This document shows positions 1 through 64,000 of a DNA stretch of 64,000 nucleotides, in pieces. Position 1 is the stretch's first letter. Each line of letters begins with the position of its first letter. A program made the translations under genes and the position numbers. The notes below the pieces were generated by a model. That model searched no databases, was not told the DNA's origin, and saw nothing but the letters and a program-made list of their open reading frames with translations. Source of the DNA: Coriobacterium glomerans PW2 (GTDB taxonomy: Bacteria; Actinomycetota; Coriobacteriia; Coriobacteriales; Coriobacteriaceae). Location: the NCBI RefSeq assembly GCF_000195315.1, contig NC_015389.1:1054001-1118000 (forward strand). Reading direction: 5' to 3'.

Positions 1-1031
1 ACGCTTCGAAAGCCTACGGGGACAAGCAGATCTACGACGGCATCGATCTCACGCTGTACCGAGGCGATCATGTCGTGCTCTCCGGGCCGAACGGCGCGGG
101 CAAGTCGACCCTCATGAAGATGCTCGCCGGCGTCGAGCCGTTGAACGCGGGTTCGCGCTCGCTCGGCCTCCATGTCGGCGTGGCATACTACGCACAGCAT
201 CAGCTCGAGGCGCTCAGCGAGGCGAACACCGTCCTGCAGGAGATCGACGCCGTCGCCCCGGGGTGGACCGTTCCGCAGGAGCGCAGCCTGCTCGGAGCCT
301 TTTTGTTCTCCGGCGACGATGTGGACAAGCGGGTCGGCGTGCTCTCCGGCGGGGAGCGGGCCCGGCTCGCGCTGGCCAAGATGCTCGTCGCGCCCGAGGC
401 TCTGCTGTGCTTGGACGAGCCGACGAACCATCTGGACATCGATTCCATCGACATGCTCGAGCGCGCGCTCACGCGCTTTCCCGGCACGATCGTGCTGATC
501 AGCCATGATGAACATCTGGTGCGCGCCGTCGCCAATCGCGTCGTCGACGTCCGAGACGGCCAGATGAGAGTCATCGACGGCGACTACGACTACTTCCTGT
601 ACAAGCGCGATGATCTCGCGAGGCGTGTGGAACAAGCAGACGGTCGGTCCGAGGCGACCGGCGCGCAATCGCGCGCCGGCACGGTCGGGCGGCCACGCGC
701 GGGCACCTCGAGCCCTGAGGAGCCTGCAGCGGGGAAGCGCACACGCGAGCAGCGGCGGCGTGACGCGCAGGCGCGCGCCGAGCTGAACCGCAGGCTCAAG
801 CAGCGCCGGACTCGCTTGAGCACCGTCGATGCGGATCTCGCTCGCAAGCGCGCGCGCTACGATGAGCTTATGGCGATCATGTCCTCAGAGGGGCTCTACG
901 AGGATCAGGTCGCATTCAACCGGGCGCTGGCTGAGTACGGTGCGCTCAAAAAGGAGATTTCCGTTCTCGAGGAGGAGTGGCTGGATCTTTCGGCTCAACT
1001 GGAGGAGGAGACATCACATGGGCGTTCGTAG
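1..1031 (+). CDS. ABC-F family ATPase, C-terminal part (5' end outside window)
   Basis: The frame is open from base 3, so the gene starts before the window and only its second half is seen. It holds one complete ABC nucleotide-binding domain: Walker A GPNGAGKS, signature LSGGERARLALAKML, Walker B LCLDEPTNHLD and a switch histidine in LISHDE. There are no membrane segments. After the ABC domain comes a charged linker rich in Arg, Ala and Glu and a predicted coiled coil, as in the C-terminal domain of Uup/EttA-like ABC-F proteins, which act on ribosomes. DEPTNHLD is typical of ABC-F. The exact subgroup (EttA, Uup, resistance type) cannot be set without the N-terminal half. Confidence 0.9.
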   Translation, partial: ASKAYGDKQIYDGIDLTLYRGDHVVLSGPNGAGKSTLMKMLAGVEPLNAGSRSLGLHVGVAYYAQHQLEALSEANTVLQEIDAVAPGWTVPQERSLLGAFLFSGDDVDKRVGVLSGGERARLALAKMLVAPEALLCLDEPTNHLDIDSIDMLERALTRFPGTIVLISHDEHLVRAVANRVVDVRDGQMRVIDGDYDYFLYKRDDLARRVEQADGRSEATGAQSRAGTVGRPRAGTSSPEEPAAGKRTREQRRRDAQARAELNRRLKQRRTRLSTVDADLARKRARYDELMAIMSSEGLYEDQVAFNRALAEYGALKKEISVLEEEWLDLSAQLEEETSHGRS

Positions 1032-1314
1032 AGCAGTTGGCGTGGCCCTGGGCATACTGGCACTCGCGCTCCGGCTGTGCTCGATCGCGTTGTGCTGCTT
1101 CGTCGTCATCCTGTGCTTCTCAGGTTTGCCCTCAAGGCTCAACATCGTCGGGCTCATCGTGGACATCTCCCGCGTCCTGCCCCCCTCCATCGCTGGCTAT
1201 GGCGTGATATCGAGTCCGTTCGGCGGGGTGTTCCGCTTCGATTTCTCCCTCATGGCCGTCGCGCTGTTCATACTCGATTTCATCTTCTCGCGCATCGCGC
1301 GCATGCTCCGCTAG
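1018..1314 (+). CDS. Small two-segment membrane protein, unknown function
   Basis: This 98-residue frame begins with ATG inside the last 14 bases of the ABC-F gene, with GGAGGAGG just upstream, so translation is likely coupled. It has a hydrophobic segment near residues 7-35, a short polar loop, and a second hydrophobic segment near residues 72-95 ending in basic residues. I do not recognise a family. Its place between the ABC-F gene and a membrane protease suggests one transcript. The good ribosome site and hydrophobic pattern favour a real gene. Confidence 0.6.
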   Translation: MGVRRAVGVALGILALALRLCSIALCCFVVILCFSGLPSRLNIVGLIVDISRVLPPSIAGYGVISSPFGGVFRFDFSLMAVALFILDFIFSRIARMLR

Positions 1315-1327
1315 AGAGGCGGTCCTC

Positions 1328-2014
1328 ATGTATAGGTTGTCGTTGTATTCGATCATCATCAGCGTGCTCGCATTGATCATCGGCATCGTCGTTCATGAGA
1401 GCGCGCATGCGCTCGCCGCGTATCTTCTTGGAGACGCGACCGCTCGCTCGCGCGGCCGCGTCTCGCTCAATCCTCTGAATCATATCGATCCGTTCGGCAC
1501 CGTTTTGCTGCCGCTGCTCATGATAGCGATGGGTGGACCGGTGTTCGCGTTCGCCAAGCCCGTACCGGTGCAGGTCAACAATCTCAGGCATCCCAAGCGC
1601 GACGAGCTTTTGGTCTCGCTCGCCGGTCCCGCCTCGAACATCGTGATCGCCTGCCTGTTCACGCTGCTGCTGAGATTGGTTCTCCATTCGGTCGCGATCT
1701 CTTCTGCGACTGATTTTATGGTCAGATCGATCATGGATCTGTCCGTCGAGGCGATTCAGATCAACCTCGCGCTCGCATTTTTCAATCTCATTCCGATCCC
1801 GCCGCTTGACGGGTCCGCCATCCTGGTCGTGTTCCTCAAGGGCCAGGCCCTGCGCACCTACTATGAGATCCAGCGCTATGCCATGTTCGCGTTGCTGATC
1901 ATGCTGTTCGTCTTGCCTCAGTTCTTCCGTATCGATCTGATCTCGCTGTATTTCAGCGTGACCGTGTACCCTGTATTTCATTTTCTGCTGTCATTCGCGA
2001 TGGGATTGGTCTGA
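1328..2014 (+). CDS. Site-2-protease-like M50 metallopeptidase (Rip2/YwhC type)
   Basis: A 228-residue multi-pass membrane protein. The zinc motif HESAH lies at residues 23-27 in the first membrane segment, followed by NPLNHIDP near residue 48. The third ligand motif NLIPIPPLDGS covers about 143-153, with Asp151 the likely metal ligand. These are the hallmarks of the small M50 branch without a PDZ domain. Members cleave substrates within membranes, but the substrate is unknown here. It starts 13 bases after the preceding gene and is followed by a 65-base gap and then scpA, a neighbourhood often seen in Gram-positive bacteria. Confidence 0.88.
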   Translation: MYRLSLYSIIISVLALIIGIVVHESAHALAAYLLGDATARSRGRVSLNPLNHIDPFGTVLLPLLMIAMGGPVFAFAKPVPVQVNNLRHPKRDELLVSLAGPASNIVIACLFTLLLRLVLHSVAISSATDFMVRSIMDLSVEAIQINLALAFFNLIPIPPLDGSAILVVFLKGQALRTYYEIQRYAMFALLIMLFVLPQFFRIDLISLYFSVTVYPVFHFLLSFAMGLV

Positions 2015-2079
2015 GCTGCATTGGGACCAACGTGTCGGGTGTGCCCGGGATATTCTTGCGCCGTGGGAGGTGAGCTTCG

Positions 2080-2880
2080 ATGTCGTATCGCGTGACGACC
2101 AAGTTCTATTCGGGTCCGTTCGATCTGCTGCTGCAGCTCGTCTCGCGGCAGAAGGTTGATATCGGGGCCATCTCGATCTCAGAGGTCGCCGAGCAGTTTC
2201 TTTCCGAAGTGCACCGCTTGGACGCGATGAACCTCGATATAGCCAGCGACTTCGTGCTCGTCGCCGCTACGCTTCTGGACATCAAGGCGGCCTCTCTGGT
2301 GCCCGATGACGCGGTGCGTCTTCGCGAGGATGCGATCGAGGAGGATGATGAGCTCTCCGACCTTGACGGCGACGCTCTGCGCGAGGTGCTCATACAGAGG
2401 CTCATCGCGTACAAGCAGTTCAGAAGCGCCTCATGGGCCCTTGGATCGCGCATGGAGGCCGAGGGACGCATGCATCCCAGGGTCGCCGGCCCGGACCCCG
2501 AGTTCTTGAATCTCATGCCCGATTACTTCTCCGGGATCACGTTGCGTGGTCTTGCTGTCATCTGCGCCGACCTCGCCGCGCGACGTGATACGTTCTTGCT
2601 GGAGGCCGAACACGTGGCGCCGCGTCGCGTGCCACTGGAGCTCACGGTCGCCTCTGTCGATCGAGTGACGACGGCCCGGCCCCGTATCATGTTCTCCGAG
2701 CTTCTCGACGCCGAATCGAGTGCCGAGCAGATCGTCTCAACGTTTCTGGCGATACTGGAGCTCGCGAAGCGCGGATCGATCACGCTGGCGCAGGCATCGA
2801 GCTTCGGCGACATTCGCATCGACCGCGTCCGTGGCGCCGCGGCCTATAAGCCGGGCGACGCGTTGTCCGCAGACGAGTAG
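2080..2880 (+). CDS. scpA: Segregation and condensation protein A
   Basis: A 266-residue ScpA kleisin: the N-terminus carries the typical FxGPFDLLLQLVSRQKVDI block that binds the SMC neck, followed by an acidic middle and a C-terminal winged-helix part that binds the SMC head. ScpA joins SMC and ScpB in the condensin complex that organises the chromosome. The start is an ATG preceded by an excellent ribosome site (GGGAGGTGAG). scpB follows after 9 bases, so the two are an operon. No smc gene is in the window. Confidence 0.95.
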   Translation: MSYRVTTKFYSGPFDLLLQLVSRQKVDIGAISISEVAEQFLSEVHRLDAMNLDIASDFVLVAATLLDIKAASLVPDDAVRLREDAIEEDDELSDLDGDALREVLIQRLIAYKQFRSASWALGSRMEAEGRMHPRVAGPDPEFLNLMPDYFSGITLRGLAVICADLAARRDTFLLEAEHVAPRRVPLELTVASVDRVTTARPRIMFSELLDAESSAEQIVSTFLAILELAKRGSITLAQASSFGDIRIDRVRGAAAYKPGDALSADE

Positions 2881-2889
2881 GAGGCTTGC

Positions 2890-3642
2890 GTGAACACCTT
2901 GGATACCCTGGAATCCGATTCACCGAAAGGCGCTCTCGAGGCGATGCTTCTGGTCTCGAGCGATCCGGTGAGCGCCTCTGCGCTCGCGCGCGTGATCCGC
3001 ATCGCACCCGGCGAGGCGGCGTCGCTTCTGGCGGAACTCAAGGTCGAGTATGAAGAGGCCAATCGGGGTTTCCAGCTGCGCGAGGTCGCAGGAGGCTGGC
3101 GTCTGTTCACGCACCCCGCGTATCACGAGCAGGTCGAGTCGTTCGTGATGTCCTGGGACACGCAGAAGCTGTCGCAAGCGGCTCTGGAGACGCTCTCGGT
3201 GATCGCGTATCACCAGCCCGCGACTCGGGAGGCGGTGAGAGGGATTCGCGGTGTGAACTCCGACGGGGTCATCTCGTCGCTCGTCGACAAAGGGCTCATC
3301 CGCGAGGTGGGTCGCGACGCGGAGCGCGGCCAGGCGATCCTGTACGGCACAACGAATGTCTTTCTCGAGAAATTCGGCCTGCGCTCCCTGCGCGATCTTC
3401 CGGATCTCGAGCAATTCGCCCCCGATGAGGAATCGAAGCGATTTATCCGCGAGCGCCTCTCAGGTGGCGCGATCTCATCGACCCTCGAGCAGACCGAGGA
3501 GGACCTGGAGGAGGAGCGCGAGCTTCTCGACACCTCCGAGGGAGAGGATCTGCGCGCCCAATCGGCCCTCGACGCGCTGTCCGGTGCGGACGGTACAGCC
3601 GTGCGCGGCGGCGAGACCGCGGGTGATCGCCTTGACGCCTGA
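2890..3642 (+). CDS. scpB: Segregation and condensation protein B
   Basis: A 250-residue ScpB with two winged-helix domains. The family block LSQAALETLSVIAYHQPATR, about residues 96-115, and the following RGVNSDGVISSLVDKGLI segment are clear. ScpB dimers bind the ScpA kleisin and control the SMC ATPase. Translation starts at GTG, nine bases after the scpA stop, with a GGAGG site overlapping the scpA stop codon. The last 60 residues are acidic and of low complexity, longer than in many ScpB proteins. Confidence 0.95.
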   Translation: MNTLDTLESDSPKGALEAMLLVSSDPVSASALARVIRIAPGEAASLLAELKVEYEEANRGFQLREVAGGWRLFTHPAYHEQVESFVMSWDTQKLSQAALETLSVIAYHQPATREAVRGIRGVNSDGVISSLVDKGLIREVGRDAERGQAILYGTTNVFLEKFGLRSLRDLPDLEQFAPDEESKRFIRERLSGGAISSTLEQTEEDLEEERELLDTSEGEDLRAQSALDALSGADGTAVRGGETAGDRLDA

Positions 3643-3694
3643 TCTCGCGGCCGCCTCGATGGAGCCGGGGGACCGGCGGGAGCGTCCGCGGACG

Positions 3695-4468
3695 ATGCGC
3701 CTGCAGCGCTTTCTCGCGCGTGCGGGCGTCGCGAGCCGGCGCGGCTCCGAGCACCTGATGAGCGCCGGCAGGGTGCGCGTGAACGGTCTGGTCGCAAGCG
3801 AGCTGGGAACGAAGGTCGATGTCGGAGCCGATCGCGTCGAGGTGGACGGCATCGAAGTCGTCTTCGGTGCACCTCCGGTCTATATCGTGCTCAACAAACC
3901 GGCGGGCTATCTCACCACGATGAGCGATCCCGCGGGCAGGCCCTGTGTCGCCGAGCTGGTTCCCATCCGGCGCTTTCCGGGGCTCTTCCCCGTCGGGAGG
4001 CTCGACAAGGACACGACAGGCGTGTTGCTGTTCACGACGGATGGCGATCTCGCGCAGAATCTGCTGCATCCCTCGAAGCACGTCGCGAAGACCTACCTCG
4101 CACGCGTGGAGGGGACCCCGGATTCGGCCGACCTTGATGTGCTGCGCGCCGGGATCGAACTCGATGACGGCCCATGCCTGCCTGCTCGGTGCCGTCTTGT
4201 CGAGCGACGCGCCTCGGGGGGATCATCCCTTGTTGAGCTGATCATTCGCGAGGGCCGAAAGAATCAGGTCAAGCGCATGCTTGCCGCTGTGGGCCATCCT
4301 GTTCAGCGCCTTGTGCGCACGAGCTTCGGCGGGGTTGCCGCCAGCGATCTCGCAGAAGGGGAGTGGAGAGAGCTCACGTCCTGCGAGCTCGCTCTTCTCC
4401 GACCTGAATCGCCAGCTGATCCGCCCGCGCACCTCGGGCGGCCCGGCGCGTCTCGAAAGGAATCATGA
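3695..4468 (+). CDS. RsuA/RluB/RluE/RluF-family 16S/23S rRNA pseudouridine synthase
   Basis: About 257 residues. An N-terminal S4 RNA-binding domain (RLQRFLARAGVASRR to VRVNG) is followed by a pseudouridine synthase domain with the catalytic motif GRLDKDTTGVLL, Asp near residue 104. It makes pseudouridine in ribosomal RNA; RluB-like action on 23S rRNA is usual for this position beside scpAB. I chose the ATG at 3695 because it lies right before the S4 domain and has a GGGAG site upstream. In-frame starts at 3623 (GTG) and 3659 (ATG) are possible but have poorer sites. cmk starts one base after its stop codon. Confidence 0.9.
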   Translation: MRLQRFLARAGVASRRGSEHLMSAGRVRVNGLVASELGTKVDVGADRVEVDGIEVVFGAPPVYIVLNKPAGYLTTMSDPAGRPCVAELVPIRRFPGLFPVGRLDKDTTGVLLFTTDGDLAQNLLHPSKHVAKTYLARVEGTPDSADLDVLRAGIELDDGPCLPARCRLVERRASGGSSLVELIIREGRKNQVKRMLAAVGHPVQRLVRTSFGGVAASDLAEGEWRELTSCELALLRPESPADPPAHLGRPGASRKES

Positions 4469-4469
4469 T

Positions 4470-5147
4470 ATGATCGTCGCCATAGACGGACCCGCTGGAT
4501 CGGGCAAATCGACCATCGCGCGCGAGCTCGCCAGTCGTCTCGGTTTCGCTCAGCTCGACACCGGGGCGCTGTATCGCGCCGTCACGAATGCCGCGCTGAG
4601 CCGAGGTGTCGATATCGACGACGAGCGCGCGATCGCGCAACTGGCTGCACGGCTCTCCATGCGCTTCACCTCGCGCGCCGGGGAGGAGACCCACCTCGAG
4701 GTGGACGGTCGCGACGTCACGCGCGAGATTCGCACGGCGGCGGTGGACCGCGCCGTCTCGAAGGTCTCTTCGAACCCGGGGGTGCGCACCGCGCTGCTCG
4801 ATGCTCAGCGCCAAGCAGCGATCGGGCGCGATATCGTGGCGGAGGGCCGCGACATCGGAACCGTGGTGTTTCCAGATGCCGAGGTGAAGGTGTTTTTGAC
4901 GGCGGACCCTGTGGAGCGCGCCCGTCGGCGCGCGCTCCAGCGTCATGGGACATCGCTGGACAGCCGACATCTCGACGCCGAGTCGCGCAGGATCCTTGCT
5001 GACATAAAGCGCAGAGACACCCTGGATGCCAATCGGCGGTGCGCTCCGCTGTCCTGCGCGGCGGACGCCGTGCGCATCGATTCCACCGCCTGCGGCATCG
5101 ATGAGGTGCTCGCTCGCATCACATCTCTCATCGATGACAGGAGATAG
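4470..5147 (+). CDS. cmk: Cytidylate kinase
   Basis: A 225-residue P-loop kinase that phosphorylates CMP and dCMP. The P-loop GPAGSGKS is at residues 7-14, followed by LDTGALYRAVT, which is characteristic of Cmk. The EGRDIGTVVFPDAEVK block and an Arg-rich lid follow. The start ATG is one base after the stop of the pseudouridine synthase gene, with GAAAGG upstream. The fit and length are normal for the short bacterial form. Confidence 0.95.
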   Translation: MIVAIDGPAGSGKSTIARELASRLGFAQLDTGALYRAVTNAALSRGVDIDDERAIAQLAARLSMRFTSRAGEETHLEVDGRDVTREIRTAAVDRAVSKVSSNPGVRTALLDAQRQAAIGRDIVAEGRDIGTVVFPDAEVKVFLTADPVERARRRALQRHGTSLDSRHLDAESRRILADIKRRDTLDANRRCAPLSCAADAVRIDSTACGIDEVLARITSLIDDRR

Positions 5148-5154
5148 ATAGCTC

Positions 5155-5880
5155 ATGGGCGCGGCCAAAAGCGCGGATCGCTACTTCGAGTGCGGCATGC
5201 GAGCGTTCCCCCTGCCGATTCGGATCCTCAGCGACCTGGTCTTCGGTATCCTCTACATCTTCTCAAAGCTCTTGTGGCGTTGGCGGGTGGAGAACGCCGA
5301 TGAGCTCGTTTCATCCGACGCGACCGGATCGGTCGTCATCTGCAACCACACGTCCATGGCAGAGGTCGTCGTCATATGCGCGCACGTCTGGCGCAGCGGT
5401 CGGCGCGTCCGCCCGCTGTACAAATCCGAATGGGACGCGGTGGGGATCGTGCGGTGGCTCTTTTCACGGGTTGGAGGAGGCATTCCCATCGAGCGCGGAA
5501 CCGCGGATCTCAAAGCGCTTCGTCGCGCGCAGCGCGCGCTGGCGCGAGGCGAGGACGTGCTGATCTTCCCGGAGGGCACGCGCATCCGAGACGAGGGGCG
5601 GCCCGTCAGGATCCACGGGGGATTCGCCCTGCTCGCACAGATGGCGAAGGCCGAGATCGCCCCTATGGCGGTCTGCGGCTTTCGTGATATAACCCCTGCG
5701 GGCAAACACGTGCCCCGTCCGAGAAAGACCTGGGTCCGTTGCGGCTCACGGATCGATCCCGCGGCGGCTCCAGCGAATCTCCGGCGTCGCGAACGGCTCG
5801 CGTGGGTGGAGGACGAGTCGGTCTCGCGCATGTACGCCGTCCGAGATGAGCTGCGCCGCGAGCATCCCGGCAGGAGCTGA
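5155..5880 (+). CDS. plsC: 1-acyl-sn-glycerol-3-phosphate acyltransferase (PlsC), unusual HX4E motif
   Basis: A 241-residue lysophosphatidate acyltransferase homologue that adds the second acyl chain in phospholipid synthesis at the membrane. A hydrophobic segment lies near residues 24-42. The family blocks are VICNHTSMAE (about 61-70), GGIPIERG (block II) and FPEGTR (block III, 138-143). Block I normally reads NHxSxxD with an HX4D catalytic pair; here the acidic residue is Glu70 (codon GAG), giving HX4E. The gene sits between cmk and ispH, an order known from other Gram-positive genomes, and the stop is two bases before ispH. Confidence 0.88.
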   Translation: MGAAKSADRYFECGMRAFPLPIRILSDLVFGILYIFSKLLWRWRVENADELVSSDATGSVVICNHTSMAEVVVICAHVWRSGRRVRPLYKSEWDAVGIVRWLFSRVGGGIPIERGTADLKALRRAQRALARGEDVLIFPEGTRIRDEGRPVRIHGGFALLAQMAKAEIAPMAVCGFRDITPAGKHVPRPRKTWVRCGSRIDPAAAPANLRRRERLAWVEDESVSRMYAVRDELRREHPGRS

Positions 5881-5882
5881 AG

Positions 5883-6731
5883 ATGGTCGAGATCGAGATC
5901 GCTGCGCACGCGGGCGCGTGCTACGGTGTGGAGCGCGCGCTCGCGATGGCGCGCGCCGCCGCCCGGGACGCTGAGGGACCGGTTAGAACCCTCGGTCCGC
6001 TCATTCACAATCCGCTTGTCGTCGATGAGCTCGCCCGCGAGGGCGTCAGCGTCGCGCAGAGCGTGTCGACAGCGGATGCCGGCACGCTGATTCTGCGCAC
6101 GCATGGTGTCGTGCCCCGGCTCGTCGAGCAAGCGCGCGCCCAGGGCCTTCACGTGCTCGATGCGACCTGCCCCTACGTGAAGCGGGCCCACGCCGCGGCG
6201 CGCCGCCTCGTTCGTCAGGGCTTCCAGCTGCTCGTGGTCGGAGAGGCCGGACATCCCGAGGTCGAGGGCATTCTCGGAGCCGCAGGCGATGGCGCGCGCG
6301 TCGTCTCCCGTCTCGCCGATCTGGACGGAATCGATCTCGCCGAGCGCATCGGTGTCGTCGTCCAGACCACCCAGACGATCGAGCGCCTTCAGCAGATCAC
6401 CGACGCGCTCCTCGCGCGCGCGCGCGAGGTTTGCGTCGTGAACACGATCTGCGCTGCGACCACCGATCGACAGCGCGCTGCGCGCGCCCTTGCCGAGCGG
6501 GAGGATGTGATGATCGTGATAGGCGGCAAGAACTCGGGCAACACCCGTCGTCTCGCCGAGATCTCGGCCGCTTCGTGTCCGAAGACGCATCATATCGAGG
6601 ATGTCGCAGAACTCGAGTCAAGTTGGTTTTACGGCGCGCGTCTCGTCGGCATCACGGCTGGCGCGTCGACGCCCGCCGCCCACATCGATCGCGCTGTCGC
6701 GGTCATCGGCGGTATGTGCGACAGCGCGTGA
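5883..6731 (+). CDS. ispH: 4-hydroxy-3-methylbut-2-enyl diphosphate reductase
   Basis: A 282-residue IspH (LytB), the last enzyme of the MEP isoprenoid pathway, making IPP and DMAPP with a [4Fe-4S] cluster. The three cluster cysteines are visible: Cys13 (GACYGV), Cys96 (DATCPYV) and Cys190 (NTICAAT). The substrate-binding NSGNT motif is near residues 217-221, and histidines occur in LRTHGV and GHPEVEG. Length is normal for stand-alone IspH. It begins two bases after plsC ends. Confidence 0.96.
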   Translation: MVEIEIAAHAGACYGVERALAMARAAARDAEGPVRTLGPLIHNPLVVDELAREGVSVAQSVSTADAGTLILRTHGVVPRLVEQARAQGLHVLDATCPYVKRAHAAARRLVRQGFQLLVVGEAGHPEVEGILGAAGDGARVVSRLADLDGIDLAERIGVVVQTTQTIERLQQITDALLARAREVCVVNTICAATTDRQRAARALAEREDVMIVIGGKNSGNTRRLAEISAASCPKTHHIEDVAELESSWFYGARLVGITAGASTPAAHIDRAVAVIGGMCDSA

Positions 6732-7000
6732 GCTGGCCCGGAGCCGGTCGGCGCGTCTGATTCCCTCGCGCAGATCGGATGCGATCCCTTCGGTGTTATG
6801 CTGTTTGTGCCCATCGTCTTGTTCATCTCAGACGGGCTGAACTCGGACGGGTATCATCGAAGTCAGCTTGAAGCGGAGCTTTCACGACGCGGCGCGCGGG
6901 CCCATGCGGGCTCATCGGCGTCCGTCGATCTGGTAGACGAATCGGAGCGCGCTCGGGGCATCGGCATCGGAGCGCTCGAATCCATCGGCGGGAGTAGCAT
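6732..7000. other. Intergenic stretch before der, no gene recognised
   Basis: A 269-base gap in an otherwise packed gene row. A 68-codon open frame from 6798 to 7004 runs into the der start, but its product resembles nothing I know, its charged half is typical of translated G+C-rich DNA, and it has no good ribosome site. The gap may carry the der promoter; I see no clear -10/-35 pair and no strong terminator after ispH. Confidence 0.4.
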
Positions 7001-8338
7001 ATGAAGCCAATCGTAGCGGTCGTCGGCCGCCCGAACGTGGGCAAATCGACGCTGGTGAATCGACTTGCACAGACATCGGAGGCCATCGTCCACGAGACCC
7101 GCGGCGTCACCCGAGACCGCTCCTATCACGACGCGGACTGGGCGGGACGCGAGTTCACGATCGTGGACACCGGCGGCATCGAGTCGCTCAAAAGCGAGGA
7201 CGTCTTCTCGGGCTCCATTCGCGACCAGGCGCTGGCCGCCGCAGAGGAGGCTGCGGTCATCCTGATGGTCGTCGATGGCAGAACCGGCGTGACCGAGGAG
7301 GATGAGACGGTGGCGCGCCTGCTCAGGCGTGTGGACAAGCCGGTGTTTCTGCTCGTGAACAAGCTCGACAACCCTGATCGAGAGGGGGAGCGCCTGTGGG
7401 AGTACAGCTCGCTGGGCATCGGAGATCCATTGCCCATCTCGGCTCTGCACGGTCACGGAACAGGGGATCTTCTCGATGAGGTCGTCGCCCTGCTGCCCGA
7501 TGAGGAGCGCGAGGTCGATCCGTTTCCCGACGCCCTGGGCGTCGCGATCATCGGTCGGCCGAATGCCGGAAAGTCCTCGCTGTTCAACAAGATGATCGGT
7601 TCCGAGCGCTCCATCGTCTCCGATGTCGCGGGCACGACGCGCGACGCAATCGACACGATCGTCCGGCGCGACGCTCGCTTGTACCGGATGGTGGACACGG
7701 CGGGCATACGCAAGAAGAGCAACGTCTACGAGAACGTCGAGTACTATTCGATGGTGCGCGGGCTGCGCGCGATCGATCGCGCCGATGTCGCCCTGCTCGT
7801 GGTCGATTCGAGTATAGGCGTCACCGAGCAGGATCAGAAGGTCGCCGCGCTCGCCATCGATCGCGGCTGCGCCGTGGTCGTGCTTCTCAACAAATGGGAC
7901 ACCTTGGGCGAGGAGCGCCTGCGCGAGCAGGTCATGGCCAGCGTCGAGCGCCGCTTCACGTTCGCCACCTGGGCTGGCGTCCTGCGCACCTCGGCGCTCA
8001 CCGGGCGTGCGGTGGAGAAGGTCTGGGGCATGATCGATGTCGCCGAGCGAGCCCGTGAGACGAAGATCTCAACCTCGAGGCTCAATCAGTTCCTGACCGA
8101 TCTGCGCGAATTCGGCCACACGGTCGTGGACGGAAAGCGTCGACTGCGGATGCACTACATGACGCAGACGGGCACCAAGCCTCCAACGTTCACTCTTTTC
8201 GTGAACCACGTCGAGCTCATAAGCGATTCGTATCGCCGTTATATCGAGAATCGCATGCGCGCGAAGTTCGGCTTCGGCGGGACGCCGATTCGGCTTCGCT
8301 TCCGCAAAAAGGATTCGCATTCCGGCAGGGAGCGCTGA
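7001..8338 (+). CDS. der: Ribosome biogenesis GTPase Der (EngA)
   Basis: A 445-residue double-GTPase. The first G domain has GRPNVGKST near residues 9-17 and DTGG, and the second has GRPNAGKSS near residue 183, DTAGIRKK and NKWD. A C-terminal KH-like domain ends with a basic tail. Der helps assemble the 50S ribosomal subunit. The ATG is preceded by GGCGGGAG. plsY starts one base after its stop, so the phospholipid genes behind it likely share its transcript. Confidence 0.96.
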   Translation: MKPIVAVVGRPNVGKSTLVNRLAQTSEAIVHETRGVTRDRSYHDADWAGREFTIVDTGGIESLKSEDVFSGSIRDQALAAAEEAAVILMVVDGRTGVTEEDETVARLLRRVDKPVFLLVNKLDNPDREGERLWEYSSLGIGDPLPISALHGHGTGDLLDEVVALLPDEEREVDPFPDALGVAIIGRPNAGKSSLFNKMIGSERSIVSDVAGTTRDAIDTIVRRDARLYRMVDTAGIRKKSNVYENVEYYSMVRGLRAIDRADVALLVVDSSIGVTEQDQKVAALAIDRGCAVVVLLNKWDTLGEERLREQVMASVERRFTFATWAGVLRTSALTGRAVEKVWGMIDVAERARETKISTSRLNQFLTDLREFGHTVVDGKRRLRMHYMTQTGTKPPTFTLFVNHVELISDSYRRYIENRMRAKFGFGGTPIRLRFRKKDSHSGRER

Positions 8339-8339
8339 T

Positions 8340-9044
8340 ATGTCCATGTCGCACGTTGTGATAGCGGTGTGCCTGATCGCCTCCTTCTTCATCGGTGGCA
8401 TTCCGTTCGGACTCATACTCGGACGCATGAAAGACGATGTCGACATTCGCGAAGCCGGATCGGGCAACATCGGCACGACGAATGCGCTGCGCGTTCTGGG
8501 ACCCAAGATAGCGGCTGCCACGCTGCTGCTCGATTGCCTGAAGGGGGTTGCCTGCATCGTCGCGAGCCGCTTCGTCATCGCATGGGCGGCTTTTGGTGGC
8601 GACGAGCTGCAGCTCACGCCCGGCGGGCCCGGCGATCACCTTTTGGGCCTCGTGGCGCTCGCCTGCGTGTGCGGGCACGTGTTCTCGCCCTATCTGCACT
8701 TCAGGGGAGGCAAGGGGATCGCGGTCGGCCTCGGCGTGCTGCTCGGATGGTACTGGCCGATCGCCTGCGCTCTCCTCGGTCTGTTCGCGATCGGTGTCGC
8801 GCTGACGCGCTACGTCTCGGTCGGCTCGATTCTCGCGGCTCTCGGCGTGCCCGTTGCTGTCGCTTTCGCCTTCCCCTATGCATCCATCTCGCTCAAGCTC
8901 ATCATGTCGCTCATCGGAGTCTTGATCATCTGGGCGCATCGCGCGAACATCAAAAAGCTCATCTCGGGTTCCGAATCGAAGCTTTCGCTGAGAGGACATC
9001 GGTGCGGCGACGGCGACGGCGACGAGAAGGGAGCCGACCGATGA
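8340..9044 (+). CDS. plsY: Acyl-phosphate glycerol-3-phosphate acyltransferase
   Basis: A 234-residue multi-pass membrane protein. The three PlsY glycine-rich loops are seen: AGSGNIGTTNALRVLG, GHVFSPYLHFRGGKGIAVG and a later SVGSILAA segment. PlsY moves an acyl group from acyl-phosphate to glycerol-3-phosphate, the first step of phospholipid synthesis. gpsA, which makes the acceptor, overlaps its stop by four bases (ATGA), so substrate supply and use are coupled. Together with plsC in this block, two acylation steps are encoded. Confidence 0.94.
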   Translation: MSMSHVVIAVCLIASFFIGGIPFGLILGRMKDDVDIREAGSGNIGTTNALRVLGPKIAAATLLLDCLKGVACIVASRFVIAWAAFGGDELQLTPGGPGDHLLGLVALACVCGHVFSPYLHFRGGKGIAVGLGVLLGWYWPIACALLGLFAIGVALTRYVSVGSILAALGVPVAVAFAFPYASISLKLIMSLIGVLIIWAHRANIKKLISGSESKLSLRGHRCGDGDGDEKGADR

Positions 9045-10081
9045 GGATCGCGATCATCGGGGCGGGCTCATGGGGGACCGCCGTGGCAGGTCTGTGCGCG
9101 GCGCGCGCGGATCAGGTTGTGATGTGGGCTCATGATCCGAGCATCGCCCGTTCCATCACCGAGCGGCATCGCAACCCTCGCTATCTCGTCGAGTACGAGC
9201 TCTCCGGGCGGATCTCAGCGGAGCATGATCTGGTTCGGTCGCTGAGGGGCGCCGAAGCCGTGATCTTTGCCACGCCCTCGGCGTATCTGAGAGAGCGCGC
9301 GCGCGAGGCGGCCGGACACGTCGCCCGAAACGCTCCGGTGCTGTGTCTCTCGAAGGGCATCGAGCCCGAGTCCGGCAAGCTCATGACCGAGGTCGTCGCA
9401 GAGGAGCTGGGTTGCGCCGAGCGCATCGCTGCGCTTTCGGGGCCCAACCACGCCGAGGAGGTGTGCCGGGGCGGCCTGTCCGCGGCCGTGTGCGCCGCAA
9501 CCGAGGGGCAGGTCGCCGAGTGGTTTCGCGACCTGCTCATATCGTTGACCTTTCGCGTCTACCTGTCCGATGATCCCGTCGGCGTCGAGATGTGCGGCGC
9601 GGTGAAGAACGTCATCGCGATCGTGTGCGGCATAGCTTGCGGATCCGGCTACGGTGACAACACCCTCGCCATGATCATGACGCGTGGACTCGCCGAGATC
9701 AGCCGGCTCGTCTACGCCCGCGGCGGCGATCCTCTCACATGCATGGGGCTTGCGGGCATGGGGGACCTGGTGGCCACATGCACCTCGCCCCACTCGAGAA
9801 ATCGCGGATTCGGTCTCGCCTGTGCGAGCGGCACCGCGCTGTCGACCTACGAGAGGCGCACGCATATGGTCGTCGAGGGCGCGGCTGCGGCTCTGAGCGT
9901 CGCGCAGCTCGCCCGCGAGATCGGGGTCGACGCGCCGATCACGTTCGCCCTGGAATCGATCATCTACGGGAACGCCTCGATCCGCGAGGCGCTGGAGGTG
10001 CTCATGGATCGTCTTCCGACGGAAGAGTTCTACGGAGTTGGCAAGGAGAGGGGAATCCCATGCGAGAAGAGATCAGTATAG
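9041..10081 (+). CDS. gpsA: Glycerol-3-phosphate dehydrogenase [NAD(P)+]
   Basis: A 346-residue cytosolic enzyme that reduces dihydroxyacetone phosphate to sn-glycerol-3-phosphate. The N-terminal Rossmann motif is GAGSWGTA at residues 7-14. Further blocks are LSKGIE, SGPNHAEEV and the C-terminal VGVEMCGAVKNVIAIVCGI with the catalytic lysine, then NRGFG. The start overlaps plsY by four bases. A long open frame extends further upstream, but the Rossmann motif fixes this ATG. Confidence 0.96.
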   Translation: MRIAIIGAGSWGTAVAGLCAARADQVVMWAHDPSIARSITERHRNPRYLVEYELSGRISAEHDLVRSLRGAEAVIFATPSAYLRERAREAAGHVARNAPVLCLSKGIEPESGKLMTEVVAEELGCAERIAALSGPNHAEEVCRGGLSAAVCAATEGQVAEWFRDLLISLTFRVYLSDDPVGVEMCGAVKNVIAIVCGIACGSGYGDNTLAMIMTRGLAEISRLVYARGGDPLTCMGLAGMGDLVATCTSPHSRNRGFGLACASGTALSTYERRTHMVVEGAAAALSVAQLAREIGVDAPITFALESIIYGNASIREALEVLMDRLPTEEFYGVGKERGIPCEKRSV

Positions 10082-10740
10082 CGCCGTCGATTCTGGCGGC
10101 CGACATCACAGCACTCGGAACAGAGCTCGCGCGCATCGCCGGAGCGGACCTCATCCATATCGACGTCATGGATGGCCACTTCACCGAAAACCTGTCATTC
10201 GGACCCGCCATCGTGGCAGCTTGCAAGCGAGACTGTTCGATTCCGCTCGATGTGCATATGATGGTGACCAATCCCGATGAGACGATCGATTGGTACGCTG
10301 ATGCCGGCGCTGACATGATATCCGTCCACGTCGAAGCCGCCACGCACCTGCATCGCATCGTCCACCGGCTGCGCGATCGAGGCGTGCGCGCGGGCGTCAC
10401 ACTCAACCCGGCGACGCCGGTCTCCGCGCTGGAGAGCATCATCGAGGATGTGGACGCCGTGCTTGTCATGAGCGTGGACCCCGGCTTCGGTGGTCAGAGC
10501 TTCATCGAGGGAACCTATGCAAAGCTGCGACAGCTGAGCGATCTGTGCGCGCACCGTCGCGTGAATCCTGCGATCGAGGTCGACGGGGGCATCTCGGCTG
10601 CAAACGTCGAGCAGGTCGTGGCGGCAGGCGCCGATACGCTCGTGGCCGGCTCAGCGGTGTTCGGAGCTGCGGACCCCTCAGCTGAGATGGAGCTTCTGCG
10701 AGAGCTCGCGACGCGGGGCCTCGCTTTGAGGGATGCGTGA
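10060..10740 (+). CDS. rpe: Ribulose-phosphate 3-epimerase
   Basis: A 226-residue TIM-barrel epimerase of the pentose phosphate pathway. It begins APSILAADI, has the metal and active-site blocks HIDVMDGHFTENLSFGP and LDVHMMV, then VMSVDPGFGGQSFI and EVDGGIS with the catalytic Asp. The ATG lies 22 bases inside the end of gpsA, and the ribosome site (GGAGAGGGG) is within gpsA coding sequence. This is a longer overlap than the usual four bases and fixes the two genes in one mRNA. Confidence 0.95.
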   Translation: MREEISIAPSILAADITALGTELARIAGADLIHIDVMDGHFTENLSFGPAIVAACKRDCSIPLDVHMMVTNPDETIDWYADAGADMISVHVEAATHLHRIVHRLRDRGVRAGVTLNPATPVSALESIIEDVDAVLVMSVDPGFGGQSFIEGTYAKLRQLSDLCAHRRVNPAIEVDGGISAANVEQVVAAGADTLVAGSAVFGAADPSAEMELLRELATRGLALRDA

Positions 10741-10746
10741 TCGACC

Positions 10747-11934
10747 GTGACAACGGGTGCGAACATGCCGCCAGTCAACCTTGATTACGCCGCGTCGACT
10801 CCGATGCGACCGGAGGCGATAGCCGCCCAGAGCGCCTATGACGCCAGCGATATCGCCGGGGCGAATCCCAACGCCTTGCATACGCTCGGACGGCGTGCGG
10901 CCGCCCGGCTCGAGCGCGCTCGAGCCGATATCGCAAGCTGCCTCGGGGCGCGCGTGCGCCCCTCGGAGCTCGTTCTCACGGCGGGTGGCACCGAGGCCAA
11001 TCAGCTTGCGCTTCTCGGCATCGCCGAAGGCGTCCGCGCGCGCGATCGAAAGCGCACCCGCGTGATCGTCTCAGGCATCGAGCATGATTCGATTCTGGAT
11101 AATCTCGGGCTCCTTCATGAAGCCGGGTTCGAGACCGATATCGTCGCCCCGGCCCGATCGGGGCGCGTCGAGCCGGATGGATTGGCGCGGCTTCTGGATG
11201 ATCGGGTCGCGCTCGCATCGATCATGCTCGCGAACAACGAGACCGGCGTCATCCAGCCCGTTCGCGAGCTGGCGGAGCTGACGCATCGCGTCGGGGCACG
11301 GTTCCACACCGATGCGATTCAGGGTTTCCTGCATATTCCCATCGATGTGGACGAGCTCGGATGCGACGCGTTGTCCCTGGCGGGCCACAAGGTGGGCGGG
11401 CCGGTCGCCACGGGCGGTCTCTACCTGCGGGGACGCACTCCGCTGCGGCCCCGCCTCCTGGGCGGGGGCCAGGAGGCGGGCAGGCGCGCCGGCACGCAGG
11501 ATGTGCGCAGCCACGTCGCGCTCGCAGCGGTCTGTCGCGCGCTCGCTCCGCGCATCGTCGAGCACGCCTCTCGGGTTCGCGCTCTCTCCGATAAGGTGTA
11601 CCGGCAGCTCGCAAGCTGCCCGCGCATACGATCTTCCGTTCCGGACGTCGAGCGCGCGCAGCGACTGCCCGGGATCGTCTCCGTGCTCGTCCAGGGTATT
11701 GAGTCCGAGGATCTGATCTTGCGCTTGGACGCCGCGGGCTTCGAGGTCTCGGCGGGCTCGGCATGCAGCGCGGGCGCTGTCGGATCCAGCCACGTGCTGC
11801 GGGCGATGGGGATCGATGAGCAGGCTGCGTCCGGATCCCTGCGCATCTCCTTCGATGACCGCGCGCGCGAGGCCGATCTCGATAGGTTCTGCCGCGCGCT
11901 GTGCGAGCTTGCGGCCGCAGGTCCGCGATCATGA
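10747..11934 (+). CDS. Cysteine desulfurase (NifS/IscS-like)
   Basis: A 395-residue PLP enzyme of the class V aminotransferase fold that takes sulfur from cysteine. It begins with NLDYAASTPM, has GGTEANQLAL, the PLP lysine in SLAGHKVGG (about Lys215) and the catalytic loop cysteine in SAGSACSAG (about Cys341). The SGSAC-type loop is group I (IscS/NifS). GTG at 10747 is the called start, but ATG at 10765 just before the conserved block is an alternative. No IscU or ThiI gene is next to it, so the sulfur acceptor (Fe-S cluster or tRNA) is not shown. Confidence 0.92.
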   Translation: MTTGANMPPVNLDYAASTPMRPEAIAAQSAYDASDIAGANPNALHTLGRRAAARLERARADIASCLGARVRPSELVLTAGGTEANQLALLGIAEGVRARDRKRTRVIVSGIEHDSILDNLGLLHEAGFETDIVAPARSGRVEPDGLARLLDDRVALASIMLANNETGVIQPVRELAELTHRVGARFHTDAIQGFLHIPIDVDELGCDALSLAGHKVGGPVATGGLYLRGRTPLRPRLLGGGQEAGRRAGTQDVRSHVALAAVCRALAPRIVEHASRVRALSDKVYRQLASCPRIRSSVPDVERAQRLPGIVSVLVQGIESEDLILRLDAAGFEVSAGSACSAGAVGSSHVLRAMGIDEQAASGSLRISFDDRAREADLDRFCRALCELAAAGPRS

Positions 11935-12737
11935 GGGTCTCAGAGCTGGAGCGCTCGCTCTTCGAGTGCTATCCGAGGTCGGTCGCAGAGCCATGGGACC
12001 ACGTGGGTCTCTCGGTCGGCAGACCGGACGAGGAACTCGGCGTCGCGTGCGTGGCGCTCGACGCGTCGCCGCGAAACGTCGGTCGGGCGCATGAGCTGGG
12101 TGCCGGCGTCCTGGTGACCCATCACCCGGTCTACATATCCGCTCCGGCTTCATTCGTGCCCGAGTGCGCTGCCGCGCCACAAGGGGCCGCCGCCGTCTTC
12201 ACTGCTGCGGAACTGGGCGTCAGCGTCATCTCGATGCACACGAACCTCGACCGCTCGCCCGATGCGCGCGCGATCCTCCCCGAGCTTTTGGGCGTTGGCG
12301 CGCAGACATCTCTCGAATACCCCTCCCAACCTGATCGAGCTGGTATCGGCGCGATCGCGAAAACGGCTCCCGAGCGACTCGGAGACCTCGCTCGGCGCGT
12401 CGCGCGCGTGTTTTCGACGGAGCCGCGCGTCTGGGGGGACCCCGCCTGTGAGATCGCCAAGCTCGCCTTCGTTCCGGGCGCGCTCGGCGATCTTGGTGGA
12501 GCCGCGATCGATGTCGGCGCCGATGTCCTGATCACCGGGGAAGCGGGCTATCATGTGTGTCAGGATCTGGCGGCTTGCGGGTGCTCGGTCATCCTGCTCG
12601 GTCACGATCGCTCTGAGGAGCCCTTCGTGGACGTGCTGGCCCGCCGCCTCATCCGCATCGGTCTTTCCGGCGATGCGGTCAAGATCATACGGTCCAGCGC
12701 CCAGTGGTGGACCATATCAAAAGGAGACCTCCTATGA
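11931..12737 (+). CDS. Nif3-like dinuclear metal-centre protein (DUF34)
   Basis: A 268-residue member of the Nif3/YbgI family. Family blocks are EPWDHVGLSVG near the start, VTHHPVYI with paired metal-binding histidines, the SMHTNLDRS segment, and the C-terminal ITGEAGYHVCQDLAACG followed by LLGHDRSEEPF. The last parts supply the remaining ligands. Members often form hexamers and hold two metal ions. Biochemical function is uncertain; a GTP cyclohydrolase-like or metal-insertion role has been suggested for some. It overlaps the desulfurase stop by four bases and the next gene by four bases. Confidence 0.9.
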   Translation: MRVSELERSLFECYPRSVAEPWDHVGLSVGRPDEELGVACVALDASPRNVGRAHELGAGVLVTHHPVYISAPASFVPECAAAPQGAAAVFTAAELGVSVISMHTNLDRSPDARAILPELLGVGAQTSLEYPSQPDRAGIGAIAKTAPERLGDLARRVARVFSTEPRVWGDPACEIAKLAFVPGALGDLGGAAIDVGADVLITGEAGYHVCQDLAACGCSVILLGHDRSEEPFVDVLARRLIRIGLSGDAVKIIRSSAQWWTISKGDLL

Positions 12738-13459
12738 GCGTCGGTCAGTCGTTGCTGCAGATTCAAGAAATCGATCTCTCGCTCGCCCGTGAGCGGGCTC
12801 TTCTGGCAGAGATGCCAGAATTCAAGGATCTCGCGCGCAAGCGCAAGGCATATCTCAAATTGAAAAACGATGCGATGAAGCTGTTCGCGCAGCGCAAGGA
12901 TATCGACATAGAACTCGCGGATCTCGATGTCGATGAGAAGACCACCTCTGCTGCGGTCGAGGCGGCTCAGCGAAACGGCGTCGACCCCTCGAACTATCAT
13001 GAGGTTCAGAATCTGGAGCTGGAGCTGACGAATCTGGCGAAGAGGCTCGACAAGATCAAGCACGCCCGTGCCGAGAACCTCGAGGCGCGCGCCTCGGCTG
13101 TCGAGAAGGAGCGCGCTCTCAAGGATTATATCGCTCGCTTCGAGGCTTCCATCATCGCCGATACGCGCCAGACGCGCGAACGCGCCGCGCAGATTCAGGC
13201 TTCGATCGATGAGGAGCAGGCCGAGCGCGAGCGCATCGCAGCGAGCGTGCCTTCCGAGCTGCTCGATGAGTACGCTGAGGCCATGAAGCGCTTCGACGGG
13301 CTGGCTATCGAGCATCTTGATGGCGTGACGCCCTCGATATGTCGGACGACCCTTCAGCCATCCTCCTTGGCCGACATTCGTCTTCAAGGCGAGATCACCC
13401 GCTGTCCGTACTGCCATCGCATGCTCGTCCACGACAGAGGAGGCGCGCAAGATGCGTGA
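12734..13459 (+). CDS. Coiled-coil protein with degenerate C-terminal C4 zinc ribbon (DUF164 type)
   Basis: A 241-residue protein: a long antiparallel coiled coil over about residues 5-180 with many Glu, Lys, Arg and Ala heptads, then a small C-terminal ribbon. In this family the ribbon normally has two CxxC pairs. Here the second pair is complete (Cys224, Cys227 in RCPYCHRML), but the first has only Cys203 (SICRTT), so one ligand is missing. The Nif3-DUF164 pair is common in bacteria, and the two genes overlap by four bases here (ATGA). The role is unknown; RNA or DNA binding has been proposed for relatives. Confidence 0.85.
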   Translation: MSVGQSLLQIQEIDLSLARERALLAEMPEFKDLARKRKAYLKLKNDAMKLFAQRKDIDIELADLDVDEKTTSAAVEAAQRNGVDPSNYHEVQNLELELTNLAKRLDKIKHARAENLEARASAVEKERALKDYIARFEASIIADTRQTRERAAQIQASIDEEQAERERIAASVPSELLDEYAEAMKRFDGLAIEHLDGVTPSICRTTLQPSSLADIRLQGEITRCPYCHRMLVHDRGGAQDA

Positions 13460-14759
13460 GCGCGACGCATCCGTGCCCGCGGGCGCTGATATCGCAGTGA
13501 TGTCCGGCAGCGCGCAGGGACCGCATGCGCCCGCGATTCTGCTCTGCGTGACGGGCTGCATCGCAGCCTACAAGTCCTGCGAGATCGCTCGCCTGCTGCA
13601 GAAGCGCGGCGTGGATGTCACGGTCGCTATGAGCGAGCACGCGACGAGACTCGTCGACCCGCTGACCTTTCGGGCGCTCACTCGCAGACCCGTCGCCGTG
13701 GGGCTGTTCGATGATCCGTCCGACCCGATCAAGCACATCTCGCTTGCGCAGGCGGCCGATGTCGTGCTCGTCGCACCCGCGACGGCGAACATCATCGCGA
13801 AGATGGCGCACGGCATCGCTGACGATCTCATCTCGACGACGCTGCTCGCGACCGCCTTGCCGATCCTGATCGCGCCCGCCATGAACGTGAACATGTGGCG
13901 CGCTGCGGCCACGCAGGCAAACATCGAGGTGCTGCGCGCGCGCGGTGCTCAAATCATCTCTCCGGATGCGGGCTATCTGGCCTGCGGCGACATCGGGGAG
14001 GGCCGCCTCGCCGATCCGTGCGACATCGTCGAGCGCGTGATGGCCGCACTTGGTTCGAAAGACGCGACGGAGCGAGCACCGAGATCTCGCGGGAAGGGGA
14101 CGGACGGCTCGGTATCCGATTCGCTCGCCGGTGAGCGGATCGTCATCACGGCGGGGCCGACCTATGAGCCGATCGATCCGGTGCGCTTCATCGGCAACCG
14201 CTCGTCGGGGAAGATGGGCGTCGAGCTCGCGCGCGCCGCATATGAGCTGGGTGCGGAGGTGACCCTCGTGCTCGGACCCACGACGATCGCGCCTCCTGAG
14301 GGCGTCTGCGTCGAGCGCGTCGAGACGGCAGAGCAGATGCTCAGGTGCGCGCGATCAGCTTTCGCGGACGCCACGGCCCTCATCTGCGCCGCAGCGGTCT
14401 CGGATTACGCTGCGGCCGAGCCCGCCGCGCACAAGCTCAAGAAAGGGACCGAGTCGCTCGAGTCGCTGCGCCTCGTGCGAACACCCGATATCTTGGCGCA
14501 GCTCAGCGCCGAGAAGGGAGAGCGCCGCGTGATCGGATTCGCGGCGGAGACCGAGCGCGTCGTCGACAATGCTCGCGAGAAGCTCCAACGGAAGGGATGC
14601 GATGCTATCGTTGCCAACGACGTCGCGCTCGCCGGATCGGGGTTTAATCAGGACATGGATCGCGCTTGGTGGGTCGGCCGCGCAGGTGTCTGCGATCTCG
14701 GTTTCATAGAAAAACGCGATCTTGCATTTGAGATCCTGCGGCGCGCTTATCAATTATGA
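13452..14759 (+). CDS. coaBC: Bifunctional phosphopantothenoylcysteine decarboxylase / phosphopantothenate-cysteine ligase
   Basis: A 435-residue CoA biosynthesis enzyme. The N-terminal flavoprotein half (CoaC) has VTGCIAAYKSCEIARLL, VAPATANIIAKMAHGIADDL and the PAMNVNMW substrate clamp, and ends in LACGDIGEGRLAD. The C-terminal half (CoaB) has ITAGPTYEPIDPVRFIGNRS, SGKMG, the AAAVSDY block and KLKKG. Both activities are thus expected. It overlaps the previous gene by eight bases. The called ATG gives a short non-conserved lead; ATG at 13500 is also in frame. This is the last gene of the core row before the tRNA. Confidence 0.94.
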   Translation: MRERDASVPAGADIAVMSGSAQGPHAPAILLCVTGCIAAYKSCEIARLLQKRGVDVTVAMSEHATRLVDPLTFRALTRRPVAVGLFDDPSDPIKHISLAQAADVVLVAPATANIIAKMAHGIADDLISTTLLATALPILIAPAMNVNMWRAAATQANIEVLRARGAQIISPDAGYLACGDIGEGRLADPCDIVERVMAALGSKDATERAPRSRGKGTDGSVSDSLAGERIVITAGPTYEPIDPVRFIGNRSSGKMGVELARAAYELGAEVTLVLGPTTIAPPEGVCVERVETAEQMLRCARSAFADATALICAAAVSDYAAAEPAAHKLKKGTESLESLRLVRTPDILAQLSAEKGERRVIGFAAETERVVDNAREKLQRKGCDAIVANDVALAGSGFNQDMDRAWWVGRAGVCDLGFIEKRDLAFEILRRAYQL

Positions 14760-14837
14760 GATATGGGTCATTTCAGCTTGCAAGTTGAGTCGGAGTTGAG
14801 TAAAGTATTCGTGCTGTCGCGTGCGGCGGCGATGTTT

Positions 14838-14914
<77 letters not shown>

Positions 14915-14924
14915 CGAAACACGA

Positions 14925-14957
14925 GGTCAGAGCGGGTGTCCGCTCTGGCCTTTTTCT
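14925..14957 (+). terminator. Rho-independent terminator after tRNA-Pro
   Basis: Eleven-base-pair stem (GGTCAGAGCGG with CCGCTCTGGCC, one G-T pair) around the loop GTGT, then TTTTTCTT. It starts about ten bases after the tRNA CCA end and should end the tRNA transcript. Confidence 0.9.
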
Positions 14958-14990
14958 TGAGAGAGTCATCGTGCAACCGAGTGTACAACC

Positions 14991-15023
14991 GGATTGCGAG
15001 CGGATTGCGAGCGGATTGCGAGC
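14991..15023 (+). repeat. Three perfect tandem copies of an 11-base unit
   Basis: The unit GGATTGCGAGC occurs three times head to tail, with a looser fourth copy (CCGCTGCGAGA) behind. It sits shortly downstream of the tRNA terminator in sequence without a recognised gene. Its role is unknown; it may be simple slippage or a protein-binding iteron-like array. Confidence 0.75.
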
Positions 15024-15507
15024 CCGCTGCGAGATCGCTGCAAGAAGGGCGCTCATAGGCCGACAGGGATGGATCGCCGTCCCCGCCTCGTTCGGCCGTC
15101 GGATTGTTTTTCAGCGCATGATTTCCGATCTTTTACTCTACATCTCTAGTTTGAACTTGAGAGCTTGGTGAATCGACAACGGCCTTGGTCTGAGGGACGC
15201 GTCGAATTGTTTCGACAAGTCAGAAGTGACCCGTCCGAGACCGGACGCGGTGCGCATTCGAAGCCGGTGCCGCCAAAGAGCGAGCAAAAAGCCGCCACGC
15301 AAGGCGCGATCGTCGGAATCGGTTGCGGAGATTTTGCATGTGCTTCGTTGAAGCCCGCGCGGTTCTTTCGAACACGCGTGGTATCGATGGACCTCAACAA
15401 GGTTGTTGCTGATCAACGGTGAGGGAAGACCTCGGAATGGCGCAGCTCAGTTTGCTTGATCTGCGCGAAAGCGATGTGGCAGAAGAATATACTTTTTACT
15501 TTTTAAC
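15024..15507. other. Gene-free stretch downstream of tRNA-Pro
   Basis: About 480 bases without a recognisable gene. Short open frames exist on both strands but none has a ribosome site with family similarity that I can name, and no integrase was found. The G+C content drops sharply after about 15480, where the promoter for the next gene lies. Confidence 0.4.
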
Positions 15508-15538
15508 TTGTATACTTTTACCGAAGTTATGCTATAAT
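15508..15538 (+). promoter_or_regulatory. Candidate sigma-70-type promoter for the 108-residue protein gene
   Basis: A perfect -10 box TATAAT (15533-15538) lies in an A+T-rich patch. A TTGTAT -35 candidate is at 15508-15513, with a rather long 19-base spacer. The patch stands out from its G+C-rich surroundings and is 40 bases upstream of the start codon. Confidence 0.5.
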
Positions 15539-15577
15539 ACTTTTGAAATAACCCGTTACCCGAAGGGAGCTGATCGC

Positions 15578-15904
15578 ATGGAAGATCTGGTGCTCAAACT
15601 TCGATTGAGACAGGACGAGTGTCCGAAACGACCGTATGGGTGGAAGCCGGGAATGGACGAACAGGAGGCGTGGCGCGCCGCCCAAGGCGACTGGAGGGCG
15701 AGCCGGAAGCGCGTGGCGGCCTGCGAGCGCGTCATCGTCCTGAATCCGGATTCCGAGGTCGTGTGCGTCGTCTCGATCTCGAAGGTCCGAAAGATCGCTG
15801 GCTCCGCCAGGATCCGGATCAGCGGATCGGTGCAGAAGCGTAGTCCGTTGCTTGGAAGGACCATGGTCGTGAACTGGTCGCGCAACCCTGTCGCCTACCG
15901 ATGA
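15578..15904 (+). CDS. Small protein of unknown function, paralogue of the next gene
   Basis: A 108-residue protein starting at ATG with GAAGGGAG upstream. It shares a clear pattern with the following gene: a short hydrophobic/basic start, YGWKPGMDEQEAWRAAQGDW, a central VVCVVSIS strand, a basic loop and the ending LGRTMVVNWSRNPVAY. No signal peptide or membrane segment is seen. The GDWR...R and late SRNPVAY elements are faintly like small PUA-type beta-barrel domains found with restriction genes, but this is only a guess. A longer upstream frame extension has no ribosome site. Confidence 0.65.
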   Translation: MEDLVLKLRLRQDECPKRPYGWKPGMDEQEAWRAAQGDWRASRKRVAACERVIVLNPDSEVVCVVSISKVRKIAGSARIRISGSVQKRSPLLGRTMVVNWSRNPVAYR

Positions 15905-16021
15905 GGCTGCGGGAAGGCTGAAATCGCGCGAGCGGCTCCAACATAGGCTTACGGTATATAGGTATCTAGGTTTTGTGCCAACCTAGATGAAACGGCGTTC
16001 GACGTCAAAAAGGAAAAAATC

Positions 16022-16375
16022 ATGACGAATATAGTACTCAAGCTCAAACTGAAGGAAGAGGGCTGCCAAGATGCGCAATACGGCTGGCAACCCGGAATGA
16101 ACGAGGAGGAAGCTTGGCGCGCCGCTCAAGGCGACTGGAGAGCGGATCCCACCCGGGTCATGGAATGCGAGAACGCCATCGTGGTGGACCCGAACTCCAA
16201 GATTGTATGCGTCGCGTCCATCTCCGGTGTGAAGAGAGCTGAGGAAGCGCCTAGGATAAAGATCTTGGGTAAGGTGTTGAGCGGCAACCCCTGGGTCGGG
16301 AGAACAATGCGGGTGAACGATTCGAGGAATCCCATCGCATACATTAAAGGACCGATGGACGTCTTTATCCAGTAG
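16022..16375 (+). CDS. Small protein of unknown function, paralogue of the preceding gene
   Basis: A 117-residue protein beginning MTNIVLKLKLKEEG after an AAAAGGAAAAAA-type site. It matches the preceding product through YGWQPGMNEEEAWRAAQGDW, VVDPNSKIVCVASISG, and VGRTMRVNDSRNPIAY, with a short extra C-terminal tail. About half the aligned positions look identical by eye. The tandem copies point to a duplication followed by divergence, and both frames stay open with conserved motifs, so they appear to be under selection. Function not known. Confidence 0.65.
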   Translation: MTNIVLKLKLKEEGCQDAQYGWQPGMNEEEAWRAAQGDWRADPTRVMECENAIVVDPNSKIVCVASISGVKRAEEAPRIKILGKVLSGNPWVGRTMRVNDSRNPIAYIKGPMDVFIQ

Positions 16376-17371
16376 TTCTGCTGACGTATCGGGGGGGGGG
16401 TCGCTGACTCCGACGCTTAGCGCTGCCGGCGCGAGATCGCCCATCAGGCGAACAGGCATCCTTGGCGCTGTCTTTTGACCCTTCGTCTCGTCGCTGCGGC
16501 TCTTTGGTTGTGATTCTGACGAGGTTTGGACTCGTTGCAGACTCTTGAATCGCATCAGAGAGAGGAGGATGGGGCTCCATTGAATTGCCGGGTTCCTCTG
16601 CGAGGCTCACGTCGCCAGAGGGCGGAGGGTATCCAGTTCACCCCGTCGCATTCTCCGCCGGAGCGGCGAAGCAGATCGGCCGCTCAGCTTGTTTGAATCG
16701 CGATGCGCACCAAGTCCCAGCACCATCATCGCGTGAGGCTGGACATACGGAACTCGTAACGCGGCGACTCGTGAGATCGGCTTCGGACGCCATCTGGCGC
16801 CGGGTCAGCGTTCTGGGAGCTGGGAACTGGCAGTCGATGCATCCTTGCCGGAGGCTTTCAAAAATCCGGGTGGCCTACGCGGAGAAGCATCCTGCGGGTT
16901 GCCAGAAAAGATCTTGGTCTTCTAACCGGTGGTCGCGATGACGCCCGTACAGCGGCGATCGGAACAGATGGCGAGCGGAGGAGACTCGCGTCGAGCTCAA
17001 TTCGATCAGAGGATGCCGTGCCGAGATTCAACAGGGACGGGAGGAGCGATCTGCGACTTTGGGAAAACAAGCGGCGAGCCGTCGCCTTGCGTCGGCGTAA
17101 CCGTCACGACGAAGCACTTCGCACGTTGTTGCCGGCACCGTTTTTCGCGGCAACCTGGATCAGCGACAGGGCTTATCCGATTGGGTCGGCTGCATGAGAA
17201 TCTCTGGAGATGACTACCGCGCTCATTCGTTGAGCAAACGGTGCCCTGGCATTTGAACGATTGAACCCGCCTATGATGAGACGGTGGCACGTGATGCCTC
17301 ATAACAGCATCGCAGCTCGGCGCGTGGTTTGGACGGTGGCACGGTGCCCTTCTCCCGAGGCGCCGGCGGGA
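16376..17371. other. About 1 kb without a supported gene
   Basis: The stretch starts with a run of nine or ten G (about 16392-16400). Short open frames in several phases look like translated G+C-rich non-coding DNA and none resembles a known protein. Since a ParA C-terminal relic follows directly, this may be debris of its missing N-terminal half, but I see no Walker A motif in any frame. Confidence 0.4.
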
Positions 17372-17689
17372 CGAAAGAACAAATTATCGGTACGGGCGAT
17401 CCTCGTCGGCGTGAAGCACCTCATCGTGCCGACGACCACGCCAGGGCTTGAATCGGAGGCAACCCAAATTGGGGAGTGTCTGAACATGGTATCAGAGTCG
17501 GTGGATGCGCACTGGGTAAACGATCCCGCGGTGATGATAGGGCTGTATCGGGTCACCACAAAGCTCGAGAGGCCTCGCAGGCGCCAGTTCGAGGAGCATC
17601 TGCCGGCGCTCGGCTTCAAGGTGTTCGCGCGTCGGATTCCGCTCGCCGCCGCCGTGGTGAGGGCGCAGATGGACGGCGCATCGCTCTGA
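17372..17689 (+). pseudogene. ParA/Soj-like ATPase, C-terminal half only
   Basis: The frame ending at 17689 contains segments typical of the C-terminal half of ParA-type partition ATPases: a hydrophobic strand followed by LIVPTTTPGLESEATQI, then NKLERP-like VTTKLERPRRRQFEE, and FARRIPLAAAVVRAQMDG, matching the usual RIPxxxxVxEAQxxG region. The Walker A part is absent upstream, so this is a 5'-truncated remnant. ParA genes of this kind come from plasmids or conjugative elements. Similarity is by eye and needs a profile search. Confidence 0.55.
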
Positions 17690-17951
17690 GACGCTCCCGC
17701 GATTAGAGATGCCTCATACGAGCATCTTCTGGACACGAGGACCGTCATGGACTGGATGGGGTTCAGGACGAAAACTTCGGCTCTGGAGGGCGGCATCGCG
17801 GACGGCCGGCTGTGAGCCGCGAAGCTGGCTCCAGCGAGCTGAAAGCGATCTCCAGCATCCTCGGCAGGTGAGGCAACCCGGTACCGACGCGGCACCGCTG
17901 GGGAGCGCGTCCTGCAAGTGCGAGGCGAACGTGCCCGTCGAGTCATTGAGT

Positions 17952-18314
17952 ATGTGCGCCGCCGGCGCTCCGCGCCGGCGGCGTCCCCATCCCGACGGCT
18001 CGCGGCGGCCTACGCACGAGGTGACGCTGTCGCTGGATCGGCGGAGCAGAGCGGCGCTCGACAGGCTGGTCCTCGAGCGCAGATTCGCAGGTCGCCTCTG
18101 CGCCTCGTACAGCTTCGGCGGCGTCGTGGAAGACGCTCTCGAGCTGATCCGGAGCCTTCTCGATTCCGGTGTGGGGTGTGAGACGAGAGGCGTTTGCGCC
18201 GTTCCGTCGGCCGAGATGGTTTCGCGCAAGGTCAAGCTCACGCAGAAGGCGTGGGCAGATGCCCGGCGGCACACCATGCGCATCGACCGATCGGAACGCC
18301 GGGTTCCGATGTGA
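17952..18314 (+). CDS. Small basic protein behind the ParA relic, possible DNA-binding partner
   Basis: A 120-residue frame from ATG 17952 (GTG 17931 is an alternative). After a basic, disordered start comes HEVTLSLDRRSRAALDRLV, which looks like a ribbon strand plus helix, then an amphipathic VVEDALELIRSLL helix, and a basic end. It could be a ribbon-helix-helix or similar partner of a partition ATPase, by analogy with ParA operons. I do not recognise a family and it may itself be a remnant. Confidence 0.4.
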   Translation: MCAAGAPRRRRPHPDGSRRPTHEVTLSLDRRSRAALDRLVLERRFAGRLCASYSFGGVVEDALELIRSLLDSGVGCETRGVCAVPSAEMVSRKVKLTQKAWADARRHTMRIDRSERRVPM

Positions 18315-18440
18315 ACTTGAGTTATCCGGTGGGCGGCCCTGAGCCTGTTGGATGCTCGGAGCTGAGCGGCCGCATCGGCGGCCTGTGACGGCGGCGACGC
18401 CGCGTCTCCGACCAGGCCTGCGGACATGGCACGACAGTCG

Positions 18441-20390
18441 CTATTCTCCAAAGTGCGCCTTGATGTCCTGTACCATTTTATCGATTTCGTAGGCGGATAG
18501 ATTAAGGGCGTATTCAAACGGCACCGGCTGAGCCCCGGAGTGGGACGATTGATTCAACATGACTCTCTTCCCCATGAGATAGGCGCGCGTAACCGTGTCG
18601 GGGCCGTGCCAGCTTGAAGGGCCGTCTTTCGGGAAGATGGCCTCGATGCGCGTCCCGAGAGTCTTGGCCTTACCAAAGAGATCAGGTGAGCAGCTTTCGT
18701 TGAGCTGATCTTCGTAAAGCTGTTTCTCGACCCAGACGCGCAGAGCGATCATCAGCAACTCCTTGTCAAGGCAACGGCAGGCAAACGAGCTCTTGTTCAA
18801 GCTATCGGGCTCGAAGGACTCGATAAGCTTGGCAAGATACTCGTTGCAAAGTTTCTCTTTTTCATAGTCAACGGAACACAATGGCGCGTCATAGTGAAAC
18901 ACAGCGTTTAGCCCGGGGACGCTTTCTCGCTCCGCGACCGCCTTGAGATATTTGATCTTGGTGTTGTATGTCTTGCATCCCATCCTTCCAACCTGCTCGA
19001 TCAAAGCGGCCTGACTGAGAGGTCGGGGGGAGTCCTCGCTATCATCGATCGTGATGGGCTGCTTCCTCAGGCCATCGGACCAGCGATCGAGGCTTTCATA
19101 TTTGAAGCAATTCGGATACTGCGAGTAGGCTATGTTTATGCAGTTGCTGTTGTGGGTGAACATGATGACTGTCTTTTTGACCGAGCTGATGATGTCGATG
19201 AGATCGAAGATCACCGCGTATTGATTAGCTGTGTCGAAGCTGGTGATCGGGTCGTCAAGCACCAGCGTGTCGTCATCGCTCGCGACGAAGTCGTTGATCT
19301 TTACCAGGATGAGGAGCAGGTCGATCTCGCCCGTGCTGTACGTGTCCACTTTGCGCGGAAGCGTGACGGTAAGTGCCTTGTCGACATCATCGAACTTTAT
19401 GGCCTCCTCCTTGACGTCAAACTTGACCGTGAGCAAGCTGACGAGCTCGTCTTTACGTTTCAAGATGTTGCAGTAGAACCGATCTCGCATCGCCTCGAAC
19501 TTCGCAATCCGCTTGCTTAGTTTCCTGAACTCAGTGGAATTCGCTTCGATGCGCTTCGAGTTGTCTTTGCTGCCACCGCAGAGACAGAGGCTGAAGACCG
19601 CGTCCTCGGATGTCAACTTGGCGTCTGACGCCACCTTGAGCAGCGTATCGTAGCCCTTCGCCATGGTGGCGGCATCCTCTCCCGGATGAGATCGCTGATA
19701 ATCCTGTAGCGTCCGAGCTTCAATCTGGCATGCTTGTCTGTGCTTTTCCCTGATGATGCTCGCAACGGATCGCCCGTGGGATGCACCGCAGACCGGACAG
19801 GTCCTCTCGCCTTCGTCGATCCATCGCTCTATGCTCTCGACGGCATCGGCGATGATCTCATTGCGAAACGGTTCGATTTCCTCTTTGAGCGATTTGGCCT
19901 TTTGAAGGTCGCGCCAGTGGGAGACAAAGAACTGCAAGTCCGCGCCTTTGAGCGCGTCTATAAGACCGTCGGCGTCCGCTTTGCTGAATTGCTCAAGGTC
20001 TCCGGCCAAGTCTGCTTTTGCTTTGGGGTGCGAGGGTACCGCGATCCCGATTGTCTTTGCATTGGTTAAGCCCATAGATTTAAGATTGTCCACGAATGCG
20101 CAGCCGGTAAGAAGCTGCTCGGTCTGATTCTTGAGTTCGCTTATGCTCTGCACCCGCGCGCTGATGGTTAGTTTATTTTTCGCGGATTTCGCGAAGTTGG
20201 CGCGGTAATCGCTGCATTCCACAAAGGAGACCTTTTTCGGCCCCTTCTCCTTCAGAGCCCGGTATATCGAGCTTTTGCCAACACCGTTGGGAGCCCATGT
20301 CATTTGCGATTCGCGAAGATCGATCTCCAGCCCCCTCGCGCCGAGATGCTTCATTGAGACGGGGATTTTTAGCTCTTGGGCACTATTCAT
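18441..20390 (-). CDS. PrrC/RloC-like AAA ATPase, possible RNA-cleaving defence protein
   Basis: A 649-residue ABC/SMC-type ATPase. The Walker A reads WAPNGVGKSS (about 33-41), the signature YSTGEIDLLL (351-360), Walker B LVLDDPITSFD (376-386) and the switch histidine is in FTHNSN (412). A CPVCG pair (Cys198, Cys201) sits mid-insert where RloC has its zinc hook, but long coiled coils are lacking. The C-terminal domain has R551-V-W-V-E555 and later LNQSSHSG (His617), an R-X3-E-Xn-H pattern like the anticodon-nuclease triad of PrrC/RloC. ATG 20390 is chosen because GGGAG precedes it; a start at 20414 is possible. It is an orphan gene on the opposite strand to its neighbours, in the decayed island. 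Confidence 0.75.
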   Translation of the reverse strand: MNSAQELKIPVSMKHLGARGLEIDLRESQMTWAPNGVGKSSIYRALKEKGPKKVSFVECSDYRANFAKSAKNKLTISARVQSISELKNQTEQLLTGCAFVDNLKSMGLTNAKTIGIAVPSHPKAKADLAGDLEQFSKADADGLIDALKGADLQFFVSHWRDLQKAKSLKEEIEPFRNEIIADAVESIERWIDEGERTCPVCGASHGRSVASIIREKHRQACQIEARTLQDYQRSHPGEDAATMAKGYDTLLKVASDAKLTSEDAVFSLCLCGGSKDNSKRIEANSTEFRKLSKRIAKFEAMRDRFYCNILKRKDELVSLLTVKFDVKEEAIKFDDVDKALTVTLPRKVDTYSTGEIDLLLILVKINDFVASDDDTLVLDDPITSFDTANQYAVIFDLIDIISSVKKTVIMFTHNSNCINIAYSQYPNCFKYESLDRWSDGLRKQPITIDDSEDSPRPLSQAALIEQVGRMGCKTYNTKIKYLKAVAERESVPGLNAVFHYDAPLCSVDYEKEKLCNEYLAKLIESFEPDSLNKSSFACRCLDKELLMIALRVWVEKQLYEDQLNESCSPDLFGKAKTLGTRIEAIFPKDGPSSWHGPDTVTRAYLMGKRVMLNQSSHSGAQPVPFEYALNLSAYEIDKMVQDIKAHFGE

Positions 20391-20871
20391 GGTTCTGGCT
20401 CCCATCTTGCTCATGACAATGCATGGCTTCTATCCTTTACTATAACGCGGAATTCGTCTCTTGGACCGTGTCGAGCGGATCAGAGATCCTCGGCATTGCC
20501 CCTCTCTGCCCTCGCGCCTCGCCGGCAGTACCCCTGTCGGCCCCTACAAGAATCAGGGGGAGGCTGTGGCGAACCATGGCTCGAAGGTGGTCTGGATGGA
20601 TGGTCGACGCCTCCTTCGCGCCCTGCCGTTTAGTCGCGATGCCGCGGCTCCGGGCATCTGGGTCGCGGAACCCCATCCCGCGAGGTAGATTCACATGGGA
20701 TCTCCCGTGCAGGAGGGGCGAAGAGCCCGCGCGCTCCCTTCGCGCAGTTCCCTTGACGCGGAGTCCCCTGCGGCTCGCATCGCATACAAGCGATGGCGGG
20801 CGCAGGCACCCGCCATCGCCCTGAGAAAGATCGACAGGGACGAGAAGGAAGCCCGGAAAGAGAGGAAAGCG

Positions 20872-21523
20872 ATGAGTGGGATGGTGGCGACCGGAAACGA
20901 GACCGTGGCATCGGCTGTCATAAGAGGAGTGGAGGCGCGGCCTGTGAAAATAGAGTGTTGCATCGAGCGTGGAATGGCGCAGTTCGTTTTCAACGGGGTG
21001 AGCGACGCCGCCGCGCTCGAGCTGCGCCCGCGGGTCCGTTGTGCGATCCGGGGCGCGGGCTACGCCGTGCCGCACGCGTCGGTGACGATTACGGTGTCGT
21101 CATTCGATCAAGACAACGATTCGATCCGCCTCGCCGCCTCTGACCGCCACATTGAGCTGGCGATCGCGGCGGCGGTGCTAGCAGCTTCCGGGCAGGTGCC
21201 CGCCGGGGCAGTGGACGGCCGGCTGCTTGTCGGCTCGCTGGAGCCTGACGGCGGCGCGTCGCTAAACCGCAGAGCGGCGCCCTACGCGGAGCTCGCGCGC
21301 GAGAGGGGTCTTGAGCTGCTCGCAGGGCCTGCATCCGGAGCGGGTTCGCTGCCGGGGACCCCTGCGCTGCATAGGGCCGCTCAGCGCGCTCAGACGAGGT
21401 CGCGAGGCGGTATACATTCTGCGACACCACCTCGAGCCTATCGAGCGCGATGCCGATCTGGCCGAGTGGCCGAGGCTGGGACGCGCCAAGATCGCACTTG
21501 CTCTTAGGCCGCGCTGGGTCTAG
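20872..21523 (+). pseudogene. ComM/YifB (Mg chelatase-like) N-terminal domain, frameshifted
   Basis: Starting at ATG 20872 with AGAGGAAAG upstream, the product matches the N-terminal S5-like domain of ComM/YifB: GMAQFVFNGVSDAAALELRPRVRCAI, then AIAAAVLAASGQVP, LLVGSLEPDG and AELARERGLELL. After about 21330 the matching frame ends and the expected continuation (ALRRGREAVYILRHH) is in the next frame up to 21523, so a frameshift is present. The AAA+ domain that normally follows is absent. Some mobile elements of Gram-positive bacteria carry only this N-terminal piece, so it may be a broken element gene and not a broken chromosomal comM. Confidence 0.6.
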
Positions 21524-21608
21524 GCGTCCTGTCAGCATTCCTGGAATCAGGGGAGAACCCCTTCTTCTGAGTTCGAACGATCCGCGTGATAATGTTACAG
21601 TTGTGGTC

Positions 21609-21833
21609 ATGTCTGCAGCAGTTGCGGGTGTCTCTGTCGTTCTATTTCTCCGGAATGAGTTCAAATCAGGCAAGGCCCGGGCCTCGAGGTATCGATTCAC
21701 AGCAGATCTCCTGTTCATCGCGCTGCTTCCCGTTCTATTTATTGCCATGTTGGCGCTACCGCGCGTAGCCCGCGATCTCATATACTATGGTCTCGGATTC
21801 GGATCCATCTATGTGATCAGAAGATACGTCTGA
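21609..21833 (+). CDS. Small membrane protein, unknown
   Basis: A 74-residue frame beginning MSAAVAGVSVVLFLRNEF, with a hydrophobic start, a basic loop and a strongly hydrophobic second segment (about residues 30-50: FTADLLFIALLPVLFIAML). It ends in a basic tail. No family recognised and no strong ribosome site; the local base composition is lower in G+C than the core. It may be a real small membrane protein or a relic of a larger one. Confidence 0.4.
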   Translation: MSAAVAGVSVVLFLRNEFKSGKARASRYRFTADLLFIALLPVLFIAMLALPRVARDLIYYGLGFGSIYVIRRYV

Positions 21834-22203
21834 TTTTATTCACAGAGGAGGAGAGGGCTGCATCCCAGTTGAATCCGATGCGGTCCTCTTATTCTGTGGT
21901 CCTCACGGGGGAAAGCCCCGTGGAGAAGCGGTTACAGACCGGAAAATGCAGCTGGCTTACTTCTCTTCCGCACTTCCGATTATTCTGTAAAAACAGATAT
22001 CCTATGGTGACTCCAAACAGTATAAATGCCTCACCGGAAGGGAACCTCTACAGCCAAGACATCCTCTTCGGCGCTGGCCTTTAGGGTTCCGGACCGGCGC
22101 CGCGCTCGCTCCGGGGCTCGAGATGCTGTATTTAGTCAACAGTTTCTGAGCAAAATGAAGTGGTGCCGATTTGTCAGACTGTATGCGAGGAGGTGCCATC
22201 TTC

Positions 22204-22420
22204 ATGGCGCGCTGCACGAGGGAGCATAGGGAGAGGGCGCTCGACTTATATGAGAGGTATGAGCTCAGTTCCGCGGACACCATCAGGGAGATCAGCTGCT
22301 CGAGTCCTCGGTTGCTCAGGGTCCGGTACCGCGAGCGGCTCGTTGAGAGGGCCTGCGGTATCGAGTCCGATCGCGGCTCCAAGCTGTCCCGCCGCAGCGA
22401 GGAGCGAGAGGCACGCGGCA
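22204..22420 (+). pseudogene. IS3-type transposase OrfA fragment
   Basis: The frame from ATG 22204 reads MARCTREHRERALDLYERY, then SADTIREI and SPRLLRVRYRE, the layout of the N-terminal helix-turn-helix of IS3-family transposases (ExRxRAVELYxxY, then a second helix pair). The similarity ends around 22420 and the frame runs on into unrelated sequence. No catalytic DDE part is found and I see no inverted repeats, so it is an insertion sequence remnant. Confidence 0.5.
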
Positions 22421-22660
22421 CCGGACCGCTGTCTCACGCACGGCAGACGCCTCGAGCGCACCGATGGCACCTTCACGCATGCGGTCCGACGAATCGCCAC
22501 TACCTCGTTCTTTTCAATCTCCGTGATTATTCTGCTCAAGTATTATTGAAAATCAACACGCCACAGACGAAGCGGAGGCCACTTTGTACCAATAGGATTC
22601 CTTTGGTTGTTGCGATGAGAGGGCCGGCACGTTACCATGATGCGAACGAGAGGGGATGCC

Positions 22661-23860
22661 ATGAGCGACGAATCAGCACCGGCCGCGCTATCCGGTTCAA
22701 CTGACGGGAAATCAAAGGAATTGAAGTCCGCTCAGAAGTTGCGAGAGTTCTGGGGCGACAAAAACTTCCTTTTCGGAAAGACCTCCACGACGGAATGGCG
22801 CGAAATGGCCATCGAGAACCGTGGCCTGCTCGCGGCGATGCACCCTGATGACATCCGCCGTATCGAGGAGCAGCTCAAAGGGAAGGCCTCCGAATGGTTT
22901 AAGAGAAAGGGAAACGAGGGCTTCCTCTACTACATCAACGGATTTGAGGGAGATGTCTCCCACGCGCGGCTGCTCCCGATCGACAATCCGACTGTGATTC
23001 CGCTGCAAATACTTCACATTCGATGGGTGAGCGGTTGCACCGCGTTTCACCCGAAAGCCATGCTCAGGCCCATACCCCCTCATCCCTTCATGGGGTCATT
23101 TCACAAAGGAACGCGCATCGTGGTGCTGGGGTACAACCCCCAGTTCGCGCAGCGGCCGTCCGACGCTGAGGAGGCCAGACTGTTCGATAAGGATCAGGAC
23201 GAAGTTCTCAGATCATTCGCTGAAGCCAAGCCGTTCCTACCGTGGCTGAGCAGCTCTGAAACATGGAGATGGCACCGTGAGGAGCTGTACGCGTCGTTGT
23301 GCAGGTTCGTCTGTGCCTCAGTCGGGACAGATAACTGGAACGCTCTGTCCGACTGGCTTGGCGTTCGGCTTGCGCAGATCGAGGTGTCCGGCTATCCGAC
23401 TCACAATATCAGACGCTGCCATTGCGAGAAGTCTCTGCGAAAGCTGCTGAACGGCATCGATCGTGACCAGATCAGCGAGGCCCTTCTACCCTCTCAGGAG
23501 ATGGCGCTGGCTCTGATCCGGGATCTCATCTGCTACACCAGTTGCGTCTTTATCGTTCAGCCCGGACCGTTCAAGTTCTGGGTCAAGCATATTGAAAAAA
23601 ACTTTGGCGAATGCGTGGCGGTTCATTTTCGTGATAGGTCGTTCATCAACACGGATCGGCGGAATGCACCTTGGAAGATCAGATGGGACAGCATTGCCCG
23701 GTGGGCGGACTGCACGGACGATGAAGGTAAGCTCATCTGGAGCCGCATCACCAAGGAGAAACGAAAACACACGACCAGTACGGCACAGGTGAAGTTCAAC
23801 GAGGCGATTGGCGATGAGCTCAGATCAGCGCTCGCCGCGGCCGCATCGAGCCGACGCTAA
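22661..23860 (+). CDS. Unknown 399-residue protein of the island
   Basis: Starts at ATG 22661 with GAGAGGGG upstream (a longer frame from 22637 lacks a site). The product is soluble, without signal peptide or membrane segments. Noticeable parts are a WGDKNFLFGKTSTTEWREMAI-like N-terminus, GTRIVVLGYNPQFAQRP near residue 150, a Trp-rich PFLPWLSSSETWRWHRE block, and VIVQPG-like FIVQPGPFKFW near residue 295. The GYNPQF segment after a hydrophobic strand is slightly like the motif that opens uracil-DNA glycosylase folds, but no second motif confirms this. No family assigned. Gene order gives no partner. Confidence 0.7.
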   Translation: MSDESAPAALSGSTDGKSKELKSAQKLREFWGDKNFLFGKTSTTEWREMAIENRGLLAAMHPDDIRRIEEQLKGKASEWFKRKGNEGFLYYINGFEGDVSHARLLPIDNPTVIPLQILHIRWVSGCTAFHPKAMLRPIPPHPFMGSFHKGTRIVVLGYNPQFAQRPSDAEEARLFDKDQDEVLRSFAEAKPFLPWLSSSETWRWHREELYASLCRFVCASVGTDNWNALSDWLGVRLAQIEVSGYPTHNIRRCHCEKSLRKLLNGIDRDQISEALLPSQEMALALIRDLICYTSCVFIVQPGPFKFWVKHIEKNFGECVAVHFRDRSFINTDRRNAPWKIRWDSIARWADCTDDEGKLIWSRITKEKRKHTTSTAQVKFNEAIGDELRSALAAAASSRR

Positions 23861-24156
23861 GCCGGGCACAGGGGCCCTACGCCGATGCAAACGGGCAGTC
23901 CCGACGATGTCCATAGTATCCTTGTCCGATTCCCAGAAAGTCCATGATTTCTCAGATTCACTCCAATTTGATCATATTATGTTCGAAAAGCGAGGCCTCA
24001 GATGGATCTATGAAGCCTAGGTCTGAGATCACTTCAAAAGGACTGATATATATGAATTCGAAGGTTCCCAATGCTTACTTTCTTGAGGAGAGCAGATGGG
24101 AAACCGAGTCGTACAAGATCAAAAGCCTCAGCCCCTTCCAAACGTGTGATCAAGAA
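23861..24156. other. Gap with falling G+C content
   Basis: About 300 bases of increasingly A+T-rich sequence leading into the permease relic. A 103-codon frame (23944-24255) covers it, but only its last third resembles a protein. From ATG 24052 a short lead might have belonged to the relic. Nothing else seen. Confidence 0.35.
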
Positions 24157-24540
24157 ATGATAATCAAGCATTTTCTATACAATATGAAGGAGAATATCGG
24201 TCGCACTATGTTGATCATCATTTCAATAATGATAGCGTCATCAGCTTGTTTTTAAATTTCGCCATAGGATCCGATGTCGTCAAACAATACACCCTCTTGC
24301 AAAGAAATATCTGCCATAAATACAATGCTATGGTAACCTCAGTTCAGAATTACTTTAATTATTCAGATATTATACTTGACAAAAATGACTCATACGATGT
24401 GCTGGGAATAACGGTTGCAAGTATTGTAAGCACTGACTGGAGAGGCACGTATAAACTCTACGGTACGAATGTTAAAAATGCTGTTAACACCGGACTTCTG
24501 GTTTTGAAAAATCAGTCATCAAAATCAGCTGTTCGCGTTC
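24157..24540 (+). pseudogene. FtsX-like ABC permease, N-terminal fragment with frameshift
   Basis: From ATG 24157 the frame reads IIKHFLYNMKENIGRTMLI and IISIMIASSAC, the usual N-terminal cytoplasmic helix and first membrane segment of FtsX/MacB-type permeases. It hits TAA at 24253-24255 directly after a run of five T (24249-24253). Shifting by one base there continues smoothly as FLNFAIGSDVVKQYTLL for about 100 more residues, then homology ends. So the gene has both a homopolymer frameshift and a 3' truncation. The sequence is clearly more A+T-rich than the core, suggesting foreign origin. Confidence 0.5.
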
Positions 24541-24577
24541 TGTCGTTGCGAACGAGGCTTGAAAGAAAGGAAGAACG

Positions 24578-25282
24578 ATGCCGAAGAATTCACCAAGAAG
24601 ATATCTGCTGGCGATCTACTGGATCCTGTCGATTTTGCCCTTCATCGTCACGTACGCGTTCTACCCCTACATCCAAGACAGAATCGCAATCCATTTTGGT
24701 TTGTCAGGCGTGGCGAACGGATGGGCCAATAAATCCATGATAGCGGCTTTTCCCGTGATCTTTTTCGTGGTCGCATGCGGGATTCAGCTGATAAACCGAT
24801 ACGCACTGAAATACTCTACAACGTCTGACAGGGATAAAACAGTGGCAAGGAAGTATCTGCTGGTTGCCATGATAGTCGTTCTTCTCGTCTTCAACGTCAT
24901 TACCGCTTCCGTCATCGTTGTGAATGCTCCCGCCCTACCACTGCATCCCGCTTTTGACGGTTCGAGTGTTTTTAAACTCGTATTCGCGCTCATCGGAATC
25001 CTGCTGCTGCTCTCCGGCGTCTACGGCGTCTTCTTCTCAGACAGGACGAAGCAGAATCGATTCATCGGCGCTCGGGTCCCCTGGGAGCTTGACGACAGGT
25101 CCTGGTTGTCGCTTCAGCGTTTCTCTGGACGAAACTCAATAGTCGCAGGTCTGGTCGAGCTGGTGGCCTGCGGAATCGTGTTGCCACTTGAACAGTCTGC
25201 ATTGGTCACGATCGCAATCGGATCTCTGATGGCCGTCGCGACCCTTTTGCGCGGAAGATCGCTGCGCGTGAGATCCGAATAG
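24578..25282 (+). CDS. SdpI/YhfL-family membrane protein (DUF1648 + SdpI domain)
   Basis: A 234-residue protein with about six to seven membrane segments. The N-terminal DUF1648-type block has YIQDRIAIHFGLSGVANGW, and the C-terminal SdpI block has GARVPWELDDRSWLSLQRFSGR. SdpI gives Bacillus subtilis immunity to its own killing factor SdpC; many homologues are orphan and their role is unclear. Start ATG 24578 follows GAAAGAAAGGAAG. The FtsX permease relic next to it suggests an old bacteriocin immunity or transport module that has lost its other parts. Confidence 0.85.
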   Translation: MPKNSPRRYLLAIYWILSILPFIVTYAFYPYIQDRIAIHFGLSGVANGWANKSMIAAFPVIFFVVACGIQLINRYALKYSTTSDRDKTVARKYLLVAMIVVLLVFNVITASVIVVNAPALPLHPAFDGSSVFKLVFALIGILLLLSGVYGVFFSDRTKQNRFIGARVPWELDDRSWLSLQRFSGRNSIVAGLVELVACGIVLPLEQSALVTIAIGSLMAVATLLRGRSLRVRSE

Positions 25283-25324
25283 TCCTCGCTTCGCCGGATC
25301 GCTTGCAGAGGCCGATCGTCTGCC

Positions 25325-25624
25325 GTGCGAGCCCAGATCGTCCATCGAGTACGCGCTGTAGCCTTCATAGCGGTAGCTTGCATCGATGCTCCTCATGAAA
25401 ACCTGCCGATCGCCTCCTATGTTGGTGAGGGCTTCGCTGAGCAGCAGCTTGATCTCCGTTTGGCGCACGGGACTGCGTTCAATGGCGAAAAGGTAATCTT
25501 CTTTGTCCACGAGACTCTAGTCCGCGACGCGCTCGAGTTCCTTTTTGAGGATGGCATCGAGCCAGATGCGCGTGCCGCGACAGTTGCCCTCGCGAAACGG
25601 GTGCGAGACATTCATTTCCACATT
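25325..25624 (-). pseudogene. Fic-domain protein, truncated and interrupted by a stop
   Basis: Read on the minus strand, one frame gives [15 protein letters not shown], then [16 protein letters not shown], a TAG stop (25517-25519), and SLVDKEDYLFAIERSPV, TEIKLLLSEALT and SYRYEGY. These are the active-site region and tail of Fic/Doc AMP-transferases. The stop stands where the family has Trp (TGG to TAG), and the motif HPFREGNGR has Cys in place of the second Gly. The 5' part is missing. Two short plus-strand frames over the same bases are shadows. It is a dead toxin gene. Confidence 0.75.
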
Positions 25625-25811
25625 TCACCGACCGCTCTTGTCCTGACTCTGTTTGGAATAGCGACGGTCGGAATCCATCTTTTTATTGCCACCATTATAT
25701 GGACGCTGCTCACTGTGTACATGGATAGCAGCTTCTTCGCTGTTTGCACCTATAGTGCTGTAGGGTTCTTCGTCTGGTTTGCTCTGACATGGGCTTCTCA
25801 ATAACAATCAC

Positions 25812-26123
25812 GTGAACCAACTCCAATACCCCATAAAGAAAGCCCGTCTCAAGTTTTACAGGTGGGCGAATGCGCACCTACTCCGTGCCCTTCTGTGCGC
25901 CATTTTGGCTGTGGTAACGTTTGGGTCTCTCGCGGGCTTTTCTTTCCCCCCGGAGATGAAAGCGCCCAAGGACGGATGCAGGTTCGAGATCGTTGATATC
26001 TTCGAGGGGGAGCGGGCGATCGTGAAGCGGATAGATTGCAAAAGAGAACAGGGGAAATATGTCTATTATTTCGTCTATTCTTCCATCCGCCTTGGCGACG
26101 GCTACAAGGTGACCGAGGGCTGA
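25812..26123 (+). CDS. Small single-membrane-segment protein, unknown
   Basis: A 103-residue frame with GTG start. A basic N-terminus is followed by one hydrophobic segment (HLLRALLCAILAVVTFGSLAG, residues about 22-42) and an outside domain of mixed charge with FEIVDIFEGERAIVKRIDC. That layout fits a small anchored protein. No family recognised and no strong ribosome site, so coding status is moderate. The stretch before it (25625-25804) also encodes two hydrophobic segments in frame but without a start, likely a membrane protein remnant. Confidence 0.4.
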   Translation: MNQLQYPIKKARLKFYRWANAHLLRALLCAILAVVTFGSLAGFSFPPEMKAPKDGCRFEIVDIFEGERAIVKRIDCKREQGKYVYYFVYSSIRLGDGYKVTEG

Positions 26124-26755
26124 ATAATCGGCTTCCTTTTAAGCGCCGCCCGCGGGTGACCCGCTGAGACCTGTTGTTGTTAAATTCTTCTCGCGTCCTG
26201 CGATCAAATCGCTCGCAGGATTGTGATTTGATCATCCGATGCGCATTGTGGCTCAGTGCGAGAGCGCCGGTTCGCGAGATCGAGATCTTCATCTCCGCTG
26301 CCGAGATCATGTTATGCGACGGGAAGAAGATTTGCCTAGTGGACATCTTAGCTCGATCTTTGGAACTACACCTGAAACATCGCTTTCAGCATCAGCGAAT
26401 TCAAAGTATGTGTAAAAGTGCACGACGATAAGAATTCTTTGAGCTACTTCTTCAGTTTCCCGGGGACGATCGGGTTAAAGGATTCTCTAAAAAATCGAGG
26501 ACCAAACAACGTTGCTTACCGGAGTGCATTGTTAAACTGAGGCAATTTGAAAGTTCAGTATCTCATGGAACAACGTGAGGCGAGCAATGGAAAGCTCGTC
26601 ACTTAGCGCGCTCATTCCGACGTGCGAAGGCGATCAAGACACATAATAATGCTAAAAGTTGCGTCTGCTCACTTGACCATAAAGGTTGGATTGATAGCAT
26701 ATTCAACAAAGACTTGGTTTCGTGTGACATCTATGCTGTACGGGGGTTGATACCG
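26124..26755. other. About 630 bases without a supported gene
   Basis: An 85-codon frame (26174-26431, plus) and a longer minus-strand frame overlap here, but neither resembles a known protein or has a ribosome site I trust. The A+T-rich tail just upstream of 26756 may hold the promoter of the next gene. No repeats or hairpins with T runs were seen. Confidence 0.35.
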
Positions 26756-27034
26756 ATGGATACGCGTCAATCCGAAGACTCGAGCGATTTCAAGCGAAGG
26801 TATCTCAAGGATGGAAAGATGACTTCTATTCCATCCAAGCAGAAGTACCGTACGGAGATGCTTCTGTATCTGGGATCCTTGTTCACTCCGGATCGCATAT
26901 ATTGCGAGCCTGAGGTCAATGCGACATTGCAAGCACATTTCCAAGACTTCGCCTATTTGAGAAGGGCCTTGGTCGATGGGCGCATCCTCGAGCGCAGCAG
27001 CGACGGATCGCGATACTGGCTGATATCAAAGTGA
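26756..27034 (+). CDS. DUF2087-domain protein
   Basis: A 92-residue protein whose whole length fits DUF2087: FKRRYLKDGKMTSIPSKQKYR, LGSLFTPDRIYCEPEVNATL, DFAYLRRALVDGRILERSSDG and a final YW. The Y-x-E-x-E-V-N and LRRxLVD elements are diagnostic. In other proteins this domain follows a helix-turn-helix or stands alone, and it is presumed to bind nucleic acid or protein. ATG 26756 is chosen over an upstream TTG (26714), since the family begins here. Confidence 0.8.
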   Translation: MDTRQSEDSSDFKRRYLKDGKMTSIPSKQKYRTEMLLYLGSLFTPDRIYCEPEVNATLQAHFQDFAYLRRALVDGRILERSSDGSRYWLISK

Positions 27035-27086
27035 TCGGGCACATATTCGGGAACGATCTCCGCTCGCTGCTCGGCGCAGCATTTTT

Positions 27087-27779
27087 TCAGTACGCCTTGC
27101 CGACGTTATCGCGGCCGTAAGGAGAAATCGGTCGCTCGCCGTCCTCGCTGACCTCGTAAAACCTGTGCTCGGCCGTGTCAACGAGAAGGATGGGGATGCG
27201 CCCGCTTACCAGAACATCCCCATCTATGTAGTAGTGCGCCTCGCCATCGAAGAAGATGTCGTGAAACGCGGGGTCCCCGCTCACCGTCGCGGTGCTCACG
27301 TGGCCCGCCACAATCGCCCAGCCATCCTCGAACCTGCCGATCTGAGCGGGATATTTCCAGATCAACGTGGTCTCATCGGTACCCCAGCGCCACAGGTCAC
27401 CGGCCCGCTCGTCTATGCCGGCGTGGACGAAGATCACATGGCCTTCCACGTGGTATAACGGCAGACCGCGAAGCCATGCGCGATATTCCCTCTCGCTGTG
27501 GGCATGCGAGCGCTCGTCGTCGCCCATCGGCAGATCGCATCCGGGCTCGAGCATCATCTGCTCATGGTTGCCGCGCAGCGCGACGACCTTGTCCGGCCAT
27601 CTGCTCTGCAACTCCATGATGCGATCGATGACCGCGAAGCTCGCGGGACCGCCGTGAACGTAGTCGCCCAAAAGCAAAAGCTCGCTGCCCGGTTCAGCGA
27701 GGTGGGGCAGTACCTGCTCGAGCGCGCGCTCGAACTCGTCGACGCATCCGTGTATGTCGGACATGCAATAGACCCTCAC
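27087..27779 (-). CDS. PPP-type metallophosphoesterase (bis(5'-nucleosyl)-tetraphosphatase / Ser-Thr phosphatase-like)
   Basis: About 230 residues from GTG 27779, with AGGATGGG upstream. Metal motifs are SDIHGC near the N-terminus, GDYVHGG, LRGNHEQ and GHV, plus VHAGI. These are the PPP-family ligands, although the second motif normally reads GDYVDRG and here has His-Gly-Gly. The product would remove phosphate from protein or from dinucleoside polyphosphates; the substrate is not shown. It starts 16 bases after the zinc-ribbon gene on the same strand, so they likely share one mRNA. Confidence 0.88.
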   Translation of the reverse strand: MRVYCMSDIHGCVDEFERALEQVLPHLAEPGSELLLLGDYVHGGPASFAVIDRIMELQSRWPDKVVALRGNHEQMMLEPGCDLPMGDDERSHAHSEREYRAWLRGLPLYHVEGHVIFVHAGIDERAGDLWRWGTDETTLIWKYPAQIGRFEDGWAIVAGHVSTATVSGDPAFHDIFFDGEAHYYIDGDVLVSGRIPILLVDTAEHRFYEVSEDGERPISPYGRDNVGKAY

Positions 27780-27795
27780 GGCAACCCATCCTGAT

Positions 27796-29253
27796 TTAAT
27801 CCGCTTTGCTTTCAGCTGTCTTCTCCGTGAAGGTGCTGTGCCCCTCAAGGTGGGACTCGCTGCCGAAAAAGCTCATGTACGCAGCCTTCGTGTCATAGGA
27901 GACATCCAAGGTGTTGACTTCGCCAAAACCGGCTACGGTTTGGGGATACCCTCTGCCGACTTTGAAGCTGACCTGCTGGTCAGGGTCGTTCAAGGGGAGA
28001 GTGAAGTTATCCTCCCCGTATTTGTGCGCCGGTTTGCCGGTTGCGGTACCCGAGAGATTGAGATCCTTGTATGCCGAACTGGCGGAGCTCGCCTTTTGGA
28101 CGATGGTGTACGCAGCGCTGAGATTTCCGCCATCCGAGTCTTTGAGGGCAAGGGACATCGTGAGATCGCGGCCAAAGCCAGATTTCGAGTACTCGAACGT
28201 TTTGCCTGACAGCTTCCACTCCGTTTTGGTGTCGCTCACCTTGACGTCGCCTTGAGGGGTCCAGCCCCCGTCTTCATCGAACGTGAACTTCTGCTTGTTC
28301 ACAGCGGTGTCATCGGCAAACCAGAACGAGTATTTCACCTTGACCGTCGCTGTCGAGGTGTAGCTTCCATCGTTTTCATCCAACGTCGAAGATACATCAG
28401 AGAACTCGGGTTTCACAGAGCTGCCGAGATGGAACTGGTTGCTCGATGTATCCTCCATCTTGCTGACGCCCTTCAACGGGATGCTTGTGTGAGTGTCCGT
28501 TATCGGATCCCCGCTGAGCTTCCATCCGTTGCCGTCCTTTGAGTAGCAGACGTGACCGGTAAAGGTGGTCTCGAAGCTCTCGTTCGCTATCTTTCCCGAG
28601 ATATGCACGTTGCGGAGCTTGGCGTTGCCGGTCGCCGAATGCAGCAGGGCGGTATCGATACCTCCCGTATCCGCCACGTCCTCTTGTCCGTCGAGTTTGA
28701 ACTCCTTGATCTTATAGGGGCTTTCCTCGCAGTACGTCGAGAGCACGCTGCCCTTTTTCACAAACGAGCTTTTCTCGAAGTCCTTTTTCACGACTTCTTC
28801 CGGAACATTGCTGTTGGCGATCGAGGTGAAAACGACCACGCCGATAAGAATGCAGATCACAGCGATCGCACCGGCGATGATGGCGACCCGCTTTCTTCTC
28901 GCATCAGGAGATGCGCCCTTGAATATGGCGAACAGAGCCGCCGCGATCGACGAATGCGCTTTCGCGGGCACGGCTGCGGGTCCAGAAGCGATGTCCGCAT
29001 GCTCAACGCCAACTGGTGCGGCCGGATCCTTTGGGTTCTGTTCGAAGCCATGAGCCTGCGAGGTCTTCTCTGAAGATGAGGACGGCTTATCAGAAGAGCA
29101 ACCGTCATCTTTGTCCGTCGCGGAATCGTCGGGCTCTGAAGAGCTCGCCGATCCCTCCGGGTCCGTCGCATCGTCGCGCTGTATCAGCGCCCCGCATGCA
29201 GTGCAGTGCCTGTCTCCTTCGGCTACATCGGCACCGCATTCTTGGCACTTCAT
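27796..29253 (-). CDS. Zinc-ribbon membrane-anchored protein with large outside domain
   Basis: A 485-residue protein. It opens with a zinc ribbon (Cys3, Cys6, Cys17, Cys20), followed by an acidic Ser/Asp-rich stretch of about 90 residues, one membrane segment near 123-147 and a beta-rich outside domain of more than 300 residues, rich in Lys, Asp, Thr and Ser. The outside part seems to contain related units, each with a K-V-DT-like strand and a WKLSG motif (WKLSGDP, WKLSGKT). This layout is frequent in Coriobacteriia and Firmicutes surface proteins, but the role is unknown. Upstream is the 400-base divergent region shared with the PTS genes. Confidence 0.8.
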   Translation of the reverse strand: MKCQECGADVAEGDRHCTACGALIQRDDATDPEGSASSSEPDDSATDKDDGCSSDKPSSSSEKTSQAHGFEQNPKDPAAPVGVEHADIASGPAAVPAKAHSSIAAALFAIFKGASPDARRKRVAIIAGAIAVICILIGVVVFTSIANSNVPEEVVKKDFEKSSFVKKGSVLSTYCEESPYKIKEFKLDGQEDVADTGGIDTALLHSATGNAKLRNVHISGKIANESFETTFTGHVCYSKDGNGWKLSGDPITDTHTSIPLKGVSKMEDTSSNQFHLGSSVKPEFSDVSSTLDENDGSYTSTATVKVKYSFWFADDTAVNKQKFTFDEDGGWTPQGDVKVSDTKTEWKLSGKTFEYSKSGFGRDLTMSLALKDSDGGNLSAAYTIVQKASSASSAYKDLNLSGTATGKPAHKYGEDNFTLPLNDPDQQVSFKVGRGYPQTVAGFGEVNTLDVSYDTKAAYMSFFGSESHLEGHSTFTEKTAESKAD

Positions 29254-29654
29254 ACCCTCTCCTTTCCTCTTCTTCTCTCACAACGGCTCAAGGCGAGCGC
29301 CGTATCTCTCGTCGGCGAAAGTTCGGTTGGCTTGTAGCGAAACAACCGTTTTCGCAGCGCCTGATCCCCCTGAACATATGGATACATTGTAATCAAATTC
29401 GATCCGTCAGAAAGATGGTTGTCGAATTCGACATCGTTTCGGAGGCGAATGAGATCCCTCTGTCGAGTCGAAAAGAAAACAGACCCCGGATGGCTTAATA
29501 AATGAAGACAGATTGCCACTCGCTTCAAGTGAAACTAGTACCAGTTGACAAGAAAAGCTCGGTATCAGTACCCAAGTGAAGGAAAATGCTTTATTCATCA
29601 TCAGGAGTATTCTACGCTTGCAGGAAATGATCACGCCAAACGGAGGGTCAGAAT
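29254..29654. promoter_or_regulatory. Divergent intergenic region upstream of the fructose-type PTS genes
   Basis: Four hundred A+T-richer bases between the zinc-ribbon gene and the PTS gene. A TTGACA (29545-29550) is present but I see no good -10 at the right distance. The partial palindrome GGTATCAGTACC lies at 29561-29572, and a related AGTACC occurs just before the TTGACA. It could be a target of the downstream RpiR regulator. No gene seen. Confidence 0.35.
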
Positions 29655-31160
29655 ATGGGGAGACGAATAGTTGCGGTAACCGCGTGTGCGGCTGGGATCG
29701 CGCACACCTACATGGCGGCGGAGTCCATCGAACAGGCTGCGAAGCGCATGGGCTACGAGGTGAAGGTGGAAACGAACGGCGCCATCGGGGCGGAGAACGT
29801 ATTGACGCCCCAAGACATCGAGGATGCAGATCTCGTCATCATCGCGTCAGACATCAACATCGACCCGATTCGCTTCACGGGAAAGCCGCTCTTCGTCACG
29901 AAGTCGATTCCGGCGATCGAAGATGCAGAATCTCTGATAGAGCGCGCATTCGATGAGGCGGAGGTCTTCGGAAAAAAGGGCACCAAGATCGGTAGGATCC
30001 AGATTGGAAGCGACAAGGAGAAGGTCAACTTCCTCACCCATGTCATGAGCGGCATCTCATATATGGTCCCGATGGTCATCGCCGCTGGTCTGATCCTGAC
30101 GATCGCCAATCTCTACGCCTTTCAGAGAGACGATCTCGGGAGGATCGTCAAATGGGGCTTCGACAACACGACCCAGATGGGTTATCTGATGGAGAAGCTG
30201 TTCTATGTCGGTCAGGTCGGATTCAAGTTGATGATCCCCCTGTTCGCCGGTTTCGTCGCGAATTCGATCGCGGACAAGCCGGCGATAGCCCCGGCGATGA
30301 TCGGTGCCTATCTGGTGAACGATCCGGAATTTCTGGGCACGGAGGCCGGAGGCGGTTTCATCGGGGCCATCGTCGTCGCGTTCATCGTCGGGTACCTCGT
30401 CAAGGCACTCAAGCGGATTCCATGGCCGAAGATCGTGCTTCCGATCGTGCCGATCATGATCATTCCGTTTCTCGCCACGAGCGTCATCACGCTGATCGTC
30501 CTGTTCATCATCGGGAATCCCATCTCGGTCGGAATGGACGCGATGTATCAGGGCTTGACAGATCTGAACAAAAACTTCGCTGGAGCACCGATCTTGATCG
30601 GCGCGATCTGCGGGGCCATGATCGGGTTCGATCTGGGCGGTCCGATCAACAAGACCGCTTTGGTGTTCGGCACGGCTGTCTTTACAGATACCATGACCAA
30701 ATATGGGATCACCGGAGCGAACTTCGTTCCCGGGACGGCTACGCAGGCAGCCATCTCGATCGCTCCGCTGGGCGTGTGGCTCGCAACGATGCTGTTCAGA
30801 AAGAAGTTCTCAAAGGATGAGAAGATCGCTGCCAGCGCCGCGTTCGGCATGGGCATCGTCGGCGTTACCGAGGGAGCGATCCCCTTCGTCGCCGCGAATC
30901 CCATCAGGATGATCTTCTCCAATGTAGTCGGTTCCGCTGTCGCCGGCGGACTGGCTGCGGCCACAGGATGCAAGTTCTATGGCGGCATCGGGTCCCCCTT
31001 GGGTACATTCATCGGCTATATCGAGCAGCCCATTCCGTTTCTCACGTGGATCCTCTGCGTGTGCGCAGGGATCCTGACCACGGCGCTTCTGATTGGCTTC
31101 TCTCGAAACCAAGCCCCCGATCACGCAGTTGCGACGCAAGGGGAGCCGACGGGGGCGTAG
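29655..31160 (+). CDS. PTS fructose/mannosylglycerate-family IIBC component
   Basis: A 501-residue fusion. The IIB domain (about 1-105) has the phosphocysteine motif VTACAAGIAHTYMA with Cys11. The IIC domain (about 120-485) has roughly eight to ten membrane segments and the family blocks SGISYMVPMVIAAG, GFDLGGPINKTA and GVTEGAIPF. It imports and phosphorylates a sugar of the fructose group. The separate IIA gene follows, and a GH38 mannosidase remnant comes next, so the substrate may have been 2-O-mannosylglycerate, as for the E. coli mngAB pair. A ribosome site (GGAGGG) lies upstream. Confidence 0.92.
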   Translation: MGRRIVAVTACAAGIAHTYMAAESIEQAAKRMGYEVKVETNGAIGAENVLTPQDIEDADLVIIASDINIDPIRFTGKPLFVTKSIPAIEDAESLIERAFDEAEVFGKKGTKIGRIQIGSDKEKVNFLTHVMSGISYMVPMVIAAGLILTIANLYAFQRDDLGRIVKWGFDNTTQMGYLMEKLFYVGQVGFKLMIPLFAGFVANSIADKPAIAPAMIGAYLVNDPEFLGTEAGGGFIGAIVVAFIVGYLVKALKRIPWPKIVLPIVPIMIIPFLATSVITLIVLFIIGNPISVGMDAMYQGLTDLNKNFAGAPILIGAICGAMIGFDLGGPINKTALVFGTAVFTDTMTKYGITGANFVPGTATQAAISIAPLGVWLATMLFRKKFSKDEKIAASAAFGMGIVGVTEGAIPFVAANPIRMIFSNVVGSAVAGGLAAATGCKFYGGIGSPLGTFIGYIEQPIPFLTWILCVCAGILTTALLIGFSRNQAPDHAVATQGEPTGA

Positions 31161-31217
31161 AGGGGGCATCTGAATCCACGGCGGCGCGTACAGCGAACAT
31201 GAAGGGTGATGAGATAC

Positions 31218-31676
31218 ATGGATCCGAGTGTCTTCAATCAAGACCACATTGCAATCAACGATTGCGCGACGACCCAGACAGAGGCATTCAAAGCGATTGC
31301 GAGATTCGCTTATGGTCTGGGCTTCGTCTCAGATGAGCAGCGCTATTGCGCCGGCCTGATCAGAAGGGAGAATCAGGGAACGACGGGATTCAAGGACCAT
31401 ATCGCGATTCCTCACTGCAAGGATGCGGTCAATATAAGACCCGGTATGTTCGTGATGAAATTCGATAACCCGATTGACTGGAACGCCTTGGATGGAAAAC
31501 CCGTGAGGGTAGCCATCGCCTTGACGATTCCGGAGAAAGGCGCCGTCGAGCATCTGAAGCTTCTCAGTCTGATCGCGAGGAAGCTGATCGATCAGACGTT
31601 TCGAGAGGGAATTCTGAACCAAGACGATCCGGAAGCGCTCACCAAGATGATAGATCAGATCGACTTTCGAGGATGA
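31218..31676 (+). CDS. PTS fructose-type IIA component
   Basis: About 152 residues, PtsN/FruA-like EIIA. The phosphorylated histidine is in HIAIPHC (about His66), and the later LLSLIARKL block is typical. It takes phosphate from HPr and passes it to the IIB domain of the preceding protein. ATG 31218 is preferred because the strong AAGGGTGAT site is 11 bases upstream; 31206 and 31209 are in-frame alternatives that overlap the site. Confidence 0.9.
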   Translation: MDPSVFNQDHIAINDCATTQTEAFKAIARFAYGLGFVSDEQRYCAGLIRRENQGTTGFKDHIAIPHCKDAVNIRPGMFVMKFDNPIDWNALDGKPVRVAIALTIPEKGAVEHLKLLSLIARKLIDQTFREGILNQDDPEALTKMIDQIDFRG

Positions 31677-31728
31677 TCATGCCATGTCGGCGCATACCGT
31701 GCCAACACCCGGAGCCTAGAGGACTGGC

Positions 31729-31810
31729 ATGAAAAAAAGACGGTTCACGTGATCTATCACTCGCACTGGGATCGCGAGCACATTCAGAAAACACGCCGCT
31801 TCAAATTTGT
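31729..31810 (+). pseudogene. GH38 alpha-mannosidase, N-terminal fragment with A-run frameshift
   Basis: Straight after the PTS genes an ATG at 31729 is followed by seven A. In the ATG frame there is a stop within eight codons, but a shift in the A run gives KKTVHVIYHSHWDREHIQKT, the highly typical start of family 38 alpha-mannosidases (usually VHVISHSHWDREW). The likeness ends near 31800. So only the first 25 or so codons remain, frameshifted at a homopolymer. This supports a former PTS plus mannosidase operon like mngAB. Confidence 0.65.
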
Positions 31811-31882
31811 TTCCCCCCTTTCTTCTCACCGCAGAGTATTACAGTTATTCTAAGGATCTACCTGCTTGAGGGGAGTGAAAAC

Positions 31883-32488
31883 GTGGATACCGAAATGCAT
31901 GATTTTAAACCGGTAAATGTTAGTCTAGGTATGACATCTTTAAATAATGAGATTGTTACAAGGGTAGTTAAATCAACTAACATACATGAGTTCGACGAGA
32001 ATACGTATGCCAAGAAGATGAATCTTACTTTTCATAATGGAATTATCGAAGTCAAAATGTTGAGTAGACTATTGCCGGATGCTCCAAGTTTCGCTCGTGG
32101 ATTTATTGGAATTGCATTTAGGATCAATGAGGATGATTCAGAATTTGAATCTTTTTATGTGCGGCCTACGAATGGTCGCGTTACCGAAAACGTGAGGAAA
32201 AACCGAGCAATTCAATATTTCTCGTATCCTAAATACAAATTCGACTATTTTAGGAAAAACGGGATTTCCGATTACGAGGGCACTGCAGACATCGGGCTTG
32301 ATGAATGGATTACGTTAAAGGCTGTAATTAACTGCTCGAATGGAACCTTTTATTTGAATGATAATGAAACTCCAGCATTAGTTGTTAAAAATATGAAACA
32401 TGGCGATTCCAAAGGGTCGCTTGGTCTCTTTGTTGACATCGGAACAGAGGGATTCTTCAAGGAATTAAAAACCACGTTATTTGATTGA
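31883..32488 (+). CDS. Concanavalin A-like lectin/glucanase-fold protein
   Basis: A 201-residue protein from GTG 31883 with GAGGGGAGTG upstream. It is beta-rich with GFIGIAFRINEDDSEFESFYVRP, IQYFSYPKYKFDYFR, WITLKAVINCSNGTFYLND and a final GSLGLFVDIGTEGFFKELK, which is the pattern of LamG/DUF1080-type jelly rolls. No signal peptide is present, so it would act inside the cell. The gene is much more A+T-rich than its flanks and stands between two mannosidase-like fragments, suggesting later insertion. Confidence 0.7.
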   Translation: MDTEMHDFKPVNVSLGMTSLNNEIVTRVVKSTNIHEFDENTYAKKMNLTFHNGIIEVKMLSRLLPDAPSFARGFIGIAFRINEDDSEFESFYVRPTNGRVTENVRKNRAIQYFSYPKYKFDYFRKNGISDYEGTADIGLDEWITLKAVINCSNGTFYLNDNETPALVVKNMKHGDSKGSLGLFVDIGTEGFFKELKTTLFD

Positions 32489-32973
32489 CTTCATAAGTCT
32501 GAATACGTTGCATTAAAAAGGGGCTTTTGAGGGTGTACTTGATCACCTCATCGCAGATGGACGACGGCTGCGGGCGGGCAAGAGCAGCAAGAGACTGTCT
32601 AGAGTATGCCGTATTCCGTCCTCATTATCAGATTCAAGAGTTTAATCGTTTCACCATGACTCTCAAGTATTTCGGATCGAATCTGCTGAAGGAAAACCGA
32701 TTTCGCAGTGGGGATCCGACTCGGCATTGACAGCTTTGTCCTCAGCGCGGTGCTGAAAACGCTCGATACGGACGGGTTTGACATTTGCATATGCAATTCG
32801 TATGCCTGCAGAACGGTTGATGAGGGCATGATTGTGGGGAAGAACGCTGTGATGTCATACTTTGTCAATCGGAACGGCATTCCCATCTCCGATGCATCAA
32901 TTGGTGATACCGTTATGTTCAGGGCGTTCAACCCGGGGAGATCAAGACGATCCACATCGCTTATTGAGGAAAA
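32489..32973 (+). pseudogene. Probable 3' remnant of a glycoside hydrolase (GH38-like?)
   Basis: From about 32708 a frame reads TDGFDICICNSYACRTVDEGMI and SISDASIGDTVMF-like text without start. Near 32935 a shift in a CCCGGGG run changes the frame to GEIKTIHIAY followed by TGA, three bases before the RpiR start. Endings of the type EIKTxxI are usual for the last strand of GH38 enzymes. I infer that this is the far end of the same mannosidase gene, but similarity is weak and only profile search can prove it. 32489-32700 shows no clear protein. Confidence 0.3.
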
Positions 32974-32976
32974 AAC

Positions 32977-33768
32977 ATGCAGGAGGATATATTTATCCTG
33001 ATCGAATCGCGCCGCTTGGATTTCACCTCGGTGGAGCAGGTGATCGCTGACTACTTCTTGAATAAGAAGCCTGCGCTGAGCATCGACAAGCTGTCGTGTC
33101 GCCTGGCGGTGTCGAAGTCCTCTATCACGCGGTTTTGCAAAAAGGTCGGGCTCGATAATTACAAGGAGCTCATCTTCCTGTACAAGCTGTCTCGAGAGGT
33201 GGACGATTCAGGACCCTCAGCGTCCTCAAAGATCACCGCTGCCTACCACGCTCTGGCAACAAGGAGCGACAGCAGCTACTCGCAGGAAGTCGTTGACGCC
33301 TTTTGCGAGCTGCTCCACCGACACAAGATCATCCATTTCTTCGGCAAGGGCTTCAACTCCTACGCCGGCGCGGATTTTCAATTCAAGTTTTCAAGAGTCG
33401 GGAAATACGTCAGGGTCATCTCGGACGATAACTCCATCATGATGTCTGCGCATTCCGCACGTAAAGATGAGCTGATAGTGGTTTCGAGCCTACGCGGGAA
33501 TGATGACAGGCTCAAGGAGGCGATGGAGCTCGCAAAAGCGAATGGTGTTTCCATATCGCTGATCACCTCGAATCGCTTCTCGCAGCTGATTCCCTACGCC
33601 GATGTCGAATTGATGGCAGCGGGCTTTACAAGACAGGAGGCGCTGGGCAGCATCTCTCCCCAGATTCCGATTCTGATACAGCTGGACATAGTGTATGAAA
33701 GATACATCCATCTGTATGCCGGGTCGTTGAGACAATGGTCGGAGTCCGAGGTGATTCTGCGCCAATAG
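32977..33768 (+). CDS. MurR/RpiR-family transcriptional regulator
   Basis: A 263-residue regulator. The N-terminal HTH_6 domain has IADYFLNKKPALSIDKLSCRLAVSKSSITRFCKKVGL, and a SIS sugar-phosphate-binding domain follows (IIHFFGKGFNSYAGADFQFKF, VVSSLRGNDDRLKEA). Such proteins sense phosphosugars and control PTS genes. It sits at the end of the PTS and mannosidase block and probably regulates it. The start ATG is three bases after the stop of the preceding remnant. Ribosome site GAGGAAAA. Confidence 0.92.
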   Translation: MQEDIFILIESRRLDFTSVEQVIADYFLNKKPALSIDKLSCRLAVSKSSITRFCKKVGLDNYKELIFLYKLSREVDDSGPSASSKITAAYHALATRSDSSYSQEVVDAFCELLHRHKIIHFFGKGFNSYAGADFQFKFSRVGKYVRVISDDNSIMMSAHSARKDELIVVSSLRGNDDRLKEAMELAKANGVSISLITSNRFSQLIPYADVELMAAGFTRQEALGSISPQIPILIQLDIVYERYIHLYAGSLRQWSESEVILRQ

Positions 33769-33851
33769 AGGAAGCCGCCACGCGGGCCGGTCGGAAAGCG
33801 CATCGAAGTGATTGGCTGCCTCGCGCACGATACATCGCCGGCTGCGAATTC

Positions 33852-34334
33852 TCACGCCGCATGCGCTCCGCGGCGATGCTGACGCCTCAAAGGCCTGAGC
33901 GAGATCCAGATTCCCAAGGCAAGCACGACTGAGGAGGCCAACAGAGCGAAAAAGACCGCGGACGGCAGAGAGAAGCCATTCCCGAACAGCATATGAAGAA
34001 TGAGCGCGATGGCGAAATATGTCACAGACAGTCCCGCCGCCACAAGCAGCATCGTGTTCCGCGCGAGACGATATGAGCGCGGTCCCTGTCTGCGCGCGGG
34101 GCCGCGCGGGGCGGCGAGCATGACCCAGGCGATGCCGATGAGCGGAAGCCCGCTTCTGACGATCAGCAAGAAACCCAAGCTCGCCAGATCATGGAGTTTA
34201 AAGAGTATCAGAACCTCCGGCTCTGCCATCGTCACTCCGATGTTCTCCGAGACGACGATGGCGAGCGCGTACGGAGCGTAGTCTAGTGCCGCCACGCGCG
34301 CCGCCGCACGGGACCACGATGAGATCCTGTTCAT
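33852..34334 (-). CDS. Four-segment membrane protein, unknown
   Basis: A 160-residue protein from ATG 34334, with AAGGAGG upstream, so this start is firm. Hydrophobic segments are near residues 20-40, 52-75, 93-118 and 122-145, and the C-terminus is rich in Arg and His. No family recognised. It is transcribed away from the next membrane protein gene, with about 150 bases between them that contain an A+T-rich TATATT patch. Confidence 0.65.
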   Translation of the reverse strand: MNRISSWSRAAARVAALDYAPYALAIVVSENIGVTMAEPEVLILFKLHDLASLGFLLIVRSGLPLIGIAWVMLAAPRGPARRQGPRSYRLARNTMLLVAAGLSVTYFAIALILHMLFGNGFSLPSAVFFALLASSVVLALGIWISLRPLRRQHRRGAHAA

Positions 34335-34490
34335 ACGAGCCTCCTTCACATCGAGTTTGCCGGCATGGTATGAGCTCAGCGGGCCATCGAACATCTTGTT
34401 AAGAAACCAGATGAGGCGTCTACGTGCTATATTATCACTATGTCCGTTCGCGGCTGCGGTGCAGATGTCATCGCGTGAGGGATGGCGATC

Positions 34491-35294
34491 ATGGCAGAAT
34501 CTAGATTCAAACGCTTTTCGCTTCGATGGGCTTTTAGCATTGCCATGTTAGTGATGAGCGCTCTCGTGGTAAGCGCTTGCTTCTATTCATCGGCATCGCT
34601 GATCACCTTAGATGCGCGTTTCGAACCGACGTGGAGCGCCGAGGTCCCTCTTCCTGAGACGCATGGCTCATTGGGGGCTTCCTCGAAAGACATCACCGGA
34701 TACTACACGACGACGATCTGCGCGCCGTACGGCGCACAGACGCTCTTTGTCAGCAACTTGTCCGGTGCCCATACCGCCCCCGCGCGGGAGGAGCATGTAG
34801 AGGACATGGTGGGCGAGGAGCCAATCAACAAACCCACCGATTCAGCGCGCTTTGACATCACATCGGCGATCGGTCTTTTGATGCAGTTCCGGTTTCTCAT
34901 ATGTTCCGGTGTCATCGTGTCTTCCGTTAGCGTCGCGCTGTGGATAGTACGAGCGCGATCGGTGGGCTCAAGCGCGCGTGAGGCGTGTCAACTTCTCATC
35001 GCCGCCGCACTCGTCTCACTGCCGTTTCCGCTGTGGCTCGTCTTCAACGATCTTATCGAGCCCACCGGCGCAGCCTTCAGAGGACTCCGTGTGGCGTTGG
35101 GCATCCCGGCGATCGTGTATGCCTTGGTCGTTGTCGCAACCGCGATCGGTGTGCGTCTGATGACGCCACCTCCTGCAGAGAAGATTCGTCTGCATTTTGG
35201 AAATATCGCTGCTTTCTACCTGTTCATGCCGATCGCGTACATGCTGACGCTACGCTTCGGCCTCATGTTTGGGCATCTTGCGAGAATAAGCTGA
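34491..35294 (+). CDS. Membrane protein, unknown
   Basis: A 267-residue protein. One hydrophobic segment at residues about 15-35, an outside loop of about 95 residues with several Thr and Glu, then four membrane segments (about 125-145, 160-185, 195-215, 235-255). ATG 34491 has a GAGGG site nine bases upstream; ATG 34482 touches it. No known family. The two membrane proteins back to back may work together, but nothing proves it. Confidence 0.65.
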   Translation: MAESRFKRFSLRWAFSIAMLVMSALVVSACFYSSASLITLDARFEPTWSAEVPLPETHGSLGASSKDITGYYTTTICAPYGAQTLFVSNLSGAHTAPAREEHVEDMVGEEPINKPTDSARFDITSAIGLLMQFRFLICSGVIVSSVSVALWIVRARSVGSSAREACQLLIAAALVSLPFPLWLVFNDLIEPTGAAFRGLRVALGIPAIVYALVVVATAIGVRLMTPPPAEKIRLHFGNIAAFYLFMPIAYMLTLRFGLMFGHLARIS

Positions 35295-35453
35295 AACCCG
35301 GTGCGCACATCGAGTGGCTTGCCTGATCGAGGTCTTCCTCAATCGAATGGTGTGTGCTGTTGCCCATACGCCACGCGTCACCCGGGGTGCGCAATCGATC
35401 CCATGCCGCGCGGTGTATGCATCCGATTCGTCTAACCACGGGAGAGCTGTTTG

Positions 35454-35582
35454 ATGGGAGCCTATACGGCCGAGGAGCTGACCGAAGCGCTTCGCGCGAT
35501 CGATTCCGTCATTCTGGAGTGCGGTGATGCGCAGGAGAAGTCTTCCGAGAATATGACGCAATCTGCAGCTAAATGTCGATGA
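35454..35582 (+). pseudogene. Fragment of a conserved short protein, possibly broken
   Basis: A 42-codon frame with GGAGAG upstream reads MGAYTAEELTEALRAIDSVI and a short CGDAQEK tail. It resembles the N-terminal half of a small conserved family from Gram-positive bacteria (EELxEALRAIxSxIxKCEKAxxK), but the second half is replaced by other sequence. I treat it as a remnant. Confidence 0.35.
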
Positions 35583-35745
35583 CCTCGTAGCATGGTGCCA
35601 AGAGAAGCTCGAGTCTGCGAATGTCAGCATCAGTCGAAAGGGAAAGAACTGGTACATCGGCATCGACGGTTGCATCATCACCGTGAATACTCGCAGCTAC
35701 ACCATCATCACACATGCAACGCAGACAAGAGCGCATACTTGCTAG
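35557..35745 (+). pseudogene. DUF3781-like C-terminal fragment
   Basis: This frame follows a TGA (35554-35556) and reads NLQLNVDDLVAWCQEKLES, ISRKGKNWYIGIDGC and IITVNTRSYTIIT, a very good match by eye to the C-terminal part of DUF3781 proteins (RKGKNWY and ITVNxxSYTIITAH). The N-terminal part and start are absent, and the end is shifted. It overlaps the preceding fragment in another frame, so two relics have been fused by deletion. Confidence 0.5.
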
Positions 35746-35892
35746 CAATTGTCTAGCCTTGGCCGTAGTTGACACATCGATTGCTAAGCGACTGCGACCG
35801 CTTGCCCGGTTAAAACACGCAGGATGTTTTATCGATTTGAATGAACTCAAGAGCATCGTCCACGATCTCCTGCTGCGGATGATTTTAAAATC

Positions 35893-36147
35893 TTACGTTG
35901 AAAAAGTGCAATCGGTGTCTAATCGGTGTCTGCTGATTCTCAGCAGTTTTTCAAAATCATGAACAGCATAGCTAATCTGAGGTACAATCAAATTCCAGTC
36001 GCTAGAATCGATTTGCTCAATCGCGCTGCTCAACGATAAAGCTTCGACAAGTATTTGAATACCTTTATCTACAATGACCTTCTTTATCTTCTGAACAAAA
36101 AGACTTGTTGACATTGCATAAGTGCAACACAGAACGATCTTTTTCAT
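35893..36147 (-). CDS. PTS lactose/cellobiose-type IIB component, short C-terminus
   Basis: A small cytosolic protein of 84 residues starting MKKIVLCCTYAMSTSLFVQK; Cys8 is the phosphocysteine. The VPQISY block is present. Family members have about 100 residues and end with a conserved Ile-Asp/Tyr-Gly region, which is lacking here. The C-terminus crosses an 11-base tandem duplication (35910-35931), and 11 is not a multiple of three. The protein may be damaged. It lies behind IIC and GH1 in one operon; no IIA gene was found. Confidence 0.75.
   Translation of the reverse strand: MKKIVLCCTYAMSTSLFVQKIKKVIVDKGIQILVEALSLSSAIEQIDSSDWNLIVPQISYAVHDFEKLLRISRHRLDTDCTFST
35910..35931. repeat. 11-base tandem duplication in the PTS IIB gene
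   Basis: AATCGGTGTCT is present twice without a gap. It lies within the last codons of the minus-strand IIB gene and changes the frame of its end. Confidence 0.85.
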
Positions 36148-36189
36148 GAATTGCCCGGTCCACAGTGTTGATATACAGCGCATTGAGTT

Positions 36190-37515
36190 CTATTGCTTCG
36201 ATTTTTCCTCTGCGAGTTGAAGATTTTCAGTGCGCTCGGACAGTTTTACAAATGGAATATAGATCAATACGCCAATGACGATAATAAATGCCTGAAGCAG
36301 CGCCGCACGGATATCTCCTCCCGTAGCAAGAAATCCTGAAAGAATCGGTGGGGTATTCCACGGAATGTAGACCCTCATATAAGCTATCAGTCCAAGCACG
36401 GTTGCAAAATATTGGATTGCAATGCCAAGCACCGGTATAAGGATGAACGGGACGAGTAGTGACAGATTGTAAACAATCGGATAGCCGAAAATAATTGGTT
36501 CGTTGATGTTGAAAACGCCTGGAAGGATCGACATGGAACATACTGCTTTACTCGCTTTGTTTCTCCCGACGATAAAGGTTGCAATAATCAAACAAATGGT
36601 ACAACCTGTGCCCCCCAGCTGACCAAAGTTGTCTAAAGACACCATGGTCAGCACATGGGGGATTCGTTCACCCGCTGCCGCGGCAGCCATGTTTTCTGAA
36701 ATGGCCACTGTCAAGATCGGTTGTAGCAGAGTTCCGTTAATGGTGCTCTGGTGAATGCCAAGGAAGAAAAGCAGATTCCCCATGGAGTAAATGAATAGCA
36801 CCGCAAACAAGCTTGTTCCGAGCTGAGCAAGCGGTTTTTGGACTACGTACTGGATAAGAGCGATGAGATCCAAGTTGAAAACAACAAGCAGGACCACATT
36901 GAACAAACTGACTATTGAAAGTGTAATGAGCATAGGGATCAATACATTGAATGTGTCAGCTACCGCAGGAGGAATGCCTTCCCCGAGATCGATTTTAAGT
37001 TTTTCAATGCTTGACAATCGAATAAAGATCTGACTGGCCAGCAGACCCACAATAATGCCTGCAAACAATCCCTTCACTCCTGTGTTATCAAAGATAAGCG
37101 CGTTGACAACGTTTACTGAATCTTTTGAGTCACTTGATAGCGTGGCCGACACACTTGCTGGCATGAGTACTATTAGAGCAGATAGTGAAACAACTGCGCA
37201 GGCAAGGGGGTTTTTGTAGAACATGTTTCTTGCAAGAAAATAACCTGAAAGTGCACAAATTATTACAGCACAGAAATTCAGCGTGCCGTTGGATATCGCC
37301 GTGCACCACAATGTTGCATATTTGAGAGCGTCACCTGACAACAATAAAGGAAAAACGGATGTGTTGAGAAGAGTCGCAACTCCGGCAAGAACGTATAAAG
37401 GAATGATGGTTGCGAAGGAATCCCGTAATGTCCTTAAATGGATTTGATTTCCAATCTTGGCGGCGATCTGGGAGAATTTCTCAAGAGCACCGCATTTATC
37501 GATACTATTGGACAT
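36190..37515 (-). CDS. PTS lactose/cellobiose-type IIC permease
   Basis: A 441-residue membrane permease with about ten segments. The blocks LRDSFATIIPLYVLAG at the start, PNxxHTxx-like LDNFGQLGGTGCTI and VFNINEPIIFGYPIVYN near residue 330 are those of CelB/LacE-type IIC. NEPI is the substrate region. It brings a beta-glucoside or similar disaccharide into the cell as a phosphosugar. ATG 37515 is fixed by AAGGAGAC upstream. GH1 ends 25 bases before it on the same strand. Confidence 0.92.
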   Translation of the reverse strand: MSNSIDKCGALEKFSQIAAKIGNQIHLRTLRDSFATIIPLYVLAGVATLLNTSVFPLLLSGDALKYATLWCTAISNGTLNFCAVIICALSGYFLARNMFYKNPLACAVVSLSALIVLMPASVSATLSSDSKDSVNVVNALIFDNTGVKGLFAGIIVGLLASQIFIRLSSIEKLKIDLGEGIPPAVADTFNVLIPMLITLSIVSLFNVVLLVVFNLDLIALIQYVVQKPLAQLGTSLFAVLFIYSMGNLLFFLGIHQSTINGTLLQPILTVAISENMAAAAAGERIPHVLTMVSLDNFGQLGGTGCTICLIIATFIVGRNKASKAVCSMSILPGVFNINEPIIFGYPIVYNLSLLVPFILIPVLGIAIQYFATVLGLIAYMRVYIPWNTPPILSGFLATGGDIRAALLQAFIIVIGVLIYIPFVKLSERTENLQLAEEKSKQ

Positions 37516-37540
37516 GTTGTCTCCTTGGTCTCCTTGTATT

Positions 37541-38944
37541 CTATTCAACGACATGTGTTGCTGTAAGTTTTCTCATCCAAGCTGCAGACTTCTTTTCGTA
37601 TCTCTCATAGTTGTGAGCGAGATCGACACCAATTATTCCATAACGGTTTTTGAAGGCATTCGTCCAAGACCAATTGTCGATAACAGCCCAGTAATGATAT
37701 CCGACGCAGTTTGCGCCCTCGTCAATTGCTCGGGCTATCCAAAACAGATGTTCTCGAATGAAAGCTATCCGATAATCATCTTGAACTAGCCCCTCATCGT
37801 CACGAAATAAATCTTCGTTTTCGACCCCCATGCCGTTTTCAGAAACGAAGAACTCAAGACCTGGATAATCGCGCTTGATTTTCATTCCAAAGTCGTAAAT
37901 ACCTTTGGGGTAGATTTCCCACCCACGACTTTCGTTCATCTTTCGCTTCGACCAGACATACGGTTTTGCGAAAACAGGATTTCCTTCATCATCAATCGAG
38001 TTGTCGGGTGCTTGAACGCGCATCGGCTCATAGTAATTGAAGCCGAGCCAGTCCACAGTGCCGAAGGATAGAAGCTCTTCATCACCAGGACGAATAGGCA
38101 GCGAGATGCCTCGTTTCCCAAGCGTGTCAAGAATATCGCAAGGCAGTGAGCCTCGCGTCACTAGATCGAGCCACCAACGGTTGTGCAGACCATCGACCAT
38201 GCGTACTGCATCCAGATCAGCGTCAGTAGGGCTGCTCTTCGTATAGGGTGGTGCAAAATTATTCACAAGACCAAGTTTCGCATCGTTTTGCAAGAGCCCA
38301 GCGGCCTTCGCGAGACGAAACTCGCGCGCCGCGAGCGAATGAGCGAGCGCAATGTGATACTGAACGGCACATGCACGTCTGAAATCTCTGATAAAGGGGA
38401 TATTCAAACCCTTTGTGTAACTGTTCTCTGGTTCCACGATCGGTTCGTTAAACGTAAACCAGCAGTGGACTTCATGCCCAAACTCGCGAAAGGCTAACCG
38501 GGCGTAGTTTGCAAACGCTTCGACGACCTCGCGATTTTCCCAGCCACCACGATCCAAAAGATACGCGGGCATGTCGAAATGATAAAGATTGATAAAAAGA
38601 TCAATGCCTTCCCGTTTTGCCGTGGCTATCATACGGTGGTATAAATCCGCGCCAGCCCGATTCAAGGCGCCATTTTGATCAACAAGTCGTGTCCATTGGA
38701 TTGAAGTTCGGGCTGTTGTCAGACCCAGACTGCGAAAGATCTGATAATCTTCTTCACATCGATTAATCATATCATTGCCCACGTAAGACCCAACTTTATT
38801 ATGAAAACAATCGATATCGTCTTGAGACCATCGATCCCATACGCTCTCCAGCTTTCCATACTGCTTCCACGCGCCTTCCGTCTGCGGTCCGGAGAGGGCT
38901 GCACCGAAGAAAAACTGCTGTGGAAGATGCGCCTTTTTTATCAT
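37541..38944 (-). CDS. Glycoside hydrolase family 1, probable 6-phospho-beta-glycosidase
   Basis: A 467-residue (beta/alpha)8 enzyme. The acid/base glutamate is Glu167 in TFNEP and the nucleophile Glu369 in FVSENG. YHWDMP is represented by YHFDMPAYL, and WSWTNAFKNRYGIIGVD is near the C-terminus. With a cellobiose-type PTS behind it, a 6-phospho-beta-glucosidase role is likely, cutting the imported phosphorylated disaccharide. The start ATG has GGAGG about 12 bases upstream. First gene of the operon, divergent from a GntR regulator. Confidence 0.93.
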   Translation of the reverse strand: MIKKAHLPQQFFFGAALSGPQTEGAWKQYGKLESVWDRWSQDDIDCFHNKVGSYVGNDMINRCEEDYQIFRSLGLTTARTSIQWTRLVDQNGALNRAGADLYHRMIATAKREGIDLFINLYHFDMPAYLLDRGGWENREVVEAFANYARLAFREFGHEVHCWFTFNEPIVEPENSYTKGLNIPFIRDFRRACAVQYHIALAHSLAAREFRLAKAAGLLQNDAKLGLVNNFAPPYTKSSPTDADLDAVRMVDGLHNRWWLDLVTRGSLPCDILDTLGKRGISLPIRPGDEELLSFGTVDWLGFNYYEPMRVQAPDNSIDDEGNPVFAKPYVWSKRKMNESRGWEIYPKGIYDFGMKIKRDYPGLEFFVSENGMGVENEDLFRDDEGLVQDDYRIAFIREHLFWIARAIDEGANCVGYHYWAVIDNWSWTNAFKNRYGIIGVDLAHNYERYEKKSAAWMRKLTATHVVE

Positions 38945-38978
38945 TTTCTTGCCTCCGTCTGTATAAAACATAACTTAT

Positions 38979-39023
38979 AGAAATATAGTATATATATTAA
39001 TAAAAACTAAATATACTATTTCT
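38979..39023. promoter_or_regulatory. Inverted repeat between GH1 and GntR genes, probable operator
   Basis: AGAAATATAGTATAT (38979-38993) and ATATACTATTTCT (39011-39023) form an interrupted inverted repeat with an A+T-rich spacer in the 190-base divergent region. GntR/UTRA repressors bind such A+T-rich symmetric sites. The spot fits control of both genes. Confidence 0.55.
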
Positions 39024-39135
39024 TTGATGAACGGTAGAAATCCTTTTTTAAATGGATCAATATGTCTAAGTGATATCTGCTGATATACTCAACTAACCAG
39101 AAACCAATTTGCGAACAGGGAGCTATCAGATAATC

Positions 39136-39876
39136 GTGTTAAAATGCGATTTCATTGCTGAGGATTTACAACAGAAGATTCTAAGCAATCACTACAAACC
39201 AAATGATCAGCTACCCACCGCTGATGAACTTTGCAAGATATATGGAGTAAGCAAGATCACGGTAAATAAAGCGATGACCGAACTCGTACATCGTGGTCTT
39301 GTTTCGAGAAAACGAGGTGTGGGATCTTTTGTCAACAGAATGGGAAGTGCCAGTGGCAGAACTTCATCTTTTGACTGGAAAGATGCGACGTTAATTGAAG
39401 GCACAAAATCACATTATCAGCAAAGCGGGGTTAAAGTCAGGTCAGTTGTGCATGCGTTTTCCGTTATTCAGGCCAATACTATAGTTTGTGACGCGTTGGG
39501 AATTAACAGCGGTTTTGTGTATTACATCTGCCGGTCGCGCTTTATCGAAGAGCGCCCGCTTCAAACTGAATACACTTACATGCCAATTTCAATTATCCCG
39601 GGACTGAGCCAAGAGGATGTGGAGGATTCGATCTATCAGTTTATTGAGCATAAGCTCCATCTTAGTATCAGTAGTTCCCATTCAACTATTCGGGCGGTGT
39701 TGGCCTCACCGGATGAATGCAAGTGGCTTGGGGTTTCCTTCAATACGCCGTTGCTTGAAGTCGAGCAGACTGCATTTCTGGGAGATGGGACCATATTCGA
39801 GTATTCGGTAACACGGCACACTGAATTCAGCGAACCGGAGCGCACGGTCAAACTCCACAAGCGAAAAAGCGGCTGA
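39136..39876 (+). CDS. GntR-family regulator with UTRA domain
   Basis: About 246 residues. N-terminal winged helix: DLQQKILSNHYKPNDQLPTADELCKIYGVSKITVNKAM, RGVGSFV. C-terminal UTRA effector domain with FIEERPLQTEYTYMP and the final EYSVTRHTEF. Regulators of this kind respond to phosphosugars such as glucosamine-6-P or 6-phospho-beta-glucosides. GTG 39136 is preferred since GGGAG precedes it; TTG 39109 is an alternative. Divergent from the GH1-PTS operon, which it most likely controls. Confidence 0.92.
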   Translation: MLKCDFIAEDLQQKILSNHYKPNDQLPTADELCKIYGVSKITVNKAMTELVHRGLVSRKRGVGSFVNRMGSASGRTSSFDWKDATLIEGTKSHYQQSGVKVRSVVHAFSVIQANTIVCDALGINSGFVYYICRSRFIEERPLQTEYTYMPISIIPGLSQEDVEDSIYQFIEHKLHLSISSSHSTIRAVLASPDECKWLGVSFNTPLLEVEQTAFLGDGTIFEYSVTRHTEFSEPERTVKLHKRKSG

Positions 39877-40599
39877 AGGGGTCTTTGCTAGAGAGCCTGC
39901 CCCAAAGGCGAAAATGAAAAGTTATATTAAGGCTAGTCCGCGAAGGGCCCGATTGCCGAGATTATTGATGGCACATAGCAAAACGCATTGGTTCATGTCG
40001 ATAGTAATGCGAGTACTACTGTATCAAACAGCCGCAGCCTTCCTGGCGACGGGCGTCATTCACTAACTAGTTTCACCTGACTTTAAACCGGTTTCGATAC
40101 GGGTTCTGAGCTTCATCTCACCGCAGAGTTCTGATCTATCTTACTCAGCAGTGACTTCGTGTCGGCGGCAACCTTCGAGTCGTGAATGAATCATGTCAGA
40201 TCCCACAACGAAATTGTCCGAGATACTGCCAACATCTCACTCTTGCTACTTCGTCTCCCTTTCGTTTTTGCTATGACTTGTTGCAAAGGATCTCGGCGCA
40301 CTGGCGGGTACCGGATTAAGAAGGGTATTGGCAGCCCGACGCTTCGATCGTCCTATATGCGCTAGTCGAGATTGCTGTCTCGTGGGCAATACTTCAGGCA
40401 GCTCCATGTTCTTTCAAGAAACCTTGGTTTCATTTTGAGAATATCGTGGTTCGTGTTCCTGCTTGTCGCGTATCTGCATTAATTCTTTTTTTGCATTTTG
40501 GGCGTCGCATCGGCATGTCATCGATAACAGTAAGCTTCACAGATCTAATTCTCGTTGTCACATGCGGGCAATTGTAAAACGAAAATGATGTCGCGCTTA
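39877..40599. other. About 720 bases without a supported gene
   Basis: No open frame of convincing coding character on either strand. The base composition is intermediate and stop codons occur in all frames. It may be decayed sequence. A long minus-strand frame beginning in hydE and running to 40597 is a shadow of hydE. Confidence 0.45.
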
Positions 40600-40820
40600 C
40601 ATCAATATCGTCGCCGAAGCTTGACTTCGTCGAGTCGAACTCCTATAAAGAAGATCTCGTGAGCGGCCGTATGCAAGCGGTCGCGCGCAAGAGGTTCGTT
40701 GCGCCCGGTGGCGTCTCGAGCTGAAGGGTTCTGATGGCAAAGATCGTGTTCTGAGCCGAAAGACGCACTCCGCACCTCTGATCGCCCCTCCAATCGACAC
40801 CGCGTCGGGAGTCCTCAGAT
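40600..40820 (+). ncRNA. Candidate structured leader RNA upstream of hydE
   Basis: Several helices can be drawn: GCGGCCG/CGGTCGC (40663-40669 with 40678-40684), directly followed by GCGCAA/TTGCGC (40685-40690 with 40699-40704), then GCGTCT/AGACGC (40711-40716 with 40761-40766) enclosing about 44 bases. An intrinsic terminator follows at 40821. Back-to-back helices plus a terminator right before a gene suggest an attenuator or a separate small RNA. It does not match riboswitch consensus sequences I know (TPP, cobalamin, lysine, SAM, glycine, T-box). Confidence 0.3.
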
Positions 40821-40850
40821 GCACCCGTCTTTCGGACGGGTGCTTTTTTT
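40821..40850 (+). terminator. Strong intrinsic terminator 29 bases before hydE
   Basis: Perfect nine-base-pair stem GCACCCGTC / GACGGGTGC with loop TTTCG and seven T directly after. No protein gene ends upstream, so it closes either a leader RNA or a small RNA. hydE begins at 40879. Confidence 0.9.
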
Positions 40851-40878
40851 GCCGTCGCCGTCTGTGTCGGGAGGCAGC

Positions 40879-41976
40879 ATGCTCGAGGTCATCGACAAGC
40901 TCTATGAGACGAGGCATCTGACGCGCGACGAATGGGTCGCGCTGATCGAGGCGCAGCGCTCCGAGGAGCGACATCATCTCACTCAAAAGGGGGCAGCGCC
41001 GTCGACGGACGCTGCGGACGGGCCGCTCACGGCTTATCTGTTCGAGCGCGCCCGCGCCGTTCGCAGACAGCGCTACGGCGACAAGGTCTTCATCCGTGGT
41101 CTCATCGAGATATCGAACCGGTGCCGCAACGACTGTCTCTACTGCGGCATCCGAAGGAGCAATGAATGCGCCGAGCGCTACCGGCTGCAGCCCGCAGACA
41201 TCATCGCCTGCACCGACAAGGGCTACGAGCTCGGGTTTCGCACCTTCGTCATGCAGGGCGGCGAGGATCCGTTCTTCACCGACGAGGTGCTCTGCCCGCT
41301 CATCGAGCGCATCAAGGCGAACCACCCGGACTGCGCCATCACCCTGTCGCTCGGCGAGCGCACCCGCGAGAGCTACCAGCGCCTGTTCGACGCCGGTGCC
41401 GATCGCTACCTGCTGCGCCATGAGACCGCGACCGATGCGCACTACCGCCGGCTCCATCCCTCAGAGCTCAGTCTGGCCACCCGCAAGGCCTGTCTGTCGA
41501 ACTTGAAGGAGATCGGCTATCAGACCGGCGCCGGCTTCATGGTCGGCTCGCCCTACCAGACCGTGGAGAACCTTGCCGACGACATGCTCTATCTCGACGA
41601 GCTGCAGCCGCAGATGGTCGGCATCGGCCCGTTCATCCCGCACCGGGACACGCCGTTTCGCGACCACGCCGCCGGCTCGGTCGCACAGACCCTGTTCTTC
41701 CTCGGCTGCCTGCGTCTCATGCTGCCCGCATCGCTGCTTCCGGCGACCACGGCGATCGGCACGCTCGATCCGCAGGGCCGCGAGAAGGGGATGCTCGCAG
41801 GGGCCAACGTGGTCATGCCCAATCTCTCGCCGCCTGAGAACCGCGGCAAGTACCTGCTGTACAACGACAAGCTCGCGACCGGATGCGAGGCCGCCGAGCA
41901 CCTGCGCGAGCTGGATCGCCGCTTCGCCGCGGTCGGGATGCGCATCGCCGTCGATCGCGGGGACTTCGCCGGATGA
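40879..41976 (+). CDS. hydE: [FeFe]-hydrogenase maturase HydE (radical SAM)
   Basis: A 365-residue radical SAM enzyme. The cluster motif CX3CX2C is at Cys82, Cys86 and Cys89 (NRCRNDCLYCG). MQGGEDPFF and YLLRHETATDAHYRRLHP are HydE-like, and the protein ends in a BATS-type domain (GANVVMPNLSPPENRGKYLLY). HydE takes part in making the diiron dithiomethylamine subcluster of [FeFe]-hydrogenase. The true ATG has GGGAGG upstream. It heads the hydE-hydG-hydF-regulator operon. Confidence 0.93.
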   Translation: MLEVIDKLYETRHLTRDEWVALIEAQRSEERHHLTQKGAAPSTDAADGPLTAYLFERARAVRRQRYGDKVFIRGLIEISNRCRNDCLYCGIRRSNECAERYRLQPADIIACTDKGYELGFRTFVMQGGEDPFFTDEVLCPLIERIKANHPDCAITLSLGERTRESYQRLFDAGADRYLLRHETATDAHYRRLHPSELSLATRKACLSNLKEIGYQTGAGFMVGSPYQTVENLADDMLYLDELQPQMVGIGPFIPHRDTPFRDHAAGSVAQTLFFLGCLRLMLPASLLPATTAIGTLDPQGREKGMLAGANVVMPNLSPPENRGKYLLYNDKLATGCEAAEHLRELDRRFAAVGMRIAVDRGDFAG

Positions 41977-42021
41977 GCCATAGCGCAACAGCCCGAATCT
42001 CACGAAAGGAAGAGGGACATC

Positions 42022-43467
42022 ATGTACACGTATGATCCGAAATCTCTGGTCGCCGACGAGTTCATCAACCACGAGGAGATCCTGGCCACACTGGCCTGGG
42101 CCGATGCGAACAAGGACAACGTCGAGCTGATCGACGCCATTCTAAACAAGGCGCGCCCGCGCCGCACCGAGACCGGCGTCAGCTGCGCCGGTCTCAGCCA
42201 TCGGGAGGCCTCGGTGCTGCTCGCCTGCGAGGATCCCGAGCGGATCCAGCGGATGTATCATCTGGCGAAGGATATCAAGCAGGCCTTCTACGGCAACCGC
42301 ATCGTGATCTTCTGCCCGCTGTATCTGTCGAACTACTGCGTCAACGGCTGCGTCTACTGCCCGTATCACGCCAAGAACAAGCACATCCCCCGTAAGCGCC
42401 TCACGCAGGAGGAGGTGGCGCGCGAGGTCATCGCGCTGCAGGACATGGGTCACAAGCGCCTGGCCATCGAGGCGGGCGAGGATCCCAAGATGAGCCCGAT
42501 CGAGTACATCTTGGAGTGCATCGAGACGATCTACGCCATCAAGCACAAAAACGGCGCGATCAGGCGGGTGAACGTCAACATCGCGGCCACCACCGTCGAA
42601 AACTACCGCCGCCTGAAGGACGCCGGCATCGGCACCTACATCCTGTTCCAAGAGACCTACGACAAGAAGAGCTACCTGGAGCTTCATCCCACCGGCCCCA
42701 AGCATGACTACAACTACCACACCGAGGCGATGGACCGCGCCATGGAGGGCGGCATCGACGACCTGGGTCTGGGCGTCCTGTTCGGACTCGAGCGCTATCG
42801 CTATGAGTTCGCCGGGCTGCTCATGCATGCCGAGCACCTCGAGGCCGTCCACGGCGTCGGGCCGCACACGATCAGCGTGCCGAGGATCAATGCGGCCGAC
42901 GACATCGATCCGTCGACCTTCGCCAACGGCATCGATGACGACACCTTCGCGAAGCTGTGCGCCCTCATCAGAATCGCCGTTCCGTACACCGGCATGATCA
43001 TCTCGACGCGCGAGAGCCAGAAGGTCCGCGAGCAGGTGATCGGGCTGGGCGTCTCACAGGTCAGCGGGGGGTCGCGCACCTCGGTGGGCGGCTACGCCGA
43101 GCCGGCACGGCCCACCGAGACCGAGCAGTTCGACGTCTCCGACCAGCGCTCGCTCGATGAGGTGGTTCGCTGGCTCATGGAGCTGGGCTACATTCCATCA
43201 TTCTGCACCGCATGCTACCGCAAGGGGCGCACCGGTGACCGCTTCATGGCTCTGTGCAAGACCGGCCAGATCCAGAACTGCTGCCACCCCAACGCGCTCA
43301 TGACCCTCAAGGAGTTTCTCATGGACTACGCGAGCGAGGAGACCCGCGCCATCGGCGAGGCGCTGATCGAAGCCGAGATGAACAACATCCCCAAGGAACG
43401 GGTGCGCGAGATCTGCGGTGATCACCTGAGCAAGATCGAGCAGGGGATCCGTGACTTCCGGTTCTAG
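42022..43467 (+). CDS. hydG: [FeFe]-hydrogenase maturase HydG (tyrosine lyase)
   Basis: A 481-residue radical SAM enzyme that cuts tyrosine to give CO and cyanide for the H-cluster. N-terminal CX3CX2C at Cys106, Cys110, Cys113 (YCVNGCVYCPYH). The C-terminal auxiliary cluster ligands are CTACYRKGRTGDRF and the following C residues in CKTGQIQNCCHPNA. These C-terminal cysteines separate HydG from ThiH. It begins 45 bases after hydE with GGAAGAGGG upstream. Confidence 0.96.
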   Translation: MYTYDPKSLVADEFINHEEILATLAWADANKDNVELIDAILNKARPRRTETGVSCAGLSHREASVLLACEDPERIQRMYHLAKDIKQAFYGNRIVIFCPLYLSNYCVNGCVYCPYHAKNKHIPRKRLTQEEVAREVIALQDMGHKRLAIEAGEDPKMSPIEYILECIETIYAIKHKNGAIRRVNVNIAATTVENYRRLKDAGIGTYILFQETYDKKSYLELHPTGPKHDYNYHTEAMDRAMEGGIDDLGLGVLFGLERYRYEFAGLLMHAEHLEAVHGVGPHTISVPRINAADDIDPSTFANGIDDDTFAKLCALIRIAVPYTGMIISTRESQKVREQVIGLGVSQVSGGSRTSVGGYAEPARPTETEQFDVSDQRSLDEVVRWLMELGYIPSFCTACYRKGRTGDRFMALCKTGQIQNCCHPNALMTLKEFLMDYASEETRAIGEALIEAEMNNIPKERVREICGDHLSKIEQGIRDFRF

Positions 43468-43514
43468 GGAGTCCCTGAGCGCCGCGCACGTGAACGTGAT
43501 GAAAGGAAACCGAG

Positions 43515-44783
43515 ATGTCCATGAGCCTCAATGACACGCCGCGCGCCAACCGGGTGCACATCGGCTTCTTCGGTCGCAGGAACGCGGGCAAGTCGAGCCT
43601 CGTGAATGCGGTGACCGGGCAGGATCTCGCCGTGGTGTCCGACACCCCCGGCACGACCACCGATCCGGTCTACAAATCGATGGAGCTGCTGCCGCTGGGT
43701 CCGGTGGTGATCATCGACACGCCGGGCTTTGATGACACCGGCGAGCTCGGCGAGCTGCGGGTCAAAAAGACGCGGCAGGTGCTCAACAAATGCGACATCG
43801 CGATTCTCGTCTACGATGCGGCGTCCGGTGTGACCGCAGCCGATCGCCAGCTGCTCGAGCTGATCCGCGACCGGGGGCTGCCGCATCTCATCATCGCCAA
43901 TAAGTCCGATCGTGGCGCTGCAGCGGGCGACAGCGCCACGGCGGGCCCTGACGCAGCGACAGCATCATCAGCCAGCGCTGCTGCGCCGACAGACAATGAG
44001 GCACTGTGCGTGAGCGCGCTCAGCGGACAGGGGATCCACGAGCTCAAGGAGCGCATCGGCGCGCTCGCCGGCACCGACCGGCACGAGCGGCACCTCGTCG
44101 GCGATCTTCTGAGCCCCGGGGATCTGTGCGTGCTCGTCGTGCCCATCGACTCCGCCGCGCCGAAAGGCCGACTCATTCTGCCGCAGCAGCAGGCGATTCG
44201 CGACATCCTCGACGCTGACGCCACGGCGCTCGTGCTCAAGGAGGATCAGCTGGCGTCGACGCTGGACATCCTCGGCAGGCAGCCGACCATGGTCATCACC
44301 GACAGCCAGGTGTTCGGCAGGGTCGCGCGCGACACGCCCGTGGACGTCCCGCTCACCTCGTTTTCCATTCTCATGGCCCGCTACAAGGGATTTTTGGATG
44401 CCGCGGTGCAGGGTGTGCGAGCCGTCGATCGACTCCGCGACAAAGACCGCGTGCTCATCGCCGAGGGATGCACCCATCATCGTCAGTGCGACGATATCGG
44501 CACGGTCAAGATCCCGAGATGGCTGCACGAGCGCACCGGTCGCGATCTTCAGCTGGAATGGGTGTCGGGCACGGAGTTTCCGGAGGATCTCACCGATTAC
44601 GCTTTGATCATCCACTGCGGGGGATGTATGCTCAACGAGCGGGAGATGCGGCACCGAATGGCGTGCGCGGCCGACAGCGGTGTTCCGTTCACGAACTACG
44701 GAACGCTCATCGCGCATCTGCACGGCATCTTGGAGCGCAGCCTCGAGCTGTTCCCGCATCTGAGGGCGGAGAGATCCGCGTAA
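43515..44783 (+). CDS. hydF: [FeFe]-hydrogenase maturation GTPase HydF
   Basis: A 422-residue scaffold GTPase. G1 motif GRRNAGKSS near residues 20-28, DTPG and NKSD follow. A low-complexity Ala-rich insert near residues 135-160 lies after the NKSD region and is longer than usual. The C-terminal cluster domain has CxH (EGCTHHRQC) and HCGGC, matching the CxH...CxxC ligands of HydF. It receives the precursor from HydE and HydG and delivers it to HydA, for which no gene is in the window. Confidence 0.95.
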   Translation: MSMSLNDTPRANRVHIGFFGRRNAGKSSLVNAVTGQDLAVVSDTPGTTTDPVYKSMELLPLGPVVIIDTPGFDDTGELGELRVKKTRQVLNKCDIAILVYDAASGVTAADRQLLELIRDRGLPHLIIANKSDRGAAAGDSATAGPDAATASSASAAAPTDNEALCVSALSGQGIHELKERIGALAGTDRHERHLVGDLLSPGDLCVLVVPIDSAAPKGRLILPQQQAIRDILDADATALVLKEDQLASTLDILGRQPTMVITDSQVFGRVARDTPVDVPLTSFSILMARYKGFLDAAVQGVRAVDRLRDKDRVLIAEGCTHHRQCDDIGTVKIPRWLHERTGRDLQLEWVSGTEFPEDLTDYALIIHCGGCMLNEREMRHRMACAADSGVPFTNYGTLIAHLHGILERSLELFPHLRAERSA

Positions 44784-44815
44784 CGCCAACGGCACGCAGC
44801 CGAAAGGGGAGAGAG

Positions 44816-45076
44816 ATGGAACAAGACGAGATGGATTCCCGCGTCGCGGTCGCCTCGATCATCGTGGAGGAACCGGATTCCGTGGCTGAGCTCAACGATA
44901 TCCTGCACGAGTACCGCGATCACATCATCGGGCGCATGGGACTGCCCTATCGCGAGCGCGACATCTTCATCATCAGCGTCGCGATGGACGGACCGCAGAG
45001 CGTCATCAGCGCCATGACCGGCAAGATCGGTCAGCTTGCAGGTGTCTCAGCGAAGACGGCGTATTCGAACGTGTAG
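44816..45076 (+). CDS. TM1266-type iron-only hydrogenase system regulator
   Basis: An 86-residue protein from ATG 44816 with AGGGGAGAG upstream. The sequence AVASIIVEEPDSVAELNDIL, IIGRMGLPYRERDIFIISV and MTGKIGQLAGVSAKTAYS is the ACT/NikR-C-like fold of the hydrogenase-linked TM1266 family. It has no DNA-binding domain. Its constant pairing with hydEFG suggests a regulatory or sensing role. A much longer upstream frame extension over hydF is a shadow. Confidence 0.88.
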   Translation: MEQDEMDSRVAVASIIVEEPDSVAELNDILHEYRDHIIGRMGLPYRERDIFIISVAMDGPQSVISAMTGKIGQLAGVSAKTAYSNV

Positions 45077-45082
45077 ATCCCG

Positions 45083-46216
45083 TCATCCCAGATAGCGTGC
45101 GATCAGGCTGCAGACGAGGCCGATCCCGCGGGGAATCGACGTGAGATCGACCCATTCCTCACGCGTGTGAGCGAGATCGCCCTCGATGGTGCCGATCGTG
45201 TTCGCGAGCACACCCAGCGACAGCGGAATGTTCGCGTCCGTCGATGCGGCGCACTCCTCGATGTCCCTTGCGACCCACGGTCGCATGGTCTCGATGTTTG
45301 CATCGGTCCACGCGCGAAGCGCTGCAGGGTCGACGTTGCCCGCACCGGGGCGCTCGCCGACAAGCTCGATCTCGACATCCACGCCCTCGGCGCGGATCCC
45401 ATCGATGACCCGGCGCATCGCGGCGCGCATCTGCTTCAGGCAGCTGGCGCTGCTCGAGCGGTACTCGTAGAGCAGCTCGCAGCGCTCCGCGATCGAGTTC
45501 ACCGTGGTGCCGCCCTCGATGCGCCCGACGTTGCAGGTGGTTTTTGCCTCGTCCGGCAGCTCGATGGCATAGAGCCGGCAGACGAGCTCGGCCGCCTGCG
45601 CGATGGCGCTCGGCATGCCGAAGTCGCCGAATGAGTGACCTCCCTCGGCACGGATGACCATGCGGTAGCGATGGGAGCCGACCGGCTCGCTCGTGATCTC
45701 GGCTTCGTAGCCGTCGAACGAATAGAAGCGACGGATCCGATCACCGAAGGTCTTGAAGATCTCCCGGCATCCATCCAGGTTGCCAAGTCCCTCCTCGCAG
45801 GAGTTCGCGACGATCATGATTCCGCCGTGGAGCTGATCGCGGTGTTCGAGCAGAAAACGGGTGCCCATCATAAGATTGACGAGATTTGCGGTGTCGTCGC
45901 CGATACCGGGCGCGTGCAGGATGCTACCATCGCGGACCGGCGTGAACGGATCGCGATCATCGAACACGACATCGGTGTGGGCCATGAACACGGTGATATC
46001 TTCGCATCCGTCGCAGTTGAATCGGCAGATGACGTTCTTCGCCTTGTCGATGCGCGCATTCTCGACACCGGCACGCTCAAACCAAGCGCGACAGAACTCG
46101 GCGCGCAGCTCCTCGTGATGGCTCGGCGCGGGAATGGCGCCGAGTTCCTCCAGAAGTGCGATCGCCTCTTCGGTGTGAGCAGCCGCAAATGATTCGATGT
46201 CAGATTTCTTGATCAT
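45083..46216 (-). CDS. M20-family metallopeptidase
   Basis: A 377-residue zinc peptidase (dipeptidase/deacylase type). Zinc and catalytic motifs: FMAHTDVVFDD, HAPGIGDDTANLV with the bridging Asp, SCEEGLGN with the catalytic Glu pair, and the later GGHSFGDFG lid-domain segment. The C-terminal DLTSIPRGI is unusual, since the last His ligand of the family is often in an H-G-E context. ATG 46216 has GGAG upstream. It is convergent with the hydrogenase operon, and its stop is seven bases from the regulator stop. Substrate unknown. Confidence 0.88.
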   Translation of the reverse strand: MIKKSDIESFAAAHTEEAIALLEELGAIPAPSHHEELRAEFCRAWFERAGVENARIDKAKNVICRFNCDGCEDITVFMAHTDVVFDDRDPFTPVRDGSILHAPGIGDDTANLVNLMMGTRFLLEHRDQLHGGIMIVANSCEEGLGNLDGCREIFKTFGDRIRRFYSFDGYEAEITSEPVGSHRYRMVIRAEGGHSFGDFGMPSAIAQAAELVCRLYAIELPDEAKTTCNVGRIEGGTTVNSIAERCELLYEYRSSSASCLKQMRAAMRRVIDGIRAEGVDVEIELVGERPGAGNVDPAALRAWTDANIETMRPWVARDIEECAASTDANIPLSLGVLANTIGTIEGDLAHTREEWVDLTSIPRGIGLVCSLIARYLG

Positions 46217-46342
46217 AGAGATCTCCGTTTCTCGCAGGTAGCGCGATCGTACCACATACTATGGCACTAACAGCAAGTGTGAGACTTCGAAACGTGTAAC
46301 AGAATGGTAGTATCTAGACACCAACAGAAAGGGTGTTGCACC

Positions 46343-46987
46343 ATGGCACAAAATGAGTCTTCGCATAAAGAAACAACTTCGAAATGCTTGGGTCATACCA
46401 AGAAAAAAATCCCCATATTGAACTTTGTTGTGATTATCGTTTCTGTGATCGCCGCAATCGCATCGGGCGCATCACTATACGTTTCTATCACTACACGCGC
46501 TCAGCTGATGTCCAGTTTCGACTCCGTCGCGTCTGCTTTTGATGGACACGGCAGCGCTCGGGACGACAAGGTGGATGACAGCTCCGATAATCGTAAAAAG
46601 ACGATTCGGAAAACTGAGGGCGAGGGTGAGATCGACGGATGGCATGTCAAATTCGTCTCCGTCGATTCCTCAAGAAGAGACTTCTCGGGTGCTGCGACCA
46701 TCGTTCTTACCTATCAGGTGACAAACAGCACCGGTGACAATGAGAATCCTCCGTCAGGTGTGAAATTCCAAGCCTTTCAGAATGGCCAAGCTCTTCGTCA
46801 CGCAACATTCGGCGATGCGGAACCTGATAACTATGATTTCTTCAACCAGCTGCAAGACGGTGTGACCATGACTCTTACTACTGGATTTAAGTTGCTGGAC
46901 GATTCGGCGCCCGTCACGATCGAGATAGAGGGCCTCAGCGACAACGCTTCCAAAACCGTTATTTCCAAGCAGTTCAGTTTGCAATAG
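46343..46987 (+). CDS. Membrane-anchored DUF5067-like protein
   Basis: A 214-residue protein. A charged N-terminus is followed by one membrane segment (IPILNFVVIIVSVIAAIASG, about residues 23-45), then an outside beta-rich domain with IDGWHVKFVSVDSSRRDF, ATIVLTYQVTNSTGDNENP and FQAFQNGQAL, the pattern of DUF5067. The family is common in Firmicutes and Coriobacteriia and its job is unknown. ATG 46343 has AAAGGG upstream. Confidence 0.75.
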   Translation: MAQNESSHKETTSKCLGHTKKKIPILNFVVIIVSVIAAIASGASLYVSITTRAQLMSSFDSVASAFDGHGSARDDKVDDSSDNRKKTIRKTEGEGEIDGWHVKFVSVDSSRRDFSGAATIVLTYQVTNSTGDNENPPSGVKFQAFQNGQALRHATFGDAEPDNYDFFNQLQDGVTMTLTTGFKLLDDSAPVTIEIEGLSDNASKTVISKQFSLQ

Positions 46988-47104
46988 CGTACATAGCATC
47001 CGGCACGTTAGATTCGCAGAGTACCACCGCCCTGGCGCATATCGGCGGCTACACAGTCTGGGTCTCGTCTGAAGCGAGGCTCAGGGTCCGGCGATCTCGA
47101 CAAA

Positions 47105-47243
47105 GCCGGTGCCTGCAAGACGTTGGCTTGTGCACCGTCGCGAACGGCTTCCGATCATCGAACACGATGTCGGTGCGAGCCATGGACACCGAGACGTCGC
47201 TGCGCACCCGTTGCGGTCGAATTAACGAATTCCGATTGCCCAC
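47105..47243 (-). pseudogene. Relic of a second M20 peptidase gene
   Basis: Minus-strand frame gives SVSMARTDIVFDDRKPFATV, nearly the same as FMAHTDVVFDDRDPFTPV of the intact peptidase. Both are flanked by matching bases over about 80 positions (45945-46020 against 47135-47222). The rest of the gene is missing and the metal-binding His is changed to Arg (HTD to RTD). It is a decayed partial duplicate. Confidence 0.65.
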
Positions 47244-47249
47244 ACTCCG

Positions 47250-47587
47250 TTCACGGGAGAAATCCTATCACTCGCGGAGGAGCGCTTAGAGTTTGCCCTG
47301 CATTATCTTTACCTTGGTTAAGATACTCAAGCTTACCAAGGTTAAGATCAATGTCATAGCGTCAGGGAATATATATGAATCATAAAATGCTTGCACAAGA
47401 GATTCTGTAAAACTTGCAATGTAGTGCAACAGGCTAATAGATCGCGATGTTGCGCATAACCATCCTATTGAAAAATAATTTCAAACTAATTGTACTCATA
47501 AGTCTCGTGTTGATTTCAGCGTAATATGCCGTCGCGTACCTGTAAGCTAAGGATTATATGCTTTTTTCCGAGCGCAGGGAGGTCCAG
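47250..47587. promoter_or_regulatory. A+T-rich control region before the sugar kinase gene, with paired half-sites
   Basis: The 8-base inverted repeat ACCTTGGT (47311-47318) / ACCAAGGT (47335-47342) is combined with two direct copies of GGTTAAGAT (47316-47324 and 47340-47348), 24 bases apart. That spacing, slightly over two helix turns, would place two protein molecules on the same face. The rest is A+T-rich and gene-free. Confidence 0.5.
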
Positions 47588-48508
47588 ATGTGGCTTGGAG
47601 TTGACGGCGGCGGAACGAAGACAACCTTTGCCTTGTACGACGACGATATGCGACCGCTTGATGCCTTCGACAGGGGCACGAGCCATATCGGGCAGATCGG
47701 TGCCGAGGCGATGCGCTCGATGCTCGTCGAGGGCTTCTGTGAGGCAGGGCTCCGCGGCCTAGCTGACGTGCGGGGAATCGGCTTCGGCATCGCGGGCTTC
47801 GGCGAGGGGGCATCCGACGACGCGCGGATACGGGCGATCGTGACCGATGCCGCCGCAGGGCTTCCGTTCGAGCTGGTGAATGATGTTCAGGCGGCGCTGG
47901 CCGCGAGCCTGGATCTGGCCGAGGGAATCGTGATCGTCGCCGGAACCGGATCGATCGCATACGGCGAGCGCGGCGGTGTCGGGATGCGCTGCGGCGGTTG
48001 GGACTATCAGATCGGCGACGAGGGAAGCGGCTACTGGATGGGAAAGCAGCTCGTTCGCGCGTTCAGCCTGCAATCCGACGGTCGCCGTCCGCGCGGCGCG
48101 CTGCATCGGATCGTGCGGCAGGAGCTCGAGCTTTCCCGCGATCTTGATCTGATCGCCTACATGCGCGATGTCATAGGGCACGATCGCACGAGAACCGCCG
48201 CGTTGAGCGTACTGGTATCGCGCGCGGCGATGGAGGGCGACCCGGATGCCCGAGACATCTTTCGGCGCGCCGCAGCCGAGGAGGCTCGGATGGTCGAGGT
48301 GATCGCCGATGCGCTGTTCGGTGAGAAGCATCCCGCAGGCGAGGCGATTCCGGTTTCCTATGTCGGCGGAACCTTCAAGGCCGGCGAGCTGATCTTGAAT
48401 CCGCTCGCCGAGCAGCTCCCGTCGCGCTGCAGGCTGGTCGCCCCGATCAGAGAGGCGGCGTCGGGCGCCTGTCTGCTGCTGCGACGACGACTCAGCCGCT
48501 GCGGCTGA
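47588..48508 (+). CDS. BadF/BcrA-type ATPase, N-acetylglucosamine kinase-like
   Basis: A 306-residue ASKHA-fold kinase. MWLGVDGGGTKTTFALYD is the phosphate-1 motif, GFGIAGFGE and VNDVQAALAAS follow, then IVAGTGSIAYG (phosphate-2) and GDEGSGYWMG. Closest known groups are NAGK-type kinases and MurR-linked sugar kinases. It likely phosphorylates an amino sugar in the cytosol. ATG 47588 is chosen with GGGAGG upstream. No partner gene is adjacent. Confidence 0.88.
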   Translation: MWLGVDGGGTKTTFALYDDDMRPLDAFDRGTSHIGQIGAEAMRSMLVEGFCEAGLRGLADVRGIGFGIAGFGEGASDDARIRAIVTDAAAGLPFELVNDVQAALAASLDLAEGIVIVAGTGSIAYGERGGVGMRCGGWDYQIGDEGSGYWMGKQLVRAFSLQSDGRRPRGALHRIVRQELELSRDLDLIAYMRDVIGHDRTRTAALSVLVSRAAMEGDPDARDIFRRAAAEEARMVEVIADALFGEKHPAGEAIPVSYVGGTFKAGELILNPLAEQLPSRCRLVAPIREAASGACLLLRRRLSRCG

Positions 48509-48652
48509 TCGCCGAGTTCAGATTTGACATTTGCTTCCATGCCGCGGATGCTCTCAAAAACACTCTTGATCACGGTCTTTATCCTAGTGGTCGCACCCGT
48601 CGTCCGCGGCGACCTACCGCATCCGCAATCCTTATCGGTACCGTCTCGATGA

Positions 48653-49480
48653 TCAGGCGATGGTGATTATCGGACTTTCTCCACAGGACTCAAATCTCAG
48701 ACGATCGCTGCTGGAGATTCTTCCATCAGTGACAAGTTCACTCACATCAGAAAGCTCTGCGAATGTCACAGTTGTAAATGTGCCGATTTTGCTTGAATCC
48801 ATCAGCATCACGCAACGTTCTGATCGCTCGATCATCCTTCGTTTGAAGTTGGAGAGGTCAGTCGTGTGAACGGTAAAACCCCGTTCAAACGAAAATGCGC
48901 TTGCGGCCAGAAATGCCAGGGGTGCAGAAAATCGCATCAGAGCATCGATTGCAGAAGACCCTGTTGTGTAGTGAAAGCCGTTTCTCACCGATCCACCGAG
49001 CAGATTGATAGAACAATCAGGGAGCAGACGCTCCGCTTCGGATGCGATAGCATAATCATTCGTAATCAATGTGATACCGCGACGTGAAGCCAGTGCGCGG
49101 ACAAACTCGAACGTCGTGGAGCCCGAATCGCAGAAAATCGTTTCGCCATCGCGAACAAGCTGAGCAGCTCTGGCTCCTATTGCAATTTTTGCTTCCTGGT
49201 GCTCTGCAAATGCGGTATCGGCAGGTTGCTCAACTGCGACAGCTTCTCGAACCACGGCGCCACCATGAGTGCGACGAAGCAAGCCTGCGGCATCGAGATC
49301 GCGAAGGTCGTTGCGAAGCGTCGCGGGGGATACGCCGAATCGCATTGACAGATCGCCTACCAGCACACGCGACTCCGATGCCAGTAACTCGAGGATGCGA
49401 TTTCGTCGCTCCTCCGCGAACAGATTGAGGTCATTGCAACTAGGCGTACCGGTCGAATTGTTCATCTGATTCTCCGACAT
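48653..49480 (-). CDS. DeoR/GlpR-family transcriptional regulator
   Basis: A 275-residue repressor. N-terminal DeoR helix-turn-helix: RRNRILELLASESRVLVGDLSMRFGVSPATLRNDLRDLDAAGLLRRTHGGA. The C-terminal DeoRC sensor domain has IFCDSGSTTFEFVRAL, LITNDYAIA, LLGGSV and later DSSKIG. It probably senses a phosphosugar and controls the divergent aldolase-PTS operon. The start region (MSENQMNN) has no strong ribosome site; ATG within the same stretch is another choice. Confidence 0.92.
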   Translation of the reverse strand: MSENQMNNSTGTPSCNDLNLFAEERRNRILELLASESRVLVGDLSMRFGVSPATLRNDLRDLDAAGLLRRTHGGAVVREAVAVEQPADTAFAEHQEAKIAIGARAAQLVRDGETIFCDSGSTTFEFVRALASRRGITLITNDYAIASEAERLLPDCSINLLGGSVRNGFHYTTGSSAIDALMRFSAPLAFLAASAFSFERGFTVHTTDLSNFKRRMIERSERCVMLMDSSKIGTFTTVTFAELSDVSELVTDGRISSSDRLRFESCGESPIITIA

Positions 49481-49687
49481 CTGCAGTTCTCATTGATCTT
49501 CACATAATAGCTTACGAAAAATAACACCAAGGCAGTTACCGTTAACGGTTCCTATTCTACCGTCTGCTGAGAAGAATGCCTGTAAAAAGAAAACTAAATG
49601 AAAGAGAGTAGAATAAACGCTAGCGATCGTTAACAACCGTGAATCAATACAGAAGCAAACAAAAACTGTAGATCAAAAGGAGCTTGC
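49481..49687. promoter_or_regulatory. Divergent regulatory region with 12-base palindrome
   Basis: ACCGTTAACGGT at 49538-49549 is a perfect palindrome, and a related CGTTAACAACCG lies at 49628-49639. Sites of this type fit the DeoR regulator encoded to the left. The region is A+T-rich and ends with AAAAGGAG, the ribosome site of the aldolase gene. Confidence 0.55.
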
Positions 49688-50566
49688 ATGCTTATCAATC
49701 TGAAAGACATCACCGCTATTGCCGAACAGCACACGATGGCGATCGGTTCATTTAATTGCCCAAGTCTCGAATCCATTCGCGCGTCCATCGATACCGCAGA
49801 GAAACTCGGTTATCCCGTGATCATCGCACATGCACAAGGGCATGAGGATATCGTTCCGTTGAGTGTGATCGGACCGATCATGGTAGCGCTTGCCGAGCGC
49901 TCATCGGCACCTGTTTGCGTCCATCTCGATCACTGCGAGGATCTATGCTATATGAGGCGCGCGCTTGATCTGGGATTTACCGGCGTCATGTTTGACGGGT
50001 CCATGTTGGAATATGAACGCAATGTCGAGCTTGCAAAGCGAGCTGCTGATATGTGCGGCCAATTCGATTGCGGATTGGAGTGCGAGCTTGGTTCAATGGG
50101 TCCGCGGGAAAATGGACGCGGTCATGAAAAGGAGAACGTTGACACTCCCGATGCGATTTACACAGATCCCAAGCAGGCAGTCGAGTTCATCGGCTCCACC
50201 GGTTGCGACCTTCTCGCGGTCTCGTTTGGAACGGTACACGGTATCTACAAGGGGACGCCCCATCTTTCGTTCAAAGTCCTCGAAGAACTGCGTTGCCACA
50301 CCATGACGCCGCTCGTCATGCATGGTGGATCAGGTGTTTCCGATTCTGATTACCATCAGGCTATCCAAGCTGGTATACGTAAGATCAACTACTATACATA
50401 TGGTGCAAAGTTTGCGGGAGAACGTGTAAAAAAAGTCATCTCAGATTTTCAGGGTCTAGATCAGAGCGCCATCGTCTACTGGCATGACATGACTGAAGCT
50501 GTTTACGATGAATTATGCATCGCATTCGAACATGTCATGAACGTCTTTGCAAACAAGTTATCTTGA
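49688..50566 (+). CDS. Class II fructose/tagatose-bisphosphate aldolase-like (GatY/KbaY group)
   Basis: A 292-residue zinc-dependent aldolase. VHLDHC (about 78-83) carries zinc His82 and catalytic Asp81; FDGSMLEYERNV follows, then ECELG, AVSFGTVHGIYKG with the second zinc His, and MHGGSGVSD. It would split a ketose phosphate into two three-carbon units. It is the first gene of the aldolase-PTS-dehydrogenase operon. The exact substrate (fructose-, tagatose- or sorbose-type phosphate) cannot be told from sequence. Confidence 0.92.
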   Translation: MLINLKDITAIAEQHTMAIGSFNCPSLESIRASIDTAEKLGYPVIIAHAQGHEDIVPLSVIGPIMVALAERSSAPVCVHLDHCEDLCYMRRALDLGFTGVMFDGSMLEYERNVELAKRAADMCGQFDCGLECELGSMGPRENGRGHEKENVDTPDAIYTDPKQAVEFIGSTGCDLLAVSFGTVHGIYKGTPHLSFKVLEELRCHTMTPLVMHGGSGVSDSDYHQAIQAGIRKINYYTYGAKFAGERVKKVISDFQGLDQSAIVYWHDMTEAVYDELCIAFEHVMNVFANKLS

Positions 50567-50683
50567 CGTATGCGAACAGGGAAAAACCTGCTTGCACCCG
50601 TGGAGCGCGTATCAACATTATTAAATATACCAGCCTAACGTTGTTGATTGGCAATCTCTGCTTTAAAGCGGAAGGAGTTGCTC

Positions 50684-51109
50684 ATGAAGTACATCTTGGC
50701 TTCGCATGGGGGACTGAGCAAGGGAATGCTAGAAACCGTGCAAATGATTTTGGGTCCTCAGAAAGATATGTTCGCCTTCAGCTTGCACGCGGAAGATGAA
50801 GCCGCGCGATTGGGCGAGCAATTGACTGCAATACTCAGCCCCGAAGATGAGGGAAACGTGATTTTCTTCACGGACGTCTGTTTTGGAAGTCCTTTCAACC
50901 AGGTGGTAGAGATATCGCGTGCGCACGATATCTTCCATATCACTGGCATGAACTTGCCATCCCTGATCGAAGCCCTCGTGTGTCGCAGCTCCGGCAAAAC
51001 CGCCTCAGAAATCGTAAGCGCTGTTGTCTCAGTTGCTCAAAGCAGCATAAAAGACGTACGGGGTCTTTTGAGTCAAAGCTTGGATGTAACCGAAGGGGAG
51101 GAGTGGTGA
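50684..51109 (+). CDS. PTS mannose/sorbose-family IIA component
   Basis: A 141-residue cytosolic protein starting MKYILASHGGLSKGM; His8 is the phosphohistidine. FFTDVCFGSPFNQV and GMNLPSLIEAL are typical EIIA-Man blocks. ATG 50684 has GGAAGGAG upstream. The stop overlaps the IIB start by one base (TGATG). It passes phosphate from HPr to IIB. Confidence 0.93.
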   Translation: MKYILASHGGLSKGMLETVQMILGPQKDMFAFSLHAEDEAARLGEQLTAILSPEDEGNVIFFTDVCFGSPFNQVVEISRAHDIFHITGMNLPSLIEALVCRSSGKTASEIVSAVVSVAQSSIKDVRGLLSQSLDVTEGEEW

Positions 51110-51606
51110 TGAGAAATGTTGTTTTGGCACGCGTAGACGATCGTCTCATCCATGGGGAGGTGGTCTCGGTGTGGACGCCCAGCCTATCAGCAAACTGCAT
51201 TCTCGTTGCAGATGATGCGGTTGCGCAAGACAAGTTCAACAGCCGAGTTTTAAAATCGCTTGCCCCTGATGGCGTGAAGGTATTCGTAGCAACAATCGAG
51301 GCGGCGATCAAGGGCTTGAATAAAGAACCTGTTCCCGGCGAGCGGGTCATCGTTTTGACAAAAAGTCCGATCACCTTCCTCCGAATGATCGAAGCAGGTG
51401 TACCGATCACACAAGTCAATCTCGGTGGCATGGGCCTACACGGAAATCGAGCTCCATTCATCAAAAATGTCGCAGCTGACCCGGATGAGGTAGCCGCTAT
51501 CAAAAAGATGCACGACAGTGGTGTACATGTCTACTATCAACTTGTTCCCGAGCAAGCAATGATCGAAGTAAATGATGCTCTCAAGCGTATGCAGAGACAG
51601 GAGTGA
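51109..51606 (+). CDS. PTS mannose/sorbose-family IIB component
   Basis: A 165-residue protein with the phosphorylation site in ARVDDRLIHGEV (His15), then LTKSPITFLRMIEAG and NLGGMGLHGNR. These are the EIIB-Man blocks. It transfers phosphate to the sugar brought in by IIC/IID. Start codon overlaps the IIA stop, and IIC begins three bases after its own stop. Confidence 0.93.
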   Translation: MRNVVLARVDDRLIHGEVVSVWTPSLSANCILVADDAVAQDKFNSRVLKSLAPDGVKVFVATIEAAIKGLNKEPVPGERVIVLTKSPITFLRMIEAGVPITQVNLGGMGLHGNRAPFIKNVAADPDEVAAIKKMHDSGVHVYYQLVPEQAMIEVNDALKRMQRQE

Positions 51607-51609
51607 CCC

Positions 51610-52392
51610 ATGACGATTATTCAAGCCGGATTATGCGGCATCGTTTACTGGCTTGCAGTGGGAAACCTCCCTTTTGCCGGTCTTTGGTCTTTACAGCGTC
51701 CCCTCGTATGTGGTCTCATCACGGGCGTCATTTTGGGCGATCCTGTTCAAGGTGCTGTAGTAGGCGGTAGCATCAATCTTGTCTATCTCGGTTTCATTTC
51801 TGCCGGAGGCTCCATGCCTGCAGATATGGCGCTTGCTGGTGTCCTGGGCACCTCATATGCCATCGTCGGTGGTCTTTCGGCGGAGACTGCTCTTGCGTTG
51901 GCCGTCCCACTTGGATTGCTCGGCACCATCGTTTGGTATCTGCGTATGACATTCGATTCGATCTTTGTGCACATAGCAGACGGCTATATTGAAAAAGACC
52001 AATTTGAGAAGATCTGGATCGCGAACATATTGTTTCCGCAGATCTTTGTATGTGTGATTTCACTTGTGCCCTGTGCGCTTGCAGCGTATTTCGGTGCCTC
52101 CTACATTCAATCGTTCGTCACTATGATGAGTGGCCGAGTACTCACTGTGTTTGAAGTCATCGGTAACATGATGCCTGCACTTGGCATTGCCATCACCCTG
52201 CAGTATATCTTCAAAGGAGAGTCAATCGTCTTTCTCTTTCTTGGATTCGCGCTCGCGGTCTACTCCGGACTCGATCTGTTGCCATTGGGCATCATCGCTC
52301 TTATCACAGCCATAGTTTACGTTCAGCTTTCGTACCAAAAAAATGTTACGGCTGTACCACCCGTCGCATCTGAATCGGAGGAGGAATTCTGA
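51610..52392 (+). CDS. PTS mannose/sorbose-family IIC component
   Basis: A 260-residue permease subunit with about seven membrane segments. QRPLVCGLITGVILGDPVQG and GGSINLVYLGFISAGGSMPAD are the family-specific substrate-path blocks. Together with IID it forms the channel. The IID ATG overlaps its stop codon by one base. Confidence 0.93.
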   Translation: MTIIQAGLCGIVYWLAVGNLPFAGLWSLQRPLVCGLITGVILGDPVQGAVVGGSINLVYLGFISAGGSMPADMALAGVLGTSYAIVGGLSAETALALAVPLGLLGTIVWYLRMTFDSIFVHIADGYIEKDQFEKIWIANILFPQIFVCVISLVPCALAAYFGASYIQSFVTMMSGRVLTVFEVIGNMMPALGIAITLQYIFKGESIVFLFLGFALAVYSGLDLLPLGIIALITAIVYVQLSYQKNVTAVPPVASESEEEF

Positions 52393-53249
52393 TGGCTGAA
52401 AAGAGCAATCTTGCTCGTAAAGATGGTCTGGTCACAAAGAGTGCGCTGCGGCACGCTTGGTTCAACTGGGAAACATTTGTACAGACGTGCTACAACTATG
52501 AACGCATGATGGGACAAGCCTGCGCGCATGTTTTTGTTCCGATCGCTCGGATGCTATACAGGGACGACGCCTTGAAACGTCGCGAACTGATGAGACGAGA
52601 AATTGAATTCTTCAATGTGGAACCTGAGTTCGGTGCCTGTATCTTGGGAATGTCGATAGCCGCTGAAGAAGAAAAGGCGCAGGGTGCGCCTATACCGGGG
52701 GAGTTCATCACAAATATCAAGACCTCCTTGATGGGGCCCTTAGCCGGAATCGGCGACACCATCTGGCAGGGCGTTGTCATCCCTATACTCTTAGGCATCT
52801 GCATCGATCTAACCACATCCGGATCAGGCAACATCTGGGGAGCACTGCTCTATGCAGTTCTTATCACCGCAGGCGCCTATGCCGTTTCTTATGCGAGCTT
52901 CATGTTCGGATACAGGGCGGGAAGCGATGCAGTCGTAGATTTTTTGGAAAAGGGAACTCTTGGAAAGCTATTGAAAGGCGCATCGATCATGGGGTGCATG
53001 GTCATGGGCGGTCTGGTTGTGAAATACGTTGTCGTGACGTGCGGTATCGAGTTTTCAACCACCGGAACCGTTTTCAATGTGCAAAAGGATCTCTTTGACA
53101 CGATCATGCCGAAGATCCTTCCATTGTGCGTAACCATGCTTGTTTACTGGCTACTTAAAAAGCGCTGGTCATCTTTAAAGATCATCGCGCTCATTGTTGC
53201 TGTCGGGATTATAGGTGTGCTGAGCGGCGCGCTCACATACGTGGCTTAG
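52392..53249 (+). CDS. PTS mannose/sorbose-family IID component
   Basis: A 285-residue membrane subunit: a long cytosolic N-terminus with RHAWFNWETFVQTCYNYERMMG, then FNVEPEFGACILGMSIAAEEEKAQG, SLMGPLAGIGDTIWQG and several membrane segments near the end. All are typical of EIID-Man. The complete IIA-IIB-IIC-IID set appears functional. Confidence 0.93.
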   Translation: MAEKSNLARKDGLVTKSALRHAWFNWETFVQTCYNYERMMGQACAHVFVPIARMLYRDDALKRRELMRREIEFFNVEPEFGACILGMSIAAEEEKAQGAPIPGEFITNIKTSLMGPLAGIGDTIWQGVVIPILLGICIDLTTSGSGNIWGALLYAVLITAGAYAVSYASFMFGYRAGSDAVVDFLEKGTLGKLLKGASIMGCMVMGGLVVKYVVVTCGIEFSTTGTVFNVQKDLFDTIMPKILPLCVTMLVYWLLKKRWSSLKIIALIVAVGIIGVLSGALTYVA

Positions 53250-53299
53250 CAACTTCACGAAGTGATCCAATTATCTCAGCTCTGGAAGGTGGAATCGAC

Positions 53300-54370
53300 A
53301 TGCAGGTAGAAACTATGAAAACCGCGGTGTTTCGAGGAGTGAGAGATATCGTCTTGGAAGAATGCCCCAAGCCTCACGCAATCGGAAGCGATGTTTTGAT
53401 CAAAGTTGAGAGTTGCGCTCTGTGTACCTGGGAGCAACGTGTGTACACCGGTATGAATAAGGTCGAGTATCCGTTTATCGGCGGCCATGAAGTCTCTGGA
53501 ACGATTGAAGAAATCGGTGAACATGTCGATTCCCGAGAATGGAAGATCGGAGACCATGTTGTCATCGGAGCCAATCTGTCATGTGATGAGTGCTTTCTTT
53601 GCAAGACGGGGGAAGGGCAGAGTTGTCCGCACTTTGACCATCAAACGAAACTGGAAGGTCTTCCGTATCACGGAATGGGAGGGCTATCGGAATATCTTCT
53701 CGTTCCGACCCATTGCGTATTCAAATATCATGATGTGAGTTCACAGGAGGCGGCGATCATCGAACCGCTTTCCTGCGTGGTCCACAGTGTGGAATCTGCT
53801 GACATCCAGTTTGGTGATTACGTTCTGATCATTGGATGCGGCATCATGGGTCAGTTGCATATTCAGCTAGCTGGAAAACGCGGAGCATCTGTCATTGCGG
53901 CAGACATCGACGAAAAAAGACTTAAACTCGCCTCACAGCTCGGAGCGAATCACACGATCGATCCCTCGAATGAGGATCTTGCTCAGAAGGTACTCGAATA
54001 TACAGATGGTCGCAAGGCGCAAGTGGTTTTCGACACGACGCCGTTTCCGAGCGTGCTCGAAGATGCCTATCGTTGTGTTGGCAACACCGGGGCGGTCATC
54101 CTTTACAGCTCTATCCATCCCAAGCCGGGCGAGGACAGACTTGTGCCCATCGACGCGGGTTGGATGCATAGCTGCTCTATACGAACCATCGGCACTGCAA
54201 ATTCCAATGCTCGTGATTTTGTAAGAGCAGCTACGCTGGTGTCAGAGGGAATAGTCGATATGAGACCTTTCGTGAGCGCGCAATATACTGCGGATCATGT
54301 TAAAGATGCTTTTGAAAAGGCGATCGAGGGCACGTCTTTTCGTGTCGTCGTAAATTTCAACGTCATGTGA
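53300..54370 (+). CDS. Zinc-dependent medium-chain alcohol/polyol dehydrogenase
   Basis: A 356-residue MDR enzyme. The catalytic zinc ligands are CALCTWEQ, GGHEVSG and an IEPLSC region; the structural zinc site has CDECFLCKTGEGQSC, with three of the usual four cysteines spaced as normal. The NAD motif is IGCGIMGQL. It would oxidise or reduce a sugar or polyol phosphate imported by the adjacent PTS, in the manner of sorbose-1-phosphate reductase or galactitol-phosphate dehydrogenase. Start at 53300 has GGAAGGTGG upstream; ATG 53315 is possible. Likely last gene of the operon. Confidence 0.88.
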   Translation: MQVETMKTAVFRGVRDIVLEECPKPHAIGSDVLIKVESCALCTWEQRVYTGMNKVEYPFIGGHEVSGTIEEIGEHVDSREWKIGDHVVIGANLSCDECFLCKTGEGQSCPHFDHQTKLEGLPYHGMGGLSEYLLVPTHCVFKYHDVSSQEAAIIEPLSCVVHSVESADIQFGDYVLIIGCGIMGQLHIQLAGKRGASVIAADIDEKRLKLASQLGANHTIDPSNEDLAQKVLEYTDGRKAQVVFDTTPFPSVLEDAYRCVGNTGAVILYSSIHPKPGEDRLVPIDAGWMHSCSIRTIGTANSNARDFVRAATLVSEGIVDMRPFVSAQYTADHVKDAFEKAIEGTSFRVVVNFNVM

Positions 54371-54401
54371 CAGACGGTTCCCTATAGCGGACTGCTTTCT
54401 C

Positions 54402-54438
54402 TTTGGGGCCCCTCTATGCAATGCATAGGGGGCCCTGA
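54402..54438 (+). terminator. Stem-loop after the dehydrogenase gene
   Basis: A G+C-rich hairpin: GGGCCCC, then CTATGC, paired with GCATAG and GGGGCCC with one bulged T. No T run follows, so it may act as an mRNA 3' barrier rather than a classical terminator. Confidence 0.5.
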
Positions 54439-54565
54439 TGTCTCGAGGATTCACGCTATAATTCTTGTTGCAGGTTTTTTATAAATCGCAATTCTGAACA
54501 GCAAACGTTGACGTTGTTTATACGCAATCGTATTCGTAGAGTATCGAGACATAGGAGTGAGAGCC

Positions 54566-54808
54566 GTGAGCCCACATCGCAGCATCTTGATCAAGGACAC
54601 CACACGCGAGCAGCGCGAGGAGATCATTCGACGCTCGCTGGCCGGCTGTGGCGACGGAAGCTGCGAGATGTGCAGCTCATGCAGCCTCGGAGCGGGTGAC
54701 CCGTTCGCGATGTACCAGCCCTATATCGATGGAGATATGGAGATTCGCGATATCAATGCGAAGCGCGCTGCTGACAACGAGCGCCTCTTCGGACTGCAAC
54801 GCGGATAG
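54566..54808 (+). CDS. Small Cys-rich protein, conserved-looking, unknown role
   Basis: An 80-residue protein from GTG 54566 with AGGAG eight bases upstream; a GTG at 54557 overlaps that site. It contains SILIKDTTREQREEIIRRSL, GCGDGSCEMCSSCSLGAG with four cysteines (CxxxxCxxCxxC spacing), then YQPYIDGDMEIRDIN. The four close cysteines could bind zinc or an Fe-S cluster. It lacks membrane segments. I believe similar small proteins exist in Collinsella and relatives, but no function is known to me. Confidence 0.7.
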   Translation: MSPHRSILIKDTTREQREEIIRRSLAGCGDGSCEMCSSCSLGAGDPFAMYQPYIDGDMEIRDINAKRAADNERLFGLQRG

Positions 54809-55168
54809 CTCAGCGGCGATCCGATCGGATAGGTCTCAGGACCGCGGCATGGTCGCCCTCGCACTTCAAAGACGGGTGCCCGAAGTCCGTGGAGGGCTGA
54901 TCGCGGACACGTACTTCTGCTACAATCGTTTCACGGTCTGACGTCATGTTTCTTGCTCGGAAAGCTCACCAAGTCATTGGATCTGATTTGATTCTTGCTT
55001 TGGAAGTCCAACGATGCGGAGCCAAGTTTTCGTTTCATGGCCATTGTATCGCTGTCGGAGGCATGCGCCCGGATACGAGACGCATGCGAGCGGCGCGTCA
55101 CATGCGATCGACGAATGGGTATCAGCAGTCTGTCTATGTGTTCGCGCCAACGCAACTAGGGGATCAAC
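54809..55168. other. Gap before pgsA, no gene recognised
   Basis: About 360 bases. A frame on the plus strand crosses it and runs into pgsA out of phase; it has no ribosome site and its product resembles nothing. Probably holds the promoter of the pgsA-FHA-ftsR genes. Confidence 0.4.
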
Positions 55169-55927
55169 GTGCGTCTCAAAAGGAAGATCAGAAAGGAGCT
55201 CATCGGGACCTCCGACTACCCCTCGAACAAGGTCTTCACCGTCTCCAACTTCATCACAGGCTCGCGCCTCATTCTGACCTTGGTGTTCCTGTTCCTGTTT
55301 GTCACCGATGTGAATCGCTACGTCGCCCTTGTCATCTATGCGATCGCAGCATGCACCGACTGGCTCGACGGGCAGATCGCCCGCATGACCAAGACGGTCA
55401 GCTGGCTGGGCAAACTCATGGATCCTCTTGTCGACCGCGCCCTGCTGTTCACCGGTGTACTCGGACTGGTGATCAGATCCGAGCTTCCCGTGTGGATCTG
55501 CATCCTGATCATCGCGCGCGACGCCTATCTCGCGCTCGGCAACTTTATCGTGCATCATTTCCACAGGCGCCCCATCGATGTCGTCTACACGGGCAAGGCC
55601 GCGACGGCACTGCTCATGGCGGGGTTCACGCTCATGCTGCTTGGAAAGCCGATAGTTGAGGGTCTCGATGTGCTGCCGGCAGATGCCGCGGGTTTTCCCG
55701 GTTTGAATGGAGAGGACGCTCCGTTCGGCATATTTCTCGTCTATCTGGGCTCGGTCTTCTCGATCCTCACAGCCCTTGTCTACACGGCCAAGGGGGTGCT
55801 GCTCGTCAAGCGATCGCAAGAGCACCCAGAAGACGAGGAGGAGGATTTCCTCAACCCGGAGATCGTGGAGTCAGACGATGATGGACCGGTCGCCGAAGGC
55901 TTTCGTGACAGCTCTGAGGTAGAATGA
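55169..55927 (+). CDS. pgsA: CDP-alcohol phosphatidyltransferase, probable phosphatidylglycerophosphate synthase
   Basis: A 252-residue membrane enzyme. The catalytic CDP-OH-P motif DGX2ARX8GX3DX3D is complete (Asp67, Gly68, Ala71, Arg72, Gly81, Asp85, Asp89). About six membrane segments follow, and the C-terminus is an acidic tail of 40 residues, longer than in most PgsA. It joins CDP-diacylglycerol to glycerol-3-phosphate (or another alcohol). Start codon is GTG. The position before FHA-FtsR is typical of actinobacteria. Confidence 0.9.
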   Translation: MRLKRKIRKELIGTSDYPSNKVFTVSNFITGSRLILTLVFLFLFVTDVNRYVALVIYAIAACTDWLDGQIARMTKTVSWLGKLMDPLVDRALLFTGVLGLVIRSELPVWICILIIARDAYLALGNFIVHHFHRRPIDVVYTGKAATALLMAGFTLMLLGKPIVEGLDVLPADAAGFPGLNGEDAPFGIFLVYLGSVFSILTALVYTAKGVLLVKRSQEHPEDEEEDFLNPEIVESDDDGPVAEGFRDSSEVE

Positions 55928-55986
55928 TGTACATGTTCGGATGATCAGCCCTGGCATCGCTGCGGGGGACACGATGGAGGTTCCAC

Positions 55987-56421
55987 ATGTCTGGCAATTT
56001 ACATGAAACGCCTGATATCAGGCGTGAAACTGATTCGACGCGCGTTTTTCGCATGCCGTCTGACGATGCTACGGCACCCGATCTCATGAAGCGCGCTCCG
56101 TTTGCCAGACCGATTCTGCTCATCATCAAGGGGCCGCAGACCGGTAACGTCTTCGAACTCGACGAGGACGAGACCTCCATCGGTCGAGATCCCTCAAATC
56201 AGATCTTCTTGAACGACATGACGGTATCACGGGTTCACGCGAAGATCTTCTGCAGATCACGGGGAACGATGATCGAGGATCTGGGTTCGTTGAACGGAAC
56301 CTGGGTTGACGGTGCCATCGTGAACACCGCTACGCTGCATGACGGGTCCTCCATTCAGATCGGCACCTTCACGCTGGTGTACCACGAAAGTCAATCGGAG
56401 CGCATCGAGACTGGTGAGTAG
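55987..56421 (+). CDS. FHA-domain protein (GarA/OdhI-like)
   Basis: A 144-residue protein. The N-terminal 40 residues are disordered and contain RRETDSTRVF, a possible kinase site comparable with the ETTS motif of GarA. The FHA domain covers about 42-135: TSIGRDPSNQIFLNDMTVSRVHAKI and GSLNGTWVDG hold the conserved phospho-Thr-binding Arg, Ser, His and Asn. FHA proteins of this kind respond to Ser/Thr kinases and control enzymes or cell division. ftsR follows after two bases. Confidence 0.9.
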   Translation: MSGNLHETPDIRRETDSTRVFRMPSDDATAPDLMKRAPFARPILLIIKGPQTGNVFELDEDETSIGRDPSNQIFLNDMTVSRVHAKIFCRSRGTMIEDLGSLNGTWVDGAIVNTATLHDGSSIQIGTFTLVYHESQSERIETGE

Positions 56422-56423
56422 CT

Positions 56424-57308
56424 TTGGCTGAGCGCAGCTACCTCAGTATCGGTCAGGTCGTCAACCTCCTGCGCGGCGCGTATCCCGATCTATCCAATTC
56501 CAAGATCCGCTTTCTCGAGGATGAGGGGCTGATCGCCCCTCATCGGACACCGAAGGGATATCGACAGTACTCCAAAGAGGACGTTGATCGCCTCGAGGTC
56601 ATCTTGCACCTTCAGAAGACGCGCTACATGCCCTTGAATGTCATCAAGCAGCGCCTCGATGGCGCGACTGACCTGTCCAAGCTCGCCTACGAGGTCGGCC
56701 TGCTCTCCGATGTGCCGCTCAAAACCGAGGCGAAGGAGACCAAGCAGAAGCTTCATCCGATCGATAACATCCCCGACCTGCTCGGGGTTGACATCTCGTT
56801 CGTTCGCTCGCTGGCTGAAAACGATCTCATTCGCATCATCAGGAGTCCAAAGCACCGCGATCTGATCGATGGACGCGACTTCCAGATCATACGCTACTGC
56901 GCCGAGCTCTCCCGTTTTCATATCGAGGCTCGCAACCTCCGTCAATACGTGCTTGCCGCCAATCGTGAATCCACGATGTTCGAGCAGGTCCTGATCGGCA
57001 TGCTCGGAATGGATGACAGCGACGAGGACCGAGACGCCAAACTGGAGCGCGCCTTCAAGAAGTTGCACGATCTCACTGACGGGGTGCAGACCGAGTTGCT
57101 CAAGAATCGCGTCTTCGAGTCGCTGCATGCGATCGTCGAGGACGCCGACGTCGACTCGATCGATGAAGAGCTGACTCGTTCGGAGGCGGAGGTCGATTCG
57201 AGTCGGGAACCGGCTCCGCAACAGATCGATCTCGGGAAGCTTTCAGCTCCGCTGCCGCTCGAGATCCCCGTTGCCTCGGAAGCGGCCGTCATCACCGGAA
57301 CGCCATAG
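56424..57308 (+). CDS. ftsR: MerR-family regulator FtsR-like
   Basis: A 294-residue transcription factor with TTG start two bases behind the FHA gene. The MerR-type winged helix is LSIGQVVNLLRGAYPDLSNSKIRFLEDEGLIAPHRTPKGYRQYSKEDVDRLEVI. A second helical part with DISFVRSLAENDLI looks like a duplicated helix-turn-helix. The C-terminus is acidic. FtsR controls ftsZ in Corynebacterium, and the GarA-FtsR gene pair is a mark of actinobacteria; the name is by family and position. Confidence 0.88.
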   Translation: MAERSYLSIGQVVNLLRGAYPDLSNSKIRFLEDEGLIAPHRTPKGYRQYSKEDVDRLEVILHLQKTRYMPLNVIKQRLDGATDLSKLAYEVGLLSDVPLKTEAKETKQKLHPIDNIPDLLGVDISFVRSLAENDLIRIIRSPKHRDLIDGRDFQIIRYCAELSRFHIEARNLRQYVLAANRESTMFEQVLIGMLGMDDSDEDRDAKLERAFKKLHDLTDGVQTELLKNRVFESLHAIVEDADVDSIDEELTRSEAEVDSSREPAPQQIDLGKLSAPLPLEIPVASEAAVITGTP

Positions 57309-57356
57309 TCGCACTTCAGCCGGATCACATCTGTACTCGACCAATAGGGAGCCATC

Positions 57357-57890
57357 GTGTCCACATTCGACTTCTCTGCCTACATCGCCGACATTCCCGA
57401 TTATCCTGAGCCCGGTGTCCTGTTCAAGGACATCACACCGTTGTTCGCCGATGCCGTCGCGATGCGCGCGACGATCGCGACGATCGCGGAGCATTTCCAG
57501 GGACAGGGCGTGACCAAGGTGATCGGTCCCGAGGCGCGCGGCTTCATGGTCGGCGTACCCGTCGCGCTCGAGGTGGGTGCGGGTTTCGTCCCCGCGAGAA
57601 AACCGGGCAAGCTTCCGCGCGAGACGATCTCGGTGAGCTATGATCTCGAATACGGAACCGACACCCTTCAGATCCACGCCGATGCGCTCACCGCTGAAGA
57701 CCGCGTGCTCATCATAGACGACCTTGTCGCAACCGGTGGGACCCTCGCTGCGACCGGCGAGCTCGTGCAGACCACCGGGGCGCATCTCATCGGATACGGT
57801 TGCATTCTCGAGCTCGGTTTTCTGCATCCGCGCGATGCGCTCGCAAAAGTCGGCGAACACGAACTCTTCAGCCTCGTCAAGGTCGATTGA
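57357..57890 (+). CDS. apt: Adenine phosphoribosyltransferase
   Basis: A 177-residue purine salvage enzyme. IPDYPEPGVLFKDITPLF at the start, GPEARGFMVG, PARKPGKLPRETISVSYDLEYG and the PRPP motif VLIIDDLVATGGTL are all present. It makes AMP from adenine and PRPP. GTG start with AATAGGGAG upstream. Confidence 0.96.
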   Translation: MSTFDFSAYIADIPDYPEPGVLFKDITPLFADAVAMRATIATIAEHFQGQGVTKVIGPEARGFMVGVPVALEVGAGFVPARKPGKLPRETISVSYDLEYGTDTLQIHADALTAEDRVLIIDDLVATGGTLAATGELVQTTGAHLIGYGCILELGFLHPRDALAKVGEHELFSLVKVD

Positions 57891-58126
57891 CGTCGAAGTC
57901 GTTTCCATGAGCTGTCTGGCTGCGCATCAAACTCAGCGAGGAAGCGAATTCATCTCCTTGCGATGCCCGTTATTTCTTGACAGCACCTCCATATCTATGT
58001 GGCATTTTCTTCGCCCATATGGAGTATCCCCGTCGGTCGGCTCGGAACCCTTCCTGTCGCTCTCCATTCGGGGTAGGGTGGACACACGATGGGAATTCCA
58101 CGTCACACCTTGAAAGGGCACTGTCT
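57891..58126. promoter_or_regulatory. Leader region of the first NlpC/P60 gene
   Basis: CTCCATAT (57986-57993) and ATATGGAG (58016-58023) form an inverted repeat with a 22-base spacer. TTGACA (57977-57982) precedes it without a clear -10 box. NlpC/P60 genes of actinobacteria often have c-di-AMP riboswitches, but I do not see that consensus. Confidence 0.35.
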
Positions 58127-59227
58127 ATGCTGAAGCAGATTCGACATGCACTGACGCTCATAGCCATCTGCGCGGGCATTTTGCTGGCTGCGGCACTGGA
58201 TTCGGCACCCTCAGCATACGCCGATACCGCCTCGGATCTGGCGGAAGCTCGCTTAAAGCTTGAACAGTACGCCTCGAGCTATGGCAAGATCTATGATCAG
58301 GTCACCGCCTACACGGCTGATCTCGAGGTCACGAAGGGCAACATCGAAAAGAACGCGCAGCAGATCGAGAGCAGGCAATCCGAGTTGCGCGATGCGCAAA
58401 CCGAGCTTTCGCGGCACATATCGGATACCTACAAGGCCGGCGGACTGTCGTTTTCCGAGGTTCTGTTCGGATCGAACAGCTTGAACGAGCTGATCTCCCG
58501 CATCTATTACATGAACAAGGTCTCTGAATCCCAAGCTGCCGCGATCGACAATATCAAGACCATCAAAGGAGAGCTCGAGACCGCGCGCCAACAGCTTTCC
58601 AATGAAAAGAGGGATCAGGAGAATCTGCTCTCCAAGGCGAAGGAGAGGGCCGCCGCCGCCGCGGCTGAGCGCGAGCGCGCCAGCAGCCTCGTTGAGTCCC
58701 TCGATGCGGATCTCAAGCAGCAGATCGCCGATCAGGCAGCCAAGGACGAAGCTCTCGCGAAGGTGATCGACAACACTCCGAGCCCTTCGCCGACGCCCAC
58801 GCCGGATACGCAGAAATCCCCTGATACCCCCGCGGACTCCGGTGGCAAGCCCTCCCCGAAGCCGAATCCCGGTCATGCGACCGGCAGCTACATCGAGAAC
58901 GCCAAGCAGTTCATCGGCGTGCCCTACGTGTGGGGCGGCTCCACCCCCGCAGGATTCGACTGCTCAGGTCTCGTGATGTACGCCTATGCCATGGAAGGGG
59001 TGTCCCTTCCGCACAACTCCGACGCGCAATGCGAATACATCAAAAAGCATGGTCGCTTCACGACCGACAAGTCCCAGTTGCAATACGGTGACCTCGTGTT
59101 CTTCGTCGGCCATGTCGGCTTCTATGCCGGCGGTGATTCGATCTTGAATGCGACGCAACCGGGCGACGTTGTCCGCATCACGAGACTGAGCGCGCAGAGG
59201 AACTTCATCGGCGGCGGGCAGCTCTGA
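58127..59227 (+). CDS. Secreted NlpC/P60 peptidoglycan hydrolase with coiled coil
   Basis: A 366-residue exported protein. The signal peptide is about residues 1-33 (hydrophobic TLIAICAGILLAAAL, cleavage near SAYADT). A coiled coil of about 190 residues follows, as in PcsB/RipA-type hydrolases, then a Pro/Thr linker and the NlpC/P60 domain. Catalytic Cys is in AGFDCSGLV and His in VGHVGFYAG. It cuts peptide bonds in cell-wall stem peptides, probably at division. ATG 58127 with AAAGGG upstream. Confidence 0.92.
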   Translation: MLKQIRHALTLIAICAGILLAAALDSAPSAYADTASDLAEARLKLEQYASSYGKIYDQVTAYTADLEVTKGNIEKNAQQIESRQSELRDAQTELSRHISDTYKAGGLSFSEVLFGSNSLNELISRIYYMNKVSESQAAAIDNIKTIKGELETARQQLSNEKRDQENLLSKAKERAAAAAAERERASSLVESLDADLKQQIADQAAKDEALAKVIDNTPSPSPTPTPDTQKSPDTPADSGGKPSPKPNPGHATGSYIENAKQFIGVPYVWGGSTPAGFDCSGLVMYAYAMEGVSLPHNSDAQCEYIKKHGRFTTDKSQLQYGDLVFFVGHVGFYAGGDSILNATQPGDVVRITRLSAQRNFIGGGQL

Positions 59228-59338
59228 GGTGCCGTGGTCGTCACGCGGCGGCCACGGTTGGCCCGTCTGCCTGCGCGAAGGAACCCTTAAGATAGCGTGT
59301 GGACACTCTGGAGGTTTCGCTCTGAGATCGTGAGCCGC

Positions 59339-59368
59339 CTGACAGCTCCGATGACTGGCCGCTATACT
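59339..59368 (+). promoter_or_regulatory. Candidate promoter of the second NlpC/P60 gene
   Basis: CTGACA (59339-59344) and TATACT (59363-59368) are separated by 18 bases and lie 49 bases before the ATG. Confidence 0.55.
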
Positions 59369-59417
59369 GAAGTCGTGTATGACCTGAACCATCACCGGAC
59401 TTGTAGGAAGTGTTTGC

Positions 59418-60575
59418 ATGCGATTCGCGAAGCCCGCTCGCACTCGGATACATCTTTTGACGCGCAGATTGCTTGCGGTTGCGCTCTGCGTTGCCACGGC
59501 CGTCACATGCAGCCCCCTGAGCGCATTCGCCGACGCTCAGTCCGATCTCGCCTCCGCGACAGCTCAGCTCGAGCAGATCGGATCAGATTACCAGAAACTT
59601 CAGGAGCAGCTCGTATCCTCCACCGCCGAAGTAGAGGATACGAAATCATTGATCGAGGAGAAGCACACCGAGCTCACCGAGAAGCAGGCCGAGCTGGCAG
59701 GCCATGTCTCAAGCGAGTACAAGACAGGCGGTGCCTCGGTGATCAAGCTTCTGCTCGACTCGACCACGTTCAACGATATCCTCGAGCGCGTCTTCTACAT
59801 GGACAAGGTATCGGCGGCTCAAGCGGCGACGATCAAATCGGTGCGCGATCTCAAAGCTGAACTCGAGCGAAAGCAGGTCGAACAGGAACAGAAGCTCGCC
59901 GAGATCCAGCAGCAGGTCGACGATCTGGCAGCGAATCAGAAGAAGGCCCAGTCGCTCGTGAACTCGCTCAGCGCAGAGGTCAAGCAACAGCTTGAAGAGC
60001 AAGCCAAGAACAACGCAGCGGTCGCATCCGGTATGGAGTCCTCAAACGATGCCGCAAACGGTGCCGCAAAGGTTCCCGTCGACGGTGATGGCAGCACAAA
60101 TAACAATACCGCTGACAAGAGCGGCGGCAATGTGACGCCACCTGCACCGAACCCGGCTCCTGTTCCGACCCCGACGCCCGCCCCCGCACCAGATCCCAGC
60201 GGTGGCAAAACGACTATCTCGTCTCCTATCGGCTATGCGCTCGCGCAAGAGGGTGCAGCCTATGTGAGCGGCGGCAGAAGCCCCTCGGTGGGATTCGATT
60301 GCTCCGGACTTGTCTGGTACGCCTACCGGTGCATCGGTATCACCCTTCCCTCGACGACCTCGGGCGGACAGGAGATGTATTTCCGGACTCACGGTCGCTT
60401 CACCACCAACGTCAACGAGCTCCAATACGGCGATGTGGTCTTCTTCAGCGGACATGTCGCGTTCTATGTGGGAGGCGGCAAGATCTTCGGTGCAAGAACG
60501 TTCGGCAAGGGCGCGGGGACAAGCGATATGAGGTATTTCGGTTCCTTCCACGGCGGCGGGCAGCTCTATCGATGA
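59418..60575 (+). CDS. Second secreted NlpC/P60 hydrolase, paralogue of the preceding gene
   Basis: A 385-residue homologue with the same layout: signal peptide (LAVALCVATAVTCSPLSAFA), coiled coil (SDLASATAQLEQIGSDYQKL to about 225), a Pro-rich linker with PVPTPTPAPAP, and NlpC/P60 domain with catalytic Cys in VGFDCSGLVWY and His in GHVAFYVGG. The WYAYR and GRFTTNVNELQYGDVVF parts match the first copy. Tandem duplication with own promoter indicates separate regulation. Confidence 0.92.
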   Translation: MRFAKPARTRIHLLTRRLLAVALCVATAVTCSPLSAFADAQSDLASATAQLEQIGSDYQKLQEQLVSSTAEVEDTKSLIEEKHTELTEKQAELAGHVSSEYKTGGASVIKLLLDSTTFNDILERVFYMDKVSAAQAATIKSVRDLKAELERKQVEQEQKLAEIQQQVDDLAANQKKAQSLVNSLSAEVKQQLEEQAKNNAAVASGMESSNDAANGAAKVPVDGDGSTNNNTADKSGGNVTPPAPNPAPVPTPTPAPAPDPSGGKTTISSPIGYALAQEGAAYVSGGRSPSVGFDCSGLVWYAYRCIGITLPSTTSGGQEMYFRTHGRFTTNVNELQYGDVVFFSGHVAFYVGGGKIFGARTFGKGAGTSDMRYFGSFHGGGQLYR

Positions 60576-60855
60576 GTGCTTCGTCTCGCTAGAAGGCCGG
60601 AGCTTTTCGTTCTCATTCAGTCGTGAGAGCAGATGGACACTTCTTATATAGCGCGTCTGCTTCAAATCCGACTCAGTTAGACGTATTATGATTGATATGA
60701 TAGCTGGTTCGCATATGTGATTTGGTTGCAGTGGGTTTGACTGCAACCGATTCAATTCGGATATGGATACACTGTCATGAGCGAACCTGACCTCGTGCCA
60801 CGCGGTCGCGCGGTATGCTCGCCGATATCACCGTGGCTCATCTGAAAGGACAGCA
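60576..60855. other. Gap between the second hydrolase and the DegV gene
   Basis: About 280 bases with A+T-rich parts, no gene seen. GAAAGGACAGCA just before 60856 is the ribosome site of the next gene. No clear terminator with T run. Confidence 0.4.
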
Positions 60856-61710
60856 ATGACTTGGGCAATCGTAGCGGACTCCAGTTGCAACCTGCGTTCG
60901 TTTGAACCCACGGCCCCGGATACCGTCTACCGCTTCGCACCGCTCAAGATCAATGTCGCCGGCCGGGAGTATATCGATAATGCCGACCTTGATGTCGAGG
61001 ATCTCAATCGTCGCGTAGCCGCAGAGGGTGCGGCATCATCGAGTTCGTGTCCGAGTGCGGGGGAGTGGGCGGAGCTTTTTCGGTGCGCGGAGAACGTGAT
61101 CGCGGTCACGATCTCATCCAACCTGTCCGGAAGCTATGAAGCGGCCTGCATCGCACGTGATCTGGTGCTCGAGGAGGGCGGACACCGTATATACGTGCTC
61201 GACACGCGGTCCGCCGGTGGCAAACTCGAGGTCATAGTCGAAATGCTCGATCGGTACCTGCATGACGGCGAGCGGACCTTCGAGGATGCCTGCGACTACG
61301 CTCGATCTCTCGAGCGCTCCTCACAGGTTCTGTTCTCCCTCATGAGCTATGAGAATCTGTCAAAGTCTGGTCGCATGCCCAAGATGGCAGGTATCATCGC
61401 GAGCAAGCTGAGCATTCGCATTCTCGGCACGGCGAGCCCGGAGGGCACGATCAAGATCGTCGGTCCGGCTCACGGTGAGCGAAAGATGAATCAGAAGACC
61501 GTCAACACCATGGCTGCGGATGGTTACCGCGGCGGCCTCGTCTATATCGATTACGTCGATGGGCAACGGGCTGCCCATGAACTCGCTGACATGATCGTTC
61601 AACGTTGGCCGACCGCACAGATTCGCATCTTACCCTGCGGGGCTCTCTGCTCGTTTTACGCGGAGCGCGGCGGGCTGATCATCGGATACGAATGGTTCAC
61701 CACTCGATAA
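60856..61710 (+). CDS. DegV-family fatty-acid-binding protein
   Basis: A 284-residue DegV protein: AIVADSSCNL at the start, SCPSAGEW, VIAVTISSNLSGSYEAA and VLDTRSAGG are the lipid-headgroup contact blocks, and KSGRMPKM is near residue 170. DegV/FakB proteins bind fatty acids and present them to the FakA kinase. No fakA in the window. Ribosome site AAAGGA. Confidence 0.92.
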   Translation: MTWAIVADSSCNLRSFEPTAPDTVYRFAPLKINVAGREYIDNADLDVEDLNRRVAAEGAASSSSCPSAGEWAELFRCAENVIAVTISSNLSGSYEAACIARDLVLEEGGHRIYVLDTRSAGGKLEVIVEMLDRYLHDGERTFEDACDYARSLERSSQVLFSLMSYENLSKSGRMPKMAGIIASKLSIRILGTASPEGTIKIVGPAHGERKMNQKTVNTMAADGYRGGLVYIDYVDGQRAAHELADMIVQRWPTAQIRILPCGALCSFYAERGGLIIGYEWFTTR

Positions 61711-62010
61711 TCGTACTCCTTTGAATATCACCCTTTTCAGGGGCCAGCGACCAAGCCATAATTCAACAATGGATCAGCGAAAATTTACCGCCGTCTCGAT
61801 TACAAAATAGCCGATAGCTCGAATGAACGCCACACATGCAACGAGGCCAATGAGCATACACATTTCAATCTTCATAGCTGTTTTGAATCTGTTTTGACGA
61901 CGAGCCCATGCGTGAGGGCAGAGGTGCAGACCCCACAACATTACATAAGATATATTATCGTGATTTGATATCCACACGACCTCACGTCGATGACTTCCGC
62001 CTATCCGGGA
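61711..62010. other. Convergent gap between DegV and trxB genes
   Basis: A 300-base A+T-richer stretch. A minus-strand frame (61774-61977) could give a tiny membrane peptide ending CMLIGLVACVAFIRAIGYFV, but it has no ribosome site. Nothing else seen. Confidence 0.35.
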
Positions 62011-62955
62011 TCAAGCGGCATGACAATCGATGTAACGGTATGCGCTCACCGCGGCGATCGCTCCATCGGAGATCGCGGTCACAACCTGACGAAGATCCTT
62101 CTCGCGCATGTCGCCGGCGCAGAACAGCCCCGGCGTTCTCGTCGCCATGGCCTCGTCGGTGATCACGCCGCCATCGGTTCCCAGATCGACGTAGGGCTTG
62201 ACGAGACAGACGCTCGGGTCATTGCCGACGAATACAAAGACGCCGAACGACCCCTCATCGTGGGTCTCCTCATACGTCTCCATGGTCGCATTATCCTGAA
62301 AAACGATGCGCGAAAGCATCGAAGACCCCTCCACGCCGAGAACTGAGGTACCGAATCGAACAGAAATCGCCTTGTTGGCAAGGACCTTCTTGATCAGGCT
62401 CTTGGGTGCGCGAAACTGGTTGCGCCTGACGACCATGATGACCTCGCGTGCGAACCTCGTCAGAAACATAGCCTCCTGACAGGCGGTGACTCCGCCTCCG
62501 ATGACGAAAACGAGTCTCCCCTTGAAAAATGCGCCGTCGCAGGTGCCGCAGTACGAGATGCCGCGTCCACGATAGGTGTCCTCGCCTTTGAAACCGACGG
62601 TGCGAGGGGCCGAACCCGTGGCCGCGATCACAGTCGGAGCAGCGTGGATCGCATCGGTCGTCTTGACATGGAACATGCCGTCTTCGGAGCGAGACAGCGA
62701 CTCGACCATGGCGAACTCGACCAGAGCCCCTGCGTCCTCAGCGTGCCTGTGAAGCTTCTCGCCGAGTTCGGTTCCGGACATGCGCTGGATACCGGGATAG
62801 TTGTCTATGAAATCCGTGGATGCGATCTGTCCACCGGGCATGCCCTGCTCGAGAACGAGAACGTTGAGTCCGGCGCGGGCAGCGTATATGGCCGCTGAAA
62901 ACCCTGCCGGTCCACCGCCGATGACGATTACGTCGCAACGCGTGATCTGATCCAT
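62011..62955 (-). CDS. trxB: Thioredoxin reductase
   Basis: A 314-residue flavoprotein. FAD motif GGGPAGFSAAIYAARAG at residues 13-29, redox pair Cys136-Gly-Thr-Cys139 in SYCGTCDGAF, NADPH motif VIGGGVTACQEA and C-terminal GLFCAGDM. The CxxC normally reads CATC, so a small variant. It reduces thioredoxin with NADPH. Divergent from the glycosyltransferase gene. Confidence 0.95.
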   Translation of the reverse strand: MDQITRCDVIVIGGGPAGFSAAIYAARAGLNVLVLEQGMPGGQIASTDFIDNYPGIQRMSGTELGEKLHRHAEDAGALVEFAMVESLSRSEDGMFHVKTTDAIHAAPTVIAATGSAPRTVGFKGEDTYRGRGISYCGTCDGAFFKGRLVFVIGGGVTACQEAMFLTRFAREVIMVVRRNQFRAPKSLIKKVLANKAISVRFGTSVLGVEGSSMLSRIVFQDNATMETYEETHDEGSFGVFVFVGNDPSVCLVKPYVDLGTDGGVITDEAMATRTPGLFCAGDMREKDLRQVVTAISDGAIAAVSAYRYIDCHAA

Positions 62956-63041
62956 GTTGTTCCTTTCAGCTTCCCCACAGGATCGAGATTTATCCGATCT
63001 CTCTGGTCATACCCAATTCTAAACCCGCGCGGGGCCTCTTA

Positions 63042-63056
63042 GCGTAAAATATACGC
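63042..63056. promoter_or_regulatory. Palindrome in the trxB/glycosyltransferase divergent region
   Basis: GCGTAAAATATACGC has five-base arms GCGTA/TACGC around AAATA. It is near the middle of the 129-base region and may be an operator or part of a -10 box. Confidence 0.4.
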
Positions 63057-63084
63057 AGACCGAACGTGACCTCAAGGAGCGTGA

Positions 63085-64000
63085 ATGCCTTCAGATGATA
63101 CCGTTGTCCCGTCGCCTGCGCACAGGACAGCGCTCGGATCAGATGATATCTGCACAGGATCCTTCGAAATCCGTCCGGGAAGCCCGAGGCCCGTTGTGAT
63201 CGTCATTCACGCATCGGTCGGTTCCGGGCACAGAGCGGCGGCCCGCGCGATCGCCCAGAGCATCGATGATCTGCGAGGCAGATACCGTATTCCCGAGAAT
63301 ATCGAAATCGAAGTTGTCGATGTGCTCGATTTCGGTCGCATCAAGTTTGATGGCAACAAGACCGCAGCGTCCTTCACGGGGGCTACGCGTCCCATCTACG
63401 ATATCACGTGGCGATACTCGCTCACCGGTCGCCTGCTGTGGGGCGGTGGAACGGCATGGTCGCATATCATGTTTCCGAAGTTCACCGAGCATGTGCGTCA
63501 GCGCCGACCTCTCGCCATCATCGCAACCCATATCGTCGGCGCCAATGTCGCGGTGGGAGCTCGCTCCATTACAGGGATGGATTATCCTGTGGTCTGCGTG
63601 CCCACTGACTATGAGATCGAGGGCTGGTGGCCCCATCGACAAACCGATTTGTTCTGCGTCGCAACCGAGTACATGGCGGAGACCCTGCGAGCGCGAGGGG
63701 TCATCGATGAGCGCATCACCATCACCGGGATCCCCGTTCGCAACGGCTTCGAGCGCCCTGCGGATCCCGTCGCGGACCGAGCGCTCTTCGGCCTCCCTCA
63801 GGACAAGCTCATCGTTTTGATCATGGCGGGGGCGACGCTTCCTCAGCCCTATGTTCGGTTTCGATGCGCCATAGAGCAGACCGTTCCCTATCTGCGCGCT
63901 CTGGAGGGAATGCACTTCGTGTTTCTTCCCGGTCGGGATCAGGAGTATTCGGGAAAGCTCTCGGCGCTCTTCGCGGGGATGGGTCTCGGCAATGTATCCG
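63085..64000 (+). CDS. MGDG-synthase-like processive glycosyltransferase (3' end outside window)
   Basis: ATG 63085 follows AAGGAG by five bases, and the frame stays open to the window edge (305 codons seen). After a 35-residue lead comes VVIVIHASVGSGHRAAARAI, which is the N-terminal MGDG_synth motif. Later come THIVGANVAVGARSITG, VVCVPTDYEIEGWWPH and ITITGIPVRNGFE, the linker to the GT-B second half. It would make glycolipids such as mono/diglucosyl-diacylglycerol. Divergent from trxB. Confidence 0.88.
   Translation, partial: MPSDDTVVPSPAHRTALGSDDICTGSFEIRPGSPRPVVIVIHASVGSGHRAAARAIAQSIDDLRGRYRIPENIEIEVVDVLDFGRIKFDGNKTAASFTGATRPIYDITWRYSLTGRLLWGGGTAWSHIMFPKFTEHVRQRRPLAIIATHIVGANVAVGARSITGMDYPVVCVPTDYEIEGWWPHRQTDLFCVATEYMAETLRARGVIDERITITGIPVRNGFERPADPVADRALFGLPQDKLIVLIMAGATLPQPYVRFRCAIEQTVPYLRALEGMHFVFLPGRDQEYSGKLSALFAGMGLGNVS

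Follow-up and report, generated by a model that had tools for sequence, protein, structure and literature searches.

The window, a stretch of 64,000 nucleotides from Coriobacterium glomerans PW2, harbours on its minus strand an open reading frame at positions 18441..20390, which runs through 649 codons without a stop. This frame, together with an upstream GGGAG motif and two homologues in other genomes, defines a gene for a compact ABC-ATPase of 649 aa with an RloC-like C-terminal motif. The proposed start codon is the ATG at position 20390. It is preceded at a distance of 8 nt by the ribosome-binding-like GGGAG (20399-20403) and, judged from the sequence, is better placed relative to this motif than the in-frame ATG at position 20414. 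The gene has a GC content of 54%, versus 66% for the upstream coaBC.

The translated frame contains, all encoded on the minus strand, the motifs expected of an ABC-ATPase. The Walker A motif WAPNGVGKSS (residues 32-41, 20268..20297) is invariant at all but one position in the three homologues, the window protein included. The ABC signature YSTGE (residues 351-355, 19326..19340) is profile-aligned with the LSxGE of proteins of the Pfam family AAA_13, and the Walker B motif LVLDDP (residues 376-381, 19248..19265), in which D379, D380 and P381 are invariant, is aligned with the Walker B of the same proteins. The switch motif FTHN with His413 (19149..19160) is found in all three homologues and corresponds to the THN of AAA_13 proteins. 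Thus, the translation reproduced the reading frame and the four head motifs as they had been recognised in an earlier, sequence-only reading of this DNA.

Genomic neighbourhood

The coaBC gene is followed by a tRNA-Pro(GGG) gene (14838-14914). This pair is kept in related genomes, while the genes downstream of it are different in the window genome: in five relatives checked, the window genes located downstream of tRNA-Pro were not found in the approximately 9 kb downstream of coaBC. No integrase was identified at the site, nor was a second, directly repeated copy of the tRNA-Pro end, which could mark an island border. The ATPase gene is likely to be part of a genomic island without defined borders. 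PADLOC matched none of the neighbouring ORFs searched from 15.4 to 27 kb, and there is no restriction-modification-like gene among the listed ORFs nearby, in agreement with the earlier statement that type I restriction neighbours are missing.

Three further observations were made in this region. Two small proteins encoded side by side (15419-15904 and 16022-16375), which belong to no known family, look like a tandem duplication, with a 146-nt repeat at 72% identity. Beside the ATPase gene, at 20695-21507, there is an apparently truncated ChlI-domain fragment, which resembles the N-terminus of YifB/ComM. The ORF at 22637-23860, comprising 407 aa, matched nothing in Pfam, PADLOC, NCBIfam or plasmid searches and gave one very weak PHROG match.

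A small protein family in Coriobacteriia

Among 397 genomes of the order, the ATPase is present in three: the window genome, Collinsella sp. BA40 and an uncultured Eggerthellaceae metagenome-assembled genome (MAG), the two homologues having 31% and 38-40% identity to the window protein. The same two homologues and no more were recovered when 84,980 species genomes were scanned with strict peptide patterns, and 396 genomes drawn across the phylum added one weak match, which is restricted to the head. Viral contigs scanned with the protein, with the three-row alignment and with the C-terminal alignment yielded no relatives. In plasmids and phages, tblastn found no close relative, the searches returning either nothing or matches to the ABC head alone. 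Given the strictness of the peptide patterns in the large scan, the sequences found so far suggest a rare family restricted to Coriobacteriia. A frameshift near base 1316 of the MAG contig interrupts the Eggerthellaceae gene; it may have arisen in assembly, and it was read through solely for the purpose of searching.

The ATPase head and a putative zinc hook

The sequence CPVC (residues 198-201, 19788..19799, minus strand) is a candidate zinc hook. The three homologues share it as CP[VI]C, and its two cysteines, like the core residues of the head, are invariant. Its place is about halfway from Walker A to the signature, where a hook would be expected, with 159 and 150 residues on its two sides in the window protein and 158/142 and 160/148 in the other two family members. 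For comparison, nine AAA_13 proteins were fetched. All nine contain a CxxC at the corresponding place, and a global profile alignment pairs the CPVC of the window family with the CPFC of AAA_13 proteins. Therefore, the CxxC is a general AAA_13 feature and not specific to RloC. In the AAA_13 proteins the arms comprise 213-269 and 236-249 residues, so by sequence the CxxC should cap a clearly shorter arm in the window family. Two earlier claims were borne out here, namely a CPVCG site in the position of a zinc hook, which has symmetric arms and may bind zinc, and the lack of the long coiled coil of RloC (approximately 142-160 residues per side versus 213-269 in AAA_13 relatives).

The sequence-only reading had also proposed an AAA_13 profile search. 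A profile built from the three family members matched eight AAA_13 proteins with 98.8% probability (E 8e-17), the match including the signature, Walker B and the switch. With single sequences, the Collinsella homologue scored 41.4 bits against Pfam AAA_13 (PF13166), above the cut-off of 36, and the window protein 16.2 bits, below it. PADLOC reported matches to PDC-S06, LmuB and PrrC, which cover mainly the ABC head. In a Foldseek search with the full-length model (mean pLDDT 64, pTM 0.51), SMC and Rad50 heads were at the top of the list, with a best E of 4e-5 and low TM-scores. We regard the assignment of head and hook as secure; an RloC/PrrC-like architecture is supported.

A putative nuclease motif in the C-terminal domain

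The C-terminal domain (residues 455-649, 18444..19028, minus strand) is a candidate HEPN-type RNase. Its AlphaFold2 model (mean pLDDT 71, pTM 0.74) is helical save for two short strands. The residues R551 and E555 (R551-x3-E555, 18726..18740) are separated by a single turn of a long helix (536-565), and H617, which belongs to the LNQSSH sequence (residues 612-617, 18540..18557), falls in a loop whose pLDDT is below 50. The numbering of Arg551, Glu555 and His617 in the sequence-only reading was correct. Their conservation among orthologues, which it had put forward as a check, was confirmed: all three residues are invariant in the three homologues at 31-40% identity, as are W553, K556, N613, A620, Q621, P624 and F625.

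In RloC, the nuclease motif is Arg-X3-Glu-X36-52-His, often with a Ser preceding the His, and each of the three residues is needed for activity (PMC2610378). The nuclease domains of PrrC and RloC were assigned to HEPN (PMC3710099). Of the HEPN motif Rx4-6H, the window protein has N613-x3-H617; a Leu stands at position 612, and the Arg that is invariant, R551, is the one of a PrrC/RloC-type triad. The succession of R..[VIL]E and [NH]..SH is present in eight of the nine AAA_13 proteins compared, and the pattern R..[VIL]E-x(25,70)-[NH]..[SA]H occurs exactly once, at aligned positions, in each of the three family members. It arose in 0.08-0.2% of shuffles of the same C-termini, a result which supports the nuclease motif but is not a proof, since the pattern with Ser or Ala before the His was fixed after viewing both groups. 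Thus, the R, E and H of the anticodon-nuclease-like triad proposed earlier are invariant, and they have the N-x2-[S/A]-H context shared with AAA_13 proteins. The window protein has the RloC order of residues and a Ser before the His, with a distance between Glu and His of 61 residues, beyond the 36-52 of RloC. It is 56 and 51 in the homologues and 28-44 in the other AAA_13 proteins. In addition, the stretch between the switch His and the Arg comprises 138 residues in the window protein, compared to approximately 67-88 in other AAA_13 proteins.

Fold searches with the C-terminal model gave no significant match; two HEPN HepT chains were among 23 fold matches, with an E of about 7, which is noise. 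Profile comparisons of the C-terminal domain, based on shallow alignments, revealed nothing significant either (E 0.09), although in this non-significant alignment H617 fell unforced onto the His of the AAA_13 proteins. A sequence search for a solved PrrC or RloC structure found none. The nuclease call consequently depends on motif and conservation, given the lack of a significant match for the domain and the unconfident loop around H617.

These results leave room for a different view of the C-terminus, in which the protein is a defence ATPase of the AAA_13/PDC-S06/LmuB type, the C-terminal part is regulatory or binds a partner, and the RxxxE...H arrangement is coincidental or vestigial. The missing fold and profile matches and the insertions, which are longer than in other AAA_13 proteins, would fit this view. 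However, the R, E, N and H are invariant in proteins that share only 31-40% identity, and the AAA_13 pattern would rarely arise by chance, as the shuffles indicate. We therefore consider it unlikely, and according to the motif the protein is likely to have an RloC/PrrC-type RNase tail. The choice of tRNA as the target is a tentative guess by analogy to the family.

Type II-A retrons beside the homologues

Both homologues adjoin a type II-A retron. In Collinsella sp. BA40, the ATPase gene, a 318-bp gap, a gene for an NDT-wHTH protein and a retron reverse transcriptase (RT) gene are located on one strand, and PADLOC recognised NDT_II-A (1e-32) and RT_II-A (2e-50). The locus (10849-15037) comprises, directly downstream of the ATPase, an ncRNA candidate (12899-13070), the NDT-wHTH gene (13129-14109) and the RT gene (14096-15037). 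The 318-bp gap folds with a z of -5.8 relative to shuffled sequences; its predicted fold is built around a 34-nt hairpin, which 14-nt outer repeats close, and is laid out like a retron ncRNA. The retron locus of the Eggerthellaceae MAG (849-5290) is convergent with the frameshifted ATPase gene: RT_II-A is 149 bp apart from it and is followed by NDT_II-A (PADLOC), and a similar candidate ncRNA fold (z -5.7) lies upstream of the NDT gene. Rfam searches of the retron loci found no family. The NDT frame of the MAG contains approximately 90 homologous codons upstream of its first ATG, GTG or TTG, and thus its start or its sequence is uncertain.

In the order, NDT_II-A was detected in seven of the 397 genomes and the ATPase in three, two of which have both. 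By our own arithmetic, the hypergeometric probability of two shared genomes is approximately 8e-4, adjacency not counted. The link between ATPase and retron is suggestive, as it holds for two of two homologues, but unproven.

The genome search revealed neither an RT nor the NDT_II-A effector in the window genome. A retron remnant in the window was considered and rejected, as tblastn detected no RT or NDT and the sequences beside the gene gave folding z values of -1.9 and +0.4. The earlier description of the gene as an orphan, possibly acting solo, is thus true of the window genome, but not of the homologues.

Conceivably, type II-A retrons use the ATPase as a partner or as a second effector, in the order ATPase-ncRNA-NDT-RT, and keep it silent through the retron complex, in which case the window copy would have lost its retron or would use another partner. 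The adjacency at both loci, the statistics of co-occurrence and the two stable ncRNA candidate folds speak for this possibility. On the other hand, five genomes of the order have the type II-A retron without the ATPase, the orientation of the ATPase differs between the two loci, and the retron proteins linked to it do not resemble each other more than they resemble unlinked ones. Moreover, the window genome is devoid of both RT and NDT, and defence genes cluster in any case. Altogether we regard a retron partnership as rather unlikely. A little more doubtful is the specific scenario of a previously undescribed arrangement of Coriobacteriia, in which a compact RloC-like ATPase-RNase would be the second effector on a type II-A retron and the window copy a free-standing descendant. 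The repeated position of the relatives beside complete type II-A retrons offers a way to ask whether a retron can guard an RNase in addition to its NDT effector.

Proposed mode of action

The reading we favour, with moderate confidence, is that of a compact defence ATPase of the AAA_13 and RloC/PrrC class with a HEPN-type RNase tail. According to this proposal, a Rad50/SMC-like ABC ATPase head would carry a short coiled-coil arm capped by the CPxC zinc hook, and the helical C-terminal domain would provide a HEPN-type, metal-independent RNase site with R551, E555, N613 and H617. On the model of RloC, the RNase is probably kept inactive by the ATPase and the hook. A shift in nucleotide state, brought about by damaged DNA or some other signal of an infecting phage, would then set it free to cleave RNA, plausibly in the anticodon loop of a tRNA, so that translation is halted and the infection aborted. 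By analogy to known systems we infer that the protein is an RNase, that it acts on tRNA, that DNA damage triggers it and that it serves in defence. The last of these is quite likely in view of the family and the neighbours, and the action of the ATPase is probably abortive.

Several of the above results weigh against this reading: the C-terminal domain alone is without a significant profile or fold match, H617 is in a low-confidence loop, the Glu-His gap of 51-61 residues is at or beyond the range of RloC, the stretch between switch and Arg is long, and just three members are known. That the protein is instead a housekeeping SMC/Rad50-like DNA-repair protein without a role in defence is very improbable, because, despite its best fold matches to Rad50 and SMC heads, only three of the 397 genomes of the order contain it, it is located in variable regions and next to retrons, and it has an extra C-terminal domain which is absent from Rad50 and SbcC (PMC2610378). 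If tRNA is indeed cut, the protein would be a small, self-regulated nuclease of the anticodon type with a hook much shorter than that of RloC, and could be useful for learning how much arm such an enzyme needs to stay silent.

Comparison with known systems

With AAA_13 proteins in general, the window protein shares the CPxC and the RxxxE...SH, which occur in these relatives; it differs in scoring below the Pfam cut-off and represents a separate compact branch. PDC-S06 is the best-scoring PADLOC family for its head. In a Klebsiella quasipneumoniae plasmid (634-3711), a TrlF-family ATPase and a nuclease annotated as a HEPN family member lie next to an AAA_13 ATPase.

Retron Eco7 (type I-A, PtuA/PtuB), the effectors of which deplete a tRNA (PMC11555353), is similar in that an ATPase adjoins a retron. 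However, PtuA works with an HNH partner, while the retron neighbouring the homologues described here is of type II-A and has its own NDT effector.

PrrC, the tRNA-Lys anticodon nuclease, has the same ABC head motifs and the same Arg-x3-Glu...His order. In contrast to PrrC, the window protein has an arm with a CxxC and no adjoining type I restriction genes, and the gap between Glu and His in E. coli PrrC (31 residues) is shorter than in the window family.

RloC corresponds to the window protein in its ABC head, in a CxxC in the middle of the insert, in the C-terminal Arg-x3-Glu...(Ser)His and in a locus without type I restriction-modification. The window family differs in its arms, which are approximately 55-110 residues shorter per side than those of the other AAA_13 proteins examined, in its Glu-His gap and in the extra residues between the head and the Arg. 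As its arm length departs from the RloC feature and its spacing lies outside the RloC range, we do not file the protein as an RloC, although in its working it would be RloC-like.
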